From contig NZ_CP155551.1 in assembly GCF_039679125.1 (NCBI RefSeq), positions 1,922,001-1,986,000 on the forward strand: a stretch of 64,000 bases of DNA. Direction: 5' to 3'. The stretch's first letter is position 1. Each line of letters starts with the position of its first letter. Below the pieces are notes generated by a model. It was not told where the DNA came from and did no database searches. It saw only the letters and a list, made by a program, of their open reading frames with translations. The DNA comes from Blastococcus sp. HT6-4 (GTDB taxonomy: Bacteria > Actinomycetota > Actinomycetes > Mycobacteriales > Geodermatophilaceae). Below, piece by piece: positions 1-64,000 of this stretch. A program made the position numbers and the translations under genes.

Positions 1-91
1 GTTCGCGGCGTTCGTGCAGGCCGCGGTCGACTACCAGGAGGCGGCCCGGCTGCCGGTCCCGGTGGACGAGGCGGAGAAGGTCGGCATCTGA
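1..91 (+). CDS. pyrG: CTP synthase, C-terminal end (partial)
   Basis: The window opens inside a gene: the second frame reads 29 residues from FAAFVQAAVDYQEA to the TGA at 89-91. That short stretch looks like the glutamine-amidotransferase tail of CTP synthase, which converts UTP to CTP. The assignment leans on position: in actinobacteria pyrG commonly sits just before a NUDIX gene and xerD, as here. Its stop overlaps the next start (TGATG), so the two are translationally coupled. Only about 90 bases are present, so catalytic residues cannot be checked. Confidence 0.7.
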   Translation, partial: FAAFVQAAVDYQEAARLPVPVDEAEKVGI

Positions 92-687
92 TGGCCGAGG
101 AGGGGGCGCACGCGTACCGGGTGGTCGCCAGCGAGGAGATCTACACCGGCCACGTGATCGAGCTCCGTCGGGACACCGTCGCCATGCCGGAGGGCGGCGA
201 CAGCGTCCGCGAGGTGGTCCGCCACCCGGGTGCCGTGGCCGTCGTGGCGCTCGACGACGACGGGAACGTGGTGCTGCTCCGGCAGTACCGGCACCCGGTC
301 GGGGACTACCTGTGGGAGCTGCCCGCCGGGCTGCGCGACGCCGACGGCGAGCCGCCCCTGGAGACGGCGAAGCGGGAGCTGGCCGAGGAGGTGCAGCTCG
401 CCGCGGACCGCTGGTCGCTGCTCACCACGCACTACAGCAGCCCCGGGTTCTGCGACGAGAAGGTGCTGGTCTACCTCGCCGAGGGGCTCAGCGACGTCGA
501 CCGGCCCGAGGGCTTCACCGTCGAGCACGAGGAGCTGGACATGACCGTCGAGCGGGTGCCGCTCGGCGACGCCGTCCAGCGGGTGTTCGACGGGGACATC
601 CGGAACGTCGCCGCCGTCGTGGGTCTGCTCGCCGCCGCTCAGGCGCGCGCGTCGTCGCCGCGGCTGCGCCCCGTCGACGCCGGCTGA
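91..687 (+). CDS. NUDIX hydrolase, ADP-ribose pyrophosphatase type
   Basis: A 198-residue protein with a NUDIX box around residues 78-100: the Gly of LPAGLRD, then AKRELAEE, giving the REL-x-EE metal-binding core. Proteins of this type cleave ADP-ribose or related nucleoside diphosphate sugars to AMP plus a sugar phosphate. The N-terminal beta-rich half (residues 10-75) is typical of the ADP-ribose pyrophosphatase subgroup. The ATG overlaps the pyrG stop. The substrate cannot be fixed from sequence. The pyrG-NUDIX-xerD order is common in actinobacteria. The 280 bases that follow contain GC-rich inverted repeats near 710-725 that could end transcription but have no T-run. Confidence 0.88.
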   Translation: MAEEGAHAYRVVASEEIYTGHVIELRRDTVAMPEGGDSVREVVRHPGAVAVVALDDDGNVVLLRQYRHPVGDYLWELPAGLRDADGEPPLETAKRELAEEVQLAADRWSLLTTHYSSPGFCDEKVLVYLAEGLSDVDRPEGFTVEHEELDMTVERVPLGDAVQRVFDGDIRNVAAVVGLLAAAQARASSPRLRPVDAG

Positions 688-967
688 GGCGGGCGGCCTC
701 AGCGGCCCTGCGGGGCGGCCCCGCCCCGGGTGACACCGTCCGGCGGGTGCGCAGCGCGGGCTGCCCGGGGTGGCGGCGCGTCGACGGGTGGCCCGGCAGC
801 CCGGCCCCGCGGGTGAGCGCCGAGATCACGAATCGGCCCAGGCGCTCGGGGGAGAGGCGCCGGCGTGCCTACACTCCGGCCGAGGCCCGCCCCGACCGGG
901 CGGCCCACGATGCGGTGGGGTACCCCGTCACGCTCGGGAGTGGCCCGCCGGGACCAGGAGACGGACG

Positions 968-2083
968 ATGCGGGTCGGGGTTCCCCGAGAGATCAAGAAT
1001 CGGGAGTACCGGGTGGCGCTCACCCCGGCCGGGGTGACGGAGCTGACGCGGGCCGGGCACGAGGTGCTGGTCGAGCAGGCGGCGGGGGAGGGCTCCTCGA
1101 TCCCCGACGCCGACTTCGCCGCCGCGGGGGCGCGGATCGTCGCCTCCGCCGATGACGTGTGGGCCGACGCCGACCTGCTGCTGAAGGTCAAGGAGCCGGT
1201 GGCCGAGGAGTACGGCCGCCTGCGCGCGGACCAGACGCTGTTCACCTACCTGCACCTGGCGGCCTCGAAGGAGTGCACCGACGCGCTGGTCGCCTCCGGC
1301 ACCACCGCGATCGCCTACGAGACGGTGCAGACCGCCGACGGCGCGCTGCCGCTGCTGGCCCCCATGTCGGAGGTCGCCGGCCGCATGGCGCCGCAGGTCG
1401 GGGCGCACTGCCTGGAGCGGGCGCACGGGGGCCGAGGGGTCCTGCTGGGCGGGGTCTCGGGCGTCTACGCCGCGAAGGTGGTCGTCATCGGCGCCGGGGT
1501 CTCGGGGATGAATGCCGCGGCCATCGCGCTCGGCATGCAGGCCGAGGTCGTCGTCATGGACCGGGACATCGACAAGCTGCGCGCCGCCGACCGGATCTAC
1601 CAGGGCCACCTGCAGACCGTCGCCTCCAACGCCTACGAGGTGGAGCGCGCCGTGCTCGACGCCGACCTCGTGATCGGCGCGGTGCTCGTGCCCGGGGCGA
1701 AGGCGCCCACCCTGGTGAGCAACGAACTGGTCTCCCGGATGAAGACGGGCTCGGTGCTGGTCGACATCGCCGTCGACCAGGGCGGCTGCTTCGAGGACAC
1801 CCGGCCGACCACGCACGACGAGCCGACCTTCCGGGTGCACGACTCGGTCTTCTACTGCGTGGCGAACATGCCCGGCGCCGTCCCCAACACCTCCACGCAC
1901 GCGCTGACCAACGTGACGCTGCCCTACGTGATGGCGCTGGCCAACGAGGGCACCGTCGGTGCCGTCCGCGCGCGCCCGGCCCTCGCCCACGGCGTCAACG
2001 TCGTGGACGGCCGGGTGGTGCTGCCGGAGGTCGCCGAGGCCCACGGCATGGGGGCCGTCCCGCTGGAGGAGGTGCTGACCTGA
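968..2083 (+). CDS. ald: Alanine dehydrogenase
   Basis: A 371-residue NAD-dependent alanine dehydrogenase, interconverting L-alanine and pyruvate plus ammonia. The start [18 protein letters not shown] is the family signature, and an AGGAGA-like site precedes the ATG by about 7 bases. Residues around 170-180 (VVIGAGVSG) form the Rossmann nucleotide loop. The [24 protein letters not shown] region and the [10 protein letters not shown] motif near residue 300 are also diagnostic. Length equals the family norm. The stop overlaps the start of xerD. Alanine dehydrogenase also lies in this neighbourhood in streptomycetes, so it is probably an ancestral member of the block. Confidence 0.96.
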
Positions 2084-3033
2084 CGATCGCGACGTCCGCC
2101 GGTCCCGACGTCGAGCGGGTCGTGACCGGCTACCTGGACCACCTCACCGTCGAGCGGGGCCTGGCGGCCAACACCATCGCGTCCTACCGGCGCGACCTGC
2201 GCCGCTACGCCGAGTACCTGGACGCGGCCGGGGTGCGCGGGCTCGGTGAGGTCGCGGAGTCCGACGTCGCGGGGTTCCTCGCCGCCCTCCGCCGGGGCGA
2301 CGACGACCACCCCCCGCTGTCGGCGACGTCGGCGGCGCGGGCGGTCGTCGCCGTCCGGGGGCTGCACCGGTTCGCCCTGCTCGACGGCCTGGTGACCGAC
2401 GACGTGGCGCACCAGGTGCGCCCGCCGACGCCGGCCCGCCGGCTGCCCAAGGCGGTGCCGGTCGAGTCGGTGGTCGCGCTGATCGAGGCGGCCGGATCGC
2501 TGGAGGGGCCGCGCGGGCTGCGCGACCGCGCGCTGCTGGAGCTGCTGTACGGCACCGGTGCGCGCATCTCCGAGGTGGTCGGGCTCGCCGTGGACGACCT
2601 CGACCAGGGGCAGTGCACGGTCCGCCTGGCCGGCAAGGGCGGCAAGGAGCGCGTCGTCCCGGTGGGGACCTTCGCGCTGCGCGCGGTCGAGGAGTACCTC
2701 GTCCGGGCGCGGCCGGCGCTGGCGGCCGGCGCCGCGGGCGGCGTGCGGCGGGGAGCGCTGTTCCTCAACGTCCGCGGCGGCCCGCTGTCCCGGCAGAGCG
2801 CCTGGTCGATCCTCCGCACCGCGGCCGAGCGGGCCGGGCTGACCGGCGAGATCTCACCGCACACGCTGCGGCACTGCTTCGCGACCCACCTGATCGACGG
2901 CGGCGCCGACGTCCGCGTCGTGCAGGAGCTGCTCGGCCACGCGTCGGTGACCACCACGCAGGTCTACACGCTGGTCACCGTCGACCGGCTGCGCGAGGTG
3001 TACGCCACCAGCCATCCACGCGCGCTGAGCTGA
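2080..3033 (+). CDS. xerD: Tyrosine recombinase XerD
   Basis: A site-specific recombinase that, with XerC, resolves chromosome dimers at dif. From the chosen start it is 317 residues: a SAM-like core-binding domain (about 10-105) and a catalytic domain (125-310). The catalytic set is complete: Arg162 (GTGARISE), Lys186 (GKGGKER), His261 and Arg264 ([10 protein letters not shown]), His287 (LLGHASV) and nucleophile Tyr296. The start is uncertain. No ATG or GTG lies near the expected N-terminus except GTG 2122, which would remove 14 residues. I chose CTG 2080, which overlaps the ald stop and restores a normal N-terminus. Confidence 0.93.
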
Positions 3034-3137
3034 CAGCGTCACCCGCGCCCATTTGGCAAGAAGTGGCGCCGGTTCGGCTTGAGTGGTCACACTGGTTGGC
3101 ATTCGTCGCCATGTCGACAGGTCGACGGCGCGCCGCC

Positions 3138-3166
3138 TTCGGAACCTCGCTCCAGCTTCCTAGCGT
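3138..3166 (+). promoter_or_regulatory. Candidate promoter of the parA operon
   Basis: In the 210-base gap between xerD and parA, TTCGGA at 3138 and TAGCGT at 3161 are separated by 17 bases, which would start transcription near 3173. The -35 match is weak and the -10 fits the TANNNT pattern. The gap is less GC-rich than its flanks, which supports a promoter region. Confidence 0.4.
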
Positions 3167-3243
3167 TCTCCTCACCCGAGCGGACAGGACGGCTGACCGC
3201 ACCCGGAAAGTCCGGACGGGGCACGAGCTGGAGGCGACTACCC

Positions 3244-4149
3244 ATGGCGATCCGAGCGGACGCGGCCTCTGCCGTCGCGCGCCCGCACGACTCCGACCCA
3301 GAGATGGGGGCGGCTGCGCTGCGGACCGATCCGGCCCGGGCGCGTCAGCGCCCGCTGCCGGACCCGAAGCCGCTGACCCAGCACGGTCCCGCCCGTGTCA
3401 TCGCGATGTGCAACCAGAAGGGCGGCGTGGGCAAGACGACGTCCACGATCAACCTGGGTGCCGCGCTGGTCGAGTTCGGGCGGAAGGTGCTGCTCATCGA
3501 CCTGGACCCGCAGGGTGCGCTGTCGGTGGGCCTGGGCGTGCCGGCGCAGAACATGGACCGGACGATCTACAACGTCCTGATGGAGCGGCAGACCGGCCTC
3601 CGGGACGTCCGGGTGGCGACCGACATCCCCGGCCTGGACCTGGTGCCCAGCAACATCGACCTGTCCGCCGCGGAGGTCCAGCTGGTCAGCGAGGTGGCCC
3701 GCGAGCAGACCCTGCTGCGCGTGCTGGCCGAGGTCCGCGACGAGTACGACTACGTCCTCATCGACTGCCAGCCCTCGCTCGGCCTGCTGACGGTCAACGC
3801 GCTCACCGCCGCGCAGGGCGTGGTCATCCCGCTGGAGTGCGAGTTCTTCTCGCTGCGCGGCGTCGCCCTGCTGGTCGACACGATCGACAAGGTCAAGGAG
3901 CGGCTCAACCCGTCGCTGGAGATCAACGGCATCCTCGCCACCATGTACGACTCCCGGACCGTGCACTGCCGGGAGGTGTTCAGCCGGGTCGTCGAGGCGT
4001 TCGGCGACACCGTCTTCCAGACCGTCATCCAGCGCACCGTGCGGTTCCCGGAGACCACGGTCGCCGGGCAGCCGATCACCACGTGGGCACCCACGTCGAC
4101 GGGCGCCGCGGCGTACCGCGACCTCGCCAGGGAGGTGCTGGCGCCGTGA
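3244..4149 (+). CDS. parA: ParA/Soj-family chromosome-partitioning ATPase
   Basis: A 301-residue deviant Walker ATPase. QKGGVGKTT at residues 58-66 is the P-loop with its signature lysine, IDLDPQG follows as the Walker A' region, and VLIDCQPSLGLLT is Walker B. ParA proteins dimerise on DNA with ATP and move cargo through a partner protein. The ATG follows GGAGG by nine bases. The first 50 residues are a poorly structured extension. No parB lies in the window. The downstream partners are a small ribbon-helix-helix-like gene and scpA/scpB, the order typical of the second actinobacterial ParA beside the condensin genes, not the origin-proximal parAB pair. Confidence 0.93.
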   Translation: MAIRADAASAVARPHDSDPEMGAAALRTDPARARQRPLPDPKPLTQHGPARVIAMCNQKGGVGKTTSTINLGAALVEFGRKVLLIDLDPQGALSVGLGVPAQNMDRTIYNVLMERQTGLRDVRVATDIPGLDLVPSNIDLSAAEVQLVSEVAREQTLLRVLAEVRDEYDYVLIDCQPSLGLLTVNALTAAQGVVIPLECEFFSLRGVALLVDTIDKVKERLNPSLEINGILATMYDSRTVHCREVFSRVVEAFGDTVFQTVIQRTVRFPETTVAGQPITTWAPTSTGAAAYRDLAREVLAP

Positions 4150-4219
4150 CCGAGCGTGCGAGGGCACACATGTACGGAGCGACGGGCATGGTCCCGACGA
4201 GCGCCAGCGAGGAGGCGTC

Positions 4220-4738
4220 ATGACCCGTCGGCCCGTTCTGCCCGGTGCGTCGGAGCTGTTCCGGCGCACCGACACCACCGCCTCGGTCCCCGAGGTGACC
4301 GAGCTGCCGAGCCTGCCGACGCCGGCGAGCTCCCCGTCGCTGCGCAGCGCCGCCCGCCGCGTCGGCGAGTCCGCCGCCGAGGCGGCCGCGGCGCTGACCC
4401 TCGTGCCCGGGGGCGCCCAGCCGGCCGACGACCTCGCCGCCTTCCGCGGCGCCTCGGCCGAGCCCGCCCCCGCGCCGGTCCTGCAGCCGAGGGTCGCCAC
4501 CCGCGGCCGGCCCGCCCGCGGGCGGGCGGAGCGCACCAAGCACGACGAGAAGATCACCGTCTACATCTCCGCGGACGAACTGGTGGCGCTGGAGACGGCC
4601 CGGCTCACCCTGCGCGCCCAGCACGGCCTGGCCGCCGACCGCGGCCGCATCGTCCGCGAGGCGATCTCGGTCCTGCTGGCCGACCTGACCGAGCGCGGCG
4701 AGGACGCCGTGCTGGTCCGTCGCCTCCAGGGACGATGA
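4220..4738 (+). CDS. Ribbon-helix-helix-like protein between parA and scpA
   Basis: A 172-residue protein of unknown function. Residues 1-105 are low-complexity, rich in Ala, Pro and Ser, and probably disordered. Residues 107-157 (starting KHDEKITVYISADE) look like a ribbon-helix-helix fold: one short strand followed by two helices, with a final helix reading REAISVLLADL. It has GGAGG seven bases before the ATG, and its stop overlaps the scpA start. The layout (disordered N-terminus plus a small DNA-binding C-terminus, encoded after an orphan parA) is what one expects of a ParA partner. That role is inference; a structural search would be needed to confirm the fold. Confidence 0.75.
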   Translation: MTRRPVLPGASELFRRTDTTASVPEVTELPSLPTPASSPSLRSAARRVGESAAEAAAALTLVPGGAQPADDLAAFRGASAEPAPAPVLQPRVATRGRPARGRAERTKHDEKITVYISADELVALETARLTLRAQHGLAADRGRIVREAISVLLADLTERGEDAVLVRRLQGR

Positions 4739-5607
4739 GCGCCGGACGCCTACTCTCGGCGTCCGTGAGCGAGAGCACCGGAGCGGTTCCGCCGGCCGAT
4801 CAGGCCGCCGGGGCCGCTCCGGCCCGTTTCACGGTCAAGCTCACCAACTTCGAGGGGCCGTTCGACCTGCTGCTGCAGCTGATCGGCAAGCACAAGCTCG
4901 ACGTCACCGAGATCGCGCTGTCGACGGTCACCGACGAGTTCATCGCCCACCTGCGGGCGCTCGGCGACGAGCTGGACCTCGACCAGGCCAGCGAGTTCCT
5001 CGTCGTGGCCTCCACGCTGCTCGACCTCAAGGCCGCCCGGCTGCTGCCGGCCGCGGAGGTCGACGACGAGGAGGACCTGGAGCTGCTGGAGGCCCGGGAC
5101 CTGCTGTTCGCGCGGCTGCTGCAGTACAAGGCCTACAAGCAGGCGGCGGCCTTCCTCCGCGAGCGCGAGGGCGACGCCGCCCGCCGGTTCCCGCGGGAGG
5201 CCGGCCTGGAAGCCCGGTTCGCCGAGCTGGTGCCGGAGGTGCTGCTGGACCTCACCCCGCAGCAGTTCGCCGCCCTGGCCGCCCGCGCACTGGCCCCCAA
5301 GGCGCCCGAGACGGTCAGCGTCTCGCACCTGCACGCGCCGGCGGTGAGCGTCTCCGAGCAGCTGCTGCTGGTGCGCAACCAGCTCGTGCGGGCGGGCACG
5401 GCCAGCTTCCGGGCGCTCACCGCCGACTGCGCGCACACCCTCGAGGTCGTGGCCCGCTTCCTGGCCCTGCTCGAGCTGTACCGGCAGCAGCGGGTGGTGT
5501 TCGAGCAGCTGACGCCGCTGGGGGACCTGCACGTCCGCTGGATCGGCGACGCCGTACCCGACCCGGCCGGCGCACCCGCCGATGACGCCGACGAGGAGTA
5601 CCGGTGA
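4735..5607 (+). CDS. scpA: Segregation and condensation protein A
   Basis: A 290-residue ScpA, the kleisin that bridges the heads of the SMC condensin and binds ScpB. The motif FTVKLTNFEGPFDLLLQLIGKHKLDVTEI (residues 31-59) is the family N-terminal SMC-neck-binding region; the stretch around 95-105 (FLVVASTLLDLKAA) is also characteristic. The C-terminal winged helix lies around 215-275. The ATG at 4735 overlaps the preceding stop, and its own stop overlaps the scpB start, so scpA and scpB are made in step. No smc gene is in the window. Confidence 0.95.
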   Translation: MSAGRLLSASVSESTGAVPPADQAAGAAPARFTVKLTNFEGPFDLLLQLIGKHKLDVTEIALSTVTDEFIAHLRALGDELDLDQASEFLVVASTLLDLKAARLLPAAEVDDEEDLELLEARDLLFARLLQYKAYKQAAAFLREREGDAARRFPREAGLEARFAELVPEVLLDLTPQQFAALAARALAPKAPETVSVSHLHAPAVSVSEQLLLVRNQLVRAGTASFRALTADCAHTLEVVARFLALLELYRQQRVVFEQLTPLGDLHVRWIGDAVPDPAGAPADDADEEYR

Positions 5608-6452
5608 CCGACGATCGCCCCGACCACGAGCGTGTGCCCATCTCGTGGGACGCCCTCGCCGCCGAGCTGGCCGCCACCCGCGAGCAGGCCGAGGAGCGCG
5701 GCGACGCCGACCCCACCACCTGGGACGCCGTCGCCGCCGAGCTGGCCGCCCGGGTCGCCGAGCGGCCGGCGGACGACCACCCCGTGCCGGTGGTCCCGGA
5801 CGAGACGGCGCCGGCCCGGGACGCCCGGCCCGTGCCCGAGCCCGAGCCCGTGCCCGAGCCCGTGCCCGAGCCCGAGCCGGAGCCGGAGCCGCTGGAGCTG
5901 CTGGACCCGGTGCAGCTGCGGGGCGGTCTCGAGGCGCTGCTGTTCGTGATGGACGACCCGGTCGACGAGCAGACCCTGGCGGCCGCGCTGCGCTGCTCGG
6001 CCGACCAGGTCCGCGCCGGGCTGGCCGAGCTCGCGGCGGGCTACGACCAGCGATCGGCCGGGATGACGCTGCGCCGGGTGGGGGAGGGCTGGCGGCTCTA
6101 CACGCGCGAGGAGCACGCCGCCGTCGTCGAGCGGTACCTGGTGGACGGCCAGCGCAGCCGCCTGACGCAGGCGGCGCTGGAGACCCTCGCGGTCATCGCG
6201 TACCGGCAGCCGGTGACCCGGGCGCGGGTCTCGGCGATCCGCGGCGTCGGCGTCGACGGCGTGATGCGCACGCTGATCGGCCGGGGCCTCGTACACGAGG
6301 TGGGCAGCGACCCCGACAGCGGCGGAGGGCTCTACGCGACGACGCCGCTGTTCCTCGAACGGCTGGGGCTGAGCGGCCTCGACGAGCTGCCCGAGCTGGC
6401 GCCGCTGCTGCCGGAGACCGCGACGGTCCTCGACGAGCACCCCGACGCCTGA
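5604..6452 (+). CDS. scpB: Segregation and condensation protein B
   Basis: A 282-residue ScpB from GTG 5604, overlapping the scpA stop. The first 95 residues are an acidic, proline-rich extension containing an almost pure PEPEPV run. The conserved part begins around residue 105 (LRGGLEALLFVMDDPV) with two winged-helix domains; LTQAALETLAVIAYRQPVTRA and the following IRGVGVDG are the family signature. ScpB dimers bind ScpA and regulate SMC. The extension is longer than in most ScpB proteins and may be a flexible tether. Confidence 0.95.
   Translation: MTDDRPDHERVPISWDALAAELAATREQAEERGDADPTTWDAVAAELAARVAERPADDHPVPVVPDETAPARDARPVPEPEPVPEPVPEPEPEPEPLELLDPVQLRGGLEALLFVMDDPVDEQTLAAALRCSADQVRAGLAELAAGYDQRSAGMTLRRVGEGWRLYTREEHAAVVERYLVDGQRSRLTQAALETLAVIAYRQPVTRARVSAIRGVGVDGVMRTLIGRGLVHEVGSDPDSGGGLYATTPLFLERLGLSGLDELPELAPLLPETATVLDEHPDA
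5831..5890 (+). repeat. Hexanucleotide-based tandem repeat inside scpB
   Basis: Alternating GTGCCCGAGCCC and CCCGAG units encode the PEPEPVPEPV run in the ScpB extension. Units are imperfect and in frame, so slippage by one unit would change length without breaking the gene. Confidence 0.8.
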
Positions 6453-6488
6453 CACGGGGGCAGCCGGGGCGGCGGGACGACGGCCGGG

Positions 6489-6893
6489 TCAGGCGCGGGG
6501 ACGGCGCTGGGGCATGAAGCACACGGCCGAGGCCACGAAGGTGACGATGCCGGCGCCCAGCGCGACGAGCACGGCGGTCCCCGACGTGACGGACGAGACC
6601 GACGCGCTGCGCACCCAGAACGCGCCGAGGAGCACGAGGGAGACCATTGCCAGCGGCGCCCCGATCCGCGCCTCGCGCGGCCTGCGGCCGGATGCGTCAC
6701 CCTGCGAGCGCAGCGACACGAGCAGCACGATCAGCGCGGCCACCGAGAGGACGAAGGCCAGCAGGCCCCCCAGGCCCGCGCCGATGTTCGCACCGTCGGC
6801 CGGATCCGTGGCCGCGAGGGCGACCACGAAGAACGCCCAGAGGGCGGTCGCCGCCGTGGCCAGGGCCAGGCCGACCATGCGCGTCCTGCTCAT
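6489..6893 (-). CDS. Four-helix membrane protein, unknown function
   Basis: A 134-residue protein on the minus strand between scpB and rluB. It has four hydrophobic segments, near residues 6-28, 36-60, 78-95 and 102-124. A basic loop (SLRSQGDASGRRPREAR) lies between the second and third. I do not recognise the family. The ATG at 6893 was chosen because the open frame upstream (to 7121) encodes only arginine- and proline-rich sequence typical of a shadow frame. It converges on scpB and diverges from rluB, so it is its own transcription unit. Confidence 0.7.
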   Translation of the reverse strand: MSRTRMVGLALATAATALWAFFVVALAATDPADGANIGAGLGGLLAFVLSVAALIVLLVSLRSQGDASGRRPREARIGAPLAMVSLVLLGAFWVRSASVSSVTSGTAVLVALGAGIVTFVASAVCFMPQRRPRA

Positions 6894-7021
6894 GGGCGCA
6901 TCCTGGGGGCGGCCCAGCCGCGGGCACCACCCCTCCGGGTGCGGTGCCCTCGGAGGGAGCGCACCCGGTCGGGGCAGCGCGCGGCGGGGCGCGCCGCCGG
7001 CGGGTGGGAGACTGGGCGGCG

Positions 7022-7867
7022 ATGAACACCGCATCCCCGAACGACGAGCACACCACCGAGGCCGGCGACGGCTGGTCCGAGGACATGGAACTGGCCCCCG
7101 AGCACCCCGGCGACCGCGCACCCGCCGGCCCCGGCGACGACCGGCAGGGGGAGCGGCTGCAGAAGGTGCTGGCCCGGGCCGGAGTCGCCTCGCGGCGGGT
7201 CGTCGAGGACATGATCGACGCCGGCCGGATCGCCGTGAACGGCCAGCAGGTGCGGGTCCAGGGCATGCGCGTCGACCCGGCCACGGACAAGATCTCCGTC
7301 GACGGTGTCCGCCTGGAGATCCGCGACGACCGCGTCACCTACGCCCTGAACAAGCCGCCGGGCGTGATCACCGCGATGAGCGACGACCGCAACCGCCCCA
7401 CCGTCGGCGAGATGGTGGGCGACCTCGCACCCGGGCTGGTGCACGTCGGCCGGCTCGACCAGGACACCGAGGGCCTGCTGCTGGTCACCAACGACGGCGA
7501 GCTCGCCCACCGCCTGGCCCACCCCAGCTACGCGGTGCCCAAGACCTACCTGGCGCAGGTCTCGGGGTCGGTGCCGCGTGACCTGGCCCGCCGGCTGCGC
7601 GCCGGGATCGACCTGGACGACGGGCCGGTGAAGGTCGACTCGTTCCGCGTGGTCGACACCCACGCCGGCCAGTCGGTCGTCGAGGTCGTGCTGCACGAGG
7701 GCCGCAAGCACATCGTCCGCCGCCTGCTCGCCGCCGTGAACCTGCCGGTCTCCCGGCTCACCCGCACGGCGGTCGGCCCGATCGAGCTCCGCGCGATGCG
7801 CTCGGGCACCATCCGCAAGCTCGCCCGCCACGAGGTCGGCGCCCTGGAGGAGCTGGTCGGGCTCTGA
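7022..7867 (+). CDS. rluB: Large-subunit rRNA pseudouridine synthase B
   Basis: A 281-residue RsuA-family pseudouridine synthase that modifies 23S rRNA. Residues 1-42 are a variable acidic leader. Residues 43-95 are the S4 RNA-binding domain (ERLQKVLARAGVASRR). The catalytic domain carries GRLDQDTEGLLLVTNDG near residue 140, whose first Asp is the nucleophile. RKHIVRRLL in the C-terminal part is also typical. The ATG is supported by position; no strong ribosome site is seen. It normally follows scpB directly in actinobacteria, so the membrane gene between them is an insertion. Confidence 0.94.
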   Translation: MNTASPNDEHTTEAGDGWSEDMELAPEHPGDRAPAGPGDDRQGERLQKVLARAGVASRRVVEDMIDAGRIAVNGQQVRVQGMRVDPATDKISVDGVRLEIRDDRVTYALNKPPGVITAMSDDRNRPTVGEMVGDLAPGLVHVGRLDQDTEGLLLVTNDGELAHRLAHPSYAVPKTYLAQVSGSVPRDLARRLRAGIDLDDGPVKVDSFRVVDTHAGQSVVEVVLHEGRKHIVRRLLAAVNLPVSRLTRTAVGPIELRAMRSGTIRKLARHEVGALEELVGL

Positions 7868-7955
7868 CCCCCCGGCCGGCCGCCGTCCACGGGCGTGGCC
7901 GGCACCTGGTCGGCCGCGGCCACGCGACGCAGATGCCGATGTTCCCGGTCGGTCG

Positions 7956-9053
7956 TCACGCCCTCCCCGGGGGGACGGTGGACGCGCGCACGACCACGGA
8001 CGTGGCCAGGGTGCGGTGGGCGTCGGCGAGCCCCTCGCCGGAGATGAGGGCCAGGAGCATGGCCGTGGCCTCCGCCCCCATCCGCCGGATCGGTTGCTGC
8101 ACCGTGGTCAGCGGGGGATCGGCCATCGCGGATTCCGGGATGTTGTCGAATCCGACCACGGAGAGCTGACCGGGCACGTCCAGGCCGAGCTCCTTCGCCA
8201 CCTCCAGCGTCATCAGCGCTGAGAGGTCGTTCGCCGCGAACACCGCGGTCGGTGGGTCGGAGCGCGAGAGCAGTTCGCGGGCCGCCTGCCGCGCCGGGTC
8301 CAGCTCGAAGCCACCGGACCGCATCAGATCCGGGTCCACCGGCAGCCCCGCGGCGGCGAGCGCCTCGCGGTAGCCCTGCTCCCGCTGCTGCGCGGAGAGC
8401 AGGTCCGACCGTCCGGTGATCATGCCGATCCGGGTGTGTCCCAACGCGAGCAGGTGCTCCACACCGAGCCGAGCACCCTGCAGGTTGTCCGCAGCCACCG
8501 AGGGAAGTCGCGACGGACCGGTGTGCGGATCGACCGCCACCACCGGTCCGTCGATCTGCACGTCGGTCACGGTCGGCGTGACGAGCACGGCACCGTCGAC
8601 GAGCGATCCCATCAACCGGGTCAGCGATCGGCGCTCCCACCCCTCGCGCGCCTCGACGTGCCCGCCGGCGGAGTAGGCGATCAGTTCGTAGCCGGAGCCG
8701 TGGATGGCGTCGGCCACCCCCTTGAGCACCTCTGTGCTGAACGGCTCGAAGTCCATGACCAGCACGCCGATGACGTTGGTGCGGCGATTGCGCAGGCTGC
8801 GCGCGACCAGGCTCGCCTCGTAGCCCAGGCGCTCGATCACCTGGGTCACGTGGTCGACCGTCTCGGCGGAGACGCCGTACCGCCCGTTGATGACCTTCGA
8901 CACGGTGGAGATGGAGACGCCGGCCTCCGCCGCGACCTGCTGCATCGTCACGCGGCCGCGCAGTGCCGGCACGGTGACGGCGGGGATCACCGGGATCGGG
9001 ACGTCGTCGGTGTCCCGGCCGGCGACGTCGGCAGGCGATGAGTCGAGCGTCAT
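7956..9053 (-). CDS. LacI-family regulator of the xylan locus
   Basis: A 365-residue LacI-type repressor. After a 35-residue tail, the helix-turn-helix is RVTMQQVAAEAGVSISTVSKVING, with the hinge near residues 70-80. The periplasmic-binding-protein-like effector domain follows (VIGVLVMDFEPFS onward, ending LTTVQQP). The longest open frame starts at 9110, but that would place the start inside the -35 box. ATG 9053 has GAGAGG seven bases upstream and a complete promoter in front, so I chose it. It is the likely sensor of xylo-oligosaccharides and the probable ligand for the palindrome at 12491-12508. That pairing is inference from proximity. Confidence 0.92.
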   Translation of the reverse strand: MTLDSSPADVAGRDTDDVPIPVIPAVTVPALRGRVTMQQVAAEAGVSISTVSKVINGRYGVSAETVDHVTQVIERLGYEASLVARSLRNRRTNVIGVLVMDFEPFSTEVLKGVADAIHGSGYELIAYSAGGHVEAREGWERRSLTRLMGSLVDGAVLVTPTVTDVQIDGPVVAVDPHTGPSRLPSVAADNLQGARLGVEHLLALGHTRIGMITGRSDLLSAQQREQGYREALAAAGLPVDPDLMRSGGFELDPARQAARELLSRSDPPTAVFAANDLSALMTLEVAKELGLDVPGQLSVVGFDNIPESAMADPPLTTVQQPIRRMGAEATAMLLALISGEGLADAHRTLATSVVVRASTVPPGRA

Positions 9054-9081
9054 GTGCAACCTCTCGTGGTCCGAATCCTCG

Positions 9082-9110
9082 ACGGTCGGGCCCGCAGGCC
9101 GGACAGTCAA
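9082..9110 (-). promoter_or_regulatory. Promoter of the LacI regulator gene
   Basis: Read on the minus strand, TTGACT (9110-9105) and GACCGT (9087-9082) are 17 bases apart, placing the start of transcription near 9075 and leaving a leader of about 22 bases with a ribosome site before ATG 9053. The near-consensus -35 makes this convincing. Confidence 0.6.
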
Positions 9111-9252
9111 GGTGCCGGTCGGTCTCGGTGGAAGGCGGCCCCGTGCCGGCAGGGGGGCGTACCCGCTGACCGCGGGCGGAGCCCCTGGGCTTCGCGACGC
9201 GGGCCGGAAGTCGAGGGCCCGCCCGAGGACGGCCCTTCGATGACTGCCGTCC

Positions 9253-10089
9253 TCAGCCCTTCACCGCTCCCTGCAGGCCGCTCACGATGCGCCCCTGCAT
9301 CGCGAGGAACAGGACGAGCGCCGGGATCATCGCGATGGTGGTGAACGCCAGCACACCCGCGGTGTCGGCGGAGTACTGGGTCGAGAAGTCGGCCACGCCG
9401 AGCGGCAGGGTGCGCGTGTCGCCCCGCAGCAGGAGCAGCGGGAGGAGGTAGGCGTTCCAGGAGGTGACGAAGGCGAGGACGCCGACCGTGACCAGGGCCG
9501 GCATCGACAGCGGGAGCGCGATCCGCCAGAAGATGCCCACGCGGGTGGCGCCGTCGAGCATGGCCGCCTCTTCGAGCTCCTTGGGCAGCGCCGCCAGGAA
9601 CGGCCGCAGGATCACCACCGTGACCGGCAGCGCGAACGCCGCCTGCGGCAGCGCGACGCCCCACCAGGTGTTGGCGAGGGCCAGGTCCTGGGTCACGAGG
9701 ATGAACAGCGGGATGATGGCCACCGCGGCCGGGAACAGCAGACCCAGCACGAAGACCAGGAACAGCGGCTCCCGGAGCTTGAACTGGTAGCGCGCCAACG
9801 GATAGGCGGCCATCACGCCGGCGAGCACCGCCACCACCGTGGTGATGAGGGCGATCGCGGTCGAGTTGAGCGTGTACTGCCAGAAGGCCGGACTGCTGAG
9901 GACGTTGGTGTAGTTGCTGAACACCCACGGGTCGGGGAGCCCGGCGGGGTCGCGTGCCAGCTGGGCGTTGGTGCGGAAGCCGCCGAGGGCGCCGTAGAGC
10001 ACGGGCCCCAGCGTGACCGCCACGACCAGCAGCGCCACCAGGTAGACGAACGGGCCGCCCTGTCCGTACCTCGTCGGTCGTCGTGCCAT
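9253..10089 (-). CDS. Sugar ABC transporter permease, MalG type
   Basis: A 278-residue inner-membrane permease with six predicted helices. The EAA loop reads LPKELEEAAMLDGATRVGIFWRIALPL (about residues 170-196), which docks onto the ATPase. It belongs to the carbohydrate-uptake-1 family and would pair with the MalF-type permease encoded just upstream. The ATG is preceded by GGGAGG. The gap of 37 bases to the upstream gene suggests one operon: binding protein, MalF type, MalG type. About 200 bases separate its stop from the LacI gene, so the regulator has its own promoter. Confidence 0.93.
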   Translation of the reverse strand: MARRPTRYGQGGPFVYLVALLVVAVTLGPVLYGALGGFRTNAQLARDPAGLPDPWVFSNYTNVLSSPAFWQYTLNSTAIALITTVVAVLAGVMAAYPLARYQFKLREPLFLVFVLGLLFPAAVAIIPLFILVTQDLALANTWWGVALPQAAFALPVTVVILRPFLAALPKELEEAAMLDGATRVGIFWRIALPLSMPALVTVGVLAFVTSWNAYLLPLLLLRGDTRTLPLGVADFSTQYSADTAGVLAFTTIAMIPALVLFLAMQGRIVSGLQGAVKG

Positions 10090-10126
10090 CACCGGGACCT
10101 CCCCTCGGGTGCCTGCGCCATCGGGT

Positions 10127-11110
10127 TCATGCGTCCGCCTTCGTGTCACGGCGCAGCACCAGGGCCTGGTAGGCCACCGCCATCGCGAAGCCGATGAGGA
10201 ACAGCACGACCGACGCCGCACCGGCGATCCCGTAGTTGCTGCGCTGGGTGCCCATGCTGATCAGGTAGGTGACCATCGTGGTCGTGGCGTTCGCCGGGCC
10301 ACCACCGGTGAGGATCCAGACCATGTCGAACAGCTGCAGCGAGCCGATCATCGACAGGAAGATCCAGGTGCGGATGGTGGGCGCGATGAGCGGGACGGCG
10401 ATCCGGCGCTGGACCTGCCACCACGAGGCGCCGTCGAGTTGCGCGGCCTCGTGCAGTTCGTCGGGGACGCCCTGCAGCCCGGCGAGGAAGAGCAGCACGG
10501 CCAGGCCGAGGTACTTCCACGTCAGGACGACGAAGACGGTGGCCAGGGCGAGGTCGGGCGTGCCCAGGAACCCCTGCTCGGGGACCGGGATCCCCACCGA
10601 CGACAGCATCCGCTCGAGCAGCCCGGTGCGCGGCTGCAGCAGCTGGAACCACACGACGCCGGCGATCACCTCGGCGAGCACGTACGGGACGAAGACGATC
10701 GTCCGCAGCACCCCGCGCCCCTTGATGCGGCGGTTGAGCAGCAGTGCGAGCGCCAGGCCCAGCGGCAGCTGCACCGCGATCGAGGCGAAGACGATGATGA
10801 AGTTGTGCATGACCGCGTCGGTGAAGACGTCGTCGGACAGCACGCGCAGGTAGTTGTCCAGGCCGACGAAGTCGTCCATCGGGCCGAAGCCCTTCCAGCT
10901 GTAGAGCGACATCCGGGTCGCGGAGAAGACCGGGTAGAGGACGAAGATCGCCATCAGCGCCAGGGCCGGCGTCACGAACAGGAGGATCTCGAGGCGCTGC
11001 CGGCGCTTTCCGCCCCGGCGGCGGCGGGTCACCCGGGACGTGTGTGCGCCGCCCCGGGTGACCGCTGCGCCGGGGTCCGTCGCCTCCGGCGCAGCGGTCA
11101 CTCTGGTCAT
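10127..11110 (-). CDS. Sugar ABC transporter permease, MalF type
   Basis: A 327-residue permease. The first 40 residues are a cytoplasmic, arginine-rich tail, followed by six membrane segments starting with ILLFVTPALALMAIFVLYPVF. The EAA loop is VPDELHEAAQLDGASWWQVQRRIAVPL (about residues 217-243). The periplasmic FVGLDNYLRVL motif typical of MalF-type sugar permeases is present. It starts seven bases after the stop of the binding-protein gene, so the two are co-transcribed. The likely cargo is xylo-oligosaccharide, from the linked enzymes. Confidence 0.93.
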   Translation of the reverse strand: MTRVTAAPEATDPGAAVTRGGAHTSRVTRRRRGGKRRQRLEILLFVTPALALMAIFVLYPVFSATRMSLYSWKGFGPMDDFVGLDNYLRVLSDDVFTDAVMHNFIIVFASIAVQLPLGLALALLLNRRIKGRGVLRTIVFVPYVLAEVIAGVVWFQLLQPRTGLLERMLSSVGIPVPEQGFLGTPDLALATVFVVLTWKYLGLAVLLFLAGLQGVPDELHEAAQLDGASWWQVQRRIAVPLIAPTIRTWIFLSMIGSLQLFDMVWILTGGGPANATTTMVTYLISMGTQRSNYGIAGAASVVLFLIGFAMAVAYQALVLRRDTKADA

Positions 11111-11117
11111 CTCTGGA

Positions 11118-12410
11118 TCACTTCTCCAGTTCGGCGGCCTGCGTGGTCGCTTCCACGATGTCCTCCGGCGTCGCTTCGCCGGCGAACATGAGGGCGATCG
11201 CGTCGTTCATCGCACCACCGATCGACGCCCCGAAGGCGGTGTCGAAGTAGAGCTGGATGTAGGGCGCCGCGTCGCGGACCTCGAGCAGCTGGGCCAGCGC
11301 CGGGTCGGAGACGGCGTCCGTCGCGGCCGGGTTCGTCGGGAGACCCATGTCGTTCTCCGCGAAGCCCCGCTGGACGTCGTCGGAGAGCAGGTACTTGACG
11401 AGGTCGACCGATGCGTCCGGGGCGTCGGTCGAGACGGCCCACGCGTCGCCACCGCCGAGCTGTGCATCGGGGTCGCCCTCGCCGCCCTCGATGGCCGGGA
11501 ACGCGAACCACCCGGTCTTCTCGCCCAGACCCTCGCCGTCATCGGTGAGGCCCTGCATCACGCCGGGCTCCCAGTGGCCGGCCAGCTCCATCGCGACCTG
11601 CTCCGACGCGAGCAGGCCGGAGGCCGAGGTGGCCCCCTCCTGCGCCGGCGTCGTGAGGAAGCCGGGGTTGAAGGGCTCGGTCTCGATCAGGTTCTGCAGC
11701 TCCTCGCCGGCCGTCACGAAGCACTCGTCGGTGAAGTCGAGGCTGGTGACCGCATCCTCGAGGACCTCCTGGCCGCAGGCCCGCAGCGCCGTGTAGTACC
11801 AGTAGTGGGCGGCCGGCCACTTGTCGCCCGCGCCGACGGAGATGGGCGTGATGCCCGCGGCCTTCAGCTTGTCGATGGCCGCGTAGAGCTCTTCCATCGT
11901 GGCCGGCGGCTCGCTGATGCCGGCCTGCTCGAAGAGCTCGGTGTTGTACCAGAAGCCGACGACGCCGAGGGAGAACGGCAGCGCGTAGGTCTGTCCGTCG
12001 ACCTGCCAACCGGACACGGTGCCGCCGAGCTTGTCGATGATCTCGTCCGCCTCCTGGGTGAGGTCGCGGACCAGTCCGGCCTCCACGTGGTCGGCGAGCT
12101 CGCCGCCACCGCGCTCCATGTACACGTCCGGCAGGTCGCCGCTCTGGAAAGCGGCCGCCAGCCGGTCGACCATGTCCTCGTGGGCCATGGCCACGACCTC
12201 GACCTCCACGCCGGGGTTGTCGTTCTCGAAGTCCTCGGCCACCTGCTCGTAGAAGCCCCGGCCGGGCTCGTTGTTCGAGTTGTGCCACCAGGTAATCGTG
12301 CTGTCATCGCCTCCCGAGGCGCTGCTGTCGTCACCACCACAGGCAGTGACCGTCAGCAGCACCGCACTGCTGCAGAGCACCGAGAGAGCTGCTCGCCCCG
12401 AACGCCGCAT
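11118..12410 (-). CDS. Sugar-binding lipoprotein of the ABC importer
   Basis: A 430-residue extracellular solute-binding protein, family 1. A lipoprotein signal covers residues 1-24 with lipobox LTVTACGG, so the mature protein is anchored to the outer face of the membrane. The N-terminal lobe begins TITWWHNSNNEPGRGFYEQ. It captures the oligosaccharide and hands it to the two permeases. ATG 12410 has AAAGGGG about nine bases upstream. It is first in the importer operon and is read from a strong promoter in the divergent control region. The open frame extends upstream to 12776 but that is a shadow of the GH10 gene. Confidence 0.93.
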   Translation of the reverse strand: MRRSGRAALSVLCSSAVLLTVTACGGDDSSASGGDDSTITWWHNSNNEPGRGFYEQVAEDFENDNPGVEVEVVAMAHEDMVDRLAAAFQSGDLPDVYMERGGGELADHVEAGLVRDLTQEADEIIDKLGGTVSGWQVDGQTYALPFSLGVVGFWYNTELFEQAGISEPPATMEELYAAIDKLKAAGITPISVGAGDKWPAAHYWYYTALRACGQEVLEDAVTSLDFTDECFVTAGEELQNLIETEPFNPGFLTTPAQEGATSASGLLASEQVAMELAGHWEPGVMQGLTDDGEGLGEKTGWFAFPAIEGGEGDPDAQLGGGDAWAVSTDAPDASVDLVKYLLSDDVQRGFAENDMGLPTNPAATDAVSDPALAQLLEVRDAAPYIQLYFDTAFGASIGGAMNDAIALMFAGEATPEDIVEATTQAAELEK

Positions 12411-12451
12411 GTCTGACCCCTTTGTCCCTCCACGCCGTCGTGGCGCAGAAC

Positions 12452-12466
12452 ACGTTCCGAGAACGT
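12452..12466. promoter_or_regulatory. Inverted repeat over the importer promoter
   Basis: ACGTT-CCGAG-AACGT is a 15-base inverted repeat overlapping the -10 box and start region of the importer promoter. Its CGTT/AACG half sites match those of the larger palindrome 25 bases away, though the spacing is one base shorter. It may be a second, weaker operator. Confidence 0.45.
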
Positions 12467-12491
12467 TCCAGGCGAGGGCTTGCGCTGTCAA
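12463..12491 (-). promoter_or_regulatory. Promoter of the sugar-importer operon
   Basis: On the minus strand a perfect TTGACA (12491-12486) is followed after 17 bases by GAACGT (12468-12463). This drives the binding protein and permeases, leaving a leader of roughly 45 bases. The -35 abuts the operator palindrome, and the -10 lies in the second inverted repeat. Confidence 0.7.
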
Positions 12492-12508
12492 TCGTTGTCG
12501 ATAACGAT
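12480..12508 (+). promoter_or_regulatory. Candidate leaderless promoter of the xylanolytic operon
   Basis: TTGCGC at 12480 and AACGAT at 12503 (17-base spacing; TAACGA at 16 is an alternative) would start transcription close to the ATG at 12517. No ribosome site fits between them, so the mRNA may be leaderless. The -10 is embedded in the operator, so a bound repressor would block it. Confidence 0.45.
12491..12508. promoter_or_regulatory. LacI-type operator palindrome
   Basis: ATCGTTGTCGATAACGAT is an 18-base near-perfect palindrome with a central CG, the usual form of LacI-family operators. Only the third base either side of centre is mismatched. It sits between the divergent promoters, over the -10 of the enzyme operon and touching the -35 of the importer operon, so one repressor could silence both. 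Confidence 0.75.
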
Positions 12509-12516
12509 TTCGCCCC

Positions 12517-13788
12517 ATGACCCCCGCAGCGGCCGCCGACGCCGTCCGGCGCACCGAGTCGACCCTCACCGTGCGCTCCGCCGACGGCGCGCCGTGCGCC
12601 GACCGGGAGGTCCTGGTCCAGCAGCTCCGGCACGACTTCGCCTTCGGCAACATCGGCTTCGACTTCGTGGGACTCGCCAACCAGGAGCAGGGCGGGACCC
12701 GGGAGAACGTCTTCGGCGGCGCCGATCCCGAGGCTGCCCAGCGGCTCGAGGGCCTGTGGCTCGACGTGTTCAACACCGCGACGCTGCCGTTCTACTGGGC
12801 CGGCTTCGAGCCGGTGGAAGGGCAGCCGGACACCCGGCGGCTGCAGGCCACCGCGGCGTGGTTCCGCGAGCGCGGGGTGTCGGTCAAGGGGCATCCGCTG
12901 GTCTGGCACACGCTGACGCCGGACTGGCTGGGGGAGTACCCCGCCTCCGAGGTCGAGGAGATCGTGCGGGCGCGCGTCCGGCGTGAGGTCACCGCCCTCG
13001 CCGGGCTGGTCGACACCTGGGACGCGATCAACGAGGTCGTGATCATGCCGGTGTTCTCCAACGAGGAGCGGCAGAACCCGATCACAGCCCTGTGCCGCCG
13101 CATCGGCCGGATCCCGACCATCCGGCTCGCCTTCGAGGAGGCCCGCCGGGCCCACCCCGCGACGACGCTGATCCTGAACGACTTCAACCTGTCGACGGCG
13201 TACGAGTGCCTCATCGAAGGTGTCCTCGAGGCCGGCGTGCAGGTGGACGCCCTCGGCCTGCAGAGCCACATGCACCAGGGCTACTGGGGCGAGGAGCGGA
13301 CGCTGGAGGTCCTGGAGCGGTTCTCTCGCTACGGCCTCCCGCTGCACTGGACCGAGACGACCCTGGTCTCCGGCGACCTCATGCCCCCGGAGATCGTGGA
13401 CCTCAACGACCACCAGGTCGACGAGTGGCCCTCCACGCCCGACGGCGAGGAGCGGCAGGCCGACGACGTCGTCCGCCACTACCGGACGCTCCTCGGGCAC
13501 CCGGCCGTCGAGGCCGTGACCTACTGGGGGATCACCGACCAAGGGGCCTGGCTCGGCGCGCCCGCCGGGCTGGTGCGCACCGACGGCACTCCCAAGCCCG
13601 CGTACGACGCACTCCGCGGCCTGGTCAAGGACGAGTGGTGGTTGCCGCCGACCCGGCTGCGGACCGACGGAGAGGGCCGGGTCCCGGTGTGCGGCTGGCC
13701 CGGCGACTACTCGGTGTCGATCGGCGACCGCTCCGCCACCTGGCAGTTGCGGCGCGACGCGCCGATCTCGGAGGCCACCCTGGCCTGA
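12517..13788 (+). CDS. GH10 endo-beta-1,4-xylanase, intracellular
   Basis: A 423-residue glycoside hydrolase of family 10, cutting internal xylosidic bonds with retention of configuration. The acid/base is Glu173 in WDAINE. The nucleophile is probably Glu280 in LHWTETT, where most family members read TELD. KGHPLVWH (residues 124-131) and LGLQSHMH (247-253) line the substrate cleft. There is no signal peptide and no carbohydrate-binding module, so it should act in the cytoplasm on imported short oligosaccharides. Residues 12-40 form a small beta-rich N-terminal part. It is first in an operon with GH3, CE7 and GH51 enzymes. Confidence 0.9.
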   Translation: MTPAAAADAVRRTESTLTVRSADGAPCADREVLVQQLRHDFAFGNIGFDFVGLANQEQGGTRENVFGGADPEAAQRLEGLWLDVFNTATLPFYWAGFEPVEGQPDTRRLQATAAWFRERGVSVKGHPLVWHTLTPDWLGEYPASEVEEIVRARVRREVTALAGLVDTWDAINEVVIMPVFSNEERQNPITALCRRIGRIPTIRLAFEEARRAHPATTLILNDFNLSTAYECLIEGVLEAGVQVDALGLQSHMHQGYWGEERTLEVLERFSRYGLPLHWTETTLVSGDLMPPEIVDLNDHQVDEWPSTPDGEERQADDVVRHYRTLLGHPAVEAVTYWGITDQGAWLGAPAGLVRTDGTPKPAYDALRGLVKDEWWLPPTRLRTDGEGRVPVCGWPGDYSVSIGDRSATWQLRRDAPISEATLA

Positions 13789-13914
13789 CGGCGCAGCACC
13801 CCCGGCCGGGGCAGGATGCTGCGGGCGCACCTCCTCGCCGCAGCCGTCGCCCGGCACAGGCGGCCCCCGGTCCGCCGCATCCCGAACCACGAGACAGGAC
13901 GGACTTCCGCGAGC

Positions 13915-16278
13915 ATGGTCATCAACGTCGACACCGACACTGCGCCCTGGCGCGACCCGGAGGTCCCCGCCGAGGACCGGGTGGCCGATCTGGTCCACCG
14001 CATGACGCTGGAGGAGAAGGTCGCCCAGCTCTACGGCGTGTGGGTGGGCATCGACGCCACGGAGGGGGAGGTCGCCCCGCACCAGCACGAGATGGCGGCG
14101 ATGCCGGTGGACTGGGAGGAGCTGATCCGCAGCGGGCTGGGCCAGCTGACCCGGCCGTTCGGGACGGCGCCGGTCGATCCGCTGCTCGGGGCCAAGGGCC
14201 TGGCGGAGAGCCAGCGTCAGATCATGTCCGCCGGGCGCTTCGGGATCCCCGCGCTGGTGCACGAGGAGTGCCTCACGGGGCTCGCGGCGTGGACGGCGAC
14301 CGTCTTCCCCTCGCCGCTGTGCTGGGCGGCCAGCTTCGACCCGGACCTCGTGCAGCGCATGGGCGCGGCCATCGGGAGCAGCATGCGCCGGCTCGGCGTC
14401 CACCAGGGGCTCGCCCCCGTCCTCGACGTCGCCCGGGACCTGCGCTGGGGCCGGGTCGAGGAGACCATGGGCGAGGACCCGCACCTGGTGGGCACGATCG
14501 GCAGCGCGTACGTGCGCGGCCTCGAGTCCAGCGGGGTCGTCGCGACGCTGAAGCACTTCGTCGGCTACTCCGCCTCCCGCGCCGGGCGCAACCTCGCCCC
14601 GGTGTCGGCCGGCCCACGGGAGATCGCCGACGTGTTCCTCCCGCCGTTCGAGATGGCGCTGCGGGCGGGGGCCCGGTCGGTGATGAACTCCTACACCGAC
14701 ATCGACGGGGTGCCCGCGGCCGGCGACCCCGCCCTCCTGACCTCGCTGCTGCGCGACACCTACGGCTTCACCGGCACCGTCGTGGCCGACTACTTCTCGA
14801 TCGCCTTCCTGCAGAGCCTGCACGGCGTCGCCGGCTCGCCCGCGGAGGCGGCCGCGCTCGCCCTCGAGGCCGGGATCGACGTGGAGCTGCCGACCGTGGC
14901 CTGCTACGGCGAGCCGCTGGTGGCGGCGGTGCGCAGCGGCGCGGTGGACGAGGCGCTCGTGGACCGGGCGCTGCGCCGGGTGCTGCTGCAGAAGTGCGAG
15001 CTGGGCCTGCTGGACGCCGACTGGTCGCCCGACTCACCGGCGGTCGTCGACGGCGAGGTCACGCTCGACCCGGACGAGTCCCGGGTCGTGGCCCGGGAGC
15101 TCGCCCGCCGCTCGGTGGTGCTGCTCGCCAACGACGGGACCCTGCCGCTGCAGGCGGGGCAGCGCCTGGCGGTCGTGGGCCCCCGTGCCGACACCGCCCA
15201 GGCGATGCTGGGCTGCTACTCCTTCCCGATGCACGTCGGCGTGCACCACCCGGGCGTGCCCGTGGGCGTCGACATCCCGACGCTGGCCCAGGCGCTGAAG
15301 GAGTCGCCGGCGGCCTACGACGTCGTCGTCGCCGAGGGCTGCCCGGTGCTGGGGGGCGACGACGCGGGCATCGAGGCGGCCGCGCACGCCGCGGCCGGCG
15401 CCGACGTCTGCGTGGCCGTCCTGGGGGACCAGGCCGGGCTGTTCGGCAACGGCACCTCGGGGGAGGGCTGCGACGCCGTGGACCTCCGGCTCCCCGGCCG
15501 CCAGGAGGAGCTGCTGGAGGCCCTGCTGGCGACGGGCACCCCCGTCGTGCTCGTCCTGCTGTCCGGCCGCCCCTACGACCTGTCCCGGCAGGTCGACCGG
15601 CTCGCCGCGGTGGTCTGCGGGTTCTTCCCCGGGGAGGAGGGCGGTCCCGCGATCGCGGAGGTCCTCAGCGGGCGGGTGGGCCCGTCGGGCCGGCTGCCGG
15701 TGAGCTTCCCCGGCGGCGCCGGCAGCCAGCCCGCGACCTATCTCGCCTCGCCCCTGGGCCGGCGCACCGACGTGAGCTCGGTGGACCCGACCCCGCTGTT
15801 CCCCTTCGGGCACGGGCTGGGATACGGCTCCGCGACCTGGGCGGGAGTGCGGCCGACGAGCGGACCGGAGTGGGACACCGACGCGTCCAGCGTGCTGGAG
15901 GTCGAGCTCCGCAACGACACCGACCGCGAGGTCACCGAGGTCGTGCAGGTCTACCTGCACGACCCGGCGGCCGAGGTGGTCCGGCCGGTCCAGTCCCTCA
16001 TCGCCGCCCGGCGGGTCGATCTCCCGGCAGGCTGCGCGGCGTCGGTCCGGTTCACCCTGCACGCCGATCTCACCTCCTTCACGGGGCGGGACGGGTTGCG
16101 GATCGTGGAGCCCGGCGAGGTGGAACTCCGGGTGGGCGCCTCCAGCGCCGACGTGCGGGAGGTTCTCCGGTTCACGCTCTCCGGCAGCCGCCGCACGGTC
16201 GGGGTCGACCGCCGGCTGCACCCGGAGAGCGTCGTCGAGCACCTGCCGGCGGCTTCCGGCCGGGGAAGCGGGCGCTGA
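13915..16278 (+). CDS. GH3 beta-xylosidase / beta-glucosidase
   Basis: A 787-residue family 3 glycoside hydrolase, with the usual TIM barrel (about 20-320), an alpha/beta sandwich (385-610) and a C-terminal fibronectin-like domain (665-755). The nucleophile is Asp292 in GTVVADYFSI, and KHFVGYSASRAGRN near 213-226 is the conserved substrate-binding strand. It releases single sugars from the non-reducing end; context argues for xylose. No signal peptide is present. ATG 13915 was preferred over the longer frame at 13816, whose N-terminus is arginine-rich and unlike the family. The 126-base gap from GH10 shows no clear promoter. Confidence 0.9.
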   Translation: MVINVDTDTAPWRDPEVPAEDRVADLVHRMTLEEKVAQLYGVWVGIDATEGEVAPHQHEMAAMPVDWEELIRSGLGQLTRPFGTAPVDPLLGAKGLAESQRQIMSAGRFGIPALVHEECLTGLAAWTATVFPSPLCWAASFDPDLVQRMGAAIGSSMRRLGVHQGLAPVLDVARDLRWGRVEETMGEDPHLVGTIGSAYVRGLESSGVVATLKHFVGYSASRAGRNLAPVSAGPREIADVFLPPFEMALRAGARSVMNSYTDIDGVPAAGDPALLTSLLRDTYGFTGTVVADYFSIAFLQSLHGVAGSPAEAAALALEAGIDVELPTVACYGEPLVAAVRSGAVDEALVDRALRRVLLQKCELGLLDADWSPDSPAVVDGEVTLDPDESRVVARELARRSVVLLANDGTLPLQAGQRLAVVGPRADTAQAMLGCYSFPMHVGVHHPGVPVGVDIPTLAQALKESPAAYDVVVAEGCPVLGGDDAGIEAAAHAAAGADVCVAVLGDQAGLFGNGTSGEGCDAVDLRLPGRQEELLEALLATGTPVVLVLLSGRPYDLSRQVDRLAAVVCGFFPGEEGGPAIAEVLSGRVGPSGRLPVSFPGGAGSQPATYLASPLGRRTDVSSVDPTPLFPFGHGLGYGSATWAGVRPTSGPEWDTDASSVLEVELRNDTDREVTEVVQVYLHDPAAEVVRPVQSLIAARRVDLPAGCAASVRFTLHADLTSFTGRDGLRIVEPGEVELRVGASSADVREVLRFTLSGSRRTVGVDRRLHPESVVEHLPAASGRGSGR

Positions 16279-17279
16279 TGCCGCAGACCGACCTCCCGCT
16301 GGACGAGCTGCGGCGCTACGCCCCGGACCTCCCCGCCCCTCGGGACCTCGAGGCGTTCTGGTCCGCGACGCTCGGCGAGGCGGCGGAACGGCCCCTGGAC
16401 GCGACCTCGACACCGGTCGACTCGGGTCTGGTGACCGTCGAGACCCATGACGTGTCCTTCGCGGGCTTCGGGGGCTCCCCGGTGCGTGCCTGGCTGCACC
16501 TGCCCGCCCGCGGGCTCCGCGGCGACGGTCCGCTGCCCGGGGTGGTCCAGTACCAGGGCTACAACGGCGGCCGGGGTCTGCCGCACGAGCACGTCTTCTG
16601 GGCCTCGGCGGGGTTCGCCCACCTCGTCGTCGACACGCGTGGCCAGGGGAGCGGCTGGACGGTCGGGGACACCGGTGACCCGGTCGGATCGGGGGCGGCC
16701 CAGCCCGGCTTCCTGACCCGGGGCGTGCTGGACCCGGGGGACTACTACTACCGCCGCGTCTACACCGACGCGGTGCGCGCGCTCGGTGTGCTGCGCGGCC
16801 ACCGGGAGGTCGACGGCGACCGGATCGCGGTGGCCGGCATCAGCCAGGGCGGTGGCATCGCACTGGCCGTGGCGGCCCTCGACCGCGGCGTCGCGGCGGT
16901 CATGCCCGACGTCCCCTTCCTCTGCGACTTCCCGCGCGCCACGCGCGTCGCTCCTGGCGACCCCTACGGCGAGGTCGTCCGGTACCTCAAGGCCCACCGG
17001 GACCGCGTGGACGACGTCTTCCGGACGCTGAGCTACTTCGACGCCGCCGTCCTGGCGAGGGCGGCGTCGGCACCGGCGCTGTTCTCCGTGGCGCTCATGG
17101 ACGAGATCTGCCCACCGTCGACGGTGTTCGCGGCGTACAACGCCTACGCCGGCCCGAAGGAGATCGCGGTGTACCCGTTCAACGACCACGAGGGCGGGGA
17201 GGCCCGCCAGCAGCGCGAGCAGCTCACCTGGCTCCGCGGCCGGCTCGGGCTGCCCGCCGCGCGGGAACTGGGCGTCTGA
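16278..17279 (+). CDS. CE7 acetylxylan esterase / cephalosporin-C deacetylase
   Basis: A 333-residue alpha/beta hydrolase of carbohydrate esterase family 7, removing acetyl groups from xylo-oligosaccharides. The triad is visible: Ser189 in GISQGGG, Asp275 in ALMDEICPP and His304 in NDHEGG. DTRGQGSGW (119-127) is the CE7 oxyanion-side motif. It has no signal peptide, which fits the cytoplasmic, broad-specificity CE7 enzymes. Its ATG overlaps the GH3 stop, and its own stop overlaps the GH51 start (TGATG in both cases), so the three enzymes are translationally coupled. Confidence 0.93.
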   Translation: MPQTDLPLDELRRYAPDLPAPRDLEAFWSATLGEAAERPLDATSTPVDSGLVTVETHDVSFAGFGGSPVRAWLHLPARGLRGDGPLPGVVQYQGYNGGRGLPHEHVFWASAGFAHLVVDTRGQGSGWTVGDTGDPVGSGAAQPGFLTRGVLDPGDYYYRRVYTDAVRALGVLRGHREVDGDRIAVAGISQGGGIALAVAALDRGVAAVMPDVPFLCDFPRATRVAPGDPYGEVVRYLKAHRDRVDDVFRTLSYFDAAVLARAASAPALFSVALMDEICPPSTVFAAYNAYAGPKEIAVYPFNDHEGGEARQQREQLTWLRGRLGLPAARELGV

Positions 17280-18781
17280 TGCTCACCGCACGCCTCACCA
17301 TCGACCCGGCGCGACCGGTGGGTCCGGTGTCCCGTCGGCTCTTCGGCGCCTTCGTCGAGCACATGGGGCGCGGTGTGTACGGCGGCATCTACGAGCCGGG
17401 GCACCCGGAGGCGGACGAGGAGGGTTTCCGCCGGGACGTGATCGACCTCGTCACGGAGATGGGGGTGACGACGGTCCGGTACCCCGGCGGGAACTTCGTC
17501 TCCGGCTTCCGCTGGGAGGACGGCGTCGGGCCGCGCGACGACCGGCCCGTCCGGCTCAACCTCGCGTGGCACAGCACGGAGACCAACGAGGTCGGGTTGC
17601 ACGAGTTCGCCTCGTGGCTGGAGAAGGTCGGCGCCGAGCTCATGCTCGCCGTGAACCTCGGTACCCGCGGCACGCTGGAAGCGCTGGACCTGCTCGAGTA
17701 CGCGAACGTGCCATCCGGCACGACGCTCGCGGACCAGCGGATCCGCAACGGGCGGCGGCAGCCGTTCGACGTGCGGATGTGGTGCCTCGGGAACGAGATG
17801 GACGGTCCGTGGCAGCTCGGCCAGCGGTCCGCGGAGGACTACGGCAAGCTCGCCGCCCGGACGGCGAAGGCCATGCGCCAGGTCGATCCGGGCCTCGAGC
17901 TGGTGGCCTGCGGCTCGTCGGGCGCGGACATGCCGACCTTCGGTGAGTGGGAGCGCACCGTGCTCGCCCATGCCTACGACGACGTCGACCTCATCTCCTG
18001 CCACGCGTACTACGAGGAGAAGGACGGTGACCTCGGCTCGTTCCTCGCGTCGGCGACGGACATGGACCGGTTCATCGAGACGGTCGTCGCCACCGCGGAC
18101 CACGTGAAGGCCGTGCGCAGGAGCCCGAAGACGATCGACATCTCCTTCGACGAGTGGAACGTCTGGTACCTGTCGAAGGTGCCGGGAGGCCTCGCGAAGC
18201 GTATCGACGACTGGCCGCTCGCGCCCCCCATCAGCGAGGAGCCCTACACGGTCGCGGACGGCGTCGTCGTGGGGAGCCTCCTGATGTCGCTGCTCCGGCA
18301 CGCGGACCGGGTGACCAGCGCCTCGATCGCCCAGCTCGTCAACGTGATCGCCCCGATCGCGGCCGAGCCGCGCGGGCCGGCGTGGCGCAAGTCGACGTTC
18401 TTCCCGTTCGCGACCACCTCCCGCCTGGCGCGCGGCGTCGCCCTCGTCGTCGGCGTCGACGGCCCCGGCTACGACACCGCCGCCTACGGCGAGGTGCCGG
18501 TCATCGACGCCGCGGCCACCGCCGACGCCGGCGTGGCTGCGCTGTTCCTCGTGAACCGCTCGCAGACGGAGGAGGCCGAGGTCTCCGTCGACCTCACCGC
18601 GCTCGGGGTGGACACCGTCGCGGAGGCACTGACGCTGTCCGACCCCGATCCGCATGCGGCGAACACGACCGACCGCCAGGACCGGGTCCGGGTGCGGCCG
18701 AACGCTCGAGCAGCGGTGGTCGAGGGCACGCTCCACGTGACCCTGCCTCCGGTCTCGTGGACGGCCGTCTCCCTGTGCTGA
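17279..18781 (+). CDS. GH51 alpha-L-arabinofuranosidase
   Basis: A 500-residue family 51 enzyme that strips arabinose side chains from arabinoxylan fragments. The acid/base is Glu173 in CLGNEMDGPWQ and the nucleophile Glu292 in ISFDEWNVWY. The early motif LFGAFVEHMGRGVYGGIYEP (21-40) and VRYPGGNFVSGFRWEDGVGP are diagnostic. The length is standard: a TIM barrel followed by a C-terminal beta domain after about residue 385. There is no signal peptide. It is the last enzyme of the operon and is followed within 91 bases by the importer ATPase. Confidence 0.95.
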   Translation: MLTARLTIDPARPVGPVSRRLFGAFVEHMGRGVYGGIYEPGHPEADEEGFRRDVIDLVTEMGVTTVRYPGGNFVSGFRWEDGVGPRDDRPVRLNLAWHSTETNEVGLHEFASWLEKVGAELMLAVNLGTRGTLEALDLLEYANVPSGTTLADQRIRNGRRQPFDVRMWCLGNEMDGPWQLGQRSAEDYGKLAARTAKAMRQVDPGLELVACGSSGADMPTFGEWERTVLAHAYDDVDLISCHAYYEEKDGDLGSFLASATDMDRFIETVVATADHVKAVRRSPKTIDISFDEWNVWYLSKVPGGLAKRIDDWPLAPPISEEPYTVADGVVVGSLLMSLLRHADRVTSASIAQLVNVIAPIAAEPRGPAWRKSTFFPFATTSRLARGVALVVGVDGPGYDTAAYGEVPVIDAAATADAGVAALFLVNRSQTEEAEVSVDLTALGVDTVAEALTLSDPDPHAANTTDRQDRVRVRPNARAAVVEGTLHVTLPPVSWTAVSLC

Positions 18782-18872
18782 CCGTGTGATCGACCGCCCC
18801 GACCCACCCGCACCCACCACCGGACAGCACCGGAGCCGGCAACGCCGCCGGACGAGAAGACAGGAGCACGAC

Positions 18873-19949
<1,077 letters not shown>

Positions 19950-20040
19950 CCCAGCAGGGGGGAGGTCGGTGGCGCGCGCTCCCTAGACTCGTCCGAGGCG
20001 CCCGGCGATCCGGTGTGTCTCAGGCGAACGAGGAGAGTGC

Positions 20041-20403
20041 ATGGCCGTCCGAGCCATCCGGGGCGCGACGCAGGTCGAGGCCGACGACCGGGAGCAGGTG
20101 CTCGAGGCCACCCGCGAGCTGGTCCAGGCTGTCCTGGAGCGCAACCAGCTGGCCTCCGAGGACCTGATCAGCATCCTGTTCACGGCCACGCCGGACCTGG
20201 TGTCGGAGTTCCCGGCGCTGGCCGCGCGGGAGCTCGGGCTGGGAGACGTGCCGCTGATGTGCGCCACCGAGATCGCGGTGCCGCACGCCCTGCCCCGGGT
20301 GCTGCGGCTCATGGCGCACGCGGAGACGCCTCGGGCGCGCGCCGACATCCAGCACGTCTACCTGCGGGGCGCCGTCGCGCTGCGCCGGGACATCGCGCAG
20401 TGA
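20041..20403 (+). CDS. aroH: Chorismate mutase, AroH class
   Basis: A 120-residue monofunctional chorismate mutase of the trimeric AroH fold, turning chorismate into prephenate for Phe and Tyr. The start MAVRAIRGATQVEADD supplies the active-site Arg7-type residue, and SILFTATPDL, then CATEIAVPHALPRVLR, hold the others. Most actinobacteria rely on the AroQ class, so AroH here is noteworthy but not unique; it often sits beside cmk. GAGGAGAG lies before the ATG. A TAGACT box at 19984 may be its -10. Confidence 0.94.
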   Translation: MAVRAIRGATQVEADDREQVLEATRELVQAVLERNQLASEDLISILFTATPDLVSEFPALAARELGLGDVPLMCATEIAVPHALPRVLRLMAHAETPRARADIQHVYLRGAVALRRDIAQ

Positions 20404-20435
20404 GCGAGCATCGCCCCACCGGGGTGGAGAGAGCA

Positions 20436-21137
20436 GTGAGTGAGCAGATGACCTTCAGCGGCCAGGTGACCCTGGACGGCCCGTCGGGCACCGGCAAGTC
20501 CAGCGTGGCTCGCGGTGCGGCGGCGCGCCTGGGTGCGGCCTACCTCGACACCGGCGCGATGTACCGGGCGGCCACCGTCGCGGTGCTCGACGCCGGGATC
20601 GACCCGGCCGACGCCGAGGGCGTGGCGCGCACGGTGGCCGGGGCCCGCATCGAGGTGGGCACCGACGCGGCCACCGAGATCGTGCGCGTCGACGGCGTCG
20701 ACGTCGCGGCCCGCATCCGGGGGGCCGAGGTGACCCGGGCCGTCTCCGCCGTCTCCGCGGTGCCGGCGGTCCGGCGGAAGCTGGTCGACCAGCAGCGCGC
20801 GCTCGTCGCCTCCGCCGGGACCGTCGTCGTGGAGGGGCGCGACATCGGCACCGTCGTCCTGCCCGACGCGGCCCTGAAGATCTACCTGACCGCCGCGCCG
20901 GAGGCCCGCGCCCAGCGCCGCGCCGCCCAGCTCGGCATCCGGGAACCGGCCGAGATCGCGGAGCTCGCGGCCGACCTGCGCCGCCGCGACGAGTTCGACA
21001 GCAGCCGGGCCGACAGCCCGCTGCGGCCGGCCGCCGACGCCGTCGTCGTCGACAGCACCGAGCTGGACCAGCAGGGCACCATCGACCGGATCGTCGCCCT
21101 GGCGACGGCCACGGCGGCCGTGGGGCAGCGGGCATGA
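20436..21137 (+). CDS. cmk: Cytidylate kinase
   Basis: A 233-residue kinase that phosphorylates CMP and dCMP. The P-loop is [11 protein letters not shown] near residues 12-22; [14 protein letters not shown] and [15 protein letters not shown] are the CMP-binding and lid-side motifs. GTG 20436 is preceded by GGAGAG. A GTG at 20400, overlapping the aroH stop, would add 12 residues but has no good ribosome site. The stop overlaps the der start by ATGA. The cmk-der pair is conserved across actinobacteria. Confidence 0.94.
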
Positions 21138-22480
21138 CCGAGGAGAGCACCGGGCCGCTGCCCGTCGTCGCGATCGTCGGCCGGCCCAACGTCGGCAAGT
21201 CGACCCTGGTCAACCGCTTCCTCGGCCGGCGCGCCGCCGTCGTGCAGGACGTCCCGGGCGTCACGCGCGACCGGATCAGCTACGAGGCGCTGTGGAACGG
21301 CAAGCGGTTCACCGTGGTCGACACCGGCGGCTGGGACCCGAAGGCCGCGGGCCTGGGTGCGGCGATCACCCGCCAGGCCGAGTACGCGATGAAGACCGCC
21401 GACGTCATCGTCTTCGTCGTCGACAGCCAGGTGGGCGCCACCGACACCGACCTGGCTGCGGCGCGCATCCTGCGCCGCAGCGACCGGCCGGTGATCCTCG
21501 TGGCCAACAAGGTCGACGACGAGCGGAGCGAGGCCAACGCCGCCGAGCTCTGGTCGCTCGGCATGGGGGAGCCCCAGGCGGTCAGCGCCCTGCACGGGCG
21601 GTCCAGCGGTGACCTGCTCGACCTGGTCCTCGACGCGATGCCCGAGGCGCCGCGCGAGCAGGAGGAGGAGGGCGGGCCCCGGCGGGTGGCGCTGGTCGGC
21701 CGGCCCAACGTCGGCAAGTCGAGCCTGATCAACCGGCTCGCCAAGGAGGAGCGCTCGGTCGTCGACTCCGTGGCCGGCACCACCGTCGACCCGGTCGACT
21801 CGATCGTGTCCCTCGGCGGCGAGGAGTGGCGGTTCGTCGACACCGCGGGCCTGCGGCGGAAGGTCAACACCGCCAGCGGGATGGAGTACTACGCCAGCCT
21901 GCGCACCGAGGCCGCCATCCAGGCCGCCGAGGTCTGCGTCGTCCTGCTCGCCGCCGACGAGGTGATCAGCGAGCAGGACCAGCGGGTCATCACCCAGGTC
22001 GTCGAGTCCGGCCGCGCGCTGGTCCTGGCCTTCAACAAGTGGGACACCCTCGACGAGGACCGGCACGCCCAGCTCGAGCGGGAGATCGATCGCGACCTCG
22101 CGCACGTGAAGTGGGCGACGCGGGTCAACATCTCGGCGTCCACGGGCCGTGGCGTGGGAAAGCTGGCCGACCACCTCCGCGCCGCGATCGCCTCGTGGGA
22201 GACCCGGGTGCCGACGGCGGAGCTGAACACCTTCGTTCGGGCACTGGTGCAGGAGACGCCGCCGCCGGCCCGCGGTGGGCGCGCGCCGAAGATCAAGTAC
22301 GTCACGCAGGCCGACGTCCGGCCGCCGCGGTTCGTCGTCTTCTCCACCGGCTTCCTGGAGGCCGGCTACCGCAGGTTCCTGCAGCGCAAGCTGCGCGAGC
22401 AGTGGGGCTTCCAGGGCACGCCGATCGAGATCTCGGTGAAGGTCCGCGAGGGCCGGGACAAGGACGCCAGGCGCGGCTGA
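21134..22480 (+). CDS. der: Ribosome-assembly GTPase Der (EngA)
   Basis: A 448-residue protein with the tandem GTPase domains unique to Der. The two P-loops are [13 protein letters not shown] (about 16-28) and [13 protein letters not shown] (about 192-204). Each is followed by DTGGWD or DTAGLRR as G3, and by NKVD or NKWD as G4. The C-terminal KH-like domain starts near residue 360 ([27 protein letters not shown]). It acts in late 50S assembly. It overlaps cmk and is the last gene before the tRNA. Confidence 0.97.
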
Positions 22481-22567
22481 CCACCGTCGGACCGGGGGAG
22501 GGTCGTGCGGTAATCTTCCGGGGCGGTCGTCGCGCAGCCGGGAATCCCGGTGTGGTGGGGCGGCACG

Positions 22568-22641
<74 letters not shown>

Positions 22642-22663
22642 CAGTGCAACACCGCAGGTGAGA

Positions 22664-22695
22664 GGCGGGCCGACCGAAGAGGTCGGCCCGCCTTT
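22664..22695 (+). terminator. Intrinsic terminator after tRNA-Pro
   Basis: GGCGGGCCGACC and GGTCGGCCCGCC form a perfect 12-base-pair stem around loop GAAGA, followed by TTT. It ends transcription of the tRNA and probably of read-through from der. Confidence 0.9.
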
Positions 22696-22798
22696 CGCAC
22701 CGGTACATCGACGGGCAGCGGGGCTCGACAACGCCCGCGGTCTCCGCTGCGCCGGTTGGGCTCCGGTGGGCCGGGTGGGCCAGTGCCCGTCGGCTCGG

Positions 22799-24643
22799 TC
22801 AGCACACCGGCGTCATGCGGGCCCGCCGCTGGGCGGCCATGCGGATGGGGGTGTCGGCGGTGCCGTATCCGTCGTAGCCGCCGATGCGCTGCACCACCTC
22901 GAAGAAGACCCGGTCGCCGAGCACCTGTGTGGCCAGGTGCAGGTAGCCGCCGGTGGCGTCCTCCTCGTACATCAGGCCGTGCGCCCGGATGGCGCCGAGC
23001 AGATCAGGCGGGAGATCGAGCCGCGCCTCCAGGTCGTCGGCGTAGTTGGGGGGAACGGGTGCCAGGGGAGTTCCGGCCGCGCGGAGCCTGACCGCCGCGG
23101 CGACGACGTCATCGGTGTGGAAGGCGACGTACTGAGGATCGCGGACACCGGGCGCCCACTCACCACGGCGCAGTGTCGGCGCGCTGAGGGCCAGCCGCAC
23201 CCCCCGGTCCGCGCCGATCACGGCTCGGGTGCGCACCAGTCCGAAGGGGGCCGCGACCTCGGTGACGTCCTGCAGCTCCAGGCCCAGGACGGCCCGGTAG
23301 AAGAGCGCCGCCTCGTCGAACGCGTCGAAGGGCTGGGTCAGGCCGAGGTGGTCGATCCTGAGCGGTAGGGCCGACTCGGCGACCTCGTTCCCGGTCGGGA
23401 GGAAGTCGGCCGGCCAGCCGTCCGGGCCGGTCCGGGTGAAGAAGACCTGGGTGCCGTCCGGGGCCGCGATGGCGGACAGATCCGCTTCGGCCGCGCCGCG
23501 CGCACGGGGCAGGACCGGCGCCCCCAGGGCGACGGAGCGCGCGGCCGATCGCGGCGGGTCGCTGCTCTCCAGACCCAGCGCCGCCACGGTGGCCACTCCG
23601 GCGCCGTCCGGACGGACCACCGACGCGTTGAGCAGCACGCGCGCGTCCCCCTGCTCCCACAGCTGCACCGGCTTCGACCGGTGCTGGCCGGTGTGGGTGA
23701 ACCCCATGCGCGACAGGACGGTGGCCACCTGCGGGCCCGAGATCCCGTCGACGGCCAGCTCGACGAAGGAGTGGCCGGTCAACACCGGCGGCGCCGGCAG
23801 GGGCGGGGGCGCCCCGGTGGGCGACAGCGACTCCTCGAGCCAGCGCAGCGAACGCATGCCGTCGACGGCGGCCCGCGTGGGGTCGGCCTGCCGGTAGACG
23901 TCGTTGAAGACCTCCAGCGACAGCGGACCGGCGTATCCGGCGGCGAGCACGTGCCCGAGGAAGGCGGTGAGGTCGAACGCCCCCTGCCCCGGGAAGAGCC
24001 GGTGGTGGCGGCTCCACTGCAGCACGTCCATGTGCATGGTCGGTGCGTCGGCCAACTGCAGGAAGAAGAGCTTCTCGGCGGGCACGGCCGCGAAGCCCGT
24101 CGGGTCCCCACCCCGCGAGAGCACGTGGAAGCTGTCCAGGCACAACCCCACCGAGGGCACATCGGCCCGGCGGACGACGTCCCAAGAGGCCTCCCAGGTC
24201 GAGACGTGCGCACCCCAGGCGAGCGCCTCGTAGGCGATCCGCAGTCCCCGTCGCCCGGCGCGATCCCCCAGGGTGGCCAGCTGCTCGGCCAGCCGGTCGG
24301 GATCGGACACGGCGTCCGGCCCGACCGACGAGCAGACGAGCACCGTGTCGGCCCCGAGCCGGCTCATGACGTCGAACTTGTGCTCGGCGCGGCGCAGGTT
24401 GCGGGCGAACCGGTCGTCGTCGGTGGAGTCGAGGTCGCGGAAGGGCTGGTAGAGGTCGATGGTGAGGCCGCGGTCGGCACATCGTGCCGCGACCTCCGAC
24501 GGCGCCCATGGCGAGGCCAGCAGGTCCGGCTCGAACAACTCGATGCCGTCGAACCCCGCGGCGGCCGTGGCGTCGAGCTTGTCCTCCAGGGTGCCGGACA
24601 GGCAGACGGTCGCGATCGTCCGACGGGGGGTTGCTCGTGCCAT
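22799..24643 (-). CDS. 3-dehydroshikimate dehydratase, two-domain (QuiC1 type)
   Basis: A 614-residue enzyme. Residues 1-275 form a xylose-isomerase-like TIM barrel converting 3-dehydroshikimate to protocatechuate, with likely metal ligands Glu139, Asp170 (LDSFH), Gln196 and Glu244 (SLEVFND). Residues from about 305 resemble 4-hydroxyphenylpyruvate dioxygenase: IDHLGLTQ, YVAFHTDD and FFEVVQRIGGY supply a complete His-His-Glu iron triad. This fusion is known in bacterial quinate pathways; the role of the second half is unclear. ATG 24643 has AGGAG ten bases upstream. It lies 13 bases after the LacI gene and is co-transcribed with it. Confidence 0.9.
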   Translation of the reverse strand: MARATPRRTIATVCLSGTLEDKLDATAAAGFDGIELFEPDLLASPWAPSEVAARCADRGLTIDLYQPFRDLDSTDDDRFARNLRRAEHKFDVMSRLGADTVLVCSSVGPDAVSDPDRLAEQLATLGDRAGRRGLRIAYEALAWGAHVSTWEASWDVVRRADVPSVGLCLDSFHVLSRGGDPTGFAAVPAEKLFFLQLADAPTMHMDVLQWSRHHRLFPGQGAFDLTAFLGHVLAAGYAGPLSLEVFNDVYRQADPTRAAVDGMRSLRWLEESLSPTGAPPPLPAPPVLTGHSFVELAVDGISGPQVATVLSRMGFTHTGQHRSKPVQLWEQGDARVLLNASVVRPDGAGVATVAALGLESSDPPRSAARSVALGAPVLPRARGAAEADLSAIAAPDGTQVFFTRTGPDGWPADFLPTGNEVAESALPLRIDHLGLTQPFDAFDEAALFYRAVLGLELQDVTEVAAPFGLVRTRAVIGADRGVRLALSAPTLRRGEWAPGVRDPQYVAFHTDDVVAAAVRLRAAGTPLAPVPPNYADDLEARLDLPPDLLGAIRAHGLMYEEDATGGYLHLATQVLGDRVFFEVVQRIGGYDGYGTADTPIRMAAQRRARMTPVC

Positions 24644-24656
24644 GGCCGTGGATCTC

Positions 24657-25667
24657 CTAGGAGTGTCCGGCGCGCTCGGCGCCGGGGATGCCGGTGGACT
24701 GGCGCAGGACCAGCTGTGATGCCAGGACGAGCTGCGGCGGGGTTCCCCGGTCGCGGGCGCTGGACATCGACTCGAGCAGCAACTCGACGGCGGCCCGGCC
24801 GACGTTGGCGTGCGGGCCACCGAGGGTGGTGAGGGTGGGGGTGGAGAGCTCGGCGGCGAAGATGTCGTCGAAGCCGAGGACGCTGATCTCGGCCGGGACG
24901 CGGACGCCGCGTCCGGTCAGCCGCCGCAGCACCCCGATGGCCAGCATGTCGTTGTGCGCGATGAACCCGGTGGCGCTGGTGGTCAGCGCCGCGTCGGCCG
25001 CGGGGCCGCCGCTGGCGACCGTGGGTGTGAACGGGCCGAGCCGGGTGGCGCGGAGCTCCAGCTCCCGGGCAGCCGTCCGGATGGCCGCCCAGCGGCTCGC
25101 CGCCATCCAGGAGTTGCGCGGCCCGGCCAGGTACACGATCTCGCGATGACCCAGCGACGCCAGGTGCGCGACCATCTGGCGGCATCCTTCGGTGTGCTCC
25201 ACCACCACGCTGGCCATGCCCGGCACCTGGCGGTTGATCATCACCACCGGGTGCGCAGCCGCCAGTTCGAGAAGGTTCTCCTCCGGCTGCCGGCTGGCGG
25301 CCAGCAGGAACCCGTCGACGGAGCGGGCCAGTCGCCGCACCTGCTCGAGCTCCATGCGCGGCGATTCCTCGGCGTTGACCAGGACCAACGTGTACGCGGC
25401 CGCCTTGGCGCGCATCTCCGCACCCCGGATGACCTCGAAGAAGTGCGGGTTGGTGATGTCCGAGACCACCATCGCGAGGGTCTGCGTCCGGCGTGAGATG
25501 AGCGCCCTCGCGTGCGGATTCGGCTCGTAGCCCAGCTCCTGGGCAGCGGCCACGATGCGCTCGCGCGTCGCCTCCGTCACCCGTCCCGGAGTGCTGAACG
25601 CGCGGGAGACGGTCGACGTCGCCACGCCCGCGGCCCGGGCGACGTCGTAGATGGTCGGCGTGCTCAC
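24657..25667 (-). CDS. LacI-family regulator of the quinate/shikimate locus
   Basis: A 336-residue LacI-type repressor starting at GTG 25667 with GGAG upstream. The helix-turn-helix is TIYDVARAAGVATSTVSRAF (5-24), and the hinge follows at ARALISRRTQTLAMVVSD. The effector domain ends LVLRQSTGIPG, as usual. It shares an operon with the dehydratase and diverges from the TRAP importer. TTGGCAA repeats lie in the shared promoter, so it probably controls both arms and itself. The inducer is likely quinate, shikimate or dehydroshikimate, by inference from the neighbours. Confidence 0.93.
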   Translation of the reverse strand: MSTPTIYDVARAAGVATSTVSRAFSTPGRVTEATRERIVAAAQELGYEPNPHARALISRRTQTLAMVVSDITNPHFFEVIRGAEMRAKAAAYTLVLVNAEESPRMELEQVRRLARSVDGFLLAASRQPEENLLELAAAHPVVMINRQVPGMASVVVEHTEGCRQMVAHLASLGHREIVYLAGPRNSWMAASRWAAIRTAARELELRATRLGPFTPTVASGGPAADAALTTSATGFIAHNDMLAIGVLRRLTGRGVRVPAEISVLGFDDIFAAELSTPTLTTLGGPHANVGRAAVELLLESMSSARDRGTPPQLVLASQLVLRQSTGIPGAERAGHS

Positions 25668-25673
25668 GGCTCC

Positions 25674-25702
25674 ATCACAGTCGGATCACGGCGATTTGGC
25701 AA
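25674..25702 (-). promoter_or_regulatory. Promoter of the lacI-dehydratase operon
   Basis: On the minus strand TTGCCA (25702-25697) and TGTGAT (25679-25674) are 17 bases apart, just before GTG 25667. The -35 is part of the first TTGGCAA repeat, so the regulator should repress its own gene. Confidence 0.6.
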
Positions 25703-25723
25703 CAGTTGGCAACCCTTTGCCAA
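25695..25723. promoter_or_regulatory. Operator repeats between divergent catabolic operons
   Basis: TTGGCAACCCTTTGCCAA at 25706-25723 is an inverted repeat with seven-base arms. A third TTGGCAA lies at 25696, exactly ten bases (one helical turn) from the next. Together they cover the -35 boxes of both divergent promoters. The adjacent LacI protein is the obvious ligand. Confidence 0.7.
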
Positions 25724-25745
25724 GCGCGAGCTCCGCTCCTACGGT
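25718..25745 (+). promoter_or_regulatory. Promoter of the TRAP-transporter operon
   Basis: TTGCCA at 25718 and TACGGT at 25740 are separated by 16 bases. The -35 is the right arm of the operator palindrome. Transcription would start near 25752, about 40 bases before dctQ. Confidence 0.55.
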
Positions 25746-25791
25746 CCCTGCAGTGCTGTGACTGGCAGCACAGGCAGCGAGAGGAGCCGTC

Positions 25792-26331
25792 ATGGTCGAC
25801 CGGGAACGTTCCCGGCCCCCGGGGAGCTGGTGGGCCCCGTTGGTCAGGCTGGTCACCCGGATCGAGCTCGGGCTGGCTGCGGCCGCCCTGACGCTCCTGT
25901 TCGTGCTGGTGCTCGTCCAGGCCGCCCAGCGATACCTGCCGGTCGGCGGATGGTCCTGGACCGGGGAGCTCGCCCGGTTCTCCCTGGTCTGGGTGACGTT
26001 CACGGTCGCGGGGGTGCTGGTCACCACCGACGGGCACATCGCGTTGCAGCTCGTCGACACGGTGCGCAAGCCGTGGGTCGTGCGAGTGGTGCGGGTGGTC
26101 GCCAGCATCCTGGTGGCGGTCATCGGCGTCGGCTTCGCGGTCGAGGCCTGGGAGCTGATGCAGACCCAGGGCCAGCTGCGGTCACCGTCGCTGCGCCTGC
26201 CGCTGACCTGGCTCTACGTCTTCCCGTTCATCGGCTTCGTGAGCACGGCGATCCGGGGCGCCGTCGCGGCGGCCGTCTTCGCCGTGCGGGGCGTGCCGGC
26301 GCCGGCCGGCGCCGAGGGGGCGCGGGCATGA
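25792..26331 (+). CDS. TRAP transporter small permease, DctQ type
   Basis: A 179-residue membrane protein with four helices, near residues 22-45, 60-82, 96-118 and 138-160. The motif WSWTGELARFSLVWVTFTVAG (48-68) is the DctQ family signature. It joins the large DctM permease to form a sodium-driven importer for organic acids. Its stop overlaps the DctM start by ATGA. AGGAG precedes its ATG. In this locus the cargo is probably quinate, shikimate or a related ring acid. Confidence 0.9.
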   Translation: MVDRERSRPPGSWWAPLVRLVTRIELGLAAAALTLLFVLVLVQAAQRYLPVGGWSWTGELARFSLVWVTFTVAGVLVTTDGHIALQLVDTVRKPWVVRVVRVVASILVAVIGVGFAVEAWELMQTQGQLRSPSLRLPLTWLYVFPFIGFVSTAIRGAVAAAVFAVRGVPAPAGAEGARA

Positions 26332-27602
26332 GCCTCGTGCTGCTCAGCGTCGTCATCGTCGCGTTCCTGTTCCTGCGGGTGCCGGTGGCCTTCGCCTTCC
26401 TCGGCCCGTCCCTGCTCTACATGCTCACGAACGGTCAGTCGATCGGCCTCAGTCTCCGGCTGATCGTCAACGCGACCGCGAGCTTCCCGCTCCTGGCCGT
26501 GCCGCTGTTCGTCCTGCTCGGGGTCATCGCCAACCGGGCCGGCATCGCCGACCGGCTGTTCGACTTCGCCCTCGCCCTCCTCGGACGCGTGCGAGGAGGC
26601 CTGGGATACGTGAGCGTCGGGGTCAGCCTCGGCTTCTCCTGGATGAGCGGCTCGGCGGTCGCCGACGCCGCGGCGCTCGGCAAGATCCAGATCCCGGCGA
26701 TGCTGCGGAACGGCTACTCGCTCCGGTTCGGCCTGGGTGTCACCGGGGCGGCTTCGCTGATCGCGCCGGTCATGCCGCCCAGCATCCCGGCGGTCATCTT
26801 CGCCGGGTTGGCGGCGGTCTCGACCGGCGGGCTGTTCGCCGCCTCGGTCGTCCCGGCGCTGCTCATGGCCGTCGGGCTGTGCATCGCCGTCTTCTTCCTG
26901 GTGCGGCGGCAGCCGGACATCGTGACGACCGGATTCGACATGCGACGGCTGCTGGTGACCGGTCGACGGGTCCTCGGACCGATCCTGGCCCCGGTGATCA
27001 TCCTCGGCGGGATCCTCGGGGGGTTCTTCACCCCGACCGAGGCCGCGGCCGTCGGCGTCGCGTACATGCTCCTGCTCGCCCTGTTCTACCGCAGCCTGCC
27101 GGTCCGGGACATCCCGAAGGTGCTCACCGAGACCGTCGCGACGACGGCCGCGATCATGCTGATCGTCTCGTCCGCGTCGCTGCTGGGCTACATCCTCGCC
27201 CGGGAGCGGGTCCCTCAGCTGCTGGCGGAGAACGTCTTCGGTTTCACCGAGAACGCCACCGTCTTCCTGCTGATGACCGCCGTCCTGATGCTCGTCCTCG
27301 GGACGGTCGTGGACCCGACGGCCGTGCTGGTGCTCGTCGTGCCGATCCTGCTGCCGATCAGCGCGAGCTTCGGCGTGGACCCCATCGTCCTCGGTGTCCT
27401 GATGATCGTCGCGCTGATGATCGGCCTGCTCACCCCGCCGGTGGGCACCGTCCTCTACGTCCTCAGTTCGGTCGCCGAGACACGGGTCGGCGAGGTCTTC
27501 CGGGGATGTCTGCCGTTCATGGTGCCGCTGCTGGTCGTCCTCGCGCTGATCATCAGCTTCCCGGACGCCGTTCTCTGGCTGCCGGAGGTGCTGGGGCTGT
27601 GA
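26328..27602 (+). CDS. TRAP transporter large permease, DctM type
   Basis: A 424-residue permease with about a dozen hydrophobic segments. SWMSGSAVADAAALGKIQIPAM and ASLIAPVMPPSIPAVIFAG are conserved family motifs, as is ILGGFFTPTEAAAVGVAYML. It forms the ion-coupled pore of the TRAP system with DctQ, fed by the DctP-like binding protein at 28.6 kb. It overlaps the dctQ stop, and its own stop overlaps the dehydrogenase start. Confidence 0.95.
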   Translation: MSLVLLSVVIVAFLFLRVPVAFAFLGPSLLYMLTNGQSIGLSLRLIVNATASFPLLAVPLFVLLGVIANRAGIADRLFDFALALLGRVRGGLGYVSVGVSLGFSWMSGSAVADAAALGKIQIPAMLRNGYSLRFGLGVTGAASLIAPVMPPSIPAVIFAGLAAVSTGGLFAASVVPALLMAVGLCIAVFFLVRRQPDIVTTGFDMRRLLVTGRRVLGPILAPVIILGGILGGFFTPTEAAAVGVAYMLLLALFYRSLPVRDIPKVLTETVATTAAIMLIVSSASLLGYILARERVPQLLAENVFGFTENATVFLLMTAVLMLVLGTVVDPTAVLVLVVPILLPISASFGVDPIVLGVLMIVALMIGLLTPPVGTVLYVLSSVAETRVGEVFRGCLPFMVPLLVVLALIISFPDAVLWLPEVLGL

Positions 27603-28519
27603 CCAGCGGGCAGCCGGCCGCCGCCGGACGGGCGTCTCGCCGGTCCCTCCTCGCGGGGCTCTTCGGGCAGGGGATCGGCCCGTCCCTGTCCCCGGAGATG
27701 CACGAGCGGGAGGGGGCGCGCCAGGGCCTGCGCTACACCTACAAGCGCGTGGAGCTGCGGGACGACCAGCTCACCGAGGGAACCCTCCGCGGTCTGCTGG
27801 AGCACGCGGTCACGCTGGGCTTCGACGGGCTGAACGTCACGCACCCGGTCAAGCAGGCGATGGCCCCCCTGGTCGACGAACTGTCCCCGGAGGCGGCAGC
27901 CATCGGGGCGATCAACACCGTCGTCGTGGAGGAAGGGCGCACCCGCGGCCACAACACCGACGTGACCGGTTTCGCCGCCGCGCTGCGGGACCAGCTGTCC
28001 GGGGCACCGCTCGAACGCGTGGTGCTCCTCGGCGCCGGTGGCGCCGGGGCGGCGGTGGCGCACGCCCTCACCGGGGCGGGTGCGGCGGAGCTGGTCGTCG
28101 TGGACCACGACGCCTCGCGAGCGCGGGAGCTCGTCGGCGCGCTGACCCGCGTCGCGGGCGACGGGGCCCGGATCGGCTCCCCGGACGAGCTGCCACGGCT
28201 CCTCGGAGACGCCCAGGGGTTGGTGAACGCCACCCCGGTCGGCATGGCCGCCCACCCCGGCATCCCGATGCCGGCCGAGCTCCTGCGCGAGGAGCTCTGG
28301 GTCGCCGACATCGTGTACCGGCCGCTGCTCACCGACCTCGTGCGCGCGGCCACCGACCGGGGATGCCGCGTGATGACCGGCGCCGGGATGGCGGTCGGCC
28401 AGGCCGCCGACTCCTTCGAGCTGTTCACCGGTCGCACGGCCGATCGCGCAGCGATGTCCACCGACTTCGACGCTCTCGTCGCCGCCGAACTCACCACCGA
28501 CCACCGACCCCCGGGCTGA
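27599..28519 (+). CDS. Quinate/shikimate dehydrogenase (AroE family)
   Basis: A 306-residue AroE-type enzyme from GTG 27599. The substrate site is GQGIGPSLSPEMHEREG (about 22-38), with the catalytic Lys in NVTHPVKQ and Asp in HNTDVTGF. The Rossmann loop is LLGAGGAGAAV, and the end carries GMAVGQAADSFELF. The MHEREG ending of the first motif resembles NAD-dependent quinate/shikimate dehydrogenases of corynebacteria, not biosynthetic AroE. Position between TRAP genes supports catabolism: quinate to dehydroquinate, or shikimate to dehydroshikimate. Confidence 0.88.
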   Translation: MTSGQPAAAGRASRRSLLAGLFGQGIGPSLSPEMHEREGARQGLRYTYKRVELRDDQLTEGTLRGLLEHAVTLGFDGLNVTHPVKQAMAPLVDELSPEAAAIGAINTVVVEEGRTRGHNTDVTGFAAALRDQLSGAPLERVVLLGAGGAGAAVAHALTGAGAAELVVVDHDASRARELVGALTRVAGDGARIGSPDELPRLLGDAQGLVNATPVGMAAHPGIPMPAELLREELWVADIVYRPLLTDLVRAATDRGCRVMTGAGMAVGQAADSFELFTGRTADRAAMSTDFDALVAAELTTDHRPPG

Positions 28520-28575
28520 CCCCGGGCCAGCTGTCCACCGACGGTCACTGCACCATCCCAACGAGGGGAGACAAC

Positions 28576-29607
28576 ATGTCCATCCATTTCCGGCACAAGC
28601 GCTCGGTCCTGGCCGCGTCCGTCCTGATGCCGCTGGTCCTGGCGACCGCCTGCGGCGGCGACGACGGAAGCGCCGGGGGAGCTGACGGTGGTGGCGGCGA
28701 GGTCGAGCTGACGCTCGCCCACAGCTACACCGAGCAGCAGCCCCAGCACCGCTGCGGCGCCCAGGTCATCGCCGACGAGATCGCGGCGGCCGACGTCGGC
28801 GTCACCGTGGAGATCTACCCCAACAGCCAGCTCGGGGGCGACGCCGACCGGATCCAGTCCGTCGTCTCGGGTGACGTCGACATCGACATCCAGGGGGCGT
28901 CGGCACTGGGTGCGGTGTACGAGCCGATGAGCGTCGTCGACGCCGCGTACGCGTTCGAGGACGGCGAGCACCTGGCCCGGTTCTTCGACAGCGAGGCATC
29001 CGACGAGCTCACCCAGGGCTTCCAGGACGCCACCGGTGTCGGGGTCCTCGGCGCCTGGTCCGCCGGCGCACGGCAGTTCACGGCCAACGAGCCGATCCGC
29101 GAGCCGGCCGATCTCGAGGGCCTGCGGATGCGGTTCCCCAACTCGGAGCAGTACCTGATGAACGCCCGCGCCCTGGGCGCGGACCCGACCGAGGTCGCGT
29201 ACGAGGAGCTGTACCTGGCGCTCCAGCAGGGAATCGTGGACGGCCAGGAGAACCCGATCGTCAACATCGACGCGCAGAACCTCGGCGAGGTGCAGGAGTA
29301 CCTCAGCATGTCCAGCCACCAGGAGAACTCCAACCTGGTCATCGCCGGCCCGGGCGTCGAGGAACTGTCCGACGAGCAGCGGGAGGCGCTCGACGCCGCA
29401 GTCGACGCGGCGGTCGAGCAGGTGCCGCAGTGCGTCGAGGAGGACGAGCAGCGGATCCTCGACGAGTGGACCTCCGGTGGCGCGTTCGAGGTCGTCGAGG
29501 ACGTCGACACCGACGCCTTCCGGGAGCGGGTCGAGCCCTACCTCCGGGAGAACTTCAGCGACGAGCAGCTGGCCGTCTACGAGGCGATCCGCGGCTCGGC
29601 CGAGTAA
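28576..29607 (+). CDS. TRAP transporter substrate-binding lipoprotein, DctP type
   Basis: A 343-residue binding protein with a lipoprotein signal (residues 1-26, lipobox LATACGG). TRAP binding proteins of Gram-negatives are free in the periplasm, so a lipid anchor fits a cell without an outer membrane. [15 protein letters not shown] opens the fold. The carboxylate-binding Arg of DctP proteins is probably in [12 protein letters not shown] (about 175-186), followed by [28 protein letters not shown] lies before the ATG. Confidence 0.93.
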
Positions 29608-29620
29608 CTGCTGGTCGCGG

Positions 29621-29658
29621 CGGGCGGGGAGCGGTTCCGACAGGAGCTGCCCCCGCCC
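29621..29658 (+). terminator. Stem-loop between dctP and aroQ
   Basis: CGGGCGGGGAGC and the complementary GCT-G-CCCCGCCCG form a long GC-rich stem with a 13-base loop and one bulged G. There is no T-run. It may terminate in part, or protect the binding-protein mRNA so that it is made in excess. Confidence 0.55.
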
Positions 29659-29714
29659 GTCCCATCGTCGGAGGGTGGATCGACGGCCCCCCTCATCCCT
29701 TGGAAGGCAGTCGC

Positions 29715-30179
29715 GTGACGTCCGTGCTGGTGCTCAACGGCCCCAACCTGAACCTCCTCGGGACGCGGAAGCCGGAGGTGTACGGATCGGCGTCCCTCGA
29801 GGACGTGCGGGAGTCGTGCCGGCAGCAGGCCACGGCGCTCGGTCTCGACCTGGACTTCCGCCAGTCCAACCACGAGGGCCAGCTCATCGACTGGATCCAC
29901 GAGTGCGGGTCCGACGTCCGCGCCGGGCGCTCGATCGGCGCCGTCTACAACCCCGGGGCCCACACGCACACCTCGATCGCCCTGCGGGACGCCATCGAGG
30001 GGGTGGAGCTCCCCGTGGTGGAGGTGCACATCTCGAACGTGCACGCCCGGGAGGAGTTCCGGCACCACTCGTACATCTCGCCGGTGGCGCGCGGCGTCGT
30101 CGTCGGCTTCGGCGTCCTCGGCTACCAGCTGGCCATCACCGGGTTGTACGAGCTGGCTCAGCAGGAAGGGCGCCGTTGA
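29715..30179 (+). CDS. aroQ: Type II 3-dehydroquinate dehydratase
   Basis: A 154-residue type II dehydroquinase, interconverting 3-dehydroquinate and 3-dehydroshikimate. [17 protein letters not shown] (residues 8-24) holds the catalytic Arg and Tyr, [14 protein letters not shown] the Glu, [15 protein letters not shown] the substrate loop and [21 protein letters not shown] the catalytic His. GTG 29715 has GGAAGG before it. Its position in a catabolic operon with a quinate/shikimate dehydrogenase suggests the catabolic direction: dehydroquinate is passed to the dehydratase that makes protocatechuate. Confidence 0.95.
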
Positions 30180-30994
30180 GGCCCCTGGCGGAACTCCGCC
30201 CCACCGAGCCCGGAGCCTGGCGGGTGCTGGCTCTCCAGTACGCGAGCCGGATGGGCCTGCGGGGCCAGCACTTCCTCGGGCACGATCCGTCGTCGACCGA
30301 GCCGCATCCGACCGCCTACTACGTGTGGGTGGCCCTCGGAGCCGACGACGTCGTCCTGGTCGACGCCGGCATCTCGGCCAGCCGGGCGGCCGAGATGTCG
30401 GGGCTGTCCTACCGTGGCTCCCCGGTCGATCTCCTCGGGCGGATGGGTATCGCGCCTGCTGACGTCTCGTGGACGGTGCTCACGCACCTGCACTACGACC
30501 ACACCGGCACGCTGGCGGAGCTGCCGGCGACCCGGTACGTGGTCCAGCAGGAGGAGTGGGACTACTGGACCGGACCGTGGGCCCGGCGCATCCGACGGGA
30601 GCACTGGCTCTGCTCGACCGCGGACATGGACCATCTGGGACGGGCGCGCGAGGACGGGCGGGTGGAGCTGGTGCGCGGCGACCGCGAGGTGCTACCCGGC
30701 CTCAGCGTGCACCTGGTCGGCGGGCACACCGCCGGGATGCAGGTCGTCCGGGTGCGGACCCGGTCCGGCCCCGCCGTCCTGGCTTCCGATGCCAGTCACT
30801 TCTACGAGAACCTGGACGACGACCGTCCGGCGCCGATCCTGCACTGCATGACCGGCGTGTACGGAGCCTTCGACCGCGTCCGCACCCTGGCCGACTCCCC
30901 GGACCTGGTGGTTCCCGGTCACGACCCGGCCGTTCTCGACCGGCACCCGCCGTTGGCTCGCGAGCACGAGGGCGAGATCGCACTCATCGCCTGA
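30176..30994 (+). CDS. Metallo-beta-lactamase-fold hydrolase, lactonase-like
   Basis: A 272-residue zinc hydrolase. THLHYDHTG (about 102-110) is the HxHxDH metal site; [11 protein letters not shown] supplies the next His, SDASHFY the bridging Asp and VPGHDP the last His. The overall pattern is that of the AHL-lactonase branch of the superfamily. TTG 30176 overlaps the aroQ stop and has GGAAGG about seven bases upstream, so it is part of the operon. Lactone opening would fit a sugar-acid-like substrate, but the real substrate is not evident. Confidence 0.85.
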
Positions 30995-31039
30995 ACTGCC
31001 GGCCGTCACGCCGGCCGTGCACCGGACGAGGAGCGGCTC

Positions 31040-31834
31040 TCAGCTGCCGTTCAGCCGGCGCGCGCGGGCACGGGGGTGCTCGAGCGCGGTGTCGACCAGT
31101 TCGTGCAGCCGCTCGAGCCGCGGCGCCGGGTCGTCGGCCAGCAGCCCGAGCGAGTCGTCACCGCCGACGGCCACCGGCACGTGTGGTGGAAGCGTGGCGA
31201 GGAGTCCGGCAGCCGCATCCCCTTCCGCCTCGAGCTGCCGAGCGCTGAGCCGCACGTAGCCGAGGTGCTCCCACAGCGAGTCCACCCACGCCTCGACCTC
31301 CGCCGGCGTGCATCGGCTCACCGGCACGTCCAGGACCACCCCGCCACCCGTGGCCCGGACGACCTCCAGCGCGTCCGCGACGAGGTCCGGCCGGTCGGCG
31401 GGGACGGGTGCCAGGAGGGGAGTCACACGGTACGGACGGGCCTGATCCAGCAACTGCCCGAAGACGTCGATGCGCTCGGTCAGGGGCCGTTCCACCGGGG
31501 CGTCCGTCGAGGCGAACCGCGCGGTCACGTACCGGGCGCCGAAGCGGGCGGCGAGGTCGAGGACCCGTCCGTGCGGGGCGTACACGTCCCTGGGCAGGGA
31601 ACTGCCCAGCTCCACACGCCCGACGTCCAGCACGGTCACGCGGGTCTCGAGGAGCAGGTCGACCAGTCGCGCGAGGTTCCGCTCCCCGGCCCCTCCCGAC
31701 CACCAGTGCTCGACCTCGTCGGTGCCTCCGACGTGCAGCCCTACGGAGTCCCAGTCGGAGCCGCTGAGCAGCTCGGTCAGCTGATGTGCGTCGCGCGGGT
31801 GGACGACGGACTGGTGCACCGCCAGTCGGTTCAC
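31040..31834 (-). CDS. TIM-barrel protein, sugar-isomerase/AP-endonuclease-like
   Basis: A 264-residue protein resembling the xylose-isomerase-like TIM-barrel superfamily. It has alternating strands and helices with motifs such as VTVLDVGRVELGSSLP, ARFGARYVTARF and GGGVVLDVPVSRC. The usual metal ligands (Glu, Asp, His, Glu) are not obvious, so it may not be a standard isomerase. GTG 31834 has GAGAGA upstream; earlier sequence in the frame is low-complexity. It converges on the lactonase-like gene and is not in that operon. Function unknown. Confidence 0.65.
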   Translation of the reverse strand: MNRLAVHQSVVHPRDAHQLTELLSGSDWDSVGLHVGGTDEVEHWWSGGAGERNLARLVDLLLETRVTVLDVGRVELGSSLPRDVYAPHGRVLDLAARFGARYVTARFASTDAPVERPLTERIDVFGQLLDQARPYRVTPLLAPVPADRPDLVADALEVVRATGGGVVLDVPVSRCTPAEVEAWVDSLWEHLGYVRLSARQLEAEGDAAAGLLATLPPHVPVAVGGDDSLGLLADDPAPRLERLHELVDTALEHPRARARRLNGS

Positions 31835-32085
31835 GGTCTCTCGCTGCCTCTCTGGGCTCCCGGCACGGCCAGCAGGCCCCGCATGCCGCCACGGACGGCA
31901 GTTCGTCGAGCGTAGGCCGTACTGCCATGGGACCGGTCGGCGCCTCACCGCCCAGTCGGCGGCTCCATCTCGATCTGGGGTGGGCCAGCCGCTGTGGGCG
32001 TAGGGGAGGCGCTCCTCTCGTGCGCCGGCGCGGAGGTCGCGGGCTCCGGGAGGTGGCTGCCCCCTCGTGCGAGGGACGAGACGTG

Positions 32086-32640
32086 TCAGGGCAGCCGGAG
32101 CAGCGCGAGCGCCCGCTCGACCGCTGCGCGGCTCTGATCCGGCTGCGCCGAGGTCACCACGACACCGAAGATCATCCGCCAGGCCAGCAGGACGTCGTCC
32201 GCGGTGAGCGCAGGATCGGCCATTCCGGCCTGCTGGGCGCGGGGCAGGGTGTCCTCGACGAGGGCGAGCAGTCGTTCGGCACCTTTGTACTCGGGGAGAG
32301 TGCGTCGGGCGTCGACCACCATCTCGACGAATGCCGAGGCCTCGACGGAGAGATCCACCAGTCGGGCCCACAGTGCTCGGAAGGCGCTCGCGTCGGGCCG
32401 GGCTGCGATCTGCTCGAGGTCGGTGAAGTTCTCCTCGAACACGGCGAAGGCCAGGTCGAGACGGGTCGGGAAGTGCCGGTAGAGCACCCCCTGGCCCACG
32501 CCGGCCTCGCGGGCGATCGCGCTGAGCGGCACCCGGTAGCCACGGTCGGCCATGACCCGACGGGCCGCGTCCAGGATGGCCCGGCGGTTGTCCGTTGCCG
32601 CAGCGGGCCCACGGTTGACGCGGCGCCCATCGGTGACCAT
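32086..32640 (-). CDS. TetR-family regulator
   Basis: A TetR repressor of about 184 residues. The N-terminal helix-turn-helix is RRAILDAARRVMADRGYRVPLSAIAREAGVGQGVLYRHFPTR, and the rest is the helical ligand-binding domain. I chose ATG 32640 because a TAGGCT -10 lies six bases upstream, which would give a leaderless mRNA; GTG 32646 is the alternative. It diverges from the flavoprotein gene across a perfect palindrome, its probable operator. The ligand is unknown; the neighbours suggest a steroid- or terpene-like alcohol or ketone. Confidence 0.92.
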   Translation of the reverse strand: MVTDGRRVNRGPAAATDNRRAILDAARRVMADRGYRVPLSAIAREAGVGQGVLYRHFPTRLDLAFAVFEENFTDLEQIAARPDASAFRALWARLVDLSVEASAFVEMVVDARRTLPEYKGAERLLALVEDTLPRAQQAGMADPALTADDVLLAWRMIFGVVVTSAQPDQSRAAVERALALLRLP

Positions 32641-32657
32641 GCTCACAGCCTACTCAT

Positions 32658-32675
32658 CCGGACAACCTTGTCCGG
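32658..32675. promoter_or_regulatory. TetR-type operator palindrome
   Basis: CCGGACAACCTTGTCCGG has perfect eight-base arms around a two-base centre. It fills the 58-base gap between the divergent tetR and flavoprotein genes, adjacent to the TAGGCT -10 of tetR. A bound dimer would block both directions. Confidence 0.75.
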
Positions 32676-32698
32676 TAACCGACGGGAGGAGCGGCCCG

Positions 32699-34338
32699 AT
32701 GCCTGGACCGACGGTCTTCGACCACACCTTCGACGTCGTCGTCGTCGGCACCGGTGGAGCCGGCTTCGCGACCGCCATGGGCGCGGCCGACGAGGGGCTC
32801 TCCGTCCTGCTGCTCGAGGGCACCGACAAGTGGGGTGGCAGCACCGCGATGTCCGGTGGTGGCCTGTGGCTGCCGGACAACCCGCTCATGCAGCGGGCCG
32901 GTGCCGGCGACTCGCGCGAGGAGGCGCTGACCTACCTGGATGCCACGGTCGGCGACCAGGGCCGTGCGACCGAGCGGGACCGCAAGGAGGCGTTCGTCGA
33001 CGGCGTCGCCGACTTCGTGACGACGGCGGAGAAGTACGGCATGACCTTCGTGCGCGCGAAGGACTACCCGGACTACTACCCGGAGCTCCCCGGCGGCAAG
33101 ATCGGCCGGGCCGTCGAGGTGCGGCCGCTGGACGCCAAGGTCGTCGGCGACTGGTGGACGACGCTGCGGAACGCGGTGCCGCTTCCGTGAAGACCGACGA
33201 CGTGTGGCTGCTCGGGCGGGCCTGGTCCACCCCCGGCGGGTTCGTCCGCGGGGCGCGGCTGGTGTTCCGCGCGCTCGGCGGGGTGGTCCGCGGGCAGCGG
33301 CTGGTCGGCATCGGCGTCGCCCTCGCCACGTCGTTCTGCAAGGCCGTCGTCCTCGGTCAGCAGGTGCCGCTCTGGCTGAACTCGCCGCTGGAGGACCTGG
33401 TCGTCGACGGGGACCGGGTGGTGGGGGTCCGGATCCGGCGGGACGGGCGGACCGTCACGATCCGGGCCGAGCGCGGCGTGATGCTGGCCGGCGGCGGGTT
33501 CGAGCACAACCGGGACTGGCGGCAGAAGCACCACGGCATCGACGGCTCGCCGTCCGGCAACCCCGGCAACGTCGGCGGGCCGATCGAGATCGCCCAGCGC
33601 GCCGGCGCCGCCGTCGAGCTGATGGACGAGGCGTGGTGGGGGGCCTCGGTCGCCGCTCCCGCGGGTGGGACGCCGGCATTCATCGTGGGGGAGCGCTCGA
33701 TGCCCTACTCGCTCATGACCGACGCCGCCGGGAACCGGTTCGCCAACGAGTCGGAGTCCTACGTCGACCTCGGTCACCACATGCTCGAGCACGACCGGGA
33801 CGGTGCCTACTGGCTGATCGCGGATGCCCGGCACGCCCGCCGCTACCTGCGCACGTTCGCCCTCGACCCGCGCCAGAACAAGGCGATGCGTGAGGCCGGG
33901 ATCATGGTGAAGGCGCGCAGCGTCGCCGAGCTCGCCGGCCGGCTGGGCATGGAGCCCGCGCGGCTCCGGGCCACCGTCGAGCGGTTCAACGGCTTCGCCC
34001 GGGCCGGCGTCGACGGCGACTTCGGGCGGGGCAACTCCGCCTACGACCGCTACTACGGCGACCCCACCGTGCGCCCCAACCCGAACCTCGGGCCGCTGGA
34101 GAGGGGGCCGTTCACCGCCTTCAAGGTCGTCATCGGCGACCTCGGCACCAAGGGCGGCGTGGTCACCGACGCCGACGGCCGGGCCCTGCGCGAGGACGGC
34201 TCGGTCATCGAGGGCCTGTACTCCGCGGGCAACAACTCCGCGTCGGTGATGGGCCGCACCTACCCCGGCCCGGGATCCACCATCGGCCCGGCCACCGTGT
34301 TCGGGCTCCGGGCTGCACGGCACATGGCCCGCGCCTGA
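32699..34338 (+). pseudogene. Ketosteroid-dehydrogenase-like flavoprotein, frameshifted
   Basis: A 3-ketosteroid delta1-dehydrogenase-like FAD enzyme of about 546 residues, split between two frames. The first part (32699-33190) starts at ATG with GGGAGGAG upstream and carries the FAD loop VVVGTGGAG and WGGSTAMSGGGLWLP. It stops at TGA 33188 after AVPLP. The rest continues in the -1 frame as VKTDDVWLLG through to 34338, with the C-terminal FAD motif GNNSASVMGRTYPGPGSTIGPA. One base is missing in CTTCCGTGAAG; a second G after CCG would restore the frame. Everything else is intact, so the lesion is recent or a sequencing error. Confidence 0.88.
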
Positions 34339-34395
34339 CCAATCGCTGTTCCGGCGCACAGCGTGTGCCGGCCCTTCCACCACCAGGAGAACCGA

Positions 34396-35217
34396 GTGAC
34401 CACCAGTACGTCCGGACGCCTCGAGGGCAAGGTCGCCTTCATCACCGGCGCCGCCCGGGGCCAGGGGCGGGCGCACGCCGTCCGCCTCGCCGCCGAGGGC
34501 GCCGACATCATCGCCCTCGACAACTGCGAGACGGCGAAGACGACGTCGTACGCGGGGCCGTCGGAGGAGGACCTCGCGGAGACCGCGCGGCTGGTCGAGG
34601 CCCAGGGCCGGCGGGTCCTCGTGCGCAGGGCCGACGTCCGGGACCTCGACGCGCAGGCGTCGCTGGTGAAGGACGGCGTGGCGGAGTTCGGCCGGCTCGA
34701 CGTCGTGGTGGCCAACGCCGGGATCTGCTCGGGCTCGATGTCGTGGGAGATCCCGGTCGAGAAGTGGCAGGAGACGATCGACACCAACCTGACCGGCACC
34801 TTCTTCACCATGAAGGCGACCGTGCCGGTGCTGCTGGAGCAGGGCACCGGCGGCTCGATCGTCATCATCAGCTCGGTCGCCGGGCTGCGCGGGCTGCCCT
34901 TCCTCGCCGACTACGCGGCCAGCAAGCACGGCGTCGTCGGCCTGGCCAGGACCATGGCCAACGAGCTGGGGCAGCACAACATCCGGGTCAACACGGTGCA
35001 TCCGCACGGCGTGGCCACCGGTATGCAGCCCGCGGAGATGTTCGAGCTGGCCCAGCAGCACGCCACCACGCTGGCGCCGATGCTGATGGGCGCCCTGCCG
35101 GACCCGATCTCCGAGCCCGAGGACATCGCCCACGCCGTGGCCTGGCTCGCGTCCGACGAGGCGCGGCACGTCACCGGCATCCAGCTGCCCGTGGACCTCG
35201 GCATCCTGGGCCGCTGA
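34396..35217 (+). CDS. Short-chain dehydrogenase, mycofactocin-coupled type
   Basis: A 273-residue SDR. The cofactor loop is TGAARGQGRAHA (about 18-29), followed by an insertion after IIALDNCET typical of the mycofactocin-dependent carveol-dehydrogenase group. The catalytic set is Asn (ANAG), Ser (ISSVAG), and Tyr-Lys in YAASKHG. Family members hold their nicotinamide tightly and need the peptide cofactor mycofactocin as electron acceptor. No mycofactocin genes are in the window. GTG 34396 has AGGAGA upstream. It should oxidise an alcohol made or used by the neighbouring flavoprotein and esterase. Confidence 0.9.
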   Translation: MTTSTSGRLEGKVAFITGAARGQGRAHAVRLAAEGADIIALDNCETAKTTSYAGPSEEDLAETARLVEAQGRRVLVRRADVRDLDAQASLVKDGVAEFGRLDVVVANAGICSGSMSWEIPVEKWQETIDTNLTGTFFTMKATVPVLLEQGTGGSIVIISSVAGLRGLPFLADYAASKHGVVGLARTMANELGQHNIRVNTVHPHGVATGMQPAEMFELAQQHATTLAPMLMGALPDPISEPEDIAHAVAWLASDEARHVTGIQLPVDLGILGR

Positions 35218-35218
35218 C

Positions 35219-36184
35219 GTGGCGGAGCTGGATCTTCGTGTGAAGGCGCTGGGCCGGGTGCTGCGGCTGGCGTCGATCACCAGGATGGACGAGGAGCAGA
35301 TCGGCCGGGTCCAGCAGCGGACGGTCGGCCACAACCCCGTGGTCGACCTGCTCCTCGGCGGGGTCGCCGCCGGGGTGACCCTCACGGACGACGTCGCCGC
35401 CGGTGCGGCAGGTCAGCTGGCGATCCGGGTCTACCGACCCCGGGGCGCCGTCGACGACGTGCTGCCGCTGGTGGTCAACGTCCACGGCGGCGGCTTCGTG
35501 CTCGGGTCGCTGGACCAGGCCGACTGGCTGTGCAGCAACGTGGCCGTGACCGTGGGCGCCGTCGTGGTCTCGATCGACTACCGGTTGGCGCCCGCGCACC
35601 CCTGGCCCGCGGCAGCGGAGGACTGCTACGCCGCGCTGGTCGACATCGCGGCCCGGGCGGCGCAGCTGGGCGCGGACGCCCGCCGGATGGCGGTCATGGG
35701 TGACAGCGCCGGCGGAAACCTGTCGGCCGTGGTCAGCCTGATGGCCCGCGACCGGTCCGGTCCGGCCATCGCCTTCCAGGCGCTGCTCTACCCGGCGACC
35801 GACCTCACCCTCGGCAGCCCCTCCATCGAGGAGAACGCGGACGCACCGATCCTCACCAGGCAGGACATGCTCGCCTACCGCGCCCACTACCTGGGTGCCC
35901 AGGACCCGGCAGACCCCTATGCCTCGCCGCTGCTGGCGCCCGACCACCGTGGGCTCCCGCCTGCCCTCGTGCAGGTCGCGGAGCACGACCCGATCCGCGA
36001 CGACGGTCTGCGCTACGCCGCCGCCCTGCGAGCGGCTGGTGTTCCGGTGCGCACCACCACCTACGTCGGGATGCCGCACGGCTACCTGGCTTTCCCGAAG
36101 CTGTGCCGCAGCGCGCCGCAGGCCCTCGCGGAGCTCTGCGCGGAGTTGTCCGCCGCCCTCGCTGCTCCTGCCACCGCGCCGTAG
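35219..36184 (+). CDS. Alpha/beta hydrolase, hormone-sensitive-lipase family
   Basis: A 321-residue esterase. NVHGGGFVLGS (about 81-91) is the HSL oxyanion motif; the nucleophile Ser lies in GDSAGGN, with Asp in AEHDPIRDDG and His in GMPHGYL. It has no signal peptide and starts one base after the SDR stop, so the two are translated together. HSL-family enzymes hydrolyse short-chain or bulky esters. Here it may release an alcohol for the SDR. Substrate unknown. Confidence 0.93.
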   Translation: MAELDLRVKALGRVLRLASITRMDEEQIGRVQQRTVGHNPVVDLLLGGVAAGVTLTDDVAAGAAGQLAIRVYRPRGAVDDVLPLVVNVHGGGFVLGSLDQADWLCSNVAVTVGAVVVSIDYRLAPAHPWPAAAEDCYAALVDIAARAAQLGADARRMAVMGDSAGGNLSAVVSLMARDRSGPAIAFQALLYPATDLTLGSPSIEENADAPILTRQDMLAYRAHYLGAQDPADPYASPLLAPDHRGLPPALVQVAEHDPIRDDGLRYAAALRAAGVPVRTTTYVGMPHGYLAFPKLCRSAPQALAELCAELSAALAAPATAP

Positions 36185-36472
36185 GACCTCAACGGCGCAC
36201 CGCCGGTGCAGTAGTGCCGCGCACTCGGTCAGCTGCTTGCGTGCGGCGCCGGGTGTTCTCAGGCATGCCGTCAGTCGTGGCGGAGCCGGTTGTGCCGGCC
36301 ATGGGCCGGGCCTGTGAGCCTGCTGGAGACCGGACGGCGCCCCTCGACGGCCCTGGACGGGGGAGCGGGACCACGGACCGGCTCACAGGAAGTGTGGAGT
36401 CGACGCTCAGTGACAGCGCAGCTCCGTGCCGCAACGTGGCGTTCGTTCCGTCGTCGACCCCTGGAAAGCCGG

Positions 36473-37111
36473 ATGTCCTCTCCTGTCTACCTGTACGCAG
36501 CCGATCTGCTCGCCATCGGGTTGCTCACCTTCGGGGTGTACTTCCCCCGCCACCGGCGCCGTGACCTGGTCATCGCCTACATCGGCGTCAACGTCGGCGT
36601 GCTGGCGGTCTCGGTCGCCCTCGCCGGCAGCGGCGTGGGCGCGGGCCTGGGCCTGGGGCTGTTCGGCGTGCTCTCCATCATCCGGTTGCGGTCCACCGAG
36701 CTCGACCAGCACGAGGTGGCCTACTACTTCTCGGCCCTGGCGCTGGGACTGCTGGGTGGGCTCGGCGCGGCGAGCGTCCCGCTGACCCTGGCCCTCATGG
36801 CCATGGTCGTCGTTGCCATGTACGCCGCCGGGCACCCGCGGCTGCTGCGCCGGTACCGCCGGCAGGTGATGGTCCTCGACTCCGCGTTCACCGACGAGCA
36901 GGGGCTGACCGCCCACCTGGAGGGCCTGCTCGGCGCACGCGTGCACCAGGTGACCGTCCAGCGCGTGGACCTGGTCAACGACACCACCTGGGTCGACGTC
37001 CGGTTCGAGGTCGCGCGTGAATCGCGGTCGGCGGTGCGCCCCGCTGCGTCGGCTTCCCCCGCTCCCTTCGGGCGGCACGACGGTCTCTCGTCCACCCCGG
37101 TGCAGCGGTGA
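36473..37111 (+). CDS. DUF4956 membrane protein
   Basis: A 212-residue protein with four membrane segments in the first 125 residues, including VGAGLGLGLFGVLSIIRLRSTELDQHEVAYYF, the conserved core of DUF4956. A small soluble alpha/beta domain (about 130-185) follows. DUF4956 genes are repeatedly found beside VTC-domain genes, as here; their function is not known. ATG 36473 has a GGAAAG site. The 288 bases upstream hold no gene that I can see. The stop overlaps the next start. Confidence 0.85.
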   Translation: MSSPVYLYAADLLAIGLLTFGVYFPRHRRRDLVIAYIGVNVGVLAVSVALAGSGVGAGLGLGLFGVLSIIRLRSTELDQHEVAYYFSALALGLLGGLGAASVPLTLALMAMVVVAMYAAGHPRLLRRYRRQVMVLDSAFTDEQGLTAHLEGLLGARVHQVTVQRVDLVNDTTWVDVRFEVARESRSAVRPAASASPAPFGRHDGLSSTPVQR

Positions 37112-37908
37112 CCGCGGTGGTGCCGGCGCTGCCGTCGGTGGAGCACCTCCCGCCCGTGGGGCTCGAGGAGCTCGTCGCCCGCGCGGCGCTGCAGACCCGG
37201 GTCGACCGCAAGTACGTCCTCCCGCTGCCCGCGGCCGAGCGGTTCCTGGCCGGCCTGGCGGGCACCGAGGAGGTGCGCGTGCTGGAGATGGCGGGGCTGC
37301 GCGCGTTCGGCTACGAGTCCCTCTACCTCGACACCCCGGAGCTGACCGGCTACCACCTCGCCGCCCGGGGCAGGAGGCGGCGGTTCAAGGTGCGCCGGCG
37401 CACGTACCTGGACACCGGAACCGCCTTCCTCGAGGTCAAGACCCGCGGGCCGCGCGGTGCGACGGTGAAGGAGCGCATCCCGGCCGCCGGTGACCGGCAG
37501 CACGTGGCCGCCTTCGTCGACGACGTCCTGGACCGGGCCGGCCTCGGCCAGGTCCGCAGCGACGAACTCCGGCCCGTGCTCCGCACCGCGTACCGGCGCA
37601 CCACCCTGCACCTCCCGGCCACCGACGGCCGGGTCACCGTCGACACCGACCTGACGTGGTCCCTGCCCGGCGGCCCGGCCGCCGGGCTCGCGGACGTCGT
37701 GCCCGTCGAGACCAAGTCGGGCTCCGCCCCCTCGGCGGCCGACCGCCGCCTGTGGCGATCGGGGCACCGGCCCACCCGGATCTCCAAGTACGGCACCGGG
37801 CTCGCCGCGCTGCGCGGCGACCTTCCCGACAACAAGTGGTGCCCGGTCCTGCGCCGGCACTTCTCCCTCCTGACCCCCTGTTCCTCCGACGATCGGAACC
37901 TCCCGTGA
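37108..37908 (+). CDS. VTC-domain protein, polyphosphate-polymerase-like
   Basis: A 266-residue protein of the triphosphate-tunnel (VTC/CYTH) fold. Basic and acidic residues expected in the tunnel are seen in TRVDRKYVLP (about 29-38), RRRRFKVRRRTYLDTGTAFLEVKTRGP, RTAYRRTTL, DTDLTW, PVETKSGS and RISKYGTG near the end. The eukaryotic VTC4 relative makes polyphosphate from ATP. It lacks the membrane and SPX parts of the yeast complex; DUF4956 next door may supply the membrane part. GTG 37108 overlaps the previous stop. Confidence 0.88.
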   Translation: MTAVVPALPSVEHLPPVGLEELVARAALQTRVDRKYVLPLPAAERFLAGLAGTEEVRVLEMAGLRAFGYESLYLDTPELTGYHLAARGRRRRFKVRRRTYLDTGTAFLEVKTRGPRGATVKERIPAAGDRQHVAAFVDDVLDRAGLGQVRSDELRPVLRTAYRRTTLHLPATDGRVTVDTDLTWSLPGGPAAGLADVVPVETKSGSAPSAADRRLWRSGHRPTRISKYGTGLAALRGDLPDNKWCPVLRRHFSLLTPCSSDDRNLP

Positions 37909-39681
37909 GCCGACTCGAGAAGACCCGCGCCGCGCTGTCCGGTGCGCTCATCGCCGCCGTCCTCGCCGGCTGCACCGCCGGGACCACCACGACAGGCTCC
38001 TCCGGTGGCACCGCCTCCACCGTCTCCGCCGAGGAGGTGTCGGCCAGCACGGGGATCTCCGTCGAGGACGCCGTCGCCGTCAACCTGGGCGCCCACGACG
38101 ACGACGCCGACCACGCCTACGAGGAGTCCGAGGTGCGAGATCGCGCTGACCGGCGACTCGGCCGAGACCGACTCGGACGCGGTCACGGTGTCCGACGGCA
38201 CGGTGACCATCACGGCGGCCGGCACCTACCGGCTCAGCGGCACCCTGGCGGGCCAGGTCGTCGTCGAGACCGAGGACGACGGGGTGGTCCGCGTCGTCCT
38301 GGACGACGCGGAGATCACCTCGTCCACGACGTCGGCCCTGGCGTTCATGGCGGCCGACATCGCGATGGTGGTCCTGGCCGACGGGTCCACGAACACCCTC
38401 GCCGACGGCTCCGACTACGCCGTCGACGGCGCGGAGCCCAACGCGGCGCTGTACAGCTCGGCGGACCTGACCCTCACCGGGGCCGGCGCGCTCACCGTCT
38501 CCGGCAACGCCAACGACGGCATCGCGAGCCAGGACGGCCTCGTGCTGGACTCGGGCACGGTCACCGTGGCGGCGGTCGACGACGGCATCCGCGGCAAGGA
38601 CTACCTCGTGGTCGAGGACGCCGACGTCACTGTCACGGCCGGCGGGGACGGCCTGAAGTCCGACGACGCCGAGGACACCACGGCCGGCTACGTGCACGTC
38701 GCGGGCGGATCGGTGGACGTGACCTCCGGCGGTGACGGCCTCGCCGCGGAGACCGACGTCATCGTGGGCGCCGGCACGGTGCAGGTCCGGGCAGGCGGCG
38801 GCAGCGGGGAGACCGTGGCCGAGGACGCCTCCGCCAAGGGGCTCAAGGGCACGGTCAGCGTGGTCGTCGGCGGCGGCACGGTCGACGTCGACTCCGCCGA
38901 CGACGCCGTCCACTCCGACGGCGTCGTCAGCATCCAGGACGGCACCCTCACGCTGGCGACGGCCGACGACGGCGTGCACGCGGACGGCGACGTCACGATC
39001 GCCGGCGGCGAGCTGACGGTGACCGGGTCCTACGAGGCGGTGGAGAGCGCGGTCATCACAATCTCCGGTGGGCAGCTGGACCTGACCGCGAGCGACGACG
39101 GCATCAACGTGGGCGGCGGCAACGACGGCTCCGGCGAGCAGGGCCCCGGCGGGAGCGGTGACTCCTTCGCCACCTCGAGCGCCTACCGGCTCACCATCAC
39201 CGGGGGCACCATCGCCGTCGATTCCGGCGGTGACGGCCTGGACTCCAACGGGAGCGGCACCATGACCGGCGGCACGGTCACGGTCAGCGGGCCCACGGAT
39301 TCGGGCAACGGCGCCATCGACGTGCAGAACGGCCTCGCCGTGAGCGGTGGCGACCTGCTGGTGACCGGCAGCTCGGGCATGGCACAGGCGCCGGTGACGT
39401 CGTCGGAGCAGGGCTGGTTGGCCGCCACCTTCGACGCGCAGGACGCCGGCTCGACGGTGGAGATCGTCTCCTCCGACGGCGACGTGCTGGGCAGCTGGAC
39501 GGCGGGCAAGGACTTCGCCCTGGTGACGTTCTCCTCCGCGGAGGTGGAGAGCGGCGCGCAGTACACCGTCGTGGTCGACGGCACGGAGCTGGGGACCGCG
39601 ACGGCCGGTGAGTTCAGCGGCGGCGGTATGGGCGGCGGCATGGGCGGGGGAGGCCCCCGCGGGGAGCGTCCCGGCGGCTGA
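37905..39681 (+). pseudogene. Beta-helix carbohydrate-binding-like lipoprotein, frameshifted
   Basis: From GTG 37905 (overlapping the VTC stop) the reading frame encodes a lipoprotein signal with lipobox LAGC and a linker up to SEV. It then runs into nonsense unless one base is removed at about 38136. The next frame continues as EIALTGDSAETDSDAVTVSDGT and gives a long repetitive beta-helix to 39681, with repeated DGV/DDG turns (GGDGLKSDD, SADDAVHSDG) and a Gly/Met-rich tail. The repaired product would be 591 residues. Such proteins accompany DUF4956-VTC genes in other bacteria. The split leaves the beta-helix without an export signal. Confidence 0.82.
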
Positions 39682-39853
39682 TCCGGCACTCGTCATCCGG
39701 AGCGGCGTCGCCCTACGCACGGGCGGCGCCGTTCCGGCGTGCTCGGGAGTGCGAGGCATCGGTGGCTCACCGTTGTGTCCAAGTGCTCGACGGCCAGCAC
39801 CACCAGCAGCGCGCTGGTCGACCGGCCGGGCGGAGCATCTAGCGTCCACTGTC

Positions 39854-39991
39854 ATGACGCGGACGCCGGTGCGTTATCGCTCCTCCGACGAGGACAGCGG
39901 CCGGTGGCTCGACTTCCGCTACCGCCCCGGCGACATCGTGATCAGCACCCGGTCGAAGCACGGGACGACCTGGATGCAGATGATCTGCGCT
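39854..39991 (+). pseudogene. Sulfotransferase remnant (N-terminal 46 codons)
   Basis: Forty-six codons from ATG 39854 read like the start of an aryl/steroid sulfotransferase: RYRSSDEDSGRW, RPGDIVIST and the PAPS-binding loop STRSKHGTTWMQM. After MICA the homology stops and unrelated sequence follows, running in frame into the next gene. The remaining 200-plus residues are missing. TAGCGT lies eight bases before the ATG, so the stump may still be transcribed. This looks like a deletion scar. Confidence 0.75.
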
Positions 39992-40093
39992 GATCTCCGG
40001 CCGGCCCCACCGACTGCCTCGGGACCACCCACCCTCGGGACCCGGGGCGCCAGGCGAGCCCGACGTCACCCACGAACGCCTCTCGGAGGTCCC

Positions 40094-40495
40094 ATGCCCA
40101 GTGACGACCGCGACCCCAGGACCGTGGACATCCACGGCAAGACCTTCGGCGCGACCGGCAACAGCGAAGGAGGAGAGGTCGACCCCGCCACCCGGTTCCG
40201 GTACCACCAGGAGGGCCACACCGTGTGGGCCGACTACGCGGGCGGCGCCATCGCGCGCGGGTACCTCGTGGGCACCAGGACCGGTGACCGGCTCGACTTC
40301 CGCTACGTCCACCTGAACAGCACCGGGACCACCGCCGCAGGACGCTGCACCTCCCGGATCACCGTCCTCGACGACGGACGGGTGCGCATGGAGGAGGAGT
40401 GGACGTGGGAATCGCGACCCGGCTCCGGACGCAGCGCGGTCGAACAGGACGAATCCGGGGACGGTGACCCGTTCACCGCGCGCCCGTCCCGCTGA
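40094..40495 (+). CDS. Small lipocalin-like protein
   Basis: A 133-residue all-beta protein. The core from GKTFGATGNSEGGEV through HTVWADYAGGAIARGYLVGTRTGD to RMEEEWTWES matches a small family often labelled N-acetylglutamate synthase in databases, though it has no acetyltransferase features. It looks like a half or complete calycin-type barrel. ATG 40094 follows GGAGGT. The open frame upstream joins it to the sulfotransferase stump, but the ribosome site marks the true start. Function unknown. Confidence 0.75.
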   Translation: MPSDDRDPRTVDIHGKTFGATGNSEGGEVDPATRFRYHQEGHTVWADYAGGAIARGYLVGTRTGDRLDFRYVHLNSTGTTAAGRCTSRITVLDDGRVRMEEEWTWESRPGSGRSAVEQDESGDGDPFTARPSR

Positions 40496-40647
40496 CGCTT
40501 CTCACGTGATCGACCGAGGGTCTGACGTCGTGGAGATCGTGCTGCATGCACGGCCGCTCCCGGGGCGTCCCCGGTGCGCCTCGCGGACCGGTCCTGCCCG
40601 GCGCCGGCACGAGCGGATCCACGGACAGGAGGTCGCGCCCGGCCGTT

Positions 40648-40667
40648 GTGCAACCGACGGGTTGCAC
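40648..40667. promoter_or_regulatory. Inverted-repeat operator before the ArsR operon
   Basis: GTGCAACCGACGGGTTGCAC has perfect eight-base arms and a four-base centre, 58 bases before the first gene. Its right arm includes the TTGCAC -35 box, so a repressor bound here would shut the promoter. The ArsR protein of the operon is the natural candidate. Confidence 0.7.
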
Positions 40668-40690
40668 CCGGGGTCCGGATCATGCATCCT
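40662..40690 (+). promoter_or_regulatory. Promoter of the SRPBCC-arsR-VOC operon
   Basis: TTGCAC at 40662 and CATCCT at 40685 are 17 bases apart, giving a start near 40697 and a leader of about 30 bases. The -35 lies inside the inverted repeat. Confidence 0.5.
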
Positions 40691-40725
40691 GACGCCGCAC
40701 GTGGGTGGCGTTCCCCGGAGGTGGG

Positions 40726-41175
40726 ATGAGCGAGGGCAACGACCGGATCGAGCGCTCGATCCGGATCGCCGCGGACGCCGACCGGGTATGGGAACTGGTC
40801 TCGGAGCCGGGGTGGTGGATCAATGACGGCCGGATCACCGTGCACCGCATCGAGCCCGACGGCGACGTCGTCACCGTGCACGACCCGGTGCACGGAGCCT
40901 TTCCCATCCGCACGGTGCGGCTGGACCCCCCGCGCTACGCCGCCTTCCGCTGGCTGGCCGCGGACGGCGCCGGCCGGGCCGTCGGCGACCGGTCGACCCT
41001 GGTCGAGTTCTGGATCGAGGAACACCTCCAAGGCGGCGTACTGCTGCGGGTGGTCGAGAGCGGCCTCGCTGCGCTGGACACCACCGAGGAACAGCGGCGG
41101 CGCGACCTCGACGACCACACCGAGGGCTGGGAGGCCGAGCTCGCCGCCGCCCGCACCTTCCTGCACGGCGCATGA
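40726..41175 (+). CDS. SRPBCC (AHSA1-like) protein
   Basis: A 149-residue START/Bet v1-fold protein. RIERSIRIAADADRVWELVSEPGWWINDGRI is the standard opening of AHSA1-like proteins, with the cavity-forming strands to about residue 120 and a long C-terminal helix. Such proteins bind small hydrophobic ligands and often share an operon with an ArsR repressor, as here. ATG 40726 follows GGAGG by five bases. The stop overlaps the arsR start by ATGA. Confidence 0.88.
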   Translation: MSEGNDRIERSIRIAADADRVWELVSEPGWWINDGRITVHRIEPDGDVVTVHDPVHGAFPIRTVRLDPPRYAAFRWLAADGAGRAVGDRSTLVEFWIEEHLQGGVLLRVVESGLAALDTTEEQRRRDLDDHTEGWEAELAAARTFLHGA

Positions 41176-41588
41176 GCACCGCACCGGCCACCGCCGACGT
41201 CGGAACGGTCTTCGCGGCGCTGAGCGATCCGCACCGCCGCCGGTTGCTGGAGGCCCTCGGCGACCATCCCACCGGGGCATCGGCGACCGCCCTGGCGAGA
41301 CCTCTCCCGGTCTCCCGCCAGGCCGTCGACAAGCACCTGCGCGTACTGGAACGAGCCGGCCTGGTCGCCTCCGCCCGCCATGGCCGGGAGATCCGATTCG
41401 CCGTGCGCCGGGAGCAGCTGGACCGCTCAGCGGCATGGTTGACCGAGCTGGCCGACCGGTGGGATCAGCGCCTGGGCCGCCTGAAGGCCGCCGCCGAGTC
41501 CGCCGACGACCACGGCCGCACACGCGCGGCCGGTGCCGATCACGGTCGGGGTGGGGCAGCCCCCGCCACGCCAGAGGGAGCGCCATGA
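41172..41588 (+). CDS. ArsR-family regulator
   Basis: A 138-residue winged-helix repressor. VFAALSDPHRRRLLEALGDHPTGASATALARPLPVSRQAVDKHLRVLERAGLV covers the winged helix. No cysteine metal site is seen, so it probably senses an organic ligand or a partner protein. The last 30 residues are a loose tail. It lies between SRPBCC and VOC genes with ATGA overlaps on both sides. This arrangement is widespread in actinobacteria. Confidence 0.92.
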   Translation: MSTAPATADVGTVFAALSDPHRRRLLEALGDHPTGASATALARPLPVSRQAVDKHLRVLERAGLVASARHGREIRFAVRREQLDRSAAWLTELADRWDQRLGRLKAAAESADDHGRTRAAGADHGRGGAAPATPEGAP

Positions 41589-41968
41589 ACCACCGGGAAC
41601 GCCCGTCCTACGCCGGCGGACGCAACATCGCGATGAAGGTGCCCCCGCACCAGTGGACGGCGACCGTGGCCTTCTACCGGGACACGCTCGGCCTGCGCGA
41701 GCTGGACAACCCCTTCACCTCCGGCCCGCCGTCGGCCGGGTTCGCCTTCGGGCCCAACCGGCTGTGGATCGACCGCGTCCCCGGGGTGAGCCAGGCCGAG
41801 CTGTGGCTGCAGGTCACGACCGCCGACACCGCGGCCGCCGCCGACCACCTGGCCACCGCAGGCGTCGCCCGCTGCGACGAGATCGAGCCCCTGGACGGCG
41901 ACTCGGCGTTCTGGATATCCAGCCCGGCCGCCGTGGTCCACCTGGTCTCCGAGCCCGACGCCGACTGA
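41585..41968 (+). CDS. VOC (glyoxalase/bleomycin-resistance fold) protein
   Basis: A 127-residue vicinal-oxygen-chelate protein made of two beta-alpha-beta-beta-beta units. The first runs from WTATVAFYRDTLGLRELDNPF, the second from ELWLQVTTADTAAAADHLATAG. Metal ligands are not clear; the positions usually holding His and Glu are degenerate, so it may bind and not catalyse. It closes the three-gene ArsR operon. Confidence 0.85.
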   Translation: MNHRERPSYAGGRNIAMKVPPHQWTATVAFYRDTLGLRELDNPFTSGPPSAGFAFGPNRLWIDRVPGVSQAELWLQVTTADTAAAADHLATAGVARCDEIEPLDGDSAFWISSPAAVVHLVSEPDAD

Positions 41969-42182
41969 CCGAGCCGTCCCGGTCGCCGACCGCCTGCGGG
42001 ACGACCGCACGGTGGCGCGCACATCCACCGACCACCGTCTGCGGCCGGGCGGGCCAGGCGCCCGCCGGTGGCTCGACGGTCCCCACCGGCGGGCGCAGGG
42101 CATGATCAGGCATGGCCACCTGGTACCCACGACCGGACGGCACGCCTGCACGCGACGACGCGTCGGACCCGAGGTGCTGCGA

Positions 42183-43094
42183 ATGACCGATCCGCTCGCC
42201 CCCCATCGGGACCGCGACCCCGACGAGGTCGTCCCGGTCTTCTTCCTGTCCGACAGCACCGGGATCAGCGCCGAGACCATGGGCAACGCCCTGCTCATCC
42301 AGTTCCCCGACGTGTCCTTCGAGCGCACGCTGATCCCGTTCATCTCCACGGTGGAGATGGCGCGTGAGGTGGTGGCCCAGCTCGACGAGGCGATGGACGG
42401 ACCGGTGGCCCCCCTGGTGTTCTCCACCGCGGCCGTGGACGAGGTCCGCGAAGAGCTCATGCGGACGAGAGCGCCGATCATCGACTTCTTCGGCCTGCAC
42501 CTGAGCCGGGTGGAGGAGCAGCTGAAGGCCCGCGGGCTGCGCGAGGCCCGGCGGCTGCACGGTGTCGGCGACGTCCGGCGGTACAACAACCGGATGGCGG
42601 CGATCGAGTTCGCCATCGAGCACGACGACGGGCTGAGCCCGCGCGGGCTGGACCGGGCCGACGTGGTGCTGCTGGCCCCGTCCCGGTGCGGCAAGACGCC
42701 GACGGCGATGTACCTGGCCCTCCAGCACGGCCTATTCGTGGCCAACTACCCCCTCGTCGACGAGGATCTGGAGACCACGGACCTGCCCGACCCGGTCCGT
42801 GGTCTCGCCGACCGCTGCTTCGGGCTGACCACCACGGTGGCCCGGCTCAGCCGGGTCCGGCACGAGCGACGGCCGGACTCCCGGTACGCCTCCGAGGAGC
42901 AGTGCCGCTACGAGCTGCGCCGGGCGACGGCGATGTACGAGACGCACCACCTGCCCACGGTGGACACCTCGGCGGCCTCCGTCGAGGAGATCGCCGCCGT
43001 GGTGATCCAGACCCTGGCCAGGCAGCGGCGCAGCTCCGGCGCACGCCTGCAGTCCGGCCACGACCTCCGGCGAGGAAGGACCACCCGACCATGA
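42183..43094 (+). CDS. ppsR: PEP-synthase regulatory protein (PPSR, DUF299)
   Basis: A 303-residue bifunctional regulator that phosphorylates and dephosphorylates a Thr on PEP synthase, using ADP and phosphate respectively. [22 protein letters not shown] opens the family, and [15 protein letters not shown] (165-179) is its nucleotide loop. The C-terminus, [37 protein letters not shown], is also typical. It overlaps the target gene by ATGA, as expected for a dedicated regulator. Confidence 0.95.
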
Positions 43095-45511
43095 GCACCG
43101 ACACCACACCCCAGGCCCCGGCCGGCGGCACCCCGGACGACGCGGACAACGTCCGCTGGTTCGCCGAGCTCGGACTCGGCGACCTGGAGGTCGTCGGCGG
43201 CAAGAACGCCTCGCTCGGCGAGATGATCTCCCACCTCGCCGACGCCGGGGTCAGCGTCCCCGACGGCTTCGCCACCACGGCCGCGGCCTACCAGCGCTTC
43301 CTGGGCGACACGGGGCTCGCGGCCCGGATCGCGGAGCAGCTGCGCACGCTGGACACCGACGACGTCCGGGCGCTGTCCGCCGCAGGGAGGGAGATCCGCC
43401 GGGCGGTGGTCGAGCAGCCGTTCCCGCCGGCGCTGGAGGCCGACATCCGGGCCGCGTACGAGAAGCTCGCCGGGGACGACCCCCAGGCCTCCTTCGCGGT
43501 GCGGTCCAGCGCCACGGCCGAGGACCTGCCCGACGCCTCCTTCGCCGGCCAGCAGGAGACCTTCCTGAACGTGCGCGGCATCGACGCGGTGCTGCAGGCG
43601 GTCCGGGAGGTCTACGCCTCGCTCTACAACGACCGGGCCATCGCCTACCGCGTGCACCACGGCTTCGACCACGAGGCGGTGTCGCTGTCGGCGGGCGTGC
43701 AGCGGATGGTGCGCTCGGACGTCGGGGCCTCCGGCGTGCTGTTCACCATGGACACCGAGTCCGGCTTCCGGGACGCCGTCTTCGTCACCTCGGCCTACGG
43801 GCTGGGGGAGGGGGTGGTGCAGGGCGCGGTCAACCCCGACGAGTTCTACGTCTACAAGCCGGCCCTGCGCGCCGCGCGCCCCGCCATCCTCAAGCGCGGC
43901 GTGGGGGAGAAGGCCACGAAGATGGTCTACACCGACCACGCCGAGGTCGGCCGGACGACGGAGTTCGTCGACGTCGACCCTGCGGAGCGCCGGCGGCTGT
44001 CCCTGACCGACGACGAGGTCCTCGAGCTGGCCCGCCAGGCGCTGAGGATCGAGGAGCACTACGGCCGGCCCATGGACATCGAGTGGGGCAAGGACGGGCT
44101 GACCGGGAAGCTGTTCATCCTGCAGGCCCGTCCGGAGACCGTGCAGTCCCGCTCGGGCAACACCAGCGAGCGGTACCGGCTCACCGGCACCGGGGACGTC
44201 GTGGTCGAGGGGCGGGCGATCGGGCAGAAGATCGGCGCCGGCGCCGTCCGGGTGCTCTCCGACATCGACCAAATGGACTCCTTCGCCGCCGGCGACGTGC
44301 TGGTCGCCGACATGACCGACCCGGACTGGGAACCGATCATGAAGCGGGCCTCGGCCATCGTCACCGACCGCGGCGGGCGGACCTGCCACGCGGCGATCAT
44401 CGCCCGCGAGCTCGGCATCCCCGCCGTCGTCGGCACCGGGACCGCCACCCGCGTGCTCTCCGACGGCGCCCCGGTCACCGTCTCCTGCGCCGAGGGCGAC
44501 ACCGGCCTCGTGTACGCCGGTGAGGTGGGGTTCGAGGTGCTGGAGACCCAGCTGGACGCCATGCCCGAGATCCCGACGAAGATCATGATGAACGTGGGGA
44601 CGCCGGAGCAGGCGTTCGCGTTCTCCCGGCTGCCCCACGCCGGCGTCGGGCTGGCCCGGCTGGAGTTCATCATCAACCGGCAGATCGGGATCCACCCCCG
44701 CGCGCTGCTGGAGCTGGAGACCCTCGACGCCCCGCTGAAGGCGCAGATCGAGGAGCGGATCGTCGCCTACCCGTCGGCGCGGGACTTCTTCGTGCAGCGG
44801 GTCGCCGAGGGGATCTCCATGATCGCCGCGGCGTTCGCGCCCGAGCCGGTGATCGTGCGGATGAGCGACTTCAAGTCCAACGAGTACGCCAACCTCCTGG
44901 GCGGGGAGCTCTACGAGCCGCACGAGGAGAACCCGATGCTGGGCTACCGGGGCGCGTCGCGGTACCTGTCCGCCGACTTCGCCGACTGCTTCGCCATGGA
45001 GTGCGAGGCGCTGCGGTACGTCCGGGACGAGATGGGTCTGACCAACGTCAAGATCATGATCCCGTTCGTCCGGACCGTGGCGGAGATCGAGGGCGTGGTG
45101 CGCCTGCTCGGCGAGCACGGCCTGCGCCGCGGCGAGAACGACCTCTCCGTCGTGATGATGTGCGAGCTGCCGTCCAACGCGCTGCTGGCCGGCGAGTTCC
45201 TCGAGCACGTCGACGGCTTCTCCATCGGATCCAACGACATGACCCAGCTGGTGCTGGGCCTGGACCGCGACTCCAGCCTCGTAGCCGGCAGCTTCGACGA
45301 ACGCAACCCGGCCGTCCTCGCCGTGCTCGAGATGGCGATCAAGGCCTGTCTGGAGCGCGGCAAGTACGTCGGCATCTGCGGGCAGGGCCCCAGCGACCAT
45401 CCGGAGCTGGCCGAGTGGTTGGTGGCGCAGGGGATCGAGTCGATGTCGCTGAACCCCGACACCGTCGTCGACACCTGGCTGCACCTCGCCGGGCAGGCCC
45501 GCGCGACCTGA
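43091..45511 (+). CDS. ppsA: Phosphoenolpyruvate synthase
   Basis: An 806-residue enzyme converting pyruvate, ATP and water to PEP, AMP and phosphate for gluconeogenesis. The ATP-grasp domain is N-terminal ([24 protein letters not shown]). The swivelling domain carries [15 protein letters not shown]: His433 is the phosphocarrier and Thr431 the residue expected to be modified by PPSR. The C-terminal PEP/pyruvate barrel includes [18 protein letters not shown]. Length and order are normal. Confidence 0.97.
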
Positions 45512-45541
45512 CGCGTCGCAGCCCGGACACCACGCGTGGGC

Positions 45542-45570
45542 GGCGGGCCGGCCGACGGGGCCGGCCCGCC
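45542..45570 (+). terminator. Terminator hairpin after ppsA
   Basis: GGCGGGCCGGCC pairs with GGCCGGCCCGCC around a five-base loop, 30 bases after the stop. It is followed by C-rich sequence and has no T-run, a common form in actinobacteria. Confidence 0.65.
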
Positions 45571-45833
45571 CCCGCTGTGCGTCCAGCCGCCCGGTGCGGT
45601 GGCGCGCCACTCGGGGTGTGTCCTGGCACGGCACGGGGGCCTCGCCCCTGTGACGGGCCCGACCTGCCGACCAGCGACTAGCCGCACGCCCGTCCGGGCA
45701 TGGAGCATGGCCCACGAGGCCGGCGGCGGACCCGGTCCGCAGCCGTGCGAGGACCACCACCGGCGCGACGCGCGTGCTCCGGCTGCCTCCGCCTCGAGGA
45801 GCACCGAACTCCCGAGACGACCGGAGCTGAGCA
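45571..45833. other. Rest of the 322-base gap before the ion-channel gene
   Basis: After the ppsA hairpin I see no convincing gene. The region should contain the promoter of the channel gene, but no clear -35/-10 pair stands out. Confidence 0.5.
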
Positions 45834-46835
45834 TTGGCGGACACCCTCCTGATCGTCGTGGGCCTCGCCCTCGTCGTCACCGTCTACGTCGACGCGCTGG
45901 CGACGACCCTCACCATGGGCGGCGCCGGGCCGGTGACCCGCAGCGTGCTGCCCCCGGTCTGGCGGCTGCTGCTGCGCGTCCACCGCCCGGACACCCGTTC
46001 GCGGGTGCTGACCGGTGCCGGCGCGGCGCTGTTGTTCGGGACCGTGCTGATCTGGGTGGCCGGTCTGTGGGCCGGCTGGACACTCGTCTTCCTGGGCACC
46101 GACTCGGTCGTGGACGCCCAGACGTCCGCAGCCGCCGGGGTCGCCGACGTCGCGTACTTCGCCGGGTTCACCGTGTTCACCCTCGGGGTGGGGGACTACG
46201 TCGCGTCCGATCCCGGTGCCCGGCTGCTCACGGCGCTGGCCAGCTTCTGCGGGCTGTTCCTGATCACCCTCGCGATCACCTACCTGCTCTCCGTGGTCGC
46301 CGCCGTGGTCCAGCGCCGGGCGATCGCCGTCCGGATCAACGCGCTGGGGCGCCACGCCGGCGAGATCGTCGCGAACGGCTGGACCGGGACGTCCTTCAGC
46401 TCGGCCTTCGTCCAGCAGCTGGTCGCGCTCAGCGGGCAGCTCACCACCACCGCCGAGCAGCACCTCGCCTATCCGGTGCTGCACTACTTCCGCAGCCGGG
46501 AGAAGCACGTGGCCGCTCCCGTCACGATCAGCCGCCTGGACGACGCGATGCTCCTCCTCCAGCAGGGCGTCGCCCCCGCCGCACGGCCGGACGACAGCGC
46601 TGTGCAGCCCGTTCGCCACGCCATCCACCGGTACCTCGAGACCGCGTCGGCCACGTCCACCGGCCCGCAGGCCGCCTCCCCGCCGCCGGCACCGGACCTG
46701 CAGCCACTGCGCTCGGCGGAGGTCCCGTCGGTTCCGGACGCCGACTTCGCCTCGCAGGCCGAGGCCGAGGCCGACCGGCGCCGGGACCTCCGCCGGCTCG
46801 TCCAGAGCAACGGCTGGTCCTGGCCGGGGGGCTGA
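45834..46835 (+). CDS. Ion-channel-like membrane protein
   Basis: A 333-residue protein with four hydrophobic segments in the first 160 residues. The pore loop FAGFTVFTLGVGDYVASDPG sits before the last one, resembling a two-helix potassium channel but with TLGVGD in place of T(V/I)GYGD. The remaining 170 residues are cytoplasmic, with a proline-rich stretch near 265-300. It starts at TTG 45834, preceded by GGAG. The altered filter makes potassium selectivity uncertain. Confidence 0.75.
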   Translation: MADTLLIVVGLALVVTVYVDALATTLTMGGAGPVTRSVLPPVWRLLLRVHRPDTRSRVLTGAGAALLFGTVLIWVAGLWAGWTLVFLGTDSVVDAQTSAAAGVADVAYFAGFTVFTLGVGDYVASDPGARLLTALASFCGLFLITLAITYLLSVVAAVVQRRAIAVRINALGRHAGEIVANGWTGTSFSSAFVQQLVALSGQLTTTAEQHLAYPVLHYFRSREKHVAAPVTISRLDDAMLLLQQGVAPAARPDDSAVQPVRHAIHRYLETASATSTGPQAASPPPAPDLQPLRSAEVPSVPDADFASQAEAEADRRRDLRRLVQSNGWSWPGG

Positions 46836-46848
46836 CCGCCGCATCCCG

Positions 46849-48132
46849 TCAGGGCGCCGGCTGCGCCTCCCGGTCCTCCTCGCCGGTCCCGAGCAGCCGG
46901 ACCAGGCGCACCTGCTTCGCCAGGATCGCGGGTCGGTGCTCCGGGCGGGCCACCGAGAGCAGGTCGTCCAGCACGGCGGCCATCCTCCTGCGGACCTGCG
47001 ACGAGCCCTGCCCGTAGTCGAGGATCTCGTCGACCCCCAGGTCCAGGTAGTCCCCGAAGGCGCGTTGCCGCAGCACGAGGCGGACGACGCCGTCCTCGTC
47101 CGTGTACGCCTCCGGCGCGTCGGGCTCGGTGACGAGCCGGCGGAGGAGGTCGTGGATCTCGTCCAGCGCCTGCACCGCTGTCGTCGGGTCGTTGACCCCC
47201 GGGGACAGCGCCCGTTCGGCGATGTCCGCGAGCTGCCGGAACCCGAACGCGATGTCCTGCTCCATGGTCCGCTCCTGGGCCTGGGGGAGCGCGCGCAGCA
47301 GCGCCGGCAGCGCGGCCACCGCTCCACCGTCTCCCGACCGCGGCGCCGTCGAGGCCGGGTGGACGTCCAGGACGACGGCGCCCTCCGGCGCGAAGTCGCC
47401 GAGCCGGATCCGCATCTCCAACACGTTGCCGGCCTCGCGCGCGCGCTCCACGAGGGTGTCGACGTCGATCGCGACGACCACCCCCGGCTCCGTGGCCGCC
47501 ACCCTCGCGCTCGGCTCCCCGGTCAGCGGCGGAGACGGGACGGGGAAACGGCGCCGGTCGTCGGCGGTCCGTGCGATGAGCTCCCGGGCTTCGTCCCCGA
47601 CGCGCCGCACGATGGTCGAGACACGGATCGACTGGGTGATGTGCCGGATGTAGTGGATGAACATCCCGGCGCTGGCGAGCAGCAGCAGGAAGGCCCCCGT
47701 CACCGCGAGCTGCGGCACGAAGGCATCCACGCCGTCGTCGCCGCGGACGGCGCGCAGGACGATCACGGCGTACAGGAACGTCGCGATGAAGACCCCCAGC
47801 GTCACCTGGGTGCTGCGGCTGCGGAGGAACGACCGGAGCACGCGCGGGGAGAACTGGCTGCTGGCCAGCTGGAGCACCACGATCGTGATGGAGAAGACCA
47901 CGCCGGTGAGCGAGACCATCGACGTGACGAGCGCGGAGAGCAGGCTCCGGGCGCCCGCCGGGCCGCCGCCGAAGATGAACGGCAGGTCGTCCGCGAACAG
48001 CTGGTCGAGCTCGGTGAGGACGAGCCCGAGCGCGACCGCGGCCAGGGCACAGGCGGCCGGGATGGCCACGAAGCCGGTCGAGAGCTGCTCGCCGAGGCGC
48101 CTCAGCCAGACCCTCACGACGAGCCCGCGCAC
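46849..48132 (-). CDS. DUF2254 membrane protein
   Basis: A protein of about 427 residues with four N-terminal membrane segments. These are followed by a soluble part holding RHITQSIRVSTIVRRVGDEARELI and IAERALSPGVNDPTTAVQALDEIHDLLRRL, the DUF2254 signature. The family has no established function. The start is uncertain. GTG 48132 is the first in-frame start close to the first membrane helix, and the longer frame upstream encodes only low-complexity sequence. It converges on the channel gene with 13 bases between stops. Confidence 0.82.
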   Translation of the reverse strand: MRGLVVRVWLRRLGEQLSTGFVAIPAACALAAVALGLVLTELDQLFADDLPFIFGGGPAGARSLLSALVTSMVSLTGVVFSITIVVLQLASSQFSPRVLRSFLRSRSTQVTLGVFIATFLYAVIVLRAVRGDDGVDAFVPQLAVTGAFLLLLASAGMFIHYIRHITQSIRVSTIVRRVGDEARELIARTADDRRRFPVPSPPLTGEPSARVAATEPGVVVAIDVDTLVERAREAGNVLEMRIRLGDFAPEGAVVLDVHPASTAPRSGDGGAVAALPALLRALPQAQERTMEQDIAFGFRQLADIAERALSPGVNDPTTAVQALDEIHDLLRRLVTEPDAPEAYTDEDGVVRLVLRQRAFGDYLDLGVDEILDYGQGSSQVRRRMAAVLDDLLSVARPEHRPAILAKQVRLVRLLGTGEEDREAQPAP

Positions 48133-48374
48133 GGTGCGCCGCAGCGGGACGGGTGCCTCGGTGTCGGATGCGGGTTCACAGCGGGATACTGCCCGACTCC
48201 CGCACGCACCGTCGTGCCACCGACCCGTACGGGTGGCCTCCCCGGATGACCGGAAGACCCCGCTCCGTCGTGTACCGCGGACCCTGTGCCGTCGGCGGCC
48301 GATGAATGGTCGGCCGAGTTCGGGGAACACGGGACGGGCGGCCCCGGGCCACCCCCGGCTCACCGAGGAGGACC

Positions 48375-49442
48375 ATGACCGCCGACGTGGCACCCGATGC
48401 GCTGATGGCGGCGGAAGCATCGACGCCGACGCTGGAGACGATCGGGACGCCGACCCTCTGGGCAGCCACGATCGGCGCCGTCATCGCACTCCTCGCGCTC
48501 GACTTCGTCATCACCCGGCGGCCGCACGCGGTCTCCATGCGGGAGGCGGTGGGGTGGTCGATCTTCTACGTCGCCCTGCCGCTGGCCTTCGCCGTCTACG
48601 TCTGGACGACCGTCGACTCGCGCCGGGGGATCGAGTACCTGACCGGCTACCTGGTCGAGAAGTCCCTGTCGGTGGACAACCTCTTCGTCTTCATGCTCCT
48701 GCTGTCGGCGTTCGCCGTCCCGAAGGAACTGCAGCAGCGGGTGCTCCTCTACGGCATCGTGGGCGCCCTCGTGCTGCGCGGCATCTTCATCGCGCTGGGC
48801 GCCGCGGCGCTGCAGAACCTGAGCTGGGCCTTCCTGCTGTTCGGCGGCATCCTGCTGCTCACCGCGGTCAAGATCCTGCGCGACCAGGTGTCGGGTCACG
48901 GCAACGAGATCGACGTGTCGGAGATGCGCTCGGTGAAGCTGCTGCGCCGGTTCATGCCGGTCACCGAGACCTACCAGGGCCCGCGGATGTTCGTGCGCCT
49001 CGGGGGTCGCCGGGCGGCCACCCCGTTCGCGCTCGTGGTGCTCGCCGTGCTCGCCACCGACGTCGTCTTCGCGGTGGACTCCGTGCCCGCCGTCTACGGC
49101 ATCACCGGTGACCCGTACCTGGTCTTCGCCACGAACGCCTTCGCCCTGCTGGGGCTCCGCGCGCTGTACTTCGTCCTCCAGGGCGCGCTGAGCAAGCTCG
49201 TGCACCTCGGCTACGGGCTGGCGGCCATCCTCGCCTTCATCGGCGTGAAGCTCGTCCTGCACTGGGCCCACGGCGTGTGGCCCGGCGTGCCGGAGATCCC
49301 GACGCTGGCCTCGCTCGGCGTCATCCTGGCCGTCCTCGGGCTGGTGACCGCGACCAGCCTCTACGCCACCCGCGACGACCGCCCCGACGAGCCGCACCCC
49401 GAGCGGCAGACCGGCCACGTCGCCCACCCCGGCGGCCACTGA
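48375..49442 (+). CDS. TerC-family membrane protein
   Basis: A 355-residue protein with about nine membrane helices. EKSLSVDNLFVFMLLLSAF and VVLAVLATDVVFAVDSVPAVYGIT contain the paired acidic residues that define TerC. Family members are linked to tellurite resistance and to manganese export in other bacteria; a metal-export role is plausible here but not shown. GAGGAGG lies before the ATG. No ter stress genes flank it. Confidence 0.93.
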   Translation: MTADVAPDALMAAEASTPTLETIGTPTLWAATIGAVIALLALDFVITRRPHAVSMREAVGWSIFYVALPLAFAVYVWTTVDSRRGIEYLTGYLVEKSLSVDNLFVFMLLLSAFAVPKELQQRVLLYGIVGALVLRGIFIALGAAALQNLSWAFLLFGGILLLTAVKILRDQVSGHGNEIDVSEMRSVKLLRRFMPVTETYQGPRMFVRLGGRRAATPFALVVLAVLATDVVFAVDSVPAVYGITGDPYLVFATNAFALLGLRALYFVLQGALSKLVHLGYGLAAILAFIGVKLVLHWAHGVWPGVPEIPTLASLGVILAVLGLVTATSLYATRDDRPDEPHPERQTGHVAHPGGH

Positions 49443-49482
49443 CGACCGGGGCGCGCCGGAGAACCGCCCTCCGGGATGCGAG

Positions 49483-49671
49483 CTAGTCGGCCGGCTCCAC
49501 GGTGGGGTCGACCGGCGCCTCGGTGTCGCGCACGTCGCCGATCCCCGGGTTCTCCGCGGCGTCGTCCGAGCAGCCGACGGCGGTCAGCAGGGCTGCCGCG
49601 GCCACCATCGATCCGACTGCCAGGCGGCGCACCGTGCCGGTCGCGGTCGCGGTCGCTGTGCGAGTGCGCAT
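49483..49671 (-). CDS. Small lipoprotein
   Basis: A 62-residue protein: a basic start, a hydrophobic stretch (about 18-33) ending in lipobox LTAVGC, then a short acidic, Pro-rich tail. ATG 49671 has AGGAGG five bases upstream, which makes the start convincing. The mature peptide is only about 28 residues. The family is not recognised. Confidence 0.65.
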   Translation of the reverse strand: MRTRTATATATGTVRRLAVGSMVAAAALLTAVGCSDDAAENPGIGDVRDTEAPVDPTVEPAD

Positions 49672-49897
49672 CCGTCCTCCTCGGTCGCAGGCCGAGCCCG
49701 GGGGTGCGGGTCCGGTCGCCCGCTCCGGTCGGCCCAGGACCTGAGCCAAGCACCGGACGCCCGTGCCCGCAGGCCGGGACGGCCGGACACCGACGGAAAC
49801 ACGCGCACCCAGCCGGGGGTTCGACCGTTATCCCCAACGGTCATCCGCCATCACCGGAAGACCACGACTCCTCGGCGAGAGGAGAGGGGCCGCCCGG

Positions 49898-50101
49898 TCA
49901 GGACGTGGTGATCCGCCGGCACTCCGGGCAGGGGTCGGTCGATCCGAGGCCGCGCGGGCCGTCCCAGCGACCCTGGACCACCCCGACCGACGCACCGCAG
50001 ACGGCGGCCCACGGCGCCGGCAGGTCGGCGGTGCTCCGGAGGACCGCGTGCGTGCGTCCGGTCTCCTGGTCGCGGCCGGCGGCGTGGTCGCTGCTCGTCA
50101 T
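49898..50101 (-). CDS. Small Cys-containing hypothetical protein
   Basis: A 67-residue protein with VCG in the middle and DPCPECRR near the end, a spacing that could bind zinc. I do not recognise it. ATG 50101 lacks a clear ribosome site; ATG 50113 would add four residues. It diverges from the DUF2243 gene by about 55 bases. Confidence 0.45.
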   Translation of the reverse strand: MTSSDHAAGRDQETGRTHAVLRSTADLPAPWAAVCGASVGVVQGRWDGPRGLGSTDPCPECRRITTS

Positions 50102-50156
50102 GCCGTCCAGCATGCGGGTCGCGCGTGCGGACGAGCGGGCGGGGTAGCGCAGCGGC

Positions 50157-50705
50157 ATGGCCACGGCGCGGGACGCGACGGACGGAACCACTCGCCGGAT
50201 GCCCACCCGGGCGACCGGCCTGCTCTACGGCCTGGGCTTCGGCGGGTTCGTCGACGGCATCGTGCTGCACCAGATCCTGCAGTGGCACCACATGGTCAGC
50301 GACGTGGACGGATGGGCGCCGACCACGCTGGCGGGGCTGGAGATCAACACGCTCGCGGACGGCTTCTTCCACGTCGCCACCTGGGTGCTCGCGTTCGCCG
50401 GCACCGTCACCGCGGTCGTCTCCTGGCGGCGGGGGCGGCTGGCCCCGAACTGGAGCTTCCACCTCGGCCTGGTGCTCGTCGGCTGGGGGCTGTTCAACCT
50501 CGTGGAGGGGCTCGTCGACCACCAGATCCTGGGCATCCACCACGTGCGCGACGACCTGGGCGGGCCGCTCGTCTGGGACCTGGGCTTCCTCGCATCCGGG
50601 GTCCTGCTGATCGCGGTCGGGTGGCTGCTGCACCGGCGCGGGGCCGCACCGCTGGCCGGCCGCGCGGACGCCTCCCGTCCCGGGCCGCACGGGCGCGACC
50701 GGTGA
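50157..50705 (+). CDS. DUF2243 membrane protein
   Basis: A 182-residue protein with four membrane helices. GFGGFVDGIVLHQILQWHHM and LVEGLVDHQILGIHHVRDD carry the repeated H-Q-I-L-x(2)-H pattern that marks DUF2243. The histidines could bind a metal or heme, though no function is established. The start is ATG 50157; ATG 50199, just before the first helix, is an alternative. Confidence 0.88.
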   Translation: MATARDATDGTTRRMPTRATGLLYGLGFGGFVDGIVLHQILQWHHMVSDVDGWAPTTLAGLEINTLADGFFHVATWVLAFAGTVTAVVSWRRGRLAPNWSFHLGLVLVGWGLFNLVEGLVDHQILGIHHVRDDLGGPLVWDLGFLASGVLLIAVGWLLHRRGAAPLAGRADASRPGPHGRDR

Positions 50706-50741
50706 GGGGGCTTGTGGGCGTGGCCCGGCACCGGCAGGCTG

Positions 50742-50758
50742 TGATGTACAACACATCA
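50742..50758. promoter_or_regulatory. Inverted repeat upstream of the EF-G-like gene
   Basis: TGATGT-ACAAC-ACATCA is a 17-base inverted repeat about 80 bases before the GTPase gene. It contains GT-N3-AC at its centre, as in many GntR-family operators. No GntR gene is nearby, so the ligand is unknown. Confidence 0.35.
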
Positions 50759-50827
50759 GCACCCCCGGGAGGCACCGTGGCAGCCGCTGCAGCAGAACCC
50801 GTCGCCGTTCCCGCCGACGCCGGCTGA
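50744..50827 (+). CDS. Possible 27-residue leader peptide
   Basis: An ATG inside the inverted repeat opens a 27-codon frame (beginning MYNTSAPPGG and ending ADAG) that stops nine bases before the GTPase ATG. It is alanine- and proline-rich with no ribosome site, so it may be chance. If real, it would couple to the downstream gene. Confidence 0.2.
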   Translation: MYNTSAPPGGTVAAAAAEPVAVPADAG

Positions 50828-50836
50828 GCCGGGCCG

Positions 50837-52918
50837 ATGGGCAAGGACGTTCCCCCCGCCCCGGCGCCGCGACCGGCCTCGAGGGTCCGCAACGTGGCCC
50901 TCGTCGGGCGGGCCGGCGCCGGCAAGACCACCCTCGCCGAGGCCCTCCTCGTCGCGACCGGAGCCCTGCCCCGCCCCGGTCGCGTCGAGGACGGCACGAC
51001 GTGCCTGGACAGCGAGGAGGTCGAGATCCGCCAGCAGCGGTCGGTCTCCCTCGGCGTCGCCACGGTCGAGCACGACGGCCACCGGCTGACCCTGCTGGAC
51101 GCCCCCGGTTCGCCGGACTTCGTCGGCGAGCTCCGGGCCGGCCTGCGCGCCGCCGACTCCGCCCTCTTCGTGGTCTCCGCCGTGAGCGGCGTCGACGCGG
51201 GCACCGTGCAGCTCTGGGAGGAGTGCGCCGCGGTGGGCATGCCGCGCGCCGTCGTGCTGACCCAGATCGACCGGCCCCGGGCCGACGTGGACGAGGCCGT
51301 CCGCCTCTGCCAGCTGATGCTGGGGGAGGGGGTCTACCCCCTGCACCTGGTCGACCGCGGCCCCGACGGCGCTGCCCGGGGGCTGGTGTCGCTGCTGGAG
51401 CCGCACGTGGAGCCCGCGCGGGTGGGTGATCACGACGCCGACCGGCTCCGCGGCGAGCTCATCGAGGGGATCATCGGCGAGAGCGAGGACGAGACCCTGA
51501 TGGACCGGTACCTCGCCGGCGAGGAGCTCCCCGTCGCCGACCTGGTGACCGACCTCGAGACCGCCGTCGCCCGCGGGCACTTCCACCCGGTCTACTGCGC
51601 CTCGGCGCTGACCGGTGTCGGCATCCCCGAGCTGCTGGACCTGCTGGTCTCGGCGTTCCCGTGTCCCGAGGAGCACGGCTGCCCGCCGGTGACCCGGCCC
51701 GACGGGGCGCCGGCGCCCCCGCTCTCCTGCGATCCGGACGGCCCGCTGGTGGCGGAGGTCGTGAAGACGACCACCGACCCCTACGTCGGCCGGGTCTCGC
51801 TGGTCCGCGTCTTCTCCGGCACCCTGCGCCCGGACGTGGCGGTGCACGTGTCGGGCCACGGGATGGCCGACCGCGGACATCCCGACCACGACGCCGACGA
51901 GCGGATCGGCGTCCTGTCCGCCCCCCTGGGCGCCGCGCTCCGGCCCGTCCCGGCGTGCCCCGCCGGCGACCTGTGCGCCGTCAGCCGGCTGGCCACGGCG
52001 GAGACCGGCGACACCCTCAGCTCACCCGACGAGCCCCGCCTCGTCCCGCCGTGGGAACTCCCCGTTCCCCAGCTGCCGGTCGCGGTCGAGGCCGCCTCGC
52101 GCGCCGACGAGGACCGCATGGCCACCGCCCTGTCCCGGCTCGTCGCCGAGGACCCCACGGTCCGGCTGGAACGGCGCCCGGACACCGGTCAGCTGCTCCT
52201 GTGGTGCGTCGGCGACGCGCACGCGGACGTGCTGCTGGAGCGGCTCCGCGTCCGGCACGGCGTCGCGGTGACCACCGTGCCGGTGCGGGTCCCGCTCGTG
52301 GAGACCTTCCGCCGCCCGGCGCGGGTCACCGCGCGGCACGTCAAGCAGTCCGGCGGTCATGGGCAGTACGCCGTCGTGGTGGTGGAGGGGGAACCCGGCC
52401 CGCCGGGCTCGGGTGTCGTCTTCGAGCAGCGCATCGTCGGCGGGACGGTGCCCACGCAGTTCCACGGCAGCGTGGAGAAGGGCATCCGCCAGCAGGCCCA
52501 GCGCGGCGTCAACGGTGACCGGCCGGTCGTCGACGTCCGGATCACCCTCGTCGACGGGAAGGCGCACTCGGTCGACTCCTCCGATGCGGCGTTCCAGGCG
52601 GCCGGCGCCCTCGCGCTGCGCGAGCTCGCCGCCGCCGTGGGCACGCAGGTGCTCGAGCCCTGGTGCGAGATCGCCGTGCGCGTGCCCGCCGAGTACGTGG
52701 GGGCGGTGATGAGCGACCTGTCGGGACGGCGGGCCAGGGTGACCGGCAGCGAGGCCGAGCCCGGCCGCGACCGTGCCACGGTGCGGGCCGAGATCCCCGA
52801 GGTGGAGCTGCTGAGCTACCCCGGCGTCCTGCGGTCGGTCACCCACGGCACCGGCAGCTACGACCGGCGCCCCCTCGGTCACGAGCCCGCCCCGGCGGGC
52901 GTGGCCGTGCCCGCGTAG
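50837..52918 (+). CDS. EF-G-like translational GTPase (FusA2 type)
   Basis: A 693-residue homologue of elongation factor G with all five domains. The G motifs are altered: G1 is GRAGAGKTT, G3 reads LDAPGSPDF where EF-G has DTPGH, and G4 is TQID where EF-G has NKxD. Switch I keeps EIRQQRSVSLGVA. Domain IV contains RQQAQRGVNGDRPVVDVRITLVDGKAHSVDSSDAAF. It resembles mycobacterial EF-G2, which as I recall binds GTP but lacks ribosome-dependent GTPase activity. It is probably not the main EF-G. Confidence 0.9.
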   Translation: MGKDVPPAPAPRPASRVRNVALVGRAGAGKTTLAEALLVATGALPRPGRVEDGTTCLDSEEVEIRQQRSVSLGVATVEHDGHRLTLLDAPGSPDFVGELRAGLRAADSALFVVSAVSGVDAGTVQLWEECAAVGMPRAVVLTQIDRPRADVDEAVRLCQLMLGEGVYPLHLVDRGPDGAARGLVSLLEPHVEPARVGDHDADRLRGELIEGIIGESEDETLMDRYLAGEELPVADLVTDLETAVARGHFHPVYCASALTGVGIPELLDLLVSAFPCPEEHGCPPVTRPDGAPAPPLSCDPDGPLVAEVVKTTTDPYVGRVSLVRVFSGTLRPDVAVHVSGHGMADRGHPDHDADERIGVLSAPLGAALRPVPACPAGDLCAVSRLATAETGDTLSSPDEPRLVPPWELPVPQLPVAVEAASRADEDRMATALSRLVAEDPTVRLERRPDTGQLLLWCVGDAHADVLLERLRVRHGVAVTTVPVRVPLVETFRRPARVTARHVKQSGGHGQYAVVVVEGEPGPPGSGVVFEQRIVGGTVPTQFHGSVEKGIRQQAQRGVNGDRPVVDVRITLVDGKAHSVDSSDAAFQAAGALALRELAAAVGTQVLEPWCEIAVRVPAEYVGAVMSDLSGRRARVTGSEAEPGRDRATVRAEIPEVELLSYPGVLRSVTHGTGSYDRRPLGHEPAPAGVAVPA

Positions 52919-53031
52919 CACCGGGGAGGACACTGGCCCCCAGCAGGGACCCGCCGCGAGCATGCGAGTGGTGGGGGCCAGGGGGCCCTTCTACTAGCCT
53001 CGGGCTCGGTCGTGCAGGGGCTGGAGGGAAC

Positions 53032-53700
53032 GTGGCGTCGTCCAACGGGTCGTCGGCTTCCCCACCCGTACCCCGGCCCGGCACCACGGGCTCGACCGCC
53101 GGCGACCGGGAGTCGCTGCCCGACCGGATCTGGACGGTGCCCAACGCGCTGTCGGTCCTCCGCCTGCTCGGTGTGCCGGTGTTCCTGTGGCTGCTGCTCG
53201 GCCCGGAGGAGGACGGCTGGGCCATCGCCGTCCTGATGTTCTCCGGGTTCACCGACTGGGCCGACGGCAAGATCGCCCGCTGGTTCGACCAGGGCAGCCG
53301 CCTCGGCGCCCTGCTGGACCCCGCCGCCGATCGCCTGTACATCGTGTCGACCCTGGTGGCCCTGGCGCTGCGCGACGTCGTCCCCGTCTGGGTCGTGGGC
53401 CTGCTGGTCGGCCGGGAGCTGGTGCTCGGGGTCATGCTCCTGGTGCTGCGCGCGCACGGGTATCCGCCGCTGCAGGTGCACTACCTCGGCAAGTCCGCCA
53501 CCTTCCTGCTGCTCTACGCCTTCCCGCTGCTGCTGCTCGCCGACGGCGACAGCGCCCTCGCCGCCGTGTCGGCGCCGTTCGCCTGGGCCCTCACCATCTG
53601 GGGGACGGCGCTCTACGTGCTCGCCGGCCTCTTCTACGTCGTCCAGGTCGTCGGGCTGCTGGCCGCCGACCGGGCCGCGGCCGGCCGGAGCCCGTCGTGA
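53032..53700 (+). CDS. CDP-alcohol phosphatidyltransferase (PgsA-like)
   Basis: A 222-residue membrane enzyme. DWADGKIARWFDQGSRLGALLDPAADR (about 81-107) is the CDP-alcohol motif D-x2-DG-x2-AR-x8-G-x3-D-x3-D. It transfers a phosphatidyl group from CDP-diacylglycerol to an alcohol. Position before DUF881-sbp-DUF881-gcvH equals that of the second PgsA-like gene in mycobacteria. The exact alcohol (glycerol phosphate or glycerolipid) is not clear. GTG 53032 follows GGAGGG. The first 35 residues are Ser/Pro-rich. Confidence 0.92.
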   Translation: MASSNGSSASPPVPRPGTTGSTAGDRESLPDRIWTVPNALSVLRLLGVPVFLWLLLGPEEDGWAIAVLMFSGFTDWADGKIARWFDQGSRLGALLDPAADRLYIVSTLVALALRDVVPVWVVGLLVGRELVLGVMLLVLRAHGYPPLQVHYLGKSATFLLLYAFPLLLLADGDSALAAVSAPFAWALTIWGTALYVLAGLFYVVQVVGLLAADRAAAGRSPS

Positions 53701-54599
53701 CCGGGGGGCGCCGGGCCGGCGGTCCGCGGTCGCTGGGTGCGTCCCTGCTGGACGACGTCATGGCCGAGACCCTGGACCCCGCCTACGCGCAGGCCGCCGC
53801 CCGGCGGCGGGCCGGCGGCGAGCAACCGCGACGTCGGCGGGGGCAGGTGCTGGTCGCGCTCACGATGGCCGCGGCCGGTCTGCTGGCCGCGGTGACGTAC
53901 GACCAGGCGGCCGCCCGGGCGCAGGGCCGGGAGGAGATCCGCAGTGCACTGGTCAGCGACATCCAGGACGAATCGGCGATCAGCGACGAGCTGGCCGCCC
54001 AGCTGGAGGAGCTGCGCGCCGAGGTGAGCCGAACCAGCGACGAGCTGCTCGCCGCGACCGCGGTGGGCCAGCGGGCCCTGGACGCGCTCGCCCGCGCCGA
54101 GCAGGGCACGGCCGCGGTCCCCGTCACCGGCCCCGGGCTGCTGGTCACCCTCGCCAACGCCGAGGCCGAGGCCGACGACGACCCGGTCGGCGGGTCGAGC
54201 ATCGTGGACCCCCGGGAGCGGGTGCAGGACGGCGACCTGCAGCTCGTGGTCAACGCCCTGTGGGCCGCCGGCGCCGAGGCGATCAGCATCAACGGCCAGC
54301 GGCTGGGGCCCACGAGCGCCATCCGCTTCGCCGGTGAGGCGGTGCTCGTCGACTTCCGCCCGGTCACCAACCCCTACGAGGTGCGGGCCATCGGCGACCC
54401 CGACGAGCTGGGCAACGCCTTCCTGCTCAACCCGGAGGTCCGCTCCCTCGCGGTGATCTCCGAGTCCTTCGGCCTGCTCTTCGAGTTCTCCAAGGAGGAG
54501 GAGCTGTCCCTGCCCGCCGCCAACCCGCCCGAACTGCGTTCCGCCGAACCGGCCGGCCCGCGCCGGGTCGCCGGCACCGAGTCCACCCCCGGAGGCTGA
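53697..54599 (+). CDS. DUF881 membrane-anchored protein
   Basis: A 300-residue protein: a cytoplasmic tail, one membrane helix (VLVALTMAAAGLLAAVTYDQ, about 51-70), a short coiled coil (95-125) and an extracellular domain. The VPVTGPGLLVTLANAEA and LQLVVNALWAAGAEAISINGQRL stretches mark DUF881. GTG 53697 overlaps the pgsA-like stop. It is one of two DUF881 genes flanking sbp. A YlxX/YlxW-type role at the division site has been proposed for relatives. Confidence 0.9.
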   Translation: MTGGRRAGGPRSLGASLLDDVMAETLDPAYAQAAARRRAGGEQPRRRRGQVLVALTMAAAGLLAAVTYDQAAARAQGREEIRSALVSDIQDESAISDELAAQLEELRAEVSRTSDELLAATAVGQRALDALARAEQGTAAVPVTGPGLLVTLANAEAEADDDPVGGSSIVDPRERVQDGDLQLVVNALWAAGAEAISINGQRLGPTSAIRFAGEAVLVDFRPVTNPYEVRAIGDPDELGNAFLLNPEVRSLAVISESFGLLFEFSKEEELSLPAANPPELRSAEPAGPRRVAGTESTPGG

Positions 54600-54603
54600 C
54601 CCC

Positions 54604-54936
54604 GTGATCCCGATCCTCGGCCTCGCGGCAGGGGTCCTCCTCGGCCTCCTGTTCGACCCGACCGTCCCGTTGTGGCTGCAGCCGTACCTGCCGATCGCCG
54701 TCGTGGCCGCGCTCGATGCCGTGTTCGGTGGCTTCCGCGCCCGCCTCGACGGCATCTTCGACGCCAAGGTCTTCGTCATCTCGTTCGTGTCCAACGTCGT
54801 GGTCGCGGCCCTCATCGTCTTCCTGGGCGATCAGCTCGGCGTCGGCGCCCAGCTGTCGACGGCGGTCGTGGTGGTCCTCGGGATCCGGATCTTCGGCAAC
54901 GCGGCGGCCATCCGGCGGCACGTGTTCCGCGCGTGA
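54604..54936 (+). CDS. sbp: Small basic protein (DUF1290, Sbp)
   Basis: A 110-residue protein with three or four membrane segments. MIPILGLAAGVLLGLLFDPTVP and VVAALDAVFGGFRARLDGIFDAKVFVISF are the Sbp family hallmarks. It is always found between DUF881 genes, in Bacillus near ftsZ and in actinobacteria beside gcvH. GTG 54604. Its stop overlaps the next GTG. Confidence 0.93.
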   Translation: MIPILGLAAGVLLGLLFDPTVPLWLQPYLPIAVVAALDAVFGGFRARLDGIFDAKVFVISFVSNVVVAALIVFLGDQLGVGAQLSTAVVVVLGIRIFGNAAAIRRHVFRA

Positions 54937-55787
54937 GCCGGGCGCAGAGCCCCGGCGGGGAACCCGGAGGCGTCGAGCCCCCCGCCGAGGCCGTCGTCGA
55001 ACCCGCCCGGGGCCCCGAGGCCCCCGACGCCCCCCGGCAGGTGGAGGCCACGGGGCCCGCGGAGACGTCCGGGCCCGGGGAGCCGGCGGCCGGGCGCCGT
55101 CGGCGCCGTGACCCGCTGGCCGCCGCGCTGATCGGCGTCCTGACCCTGCTGCTGGGCTTCGCCCTGGCGGTGCAGGTCCGCAACTCCGACGAGGCGCAGG
55201 TGCTGGCGGGCGCACGGGAGGCGGACCTCGTCCGCATCCTCGACGAGCTGAACAGCCGCGAGGATCGCCTCCGCACCCAGATCGCCGAGCAGCGGGCGGC
55301 GCTGCGACAGCTGGGCAGCTCCGACAGCCAGACGGGCACCGCGCTGCAGGAGGCCAGGGAGCGGGCCGAGTCGCTGGGGATCCTCAACGGCACGCTCCCG
55401 GCCCAGGGCCCGGGCATCACGCTCAGCATCGACGACCCGGGCGGCGATGTGCGGGTCGCCGACCTGATCGACGTCGTCCAGGAGCTGCGGGGGGCCGGCG
55501 CGGAGACGATGCAGGTCGACGACGTGCGGGTCGGGCTGTCCACGGCCGTCACCGGCTCGACGGGCAGCCTCCGCGTGGACGGGACGCCGCTGCGCTCGCC
55601 CTACGAGTTCGTCGTCATCGGGGAACCACGGCACATGGCGACGGCCATGAACATCCCCGGCGGCGTCGTGCAGCGGATCGAGAGCCGCGGGGGCAGTGTG
55701 ACGATCACCGAGTACCCGGAGGTGGTGGTGGACGCGTTGCGGCCGCTGGACCGGCCTCAATACGCTTCCCCCGAGACCGGCGACTGA
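54933..55787 (+). CDS. DUF881 membrane-anchored protein (second copy)
   Basis: A 284-residue protein. Residues 1-60 are disordered and Pro/Glu-rich, RRRRR precedes a membrane helix (about 65-83), a coiled coil follows (95-145), then the DUF881 domain from LPAQGPGITLSIDDPGGDVRVADLIDVVQELRGAGAETMQ. GTG 54933 overlaps the sbp stop. It pairs with the copy upstream; the two differ greatly outside the core, so they are not a recent duplication. Confidence 0.9.
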   Translation: MSRAQSPGGEPGGVEPPAEAVVEPARGPEAPDAPRQVEATGPAETSGPGEPAAGRRRRRDPLAAALIGVLTLLLGFALAVQVRNSDEAQVLAGAREADLVRILDELNSREDRLRTQIAEQRAALRQLGSSDSQTGTALQEARERAESLGILNGTLPAQGPGITLSIDDPGGDVRVADLIDVVQELRGAGAETMQVDDVRVGLSTAVTGSTGSLRVDGTPLRSPYEFVVIGEPRHMATAMNIPGGVVQRIESRGGSVTITEYPEVVVDALRPLDRPQYASPETGD

Positions 55788-55843
55788 CCGCCGTGCCCGG
55801 CACCACCCAGCCGCCATCCACGCCCGCAGGAGACGATCGCCGC

Positions 55844-56248
55844 ATGAACACCCCGGACGACCGCCGCTACACCGACCAGCACGAGTGGGCGCTGGTGCAC
55901 GGCACCGACGGCACGTCGACCGTGGTGCGGGTCGGCATCACCGACCACGCGCAGGACGCCCTCGGCGACATCGTGTTCGTCCAGCTCCCGGAGGTGGGGG
56001 CCGAGGTGGCCCCCGGCAGCGCGATGGGGGAGGTGGAGTCGACCAAGTCGGTCTCGGACTTCTACGCCCCCGTGACCGGTGTCGTCGCGGCGGTCAACGA
56101 GCGCCTCGCCGACGCGCCGGAGACGATCAACGCCGATCCGTACGGCGACGGCTGGCTGGTGGACATCGCCGTGCCGGGGGAGGGGGGCGACCCGATCGGC
56201 CAGCTCCTGGACGCCGACGCCTACCAGGCCCTGGTCGAGGGCTCCTGA
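55844..56248 (+). CDS. gcvH: Glycine cleavage system H protein
   Basis: A 134-residue lipoyl carrier of the glycine cleavage system. Lys68 in GEVESTKSVSD is the lipoylated residue. RYTDQHEWALVHG opens the fold and TINADPYGDGWLVDI closes it. It shuttles the aminomethyl group between GcvP (encoded at 59.5-62.5 kb) and GcvT, which is not in the window. ATG 55844 has GCAGGAGA upstream. Confidence 0.96.
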   Translation: MNTPDDRRYTDQHEWALVHGTDGTSTVVRVGITDHAQDALGDIVFVQLPEVGAEVAPGSAMGEVESTKSVSDFYAPVTGVVAAVNERLADAPETINADPYGDGWLVDIAVPGEGGDPIGQLLDADAYQALVEGS

Positions 56249-56263
56249 CCGGGCCGCCGGGAG

Positions 56264-56291
56264 GCTGACTCCCGGCATCGATCACTATGAT
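56264..56291 (+). promoter_or_regulatory. Promoter of the FHA gene
   Basis: GCTGAC at 56264 and TATGAT at 56286 are 16 bases apart. The -10 is one base from consensus, which is unusual in this GC-rich sequence. It implies an untranslated leader of about 210 bases before GTG 56512. Confidence 0.55.
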
Positions 56292-56511
56292 CGCGCTAGG
56301 GCCGCGACCAGGCGGGGGACCTGCGGGAAACCCGTCCACGCCGGCCCCGCACGTCCGGTTGACCCTCGGGTCGACCGGCTGGTTCCATGACCCACGGTCC
56401 GCCGCCTCCCGCGGCGGCCGACCCACGGGGGCTGACCGGCCCACCGTCCGCCGGCCGCCCGCGGCCCGATCGAGGCCCGCGGCGGGCCCCTCGTACCGGA
56501 GGAGACGCAAC

Positions 56512-57027
56512 GTGCACTGCACTCGATGTGGCCACGAGAACCCCGAGGGCAGTCGCTTCTGCGCGCAGTGCGGTGCGGCCCTCGCCCCCGAGCGCATCGG
56601 CGAGGCCACCAGCGTGATCCCCAAGGTCGGTGGCGAGGACTCCGGCGAGCAGGCGGAGGTCGTCGAGGCGGCCGACGCGCACGCGGGTGCGGTCGAGTCG
56701 CTGCCCGCCGGCTCCGCCCTGCTGGTGGTCAAGCGCGGGCCGAACGCCGGAAGCCGCTTCCTGCTCGACCAGGAGGTCACCACGGCCGGCCGGCACCCCG
56801 ACAGCGACATCTTCCTCGACGACGTGACGGTCAGCCGCCGGCACGTCGAGTTCCACCGCGAGGGTGGTGGCTTCTCGGTGCACGACGTCGGCAGCCTCAA
56901 CGGCACCTACGTCAACCGTGAGCCGGTCGACGTCGCCAACCTGGCCGGCGGCGACGAGGTGCAGATCGGCAAGTTCCGGCTCGTGTACCTGACCGGCCCG
57001 CGGACCGGCGAGCCGGCCGCTCGCTAG
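56512..57027 (+). CDS. FHA-domain regulator with zinc ribbon (GarA/OdhI type)
   Basis: A 171-residue protein. Residues 3-20 form a zinc ribbon with CTRCG and CAQCG. A linker holds EATSVIP, comparable to the kinase-phosphorylated ETTSV of GarA. The FHA domain (about 72-160) has GRHPDSDIFLDDVTVSRRHVEF and GSLNGTYVN for phosphothreonine binding. GarA and OdhI inhibit 2-oxoglutarate dehydrogenase and related enzymes until phosphorylated by Ser/Thr kinases. Mycobacterial GarA lacks a zinc ribbon, as far as I recall. GGAGGAG precedes GTG 56512. Confidence 0.9.
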   Translation: MHCTRCGHENPEGSRFCAQCGAALAPERIGEATSVIPKVGGEDSGEQAEVVEAADAHAGAVESLPAGSALLVVKRGPNAGSRFLLDQEVTTAGRHPDSDIFLDDVTVSRRHVEFHREGGGFSVHDVGSLNGTYVNREPVDVANLAGGDEVQIGKFRLVYLTGPRTGEPAAR

Positions 57028-57103
57028 TGGACCGGCCGGCGATCGTCCGCAGGTGCGGGGCGCGGCCCGGGACGGCGGGACCGCGTCCCGGGCAGAGAGG
57101 GGC

Positions 57104-57838
57104 GTGACGGCAGTGCCCGAGGGTGAGCGTGCGCTCGGGGACGCCGCCGACCAGCACGCGCCGCGCCTCACCATCGGCGAGGTGCTGGCCGTTCTGCGCG
57201 ACGACTTCCCCGACGTGACGATCAGCAAGATCCGGTACCTCGAGTCCGAGGACCTGGTCCACCCGCAGCGGACGCCGTCGGGCTACCGGAAGTTCTCCCG
57301 GGCCGACGTCAGCCGGCTGCGGTACGTGCTCACCGCGCAGCGCGACCACTACCTGCCGCTGCGGGTGATCAAGGACCACCTCGACGCCCTCGACCGCGGA
57401 GAGCCGCTACCGGGCACGACGAGCGGGTCGGCGCCACTGCCTCCCGCGTCGACGGCGGACGGGGCCGAGGCGCCGCTGACGGCGGAGCAGTTCGCCCGCG
57501 CCGCCGGTCTGGAGCCCGACCAGCTCGCCGACTGCGTGCAGTTCGGGTTGCTCGCCACCGACGCCGACGGGCGCTATCCGGTCGCCGACCTGCCGATCGC
57601 GCGGGCGGCGGCTGGCCTGGCCCGGCACGGGATCGAGCCGCGTCACCTGCGCGTCTACCGCAGCGCCGTGGAGCGGGAGGCCGGCCTGGTCGAGCAGCTC
57701 GTGGCGCCGGTCCTGCGGGCGCGGTCGGAGGAGGCCCGGACCCGGGCCACCGAGAAGCTGCGGGAGCTGGCGGCCCTGTCCGCGCAGCTGCACACGGCGC
57801 TGCTCGAGACGCGGCTGCGCGACCTCCTGCGTCCCTGA
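57104..57838 (+). CDS. ftsR: MerR-like regulator, FtsR type
   Basis: A 244-residue protein. The winged helix is LTIGEVLAVLRDDFPDVTISKIRYLESEDLVHPQRTPSGYRKFSRADVSRLRYVL. The rest is helical, with a family-specific C-terminus. In corynebacteria the gene at this position (after the FHA gene) activates ftsZ, hence the name FtsR; the assignment here is by position and architecture. GTG 57104 has GAGAGGGG just upstream; GTG 57113 is an alternative. Confidence 0.85.
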   Translation: MTAVPEGERALGDAADQHAPRLTIGEVLAVLRDDFPDVTISKIRYLESEDLVHPQRTPSGYRKFSRADVSRLRYVLTAQRDHYLPLRVIKDHLDALDRGEPLPGTTSGSAPLPPASTADGAEAPLTAEQFARAAGLEPDQLADCVQFGLLATDADGRYPVADLPIARAAAGLARHGIEPRHLRVYRSAVEREAGLVEQLVAPVLRARSEEARTRATEKLRELAALSAQLHTALLETRLRDLLRP

Positions 57839-57954
57839 CCGCGGCGTACCGTGGACGCGTCGCCGGCCGGGCCCGGTCGGTGCACCGACCAGGTACCGGC
57901 CGCCTGACCACACCGTTCCGCCCGGATCCGGGCCGCAGCCGAGGGAGCCGCATC

Positions 57955-58446
57955 GTGCAGGAGCTTCGAGTCGTCGGCGTCCGCGTCGAACTGCCCGGCA
58001 ACCAGCCCATCCTGCTGCTCAAGGAGACACAGGGGGAGCGGTACCTGCCGATCTGGATCGGTGCGGTGGAGGCGGCCGCGATCGCCTTCGAGCAGCAGGG
58101 AGTGCGGCCGGCGCGGCCGATGACCCACGACCTCCTCCGCGAGGTGGTGCGGACGCTGGGTGCCGAGCTGGAGGCCGTGAACATCACCGAGATGCGCGAC
58201 GGCATCTACATCGCCGAGCTCGTCTTCGGCGACGAGCGGGTGGTCAGCGCGCGCCCCTCGGACGCGGTAGCGCTCGCCGTGCGCACCGGGGCCCCGATCT
58301 TCGGTGCCGACGACCTGCTCGACGAGGTCGGCATCGAGATCCCGGACGAGCAGGAGGACGAGGTCGAGAAGTTCCGGGAGTTCCTCGACCAGATCTCGCC
58401 CGAGGACTTCGGCGCGGGGTCCGGCTCGGGCGGAGGCCCGGCCTGA
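57955..58446 (+). CDS. Bifunctional nuclease-domain protein (DUF151)
   Basis: A 163-residue protein. MTHDLLREVVRTLGAELEAVNITEMRDGIYIAELVF and ARPSDAVALAVRTGAPIF are the DUF151 signatures. Some relatives show RNase/DNase activity, but the physiological role is unclear. A Gly/Ser-rich tail ends it. GTG 57955 has GAGGGAG upstream. It lies in the conserved order between the two MerR-like genes. Confidence 0.93.
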   Translation: MQELRVVGVRVELPGNQPILLLKETQGERYLPIWIGAVEAAAIAFEQQGVRPARPMTHDLLREVVRTLGAELEAVNITEMRDGIYIAELVFGDERVVSARPSDAVALAVRTGAPIFGADDLLDEVGIEIPDEQEDEVEKFREFLDQISPEDFGAGSGSGGGPA

Positions 58447-58529
58447 GCCCATCAGGTCCCTATCGGCAGGTCCGGCCGCGATCCTCACTCGAAATGGCAG
58501 GGATAGCGACGACACGCCGCCCCGCTCAG

Positions 58530-58558
58530 TTGACCGCCCGGGTGGCCCGGCTTACCGT
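58530..58558 (+). promoter_or_regulatory. Promoter of the second MerR-like gene
   Basis: TTGACC at 58530 and TACCGT at 58553 are separated by 17 bases, a strong sigma-70-type pair. Transcription would start near 58565, giving a leader of about 87 bases. Confidence 0.65.
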
Positions 58559-58651
58559 CGGCGAACAACAGCGGTGTGACACCTGGGATCAACGGGTGCC
58601 GAGCCGTCGACCTGCTGCCGTTGCGCGGCGGGACAGAGGAGGACGCTGGAC

Positions 58652-59227
58652 GTGAGCGACCAGGGCAACGGCTCTCAGGGTCAGCTGTTCAGCGACGCCG
58701 CAGTCGGGGCGCCGCCGTACGACGAGGTCGACACCGACCTCGTCGGCTACCGCGGCCCGACCGCCTGCGCCGCTGCAGGGATCACCTACCGCCAGCTGGA
58801 CTACTGGGCACGGACCGGCCTTGTCGCCCCGTCGGTGCGCAGCGCCACCGGTTCGGGCACCCAGCGGCTGTACTCCTTCCGCGACATCCTCGTCCTCAAG
58901 GTCGTGAAGCGGCTGCTGGACACCGGCGTCTCGCTGCAGAACATCCGCAAGGCCGTCGACCACCTCCGTCAGCGCGGCGTCAAGGAGCTGGCCAACGTCA
59001 CGCTGTTCTCCGACGGCGCGACGGTCTACGAGTGCACGTCCGCGGAGGAGGTCGTCGACCTGCTCGCCGGCGGCCAGGGCGTCTTCGGCATCGCCGTCTC
59101 CGGGGCGCTCCGCGAGCTCTCGGGTGAGCTCGCCGAGCTGCCCGCCGAGCGGATCGACGGCGGCCAGATCGTCCTCTCCGACGACGAGCTGTCGATGCGC
59201 CGTCGCCGCCGGGCCGCCACCGCCTGA
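58652..59227 (+). CDS. MerR-like regulator upstream of gcvP
   Basis: A 191-residue protein. The winged helix reads GYRGPTACAAAGITYRQLDYWARTGLVAPSVRSATGSGTQRLYSFRDILVLKVV (about 31-84). A dimerising helix and a small beta-rich C-terminal domain (VTLFSDGATVYECTSAEEVVDLL) follow. GTG 58652 has GAGGAGG upstream. It corresponds in position to the mycobacterial gene just before gcvP. The target is not established. Confidence 0.92.
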   Translation: MSDQGNGSQGQLFSDAAVGAPPYDEVDTDLVGYRGPTACAAAGITYRQLDYWARTGLVAPSVRSATGSGTQRLYSFRDILVLKVVKRLLDTGVSLQNIRKAVDHLRQRGVKELANVTLFSDGATVYECTSAEEVVDLLAGGQGVFGIAVSGALRELSGELAELPAERIDGGQIVLSDDELSMRRRRRAATA

Positions 59228-59237
59228 CCCACCCGTC

Positions 59238-59278
59238 CGCGGAGGGCCCCGACCGCCTGGCGGTCGGGGCCCTCCGCG
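59238..59278 (+). terminator. Strong hairpin terminator after the MerR-like gene
   Basis: An 18-base-pair perfect stem (59238-59255 with 59261-59278) around loop CCTGG. There is no T-run. It separates the regulator block from gcvP. Confidence 0.75.
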
Positions 59279-59502
59279 CCTCGTGCCGGCGGGGGCCGCG
59301 GTGACGGCACGTCCTCCGCGATCGAGGTGGGCCGGGCATGGTCCACCCGGGTCGTCGGCTGCTGCCCCCTCCTGGGGGCAGGAGTCGACGCAGCCGGAGA
59401 ACGCTGCGTCGCCGCGCCCGTCGCCGAGCTGTCCCCGTCGGACGACACCGCGGCTCCGGCGGCCTCGGAGTATGTCTCCGGCGCGCTGGTAGCGTCGCTG
59501 CA

Positions 59503-62520
<3,018 letters not shown>

Positions 62521-62550
62521 CCGCCGGGGCCGACCTGCTCGGCCCGGCGG
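62521..62550 (+). terminator. Hairpin directly after gcvP
   Basis: CCGCCGGGGCCGA pairs with TCGGCCCGGCGG (one bulged G) around a short loop, immediately after the stop. It may serve gcvP and the convergent DUF5999 gene. Confidence 0.6.
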
Positions 62551-62575
62551 GGACAGCGGCGGGGGCGAGCCAGGC

Positions 62576-62779
62576 TCAGGCGCTGACCAGCTCCGGGGCG
62601 AGCCAGACGTGGTGGTCGGCGCAGGCCCGGCCGTCGGGGAGCAGCTCGCCGTCGTCGTCGAAGAGGACCACGCCGTTGCAGAGCAGCCGCCACCCCTGCT
62701 CGGGGTGGCTGCGCACTACGGCGGCAAGGTCACGGGCCTCGCCGGCGGCGTCGGGGCAGGGGGTGCGGTGGGTGCACAT
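62576..62779 (-). CDS. DUF5999 small protein
   Basis: A 67-residue protein beginning MCTHRTPCP, with HPEQGWRLLCNGVVLFDDDGELLPDG as its core. This is DUF5999, a small actinobacterial family of unknown function. The N-terminal Cys-x-His and Cys residues could bind metal. ATG 62779 was chosen by family length; GTG 62788 is an alternative. Neither has a clear ribosome site. Confidence 0.85.
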   Translation of the reverse strand: MCTHRTPCPDAAGEARDLAAVVRSHPEQGWRLLCNGVVLFDDDGELLPDGRACADHHVWLAPELVSA

Positions 62780-62881
62780 GGCGGTCACATCCGTTCGGCC
62801 GGGGGGAAGCCGGCGATCACTGTCGGTATGGGCCCGATTACCGGACTCTTCTAGTGTCGGCACGACGACCGGTTGAGTCAC

Positions 62882-62895
62882 GTGATGCAGGTCAC
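62882..62895. promoter_or_regulatory. CRP/GlxR-like site upstream of the DUF5999 gene
   Basis: GTGATGCAGGTCAC fits the GTGA-N6-TCAC core bound by CRP-family proteins, about 105 bases before the DUF5999 start. It overlaps a TCACGTGA palindrome at 62878-62885. One site by eye is weak evidence. Confidence 0.3.
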
Positions 62896-62983
62896 CCAAT
62901 CACCCGTTGGGGTCGTCAGGTCCTGCCATGGCGGACCTCGCCCCGGCGGTGGATGACTGACGTCGGCGTGTCGCCGTCCGGGC

Positions 62984-63946
62984 TCAGAGCTTGCGGAGGA
63001 GGACCCGGCGGACGGAGTGGTCGGCGGACTTCTGCAGCACCAGCCGGGCGCGTGAACGGGTGGGGGCGATGTTGTGCCGGAGATTCGGCCCGTTCACCGC
63101 CGCCCAGATGCCCAGCGCCGTCTCCCGTGCCTGCTCGTCGGTGAGGGCGGCGAAGCGGTGGAAGTAGGCGGTGCTGTCCGCGAACGCCGTCCGCCGCAGG
63201 GCCAGGAAGCGCTCGACGTACCAGCGCTGGATGTCGGCCTCCGCGGCATCGACGTACACCGAGAAGTCGAAGAAGTCCGACAGGAAGACGTCCGGGGCCG
63301 AGCCGTCGCTGCGCCGCCCGGCCTGCAGCACGTTCAGCCCCTCGAGCACGAGGATGTCCGGCCGGTCCACCGCCTGCACCTGCCCCGGCACGATGTCGTA
63401 GGACCGGTGGTCGTAGACGGGGGCGAAGACCTCCTCGCGGCCGGACTTCACGTCGGCCAGGAACCGCAGCAGCGCCCGGCGGTCGTAGCTCTCCGGGAAG
63501 CCCTTGCGGCCGAGCAGCCCGCGTTCCTCCAGCACCGCGTTGGGGAGCAGGAAGCCGTCGGTGGTCACGAGGTCGACGCGCGGGGCGCCGGGGGAGGCCG
63601 CCAGCAGGGTCTGCAGCAGCCGGGCGGTGGTGCTCTTGCCGACGGCGACGCTTCCGGCGACGGCGACGACGAACGGCACCTTGGCGGTGGTGTCGCCCAG
63701 GAACTCGCTCTGCGCCGCCCACAGCCGGCGGCTGGCGGCCACGTGCAGGTCCAGCAGGCGGGCCAGCGGGAGGTAGACCGTCGCGACCTCGTCCAGGTCG
63801 ATCCGGTCACCGAGGGAGGCCAGCGTGTCCAGCTCGGCGGCGTCCAGGGGGAGGCTCTGCCCCGCCGCGAGCGCCCGCCAGGATTCCCGGTCGAACGCCG
63901 CGTAGGGCGAGATGGAGCCACGCGTCCCAGCCGTCACGCCGCCCAT
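62984..63946 (-). CDS. coaA: Pantothenate kinase, type I
   Basis: A 320-residue type I pantothenate kinase, first step of coenzyme A synthesis. The P-loop is [19 protein letters not shown] (about 91-109); [28 protein letters not shown] and [12 protein letters not shown] are the substrate and Walker B regions. [12 protein letters not shown] follows. ATG 63946 gives normal length and has GGTGGGA upstream; GTG 63988 would add 14 residues. It ends as normal, 200 bases from the DUF5999 start. Confidence 0.96.
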
Positions 63947-64000
63947 CGTGCCGTCCCACCCGGCGCCGGCCTTCGTGCGGGGGGTCACCCGCCCCGGCGA

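Follow-up and report, generated by a model that had tools for sequence, protein, structure and literature searches.

The conserved core of the operon at positions 36473–39681 of Blastococcus sp. HT6-4 (coordinates refer to the window, i.e., the whole analyzed stretch of 64,000 nucleotides) is a pair of genes encoding a VTC-domain protein and a DUF4956 membrane protein, the latter being a near-obligate partner of the former. The first-pass annotation had suggested that the VTC protein might make polyphosphate, with DUF4956 as the conduit, and the evidence now favors this reading over the others, with added support from phosphate-linked neighbors and PHO-box-like promoters. For a fuller model, a VTC-DUF4956 polyphosphate polymerase and exporter working with an exchangeable third protein, we see an even chance; here we infer the product, its export, the path through DUF4956, and the role of the third protein.

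The operon comprises, in this order on the forward strand, the genes for a 212-aa DUF4956 membrane protein (36473–37111; PF16316, 206 bits, cut-off 30.6, spanning profile positions 1–169 of 169), a 266-aa VTC-domain triphosphate-tunnel protein, a putative polyphosphate polymerase (37108–37908; PF09359, 67.3 bits, cut-off 23), and a Cthe_2159-type beta-helix lipoprotein, with neighboring genes overlapping by 4 bases. NCBIfam gave no name for any of the three proteins. The initial description of three overlapping genes for a membrane protein, a VTC protein, and a repetitive lipoprotein holds for the families and the overlaps, but the third gene is frame-broken and does not form a single ORF. Its 5′ part, with a GTG start at 37905, a signal peptide, and the lipobox VLAGC, is in one frame (37905 to approximately 38141, forward strand), and the body with parallel beta-helix repeats is in another (approximately 38122 to 39681, forward strand, within the ORF 37942–39681; PF14262, 307 bits). 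The nearest relative, from Blastococcus sp. TF02-09 (L065), is intact and encoded by one ORF; since its residues 1–77 match the first frame and residues 72–571 match the other, the switch is placed at about 38122–38141. A gene for a FAD-binding protein in the same window is likewise split (around 33065–33262), which favors indel errors of sequencing or assembly, whereas the lipoprotein copy in another genome of the same genus (G438) is also incomplete and frame-shifted, which favors decay of the gene; either a real mutation or an error in the data could thus underlie the break.

Judging from its sequence and modeled fold, the VTC protein is most likely a cytosolic, VTC-like tunnel-fold polymerase. 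Its structure model (pLDDT 92) retrieves VTC-complex chains at all PDB ranks from 1 to 13, with Vtc4 first (3g3r, E 3e-13) and other tunnel enzymes, i.e., triphosphatases and class IV cyclases, ranking lower. A profile built from 15 bacterial VTC sequences aligns along Vtc4 (E 6e-14). Nine Vtc4 positions, K200, R264, R266, K281, K294, R361, R373, E426, and K458, map to K35, R96, R98, K111, K121, R164, R175, E201, and K227, and all nine are retained in HT6-4; those other than R264, R266, and E426 are positions that we take to be catalytic. The latter three were mutated jointly in Vtc4 to impair catalysis, according to PMC9911596. Loss of the ATP-binding residues had been named as grounds for abandoning the polymerase idea, and the alignment shows the catalytic residues intact: in a set of 118 sequences (including the HT6-4 protein, the fragment L062, and the repeat pair L068/L059) the equivalents of R264, R266, K281, R361, R373, E426, and K458 are kept in 118/118, that of K294 in 117, and that of K200 in 116. 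No signal peptide was seen by eye in the VTC protein.

Bacterial polyphosphate is commonly attributed to cytosolic PPK1/PPK2. VTC would resemble PPK1 in making polyphosphate from ATP, but it belongs to another enzyme family, and PPK1 was found in 27/27 VTC-bearing genomes of the set sampled at the order level (the order set). The idea that VTC substitutes for PPK1 was rejected on these grounds; the coexistence would suit a separate polyphosphate pool.

The DUF4956 protein has five predicted membrane helices (4–27, 30–51, 56–73, 79–96, and 102–120) followed by a beta-alpha-beta-beta domain (128–179) that is predicted to be cytosolic by the positive-inside rule, the basic residues being confined to the loops placed inside. 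An alignment of 24 rows revealed the invariant cluster GLFG-LSIIRLRS, while R71, the first of two conserved arginines, is not retained in the alphaproteobacterial branch. The structure model (pLDDT 84) yielded no PDB match at E ≤ 0.001 in Foldseek, and the VIA-align rows all had Z < 7. Assignment to a known fold was rejected, as the C-terminal half resembles only a common small alpha/beta arrangement; hence the conduit role is argued from topology and pairing.

Rarity of co-occurrence, the other finding named in advance as evidence against the module, was not observed. Within the order set VTC and DUF4956 each occur in 27/150 genomes, and these are the same 27. The class set of 296 genomes contains VTC in 40 and DUF4956 in 39, all 39 being common to both, and the two genes stand together in 79/80 named loci. 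Among the control genomes both match the same 3/14, namely, Bacteroides, Corynebacterium, and an archaeon. VTC genes lacking an adjacent DUF4956 gene were seen at L078, L039 (= G015:2975741), G042:C117, and G330. The two proteins have identity matrices with a correlation of 0.94 across 114 loci, a value to which common descent of the genomes contributes and which none of 999 permutations reached. Spread by phages was considered and rejected: no DUF4956 match was present in the phage collection, and neither protein had a relative in viral contigs at the sensitivity used.

The third gene of the operon varies, encoding a Cthe_2159 protein, a CotH protein, or, in alphaproteobacteria, a phytase-like protein. 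A tree of 114 loci (excluding L053, L054, L061, L062, L063, L131, and L068, the last of which repeats L059) contains seven changes of the third gene, counted over the 97 rows labeled as Cthe_2159 alone or CotH alone. The proposal of a surface-assembly module is right in part only: the third gene comes in at least three interchangeable kinds, of which the lipoprotein gene is one, and what is conserved is the pair. Gene calls around the loci omit L054, L061, L062, and L063, which have no pair in the stretch or are fragments; the neighbor census covers Pseudomonadota, Bacteroidota, Bacillota, and Archaea in single records only. The CotH gene of L135, on the opposite strand, is scored as none in that census and as CotH in the tree.

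Several neighbors are linked to phosphate. The phytase-like gene lies directly 3′ of VTC in 11/12 alphaproteobacterial plasmid records, representing few independent cases, and follows PHO4 in the twelfth. A PHO4 phosphate transporter gene lies within the Nitratireductor operon, and a PHO4-like gene at L034 was detected by our own profile only and not by Pfam. In one Pseudoalteromonas a phosphate-selective porin gene (Porin_O_P) directly follows DUF4956; VTC is seemingly lost in this locus, being reduced to an apparent tail, and the porin adjoins DUF4956 only. Phytase-like, phosphate-transport, phosphonate-transport, or phosphate-porin genes are among the annotated neighbors in Aminobacter, Nitratireductor, Deinococcus QL22, and Pseudoalteromonas. 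The Deinococcus taeanensis locus contains CotH, with no phosphate gene among its annotated neighbors.

In many actinobacteria, the upstream motifs suggest that phosphate regulates the operon. PHO-box-like repeats with at most two mismatches were observed in 17/50 operon gaps, compared with 14/355 of the remaining gaps in these loci (Fisher p 2e-9, uncorrected for kinship). The gaps and genes were delimited by our simple gene caller, and a gap of at least 60 bases precedes DUF4956 in 50/80 named loci. With at most one mismatch, the corresponding counts for gaps are 3/50 and 3/355 (p 0.03), and in the first set spacers of 6 and 5 were found in 8/79 and 7/79 upstream regions, respectively. An initial comparison had given 29/79 upstream regions vs. 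13/376 shifted windows, which are largely coding and hence a weak control. In a second set the repeat was found in 21/53 upstream regions, while 13 other spacings gave from 1 to 12; this set keeps 53/55 loci (L025 and L026 were dropped as too similar to the first set) and retains loci with the reverse gene order, whose upstream regions are coding. The repeat is exact at the operons L092, L141, L162, L168, and L171. The motif was fixed before the test and afterwards compared with PMC4415409 and PMC7244524. The upstream gap of the HT6-4 operon itself (36185–36472) contains no PHO box, the best match having four mismatches. In the HT6-4 genome this motif also lies roughly 100 bases upstream of pstS; the other three of its four exact places there adjoin acetate-CoA ligase-like, helicase/SDR, and EAL genes, which are not obviously Pho genes.

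In the proposed mechanism, VTC would polymerize polyphosphate from ATP in the cytosol, held by DUF4956 against the cytosolic side of the plasma membrane. DUF4956 would pass the growing chain outward, taking the role of the membrane helices of yeast Vtc1/3/4 with no detectable kinship to them, and the exported chain would be handed to the exchangeable third protein outside the cytoplasm. In HT6-4 this would be the surface-anchored acidic Cthe_2159 lipoprotein, which could retain the chain via calcium; elsewhere it would be a CotH protein with a kinase fold or a phytase-like protein. A broader proposal, which we regard as doubtful, is that exported polyphosphate serves as an extracellular currency of phosphate and energy. 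One conserved pump would then serve exchangeable consumers: secreted CotH kinases, for which no ATP is available outside the cell, would draw phosphate from the polymer, phytase-like proteins would cleave it, and Cthe_2159 lipoproteins would retain it at the surface via calcium.

The main alternative, possible though on balance unlikely, is that the pair modifies a surface polysaccharide or drives its export, e.g., by phosphate addition, and that the third protein binds or attaches the glycan, the product not being polyphosphate. The Cthe_2159 family is annotated as carbohydrate-binding, and one CotH partner, at L071, bears a cellulose-binding domain. Phosphodiester glycosidase-like and GT2-GtrA-like genes (one representative of each was confirmed by Pfam) occur jointly in the same 25/80 named loci, which points toward a polysaccharide. 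The loci of Shinella and Deinococcus QL22 have sugar-degradation or sugar-transport genes nearby. The core also adjoins Pel polysaccharide operons, as described in PMC7112168. However, neither of the two gene families is found in the remaining 55/80 loci, within at most 8 kb per side and less in some stretches. Further, the phosphate-linked neighborhoods of Aminobacter, Nitratireductor, Deinococcus QL22, and Pseudoalteromonas contain no annotated glycosyltransferase, their gene tables being incomplete. The enrichment of PHO boxes upstream and the catalytic set of VTC, which is of the polyphosphate polymerase type, also argue against a glycan product.

It is improbable that the VTC product stays in the cytosol, with DUF4956 as a mere anchor and the third protein as a separate co-regulated surface factor. 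Such an arrangement would agree with the apparent lack of a signal peptide in VTC, with the exchangeability of the third gene, and with a C-terminal domain of DUF4956 that, in the model, could act as a dock; against it stand the PPK1 already present in every VTC genome of the order set, the phosphate-selective porin adjoining DUF4956 in Pseudoalteromonas, and the export of the third protein in most loci (by our rule, a lipobox is present in 56/70 Cthe_2159 ORFs among those listed). Least probable of all is that VTC acts, like many tunnel enzymes, as a triphosphate hydrolase or sensor signaling the phosphate or energy state to DUF4956: triphosphatases and class IV cyclases do appear lower in the fold search and two-component genes lie near a minority of named loci (18/80 with a response regulator-like gene), but the best PDB matches are all VTC-complex chains and the nine mapped Vtc4 positions are all kept.

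The favored polymerase and exporter can be compared with several known systems. With the eukaryotic VTC complex (yeast Vtc1/Vtc3/Vtc4; PMC9911596) it shares the tunnel fold and the catalytic residues of the polymerase domain, together with a membrane partner whose basic residues are predicted to face the cytosol. In contrast, the SPX and DUF202/Vtc1-like domains are absent here, as Pfam gives only PF16316, PF09359, PF14262, and a sub-threshold PF25077; the bacterial membrane partner belongs to a different family, for which no kinship to the eukaryotic one was detected; an additional exported partner is present; and the location would be the plasma membrane rather than the vacuole of yeast.

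The view that the gene set has no described function holds among searchable papers, preprints and most subscription papers lying outside that body, but the set itself is already in print. In PMC7112168, CotH, a poly-phosphate polymerase, DUF4956, and DUF4832 are accessory genes beside the Gram-positive pelDEADAFG. The combination of a VTC-type polymerase, DUF4956, and CotH recurs in many loci studied here, whereas the third gene of HT6-4 encodes Cthe_2159 and its genome (G000) has no CotH match. VTC-domain genes and CotH are also found in NELoc-2 of Clostridium perfringens (PMC2879425): two VTC-domain genes, each followed by one for a membrane protein of 222–226 aa, accompany CotH (PMC2879425 and PMC11677781). 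These membrane proteins are named tubulin/FtsZ GTPase there, and their size and place suggest that they are DUF4956 proteins. As to a link with phosphate, the available parts of PMC8269224 and PMC3353115 contain no mention of VTC, DUF4956, or CotH for the terms asked.

If the polymerase-exporter model is correct, a widespread second bacterial polymerase with its own membrane partner, linked to exported proteins and apparently phosphate-controlled in many actinobacteria, would explain how polyphosphate exits bacteria, and DUF4956 would gain a function. It would also suggest that bacteria and eukaryotes came to couple polyphosphate synthesis to membrane passage by way of distinct membrane subunits, and the role of the CotH, polyphosphate polymerase, and DUF4956 genes at Pel operons and in NELoc-2 would become a testable question.

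The third protein of HT6-4 belongs to the same sequence family as the Cthe_2159/PF14262 proteins of known structure (4peu, 4phb), its nearest solved relatives (E 6e-32), and here this family is tied to the VTC-DUF4956 pair. Cthe_2159 itself is reported to bind cellulose and acidic sugars. The lipoprotein body is strongly acidic, with 78 Asp and Glu vs. 12 Lys and Arg in 513 residues; binding of polyphosphate by such a protein would require a bridging cation.

The operon opens with a DUF4956 gene (PF16316; ORF1, 36473-37111), followed by a VTC-domain gene (PF09359; ORF2, 37108-37908) and a gene for a Cthe_2159-type repeat protein (PF14262) that starts at 37905; all three were identified by profile matches, and adjacent genes share 4-base overlaps. 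The association between the first two is strongly supported. Among the 150 genomes of the order set, VTC and DUF4956 occur in the identical 27 genomes (each in 11 of 55 genera), and none of the 31 DUF4956 matches is farther than about 1 kb from a VTC match. The class set of 296 genomes, which shares three carriers with the order set (the window's own genome, G015, and G088), contains VTC in 40 and DUF4956 in 39, with 39 in common (each in 22 of 115 genera); the remaining VTC carrier, G330, has its VTC match in two pieces and lacks DUF4956. Both families also match in the identical three of 14 control genomes, and DUF4956 is present in 79 of 80 loci from named organisms. Departures are few: at locus L078, VTC and Cthe_2159 are present and a tblastn search found no DUF4956; in G015, three VTC genes stand against two DUF4956 genes, the unpaired one being accompanied by CotH (L039); and in G042, contig C117 carries a partial VTC match that has no partner. 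Across 114 loci, the identity matrices of VTC and DUF4956 show a correlation of 0.94, which none of 999 permutations reached; shared genome descent contributes to this value.

Assignment of ORF2 to the VTC enzyme family has good support. Its structure was predicted with a pLDDT of 92 (43 sequences), and the 13 best PDB matches of the model are chains of the VTC complex, with the yeast polymerase subunit Vtc4 on top. A profile of 15 diverse bacterial VTC sequences aligned with Vtc4 residues 187-470, so that K200, R264, R266, K281, K294, R361, R373, E426, and K458 correspond to K35, R96, R98, K111, K121, R164, R175, E201, and K227 of the window protein. Seven of these nine positions are invariant in 118 sequences (including the window and one repeated genome); K121 is conserved in all but the fragment L062 (117), and K35 in all but L062 and L149 (116). 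Presumably, the mapped positions other than R264, R266, and E426 matter too. Joint change of these three residues yielded a catalytically impaired complex (PMC9911596).

For the membrane partner DUF4956, the prediction gives five helices followed by a C-terminal domain. Loops placed inside have 4, 2, and 5 basic residues, and those placed outside have none; comparison of the predicted structure with known folds found no match. Taken together, the data support the view of a polyphosphate polymerase working with a membrane partner. The bacterial pair would operate in the manner of the eukaryotic VTC complex without belonging to it, since Pfam detected neither an SPX nor a DUF202 domain in the three operon proteins. 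We infer that the pair could export polyphosphate; a role of the third protein is likewise putative.

The tie to phosphate metabolism is moderately supported. The Streptomyces-type PHO box is GTTCAY-N5-GTTCAY (PMC4415409, PMC7244524). With at most two mismatches, this repeat occurs in 17 of 50 gaps before actinobacterial operons, whereas 14 of the 355 remaining promoter-type gaps at these loci have it (Fisher p 2e-9); such p-values overstate the case, as related genomes are not independent, and the spread over genera is a better measure. When one gap was drawn per genus (28 genera), 10.1 had the repeat before the operon versus 1.0 in the control. Scanning of 79 upstream regions gave 31 at spacer 5 and 2 to 17 at the other 13 spacers, versus a mean of 5.0 and a maximum of 10 in dinucleotide-matched resampled sequences (30 draws); at no more than one mismatch, spacer 6 performed as well as spacer 5 (8 vs. 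7). A second set of 53 regions yielded 21 at spacer 5 (1 to 12 at others), including three exact repeats, and 7 versus 0 to 3 at no more than one mismatch. As a positive control, of the four exact motif occurrences in the window's genome, one is found some 100 bases upstream of a PstS gene (217 bits, cut-off 205); the other three are not obviously at Pho genes. The gap upstream of the window's own operon contains no PHO-box-like repeat, the best match having four mismatches.

Gene neighborhoods add further cases, e.g., the row DUF4956-VTC-PHO4 transporter-phytase-like in Nitratireductor. In Deinococcus sp. QL22, VTC-DUF4956 is followed by an opposite-strand acid phosphatase gene and phnDCE, with sugar-degradation genes on the other flank; CotH-VTC-DUF4956 of Deinococcus taeanensis has no phosphate gene among its annotated neighbors. 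On a plasmid of Pseudoalteromonas sp. CuT4-3 (L189, 6273-8651), a lamin-tail-annotated protein (31 bits, below the Pfam cut-off), a short ORF with a VTC-tail-like end, DUF4956 and, directly after it, a Porin_O_P protein (162 bits) are consecutive. The short ORF looks like the remnant of a VTC gene lost by deletion, with DUF4956 and the porin retained.

The third gene is exchangeable. PF14262 lies beside the pair in 10 of the 12 order-set genomes having it (on another contig in the other two), and 12 of 18 CotH matches in that set have VTC or DUF4956 no more than about 1 kb away. The 80 named loci contain Cthe_2159 alone in 57 cases, CotH alone in 17, and both in one (Sporosarcina, L119). Five loci (L100, L109, L131, L135, L144) have no same-strand copy of either gene within 3.5 kb; sequences of L131 and L144 end just past VTC, and L135 has CotH on the opposite strand. 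No Cthe_2159 turned up at the CotH-bearing loci L118 and L101. A rule-based search detected a lipobox in 56 of 70 Cthe_2159 ORFs. On a quick VTC tree (114 rows, 42 of 111 inner branches open) the two partners switched at least seven times, e.g., inside the starred Cryobacterium and Nocardioides groups. Among alphaproteobacterial plasmid records, 12 carry the pair. By coordinates, VTC is directly followed by a phytase-like gene in 11 of them, and in the twelfth a PHO4 gene stands between the two; these records (nine Aminobacter, two Shinella, one Nitratireductor) represent few independent cases, with annotation viewed for five and PF13449 confirmed by Pfam for two.

Some loci also have regulatory genes nearby. 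In four loci of one genus lacking both Cthe_2159 and CotH nearby, clustering revealed histidine kinase-like (L044, L052, L064) and response regulator-like (L041, L064) genes upstream of DUF4956-VTC, perhaps a dedicated regulator. Close to the alphaproteobacterial operons in L148 (4022-6928), L187 and L188 (both 308-3167), and L150 (1139-4024), the annotation shows a gene for an RNA polymerase sigma factor and one for an S8 serine peptidase; in three of the four, an annotated anti-sigma factor accompanies the sigma factor gene.

A glycan role for the pair is also possible, because phosphodiester glycosidase-like and GT2-GtrA-like genes (one representative of each confirmed by Pfam) occur together within 8 kb in the identical 25 of 80 named loci, L072 and L097 among them, and PMC7112168 associates the gene set with Pel. 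Arthrobacter-type loci have the two glycan-related genes immediately before DUF4956 (about 5.1-7.3 kb); in other loci they are placed elsewhere. As for polyphosphate synthesis, the usual bacterial kinase PPK1 is present in 144 of 150 order-set genomes, including all 27 VTC carriers; hence the pair adds to PPK1 in those genomes.

The window's third gene is frame-broken, with the start and lipobox in one frame and the body in another. Blastococcus sp. TF02-09 has the protein as a single ORF, encoded by the G423 copy; its residues 1-77 align to one frame of the window and residues 72-571 to another. Long DNA matches were found in three of 23 same-genus genomes, namely the window's own, G423, and G438, where the copy is incomplete with a frame shift. 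Upstream of the operon, a plus-strand FAD-binding gene (PF00890; 31786-34338 and 32552-33190) is also split over two frames, switching at about 33065-33262, with profile positions 1-106 in one and 113-414 in the other. Since this is a second apparent frame break, an indel or sequencing error in the window is possible, and such an error may underlie the break in the third gene. Elsewhere on the plus strand, a kinase/pyrophosphorylase gene (PF03618; 42012-43094) adjoins a PEP synthase-like gene (PPDK_N, PEP-utilizers; about 43100-45511), an ordinary regulator-enzyme pair.
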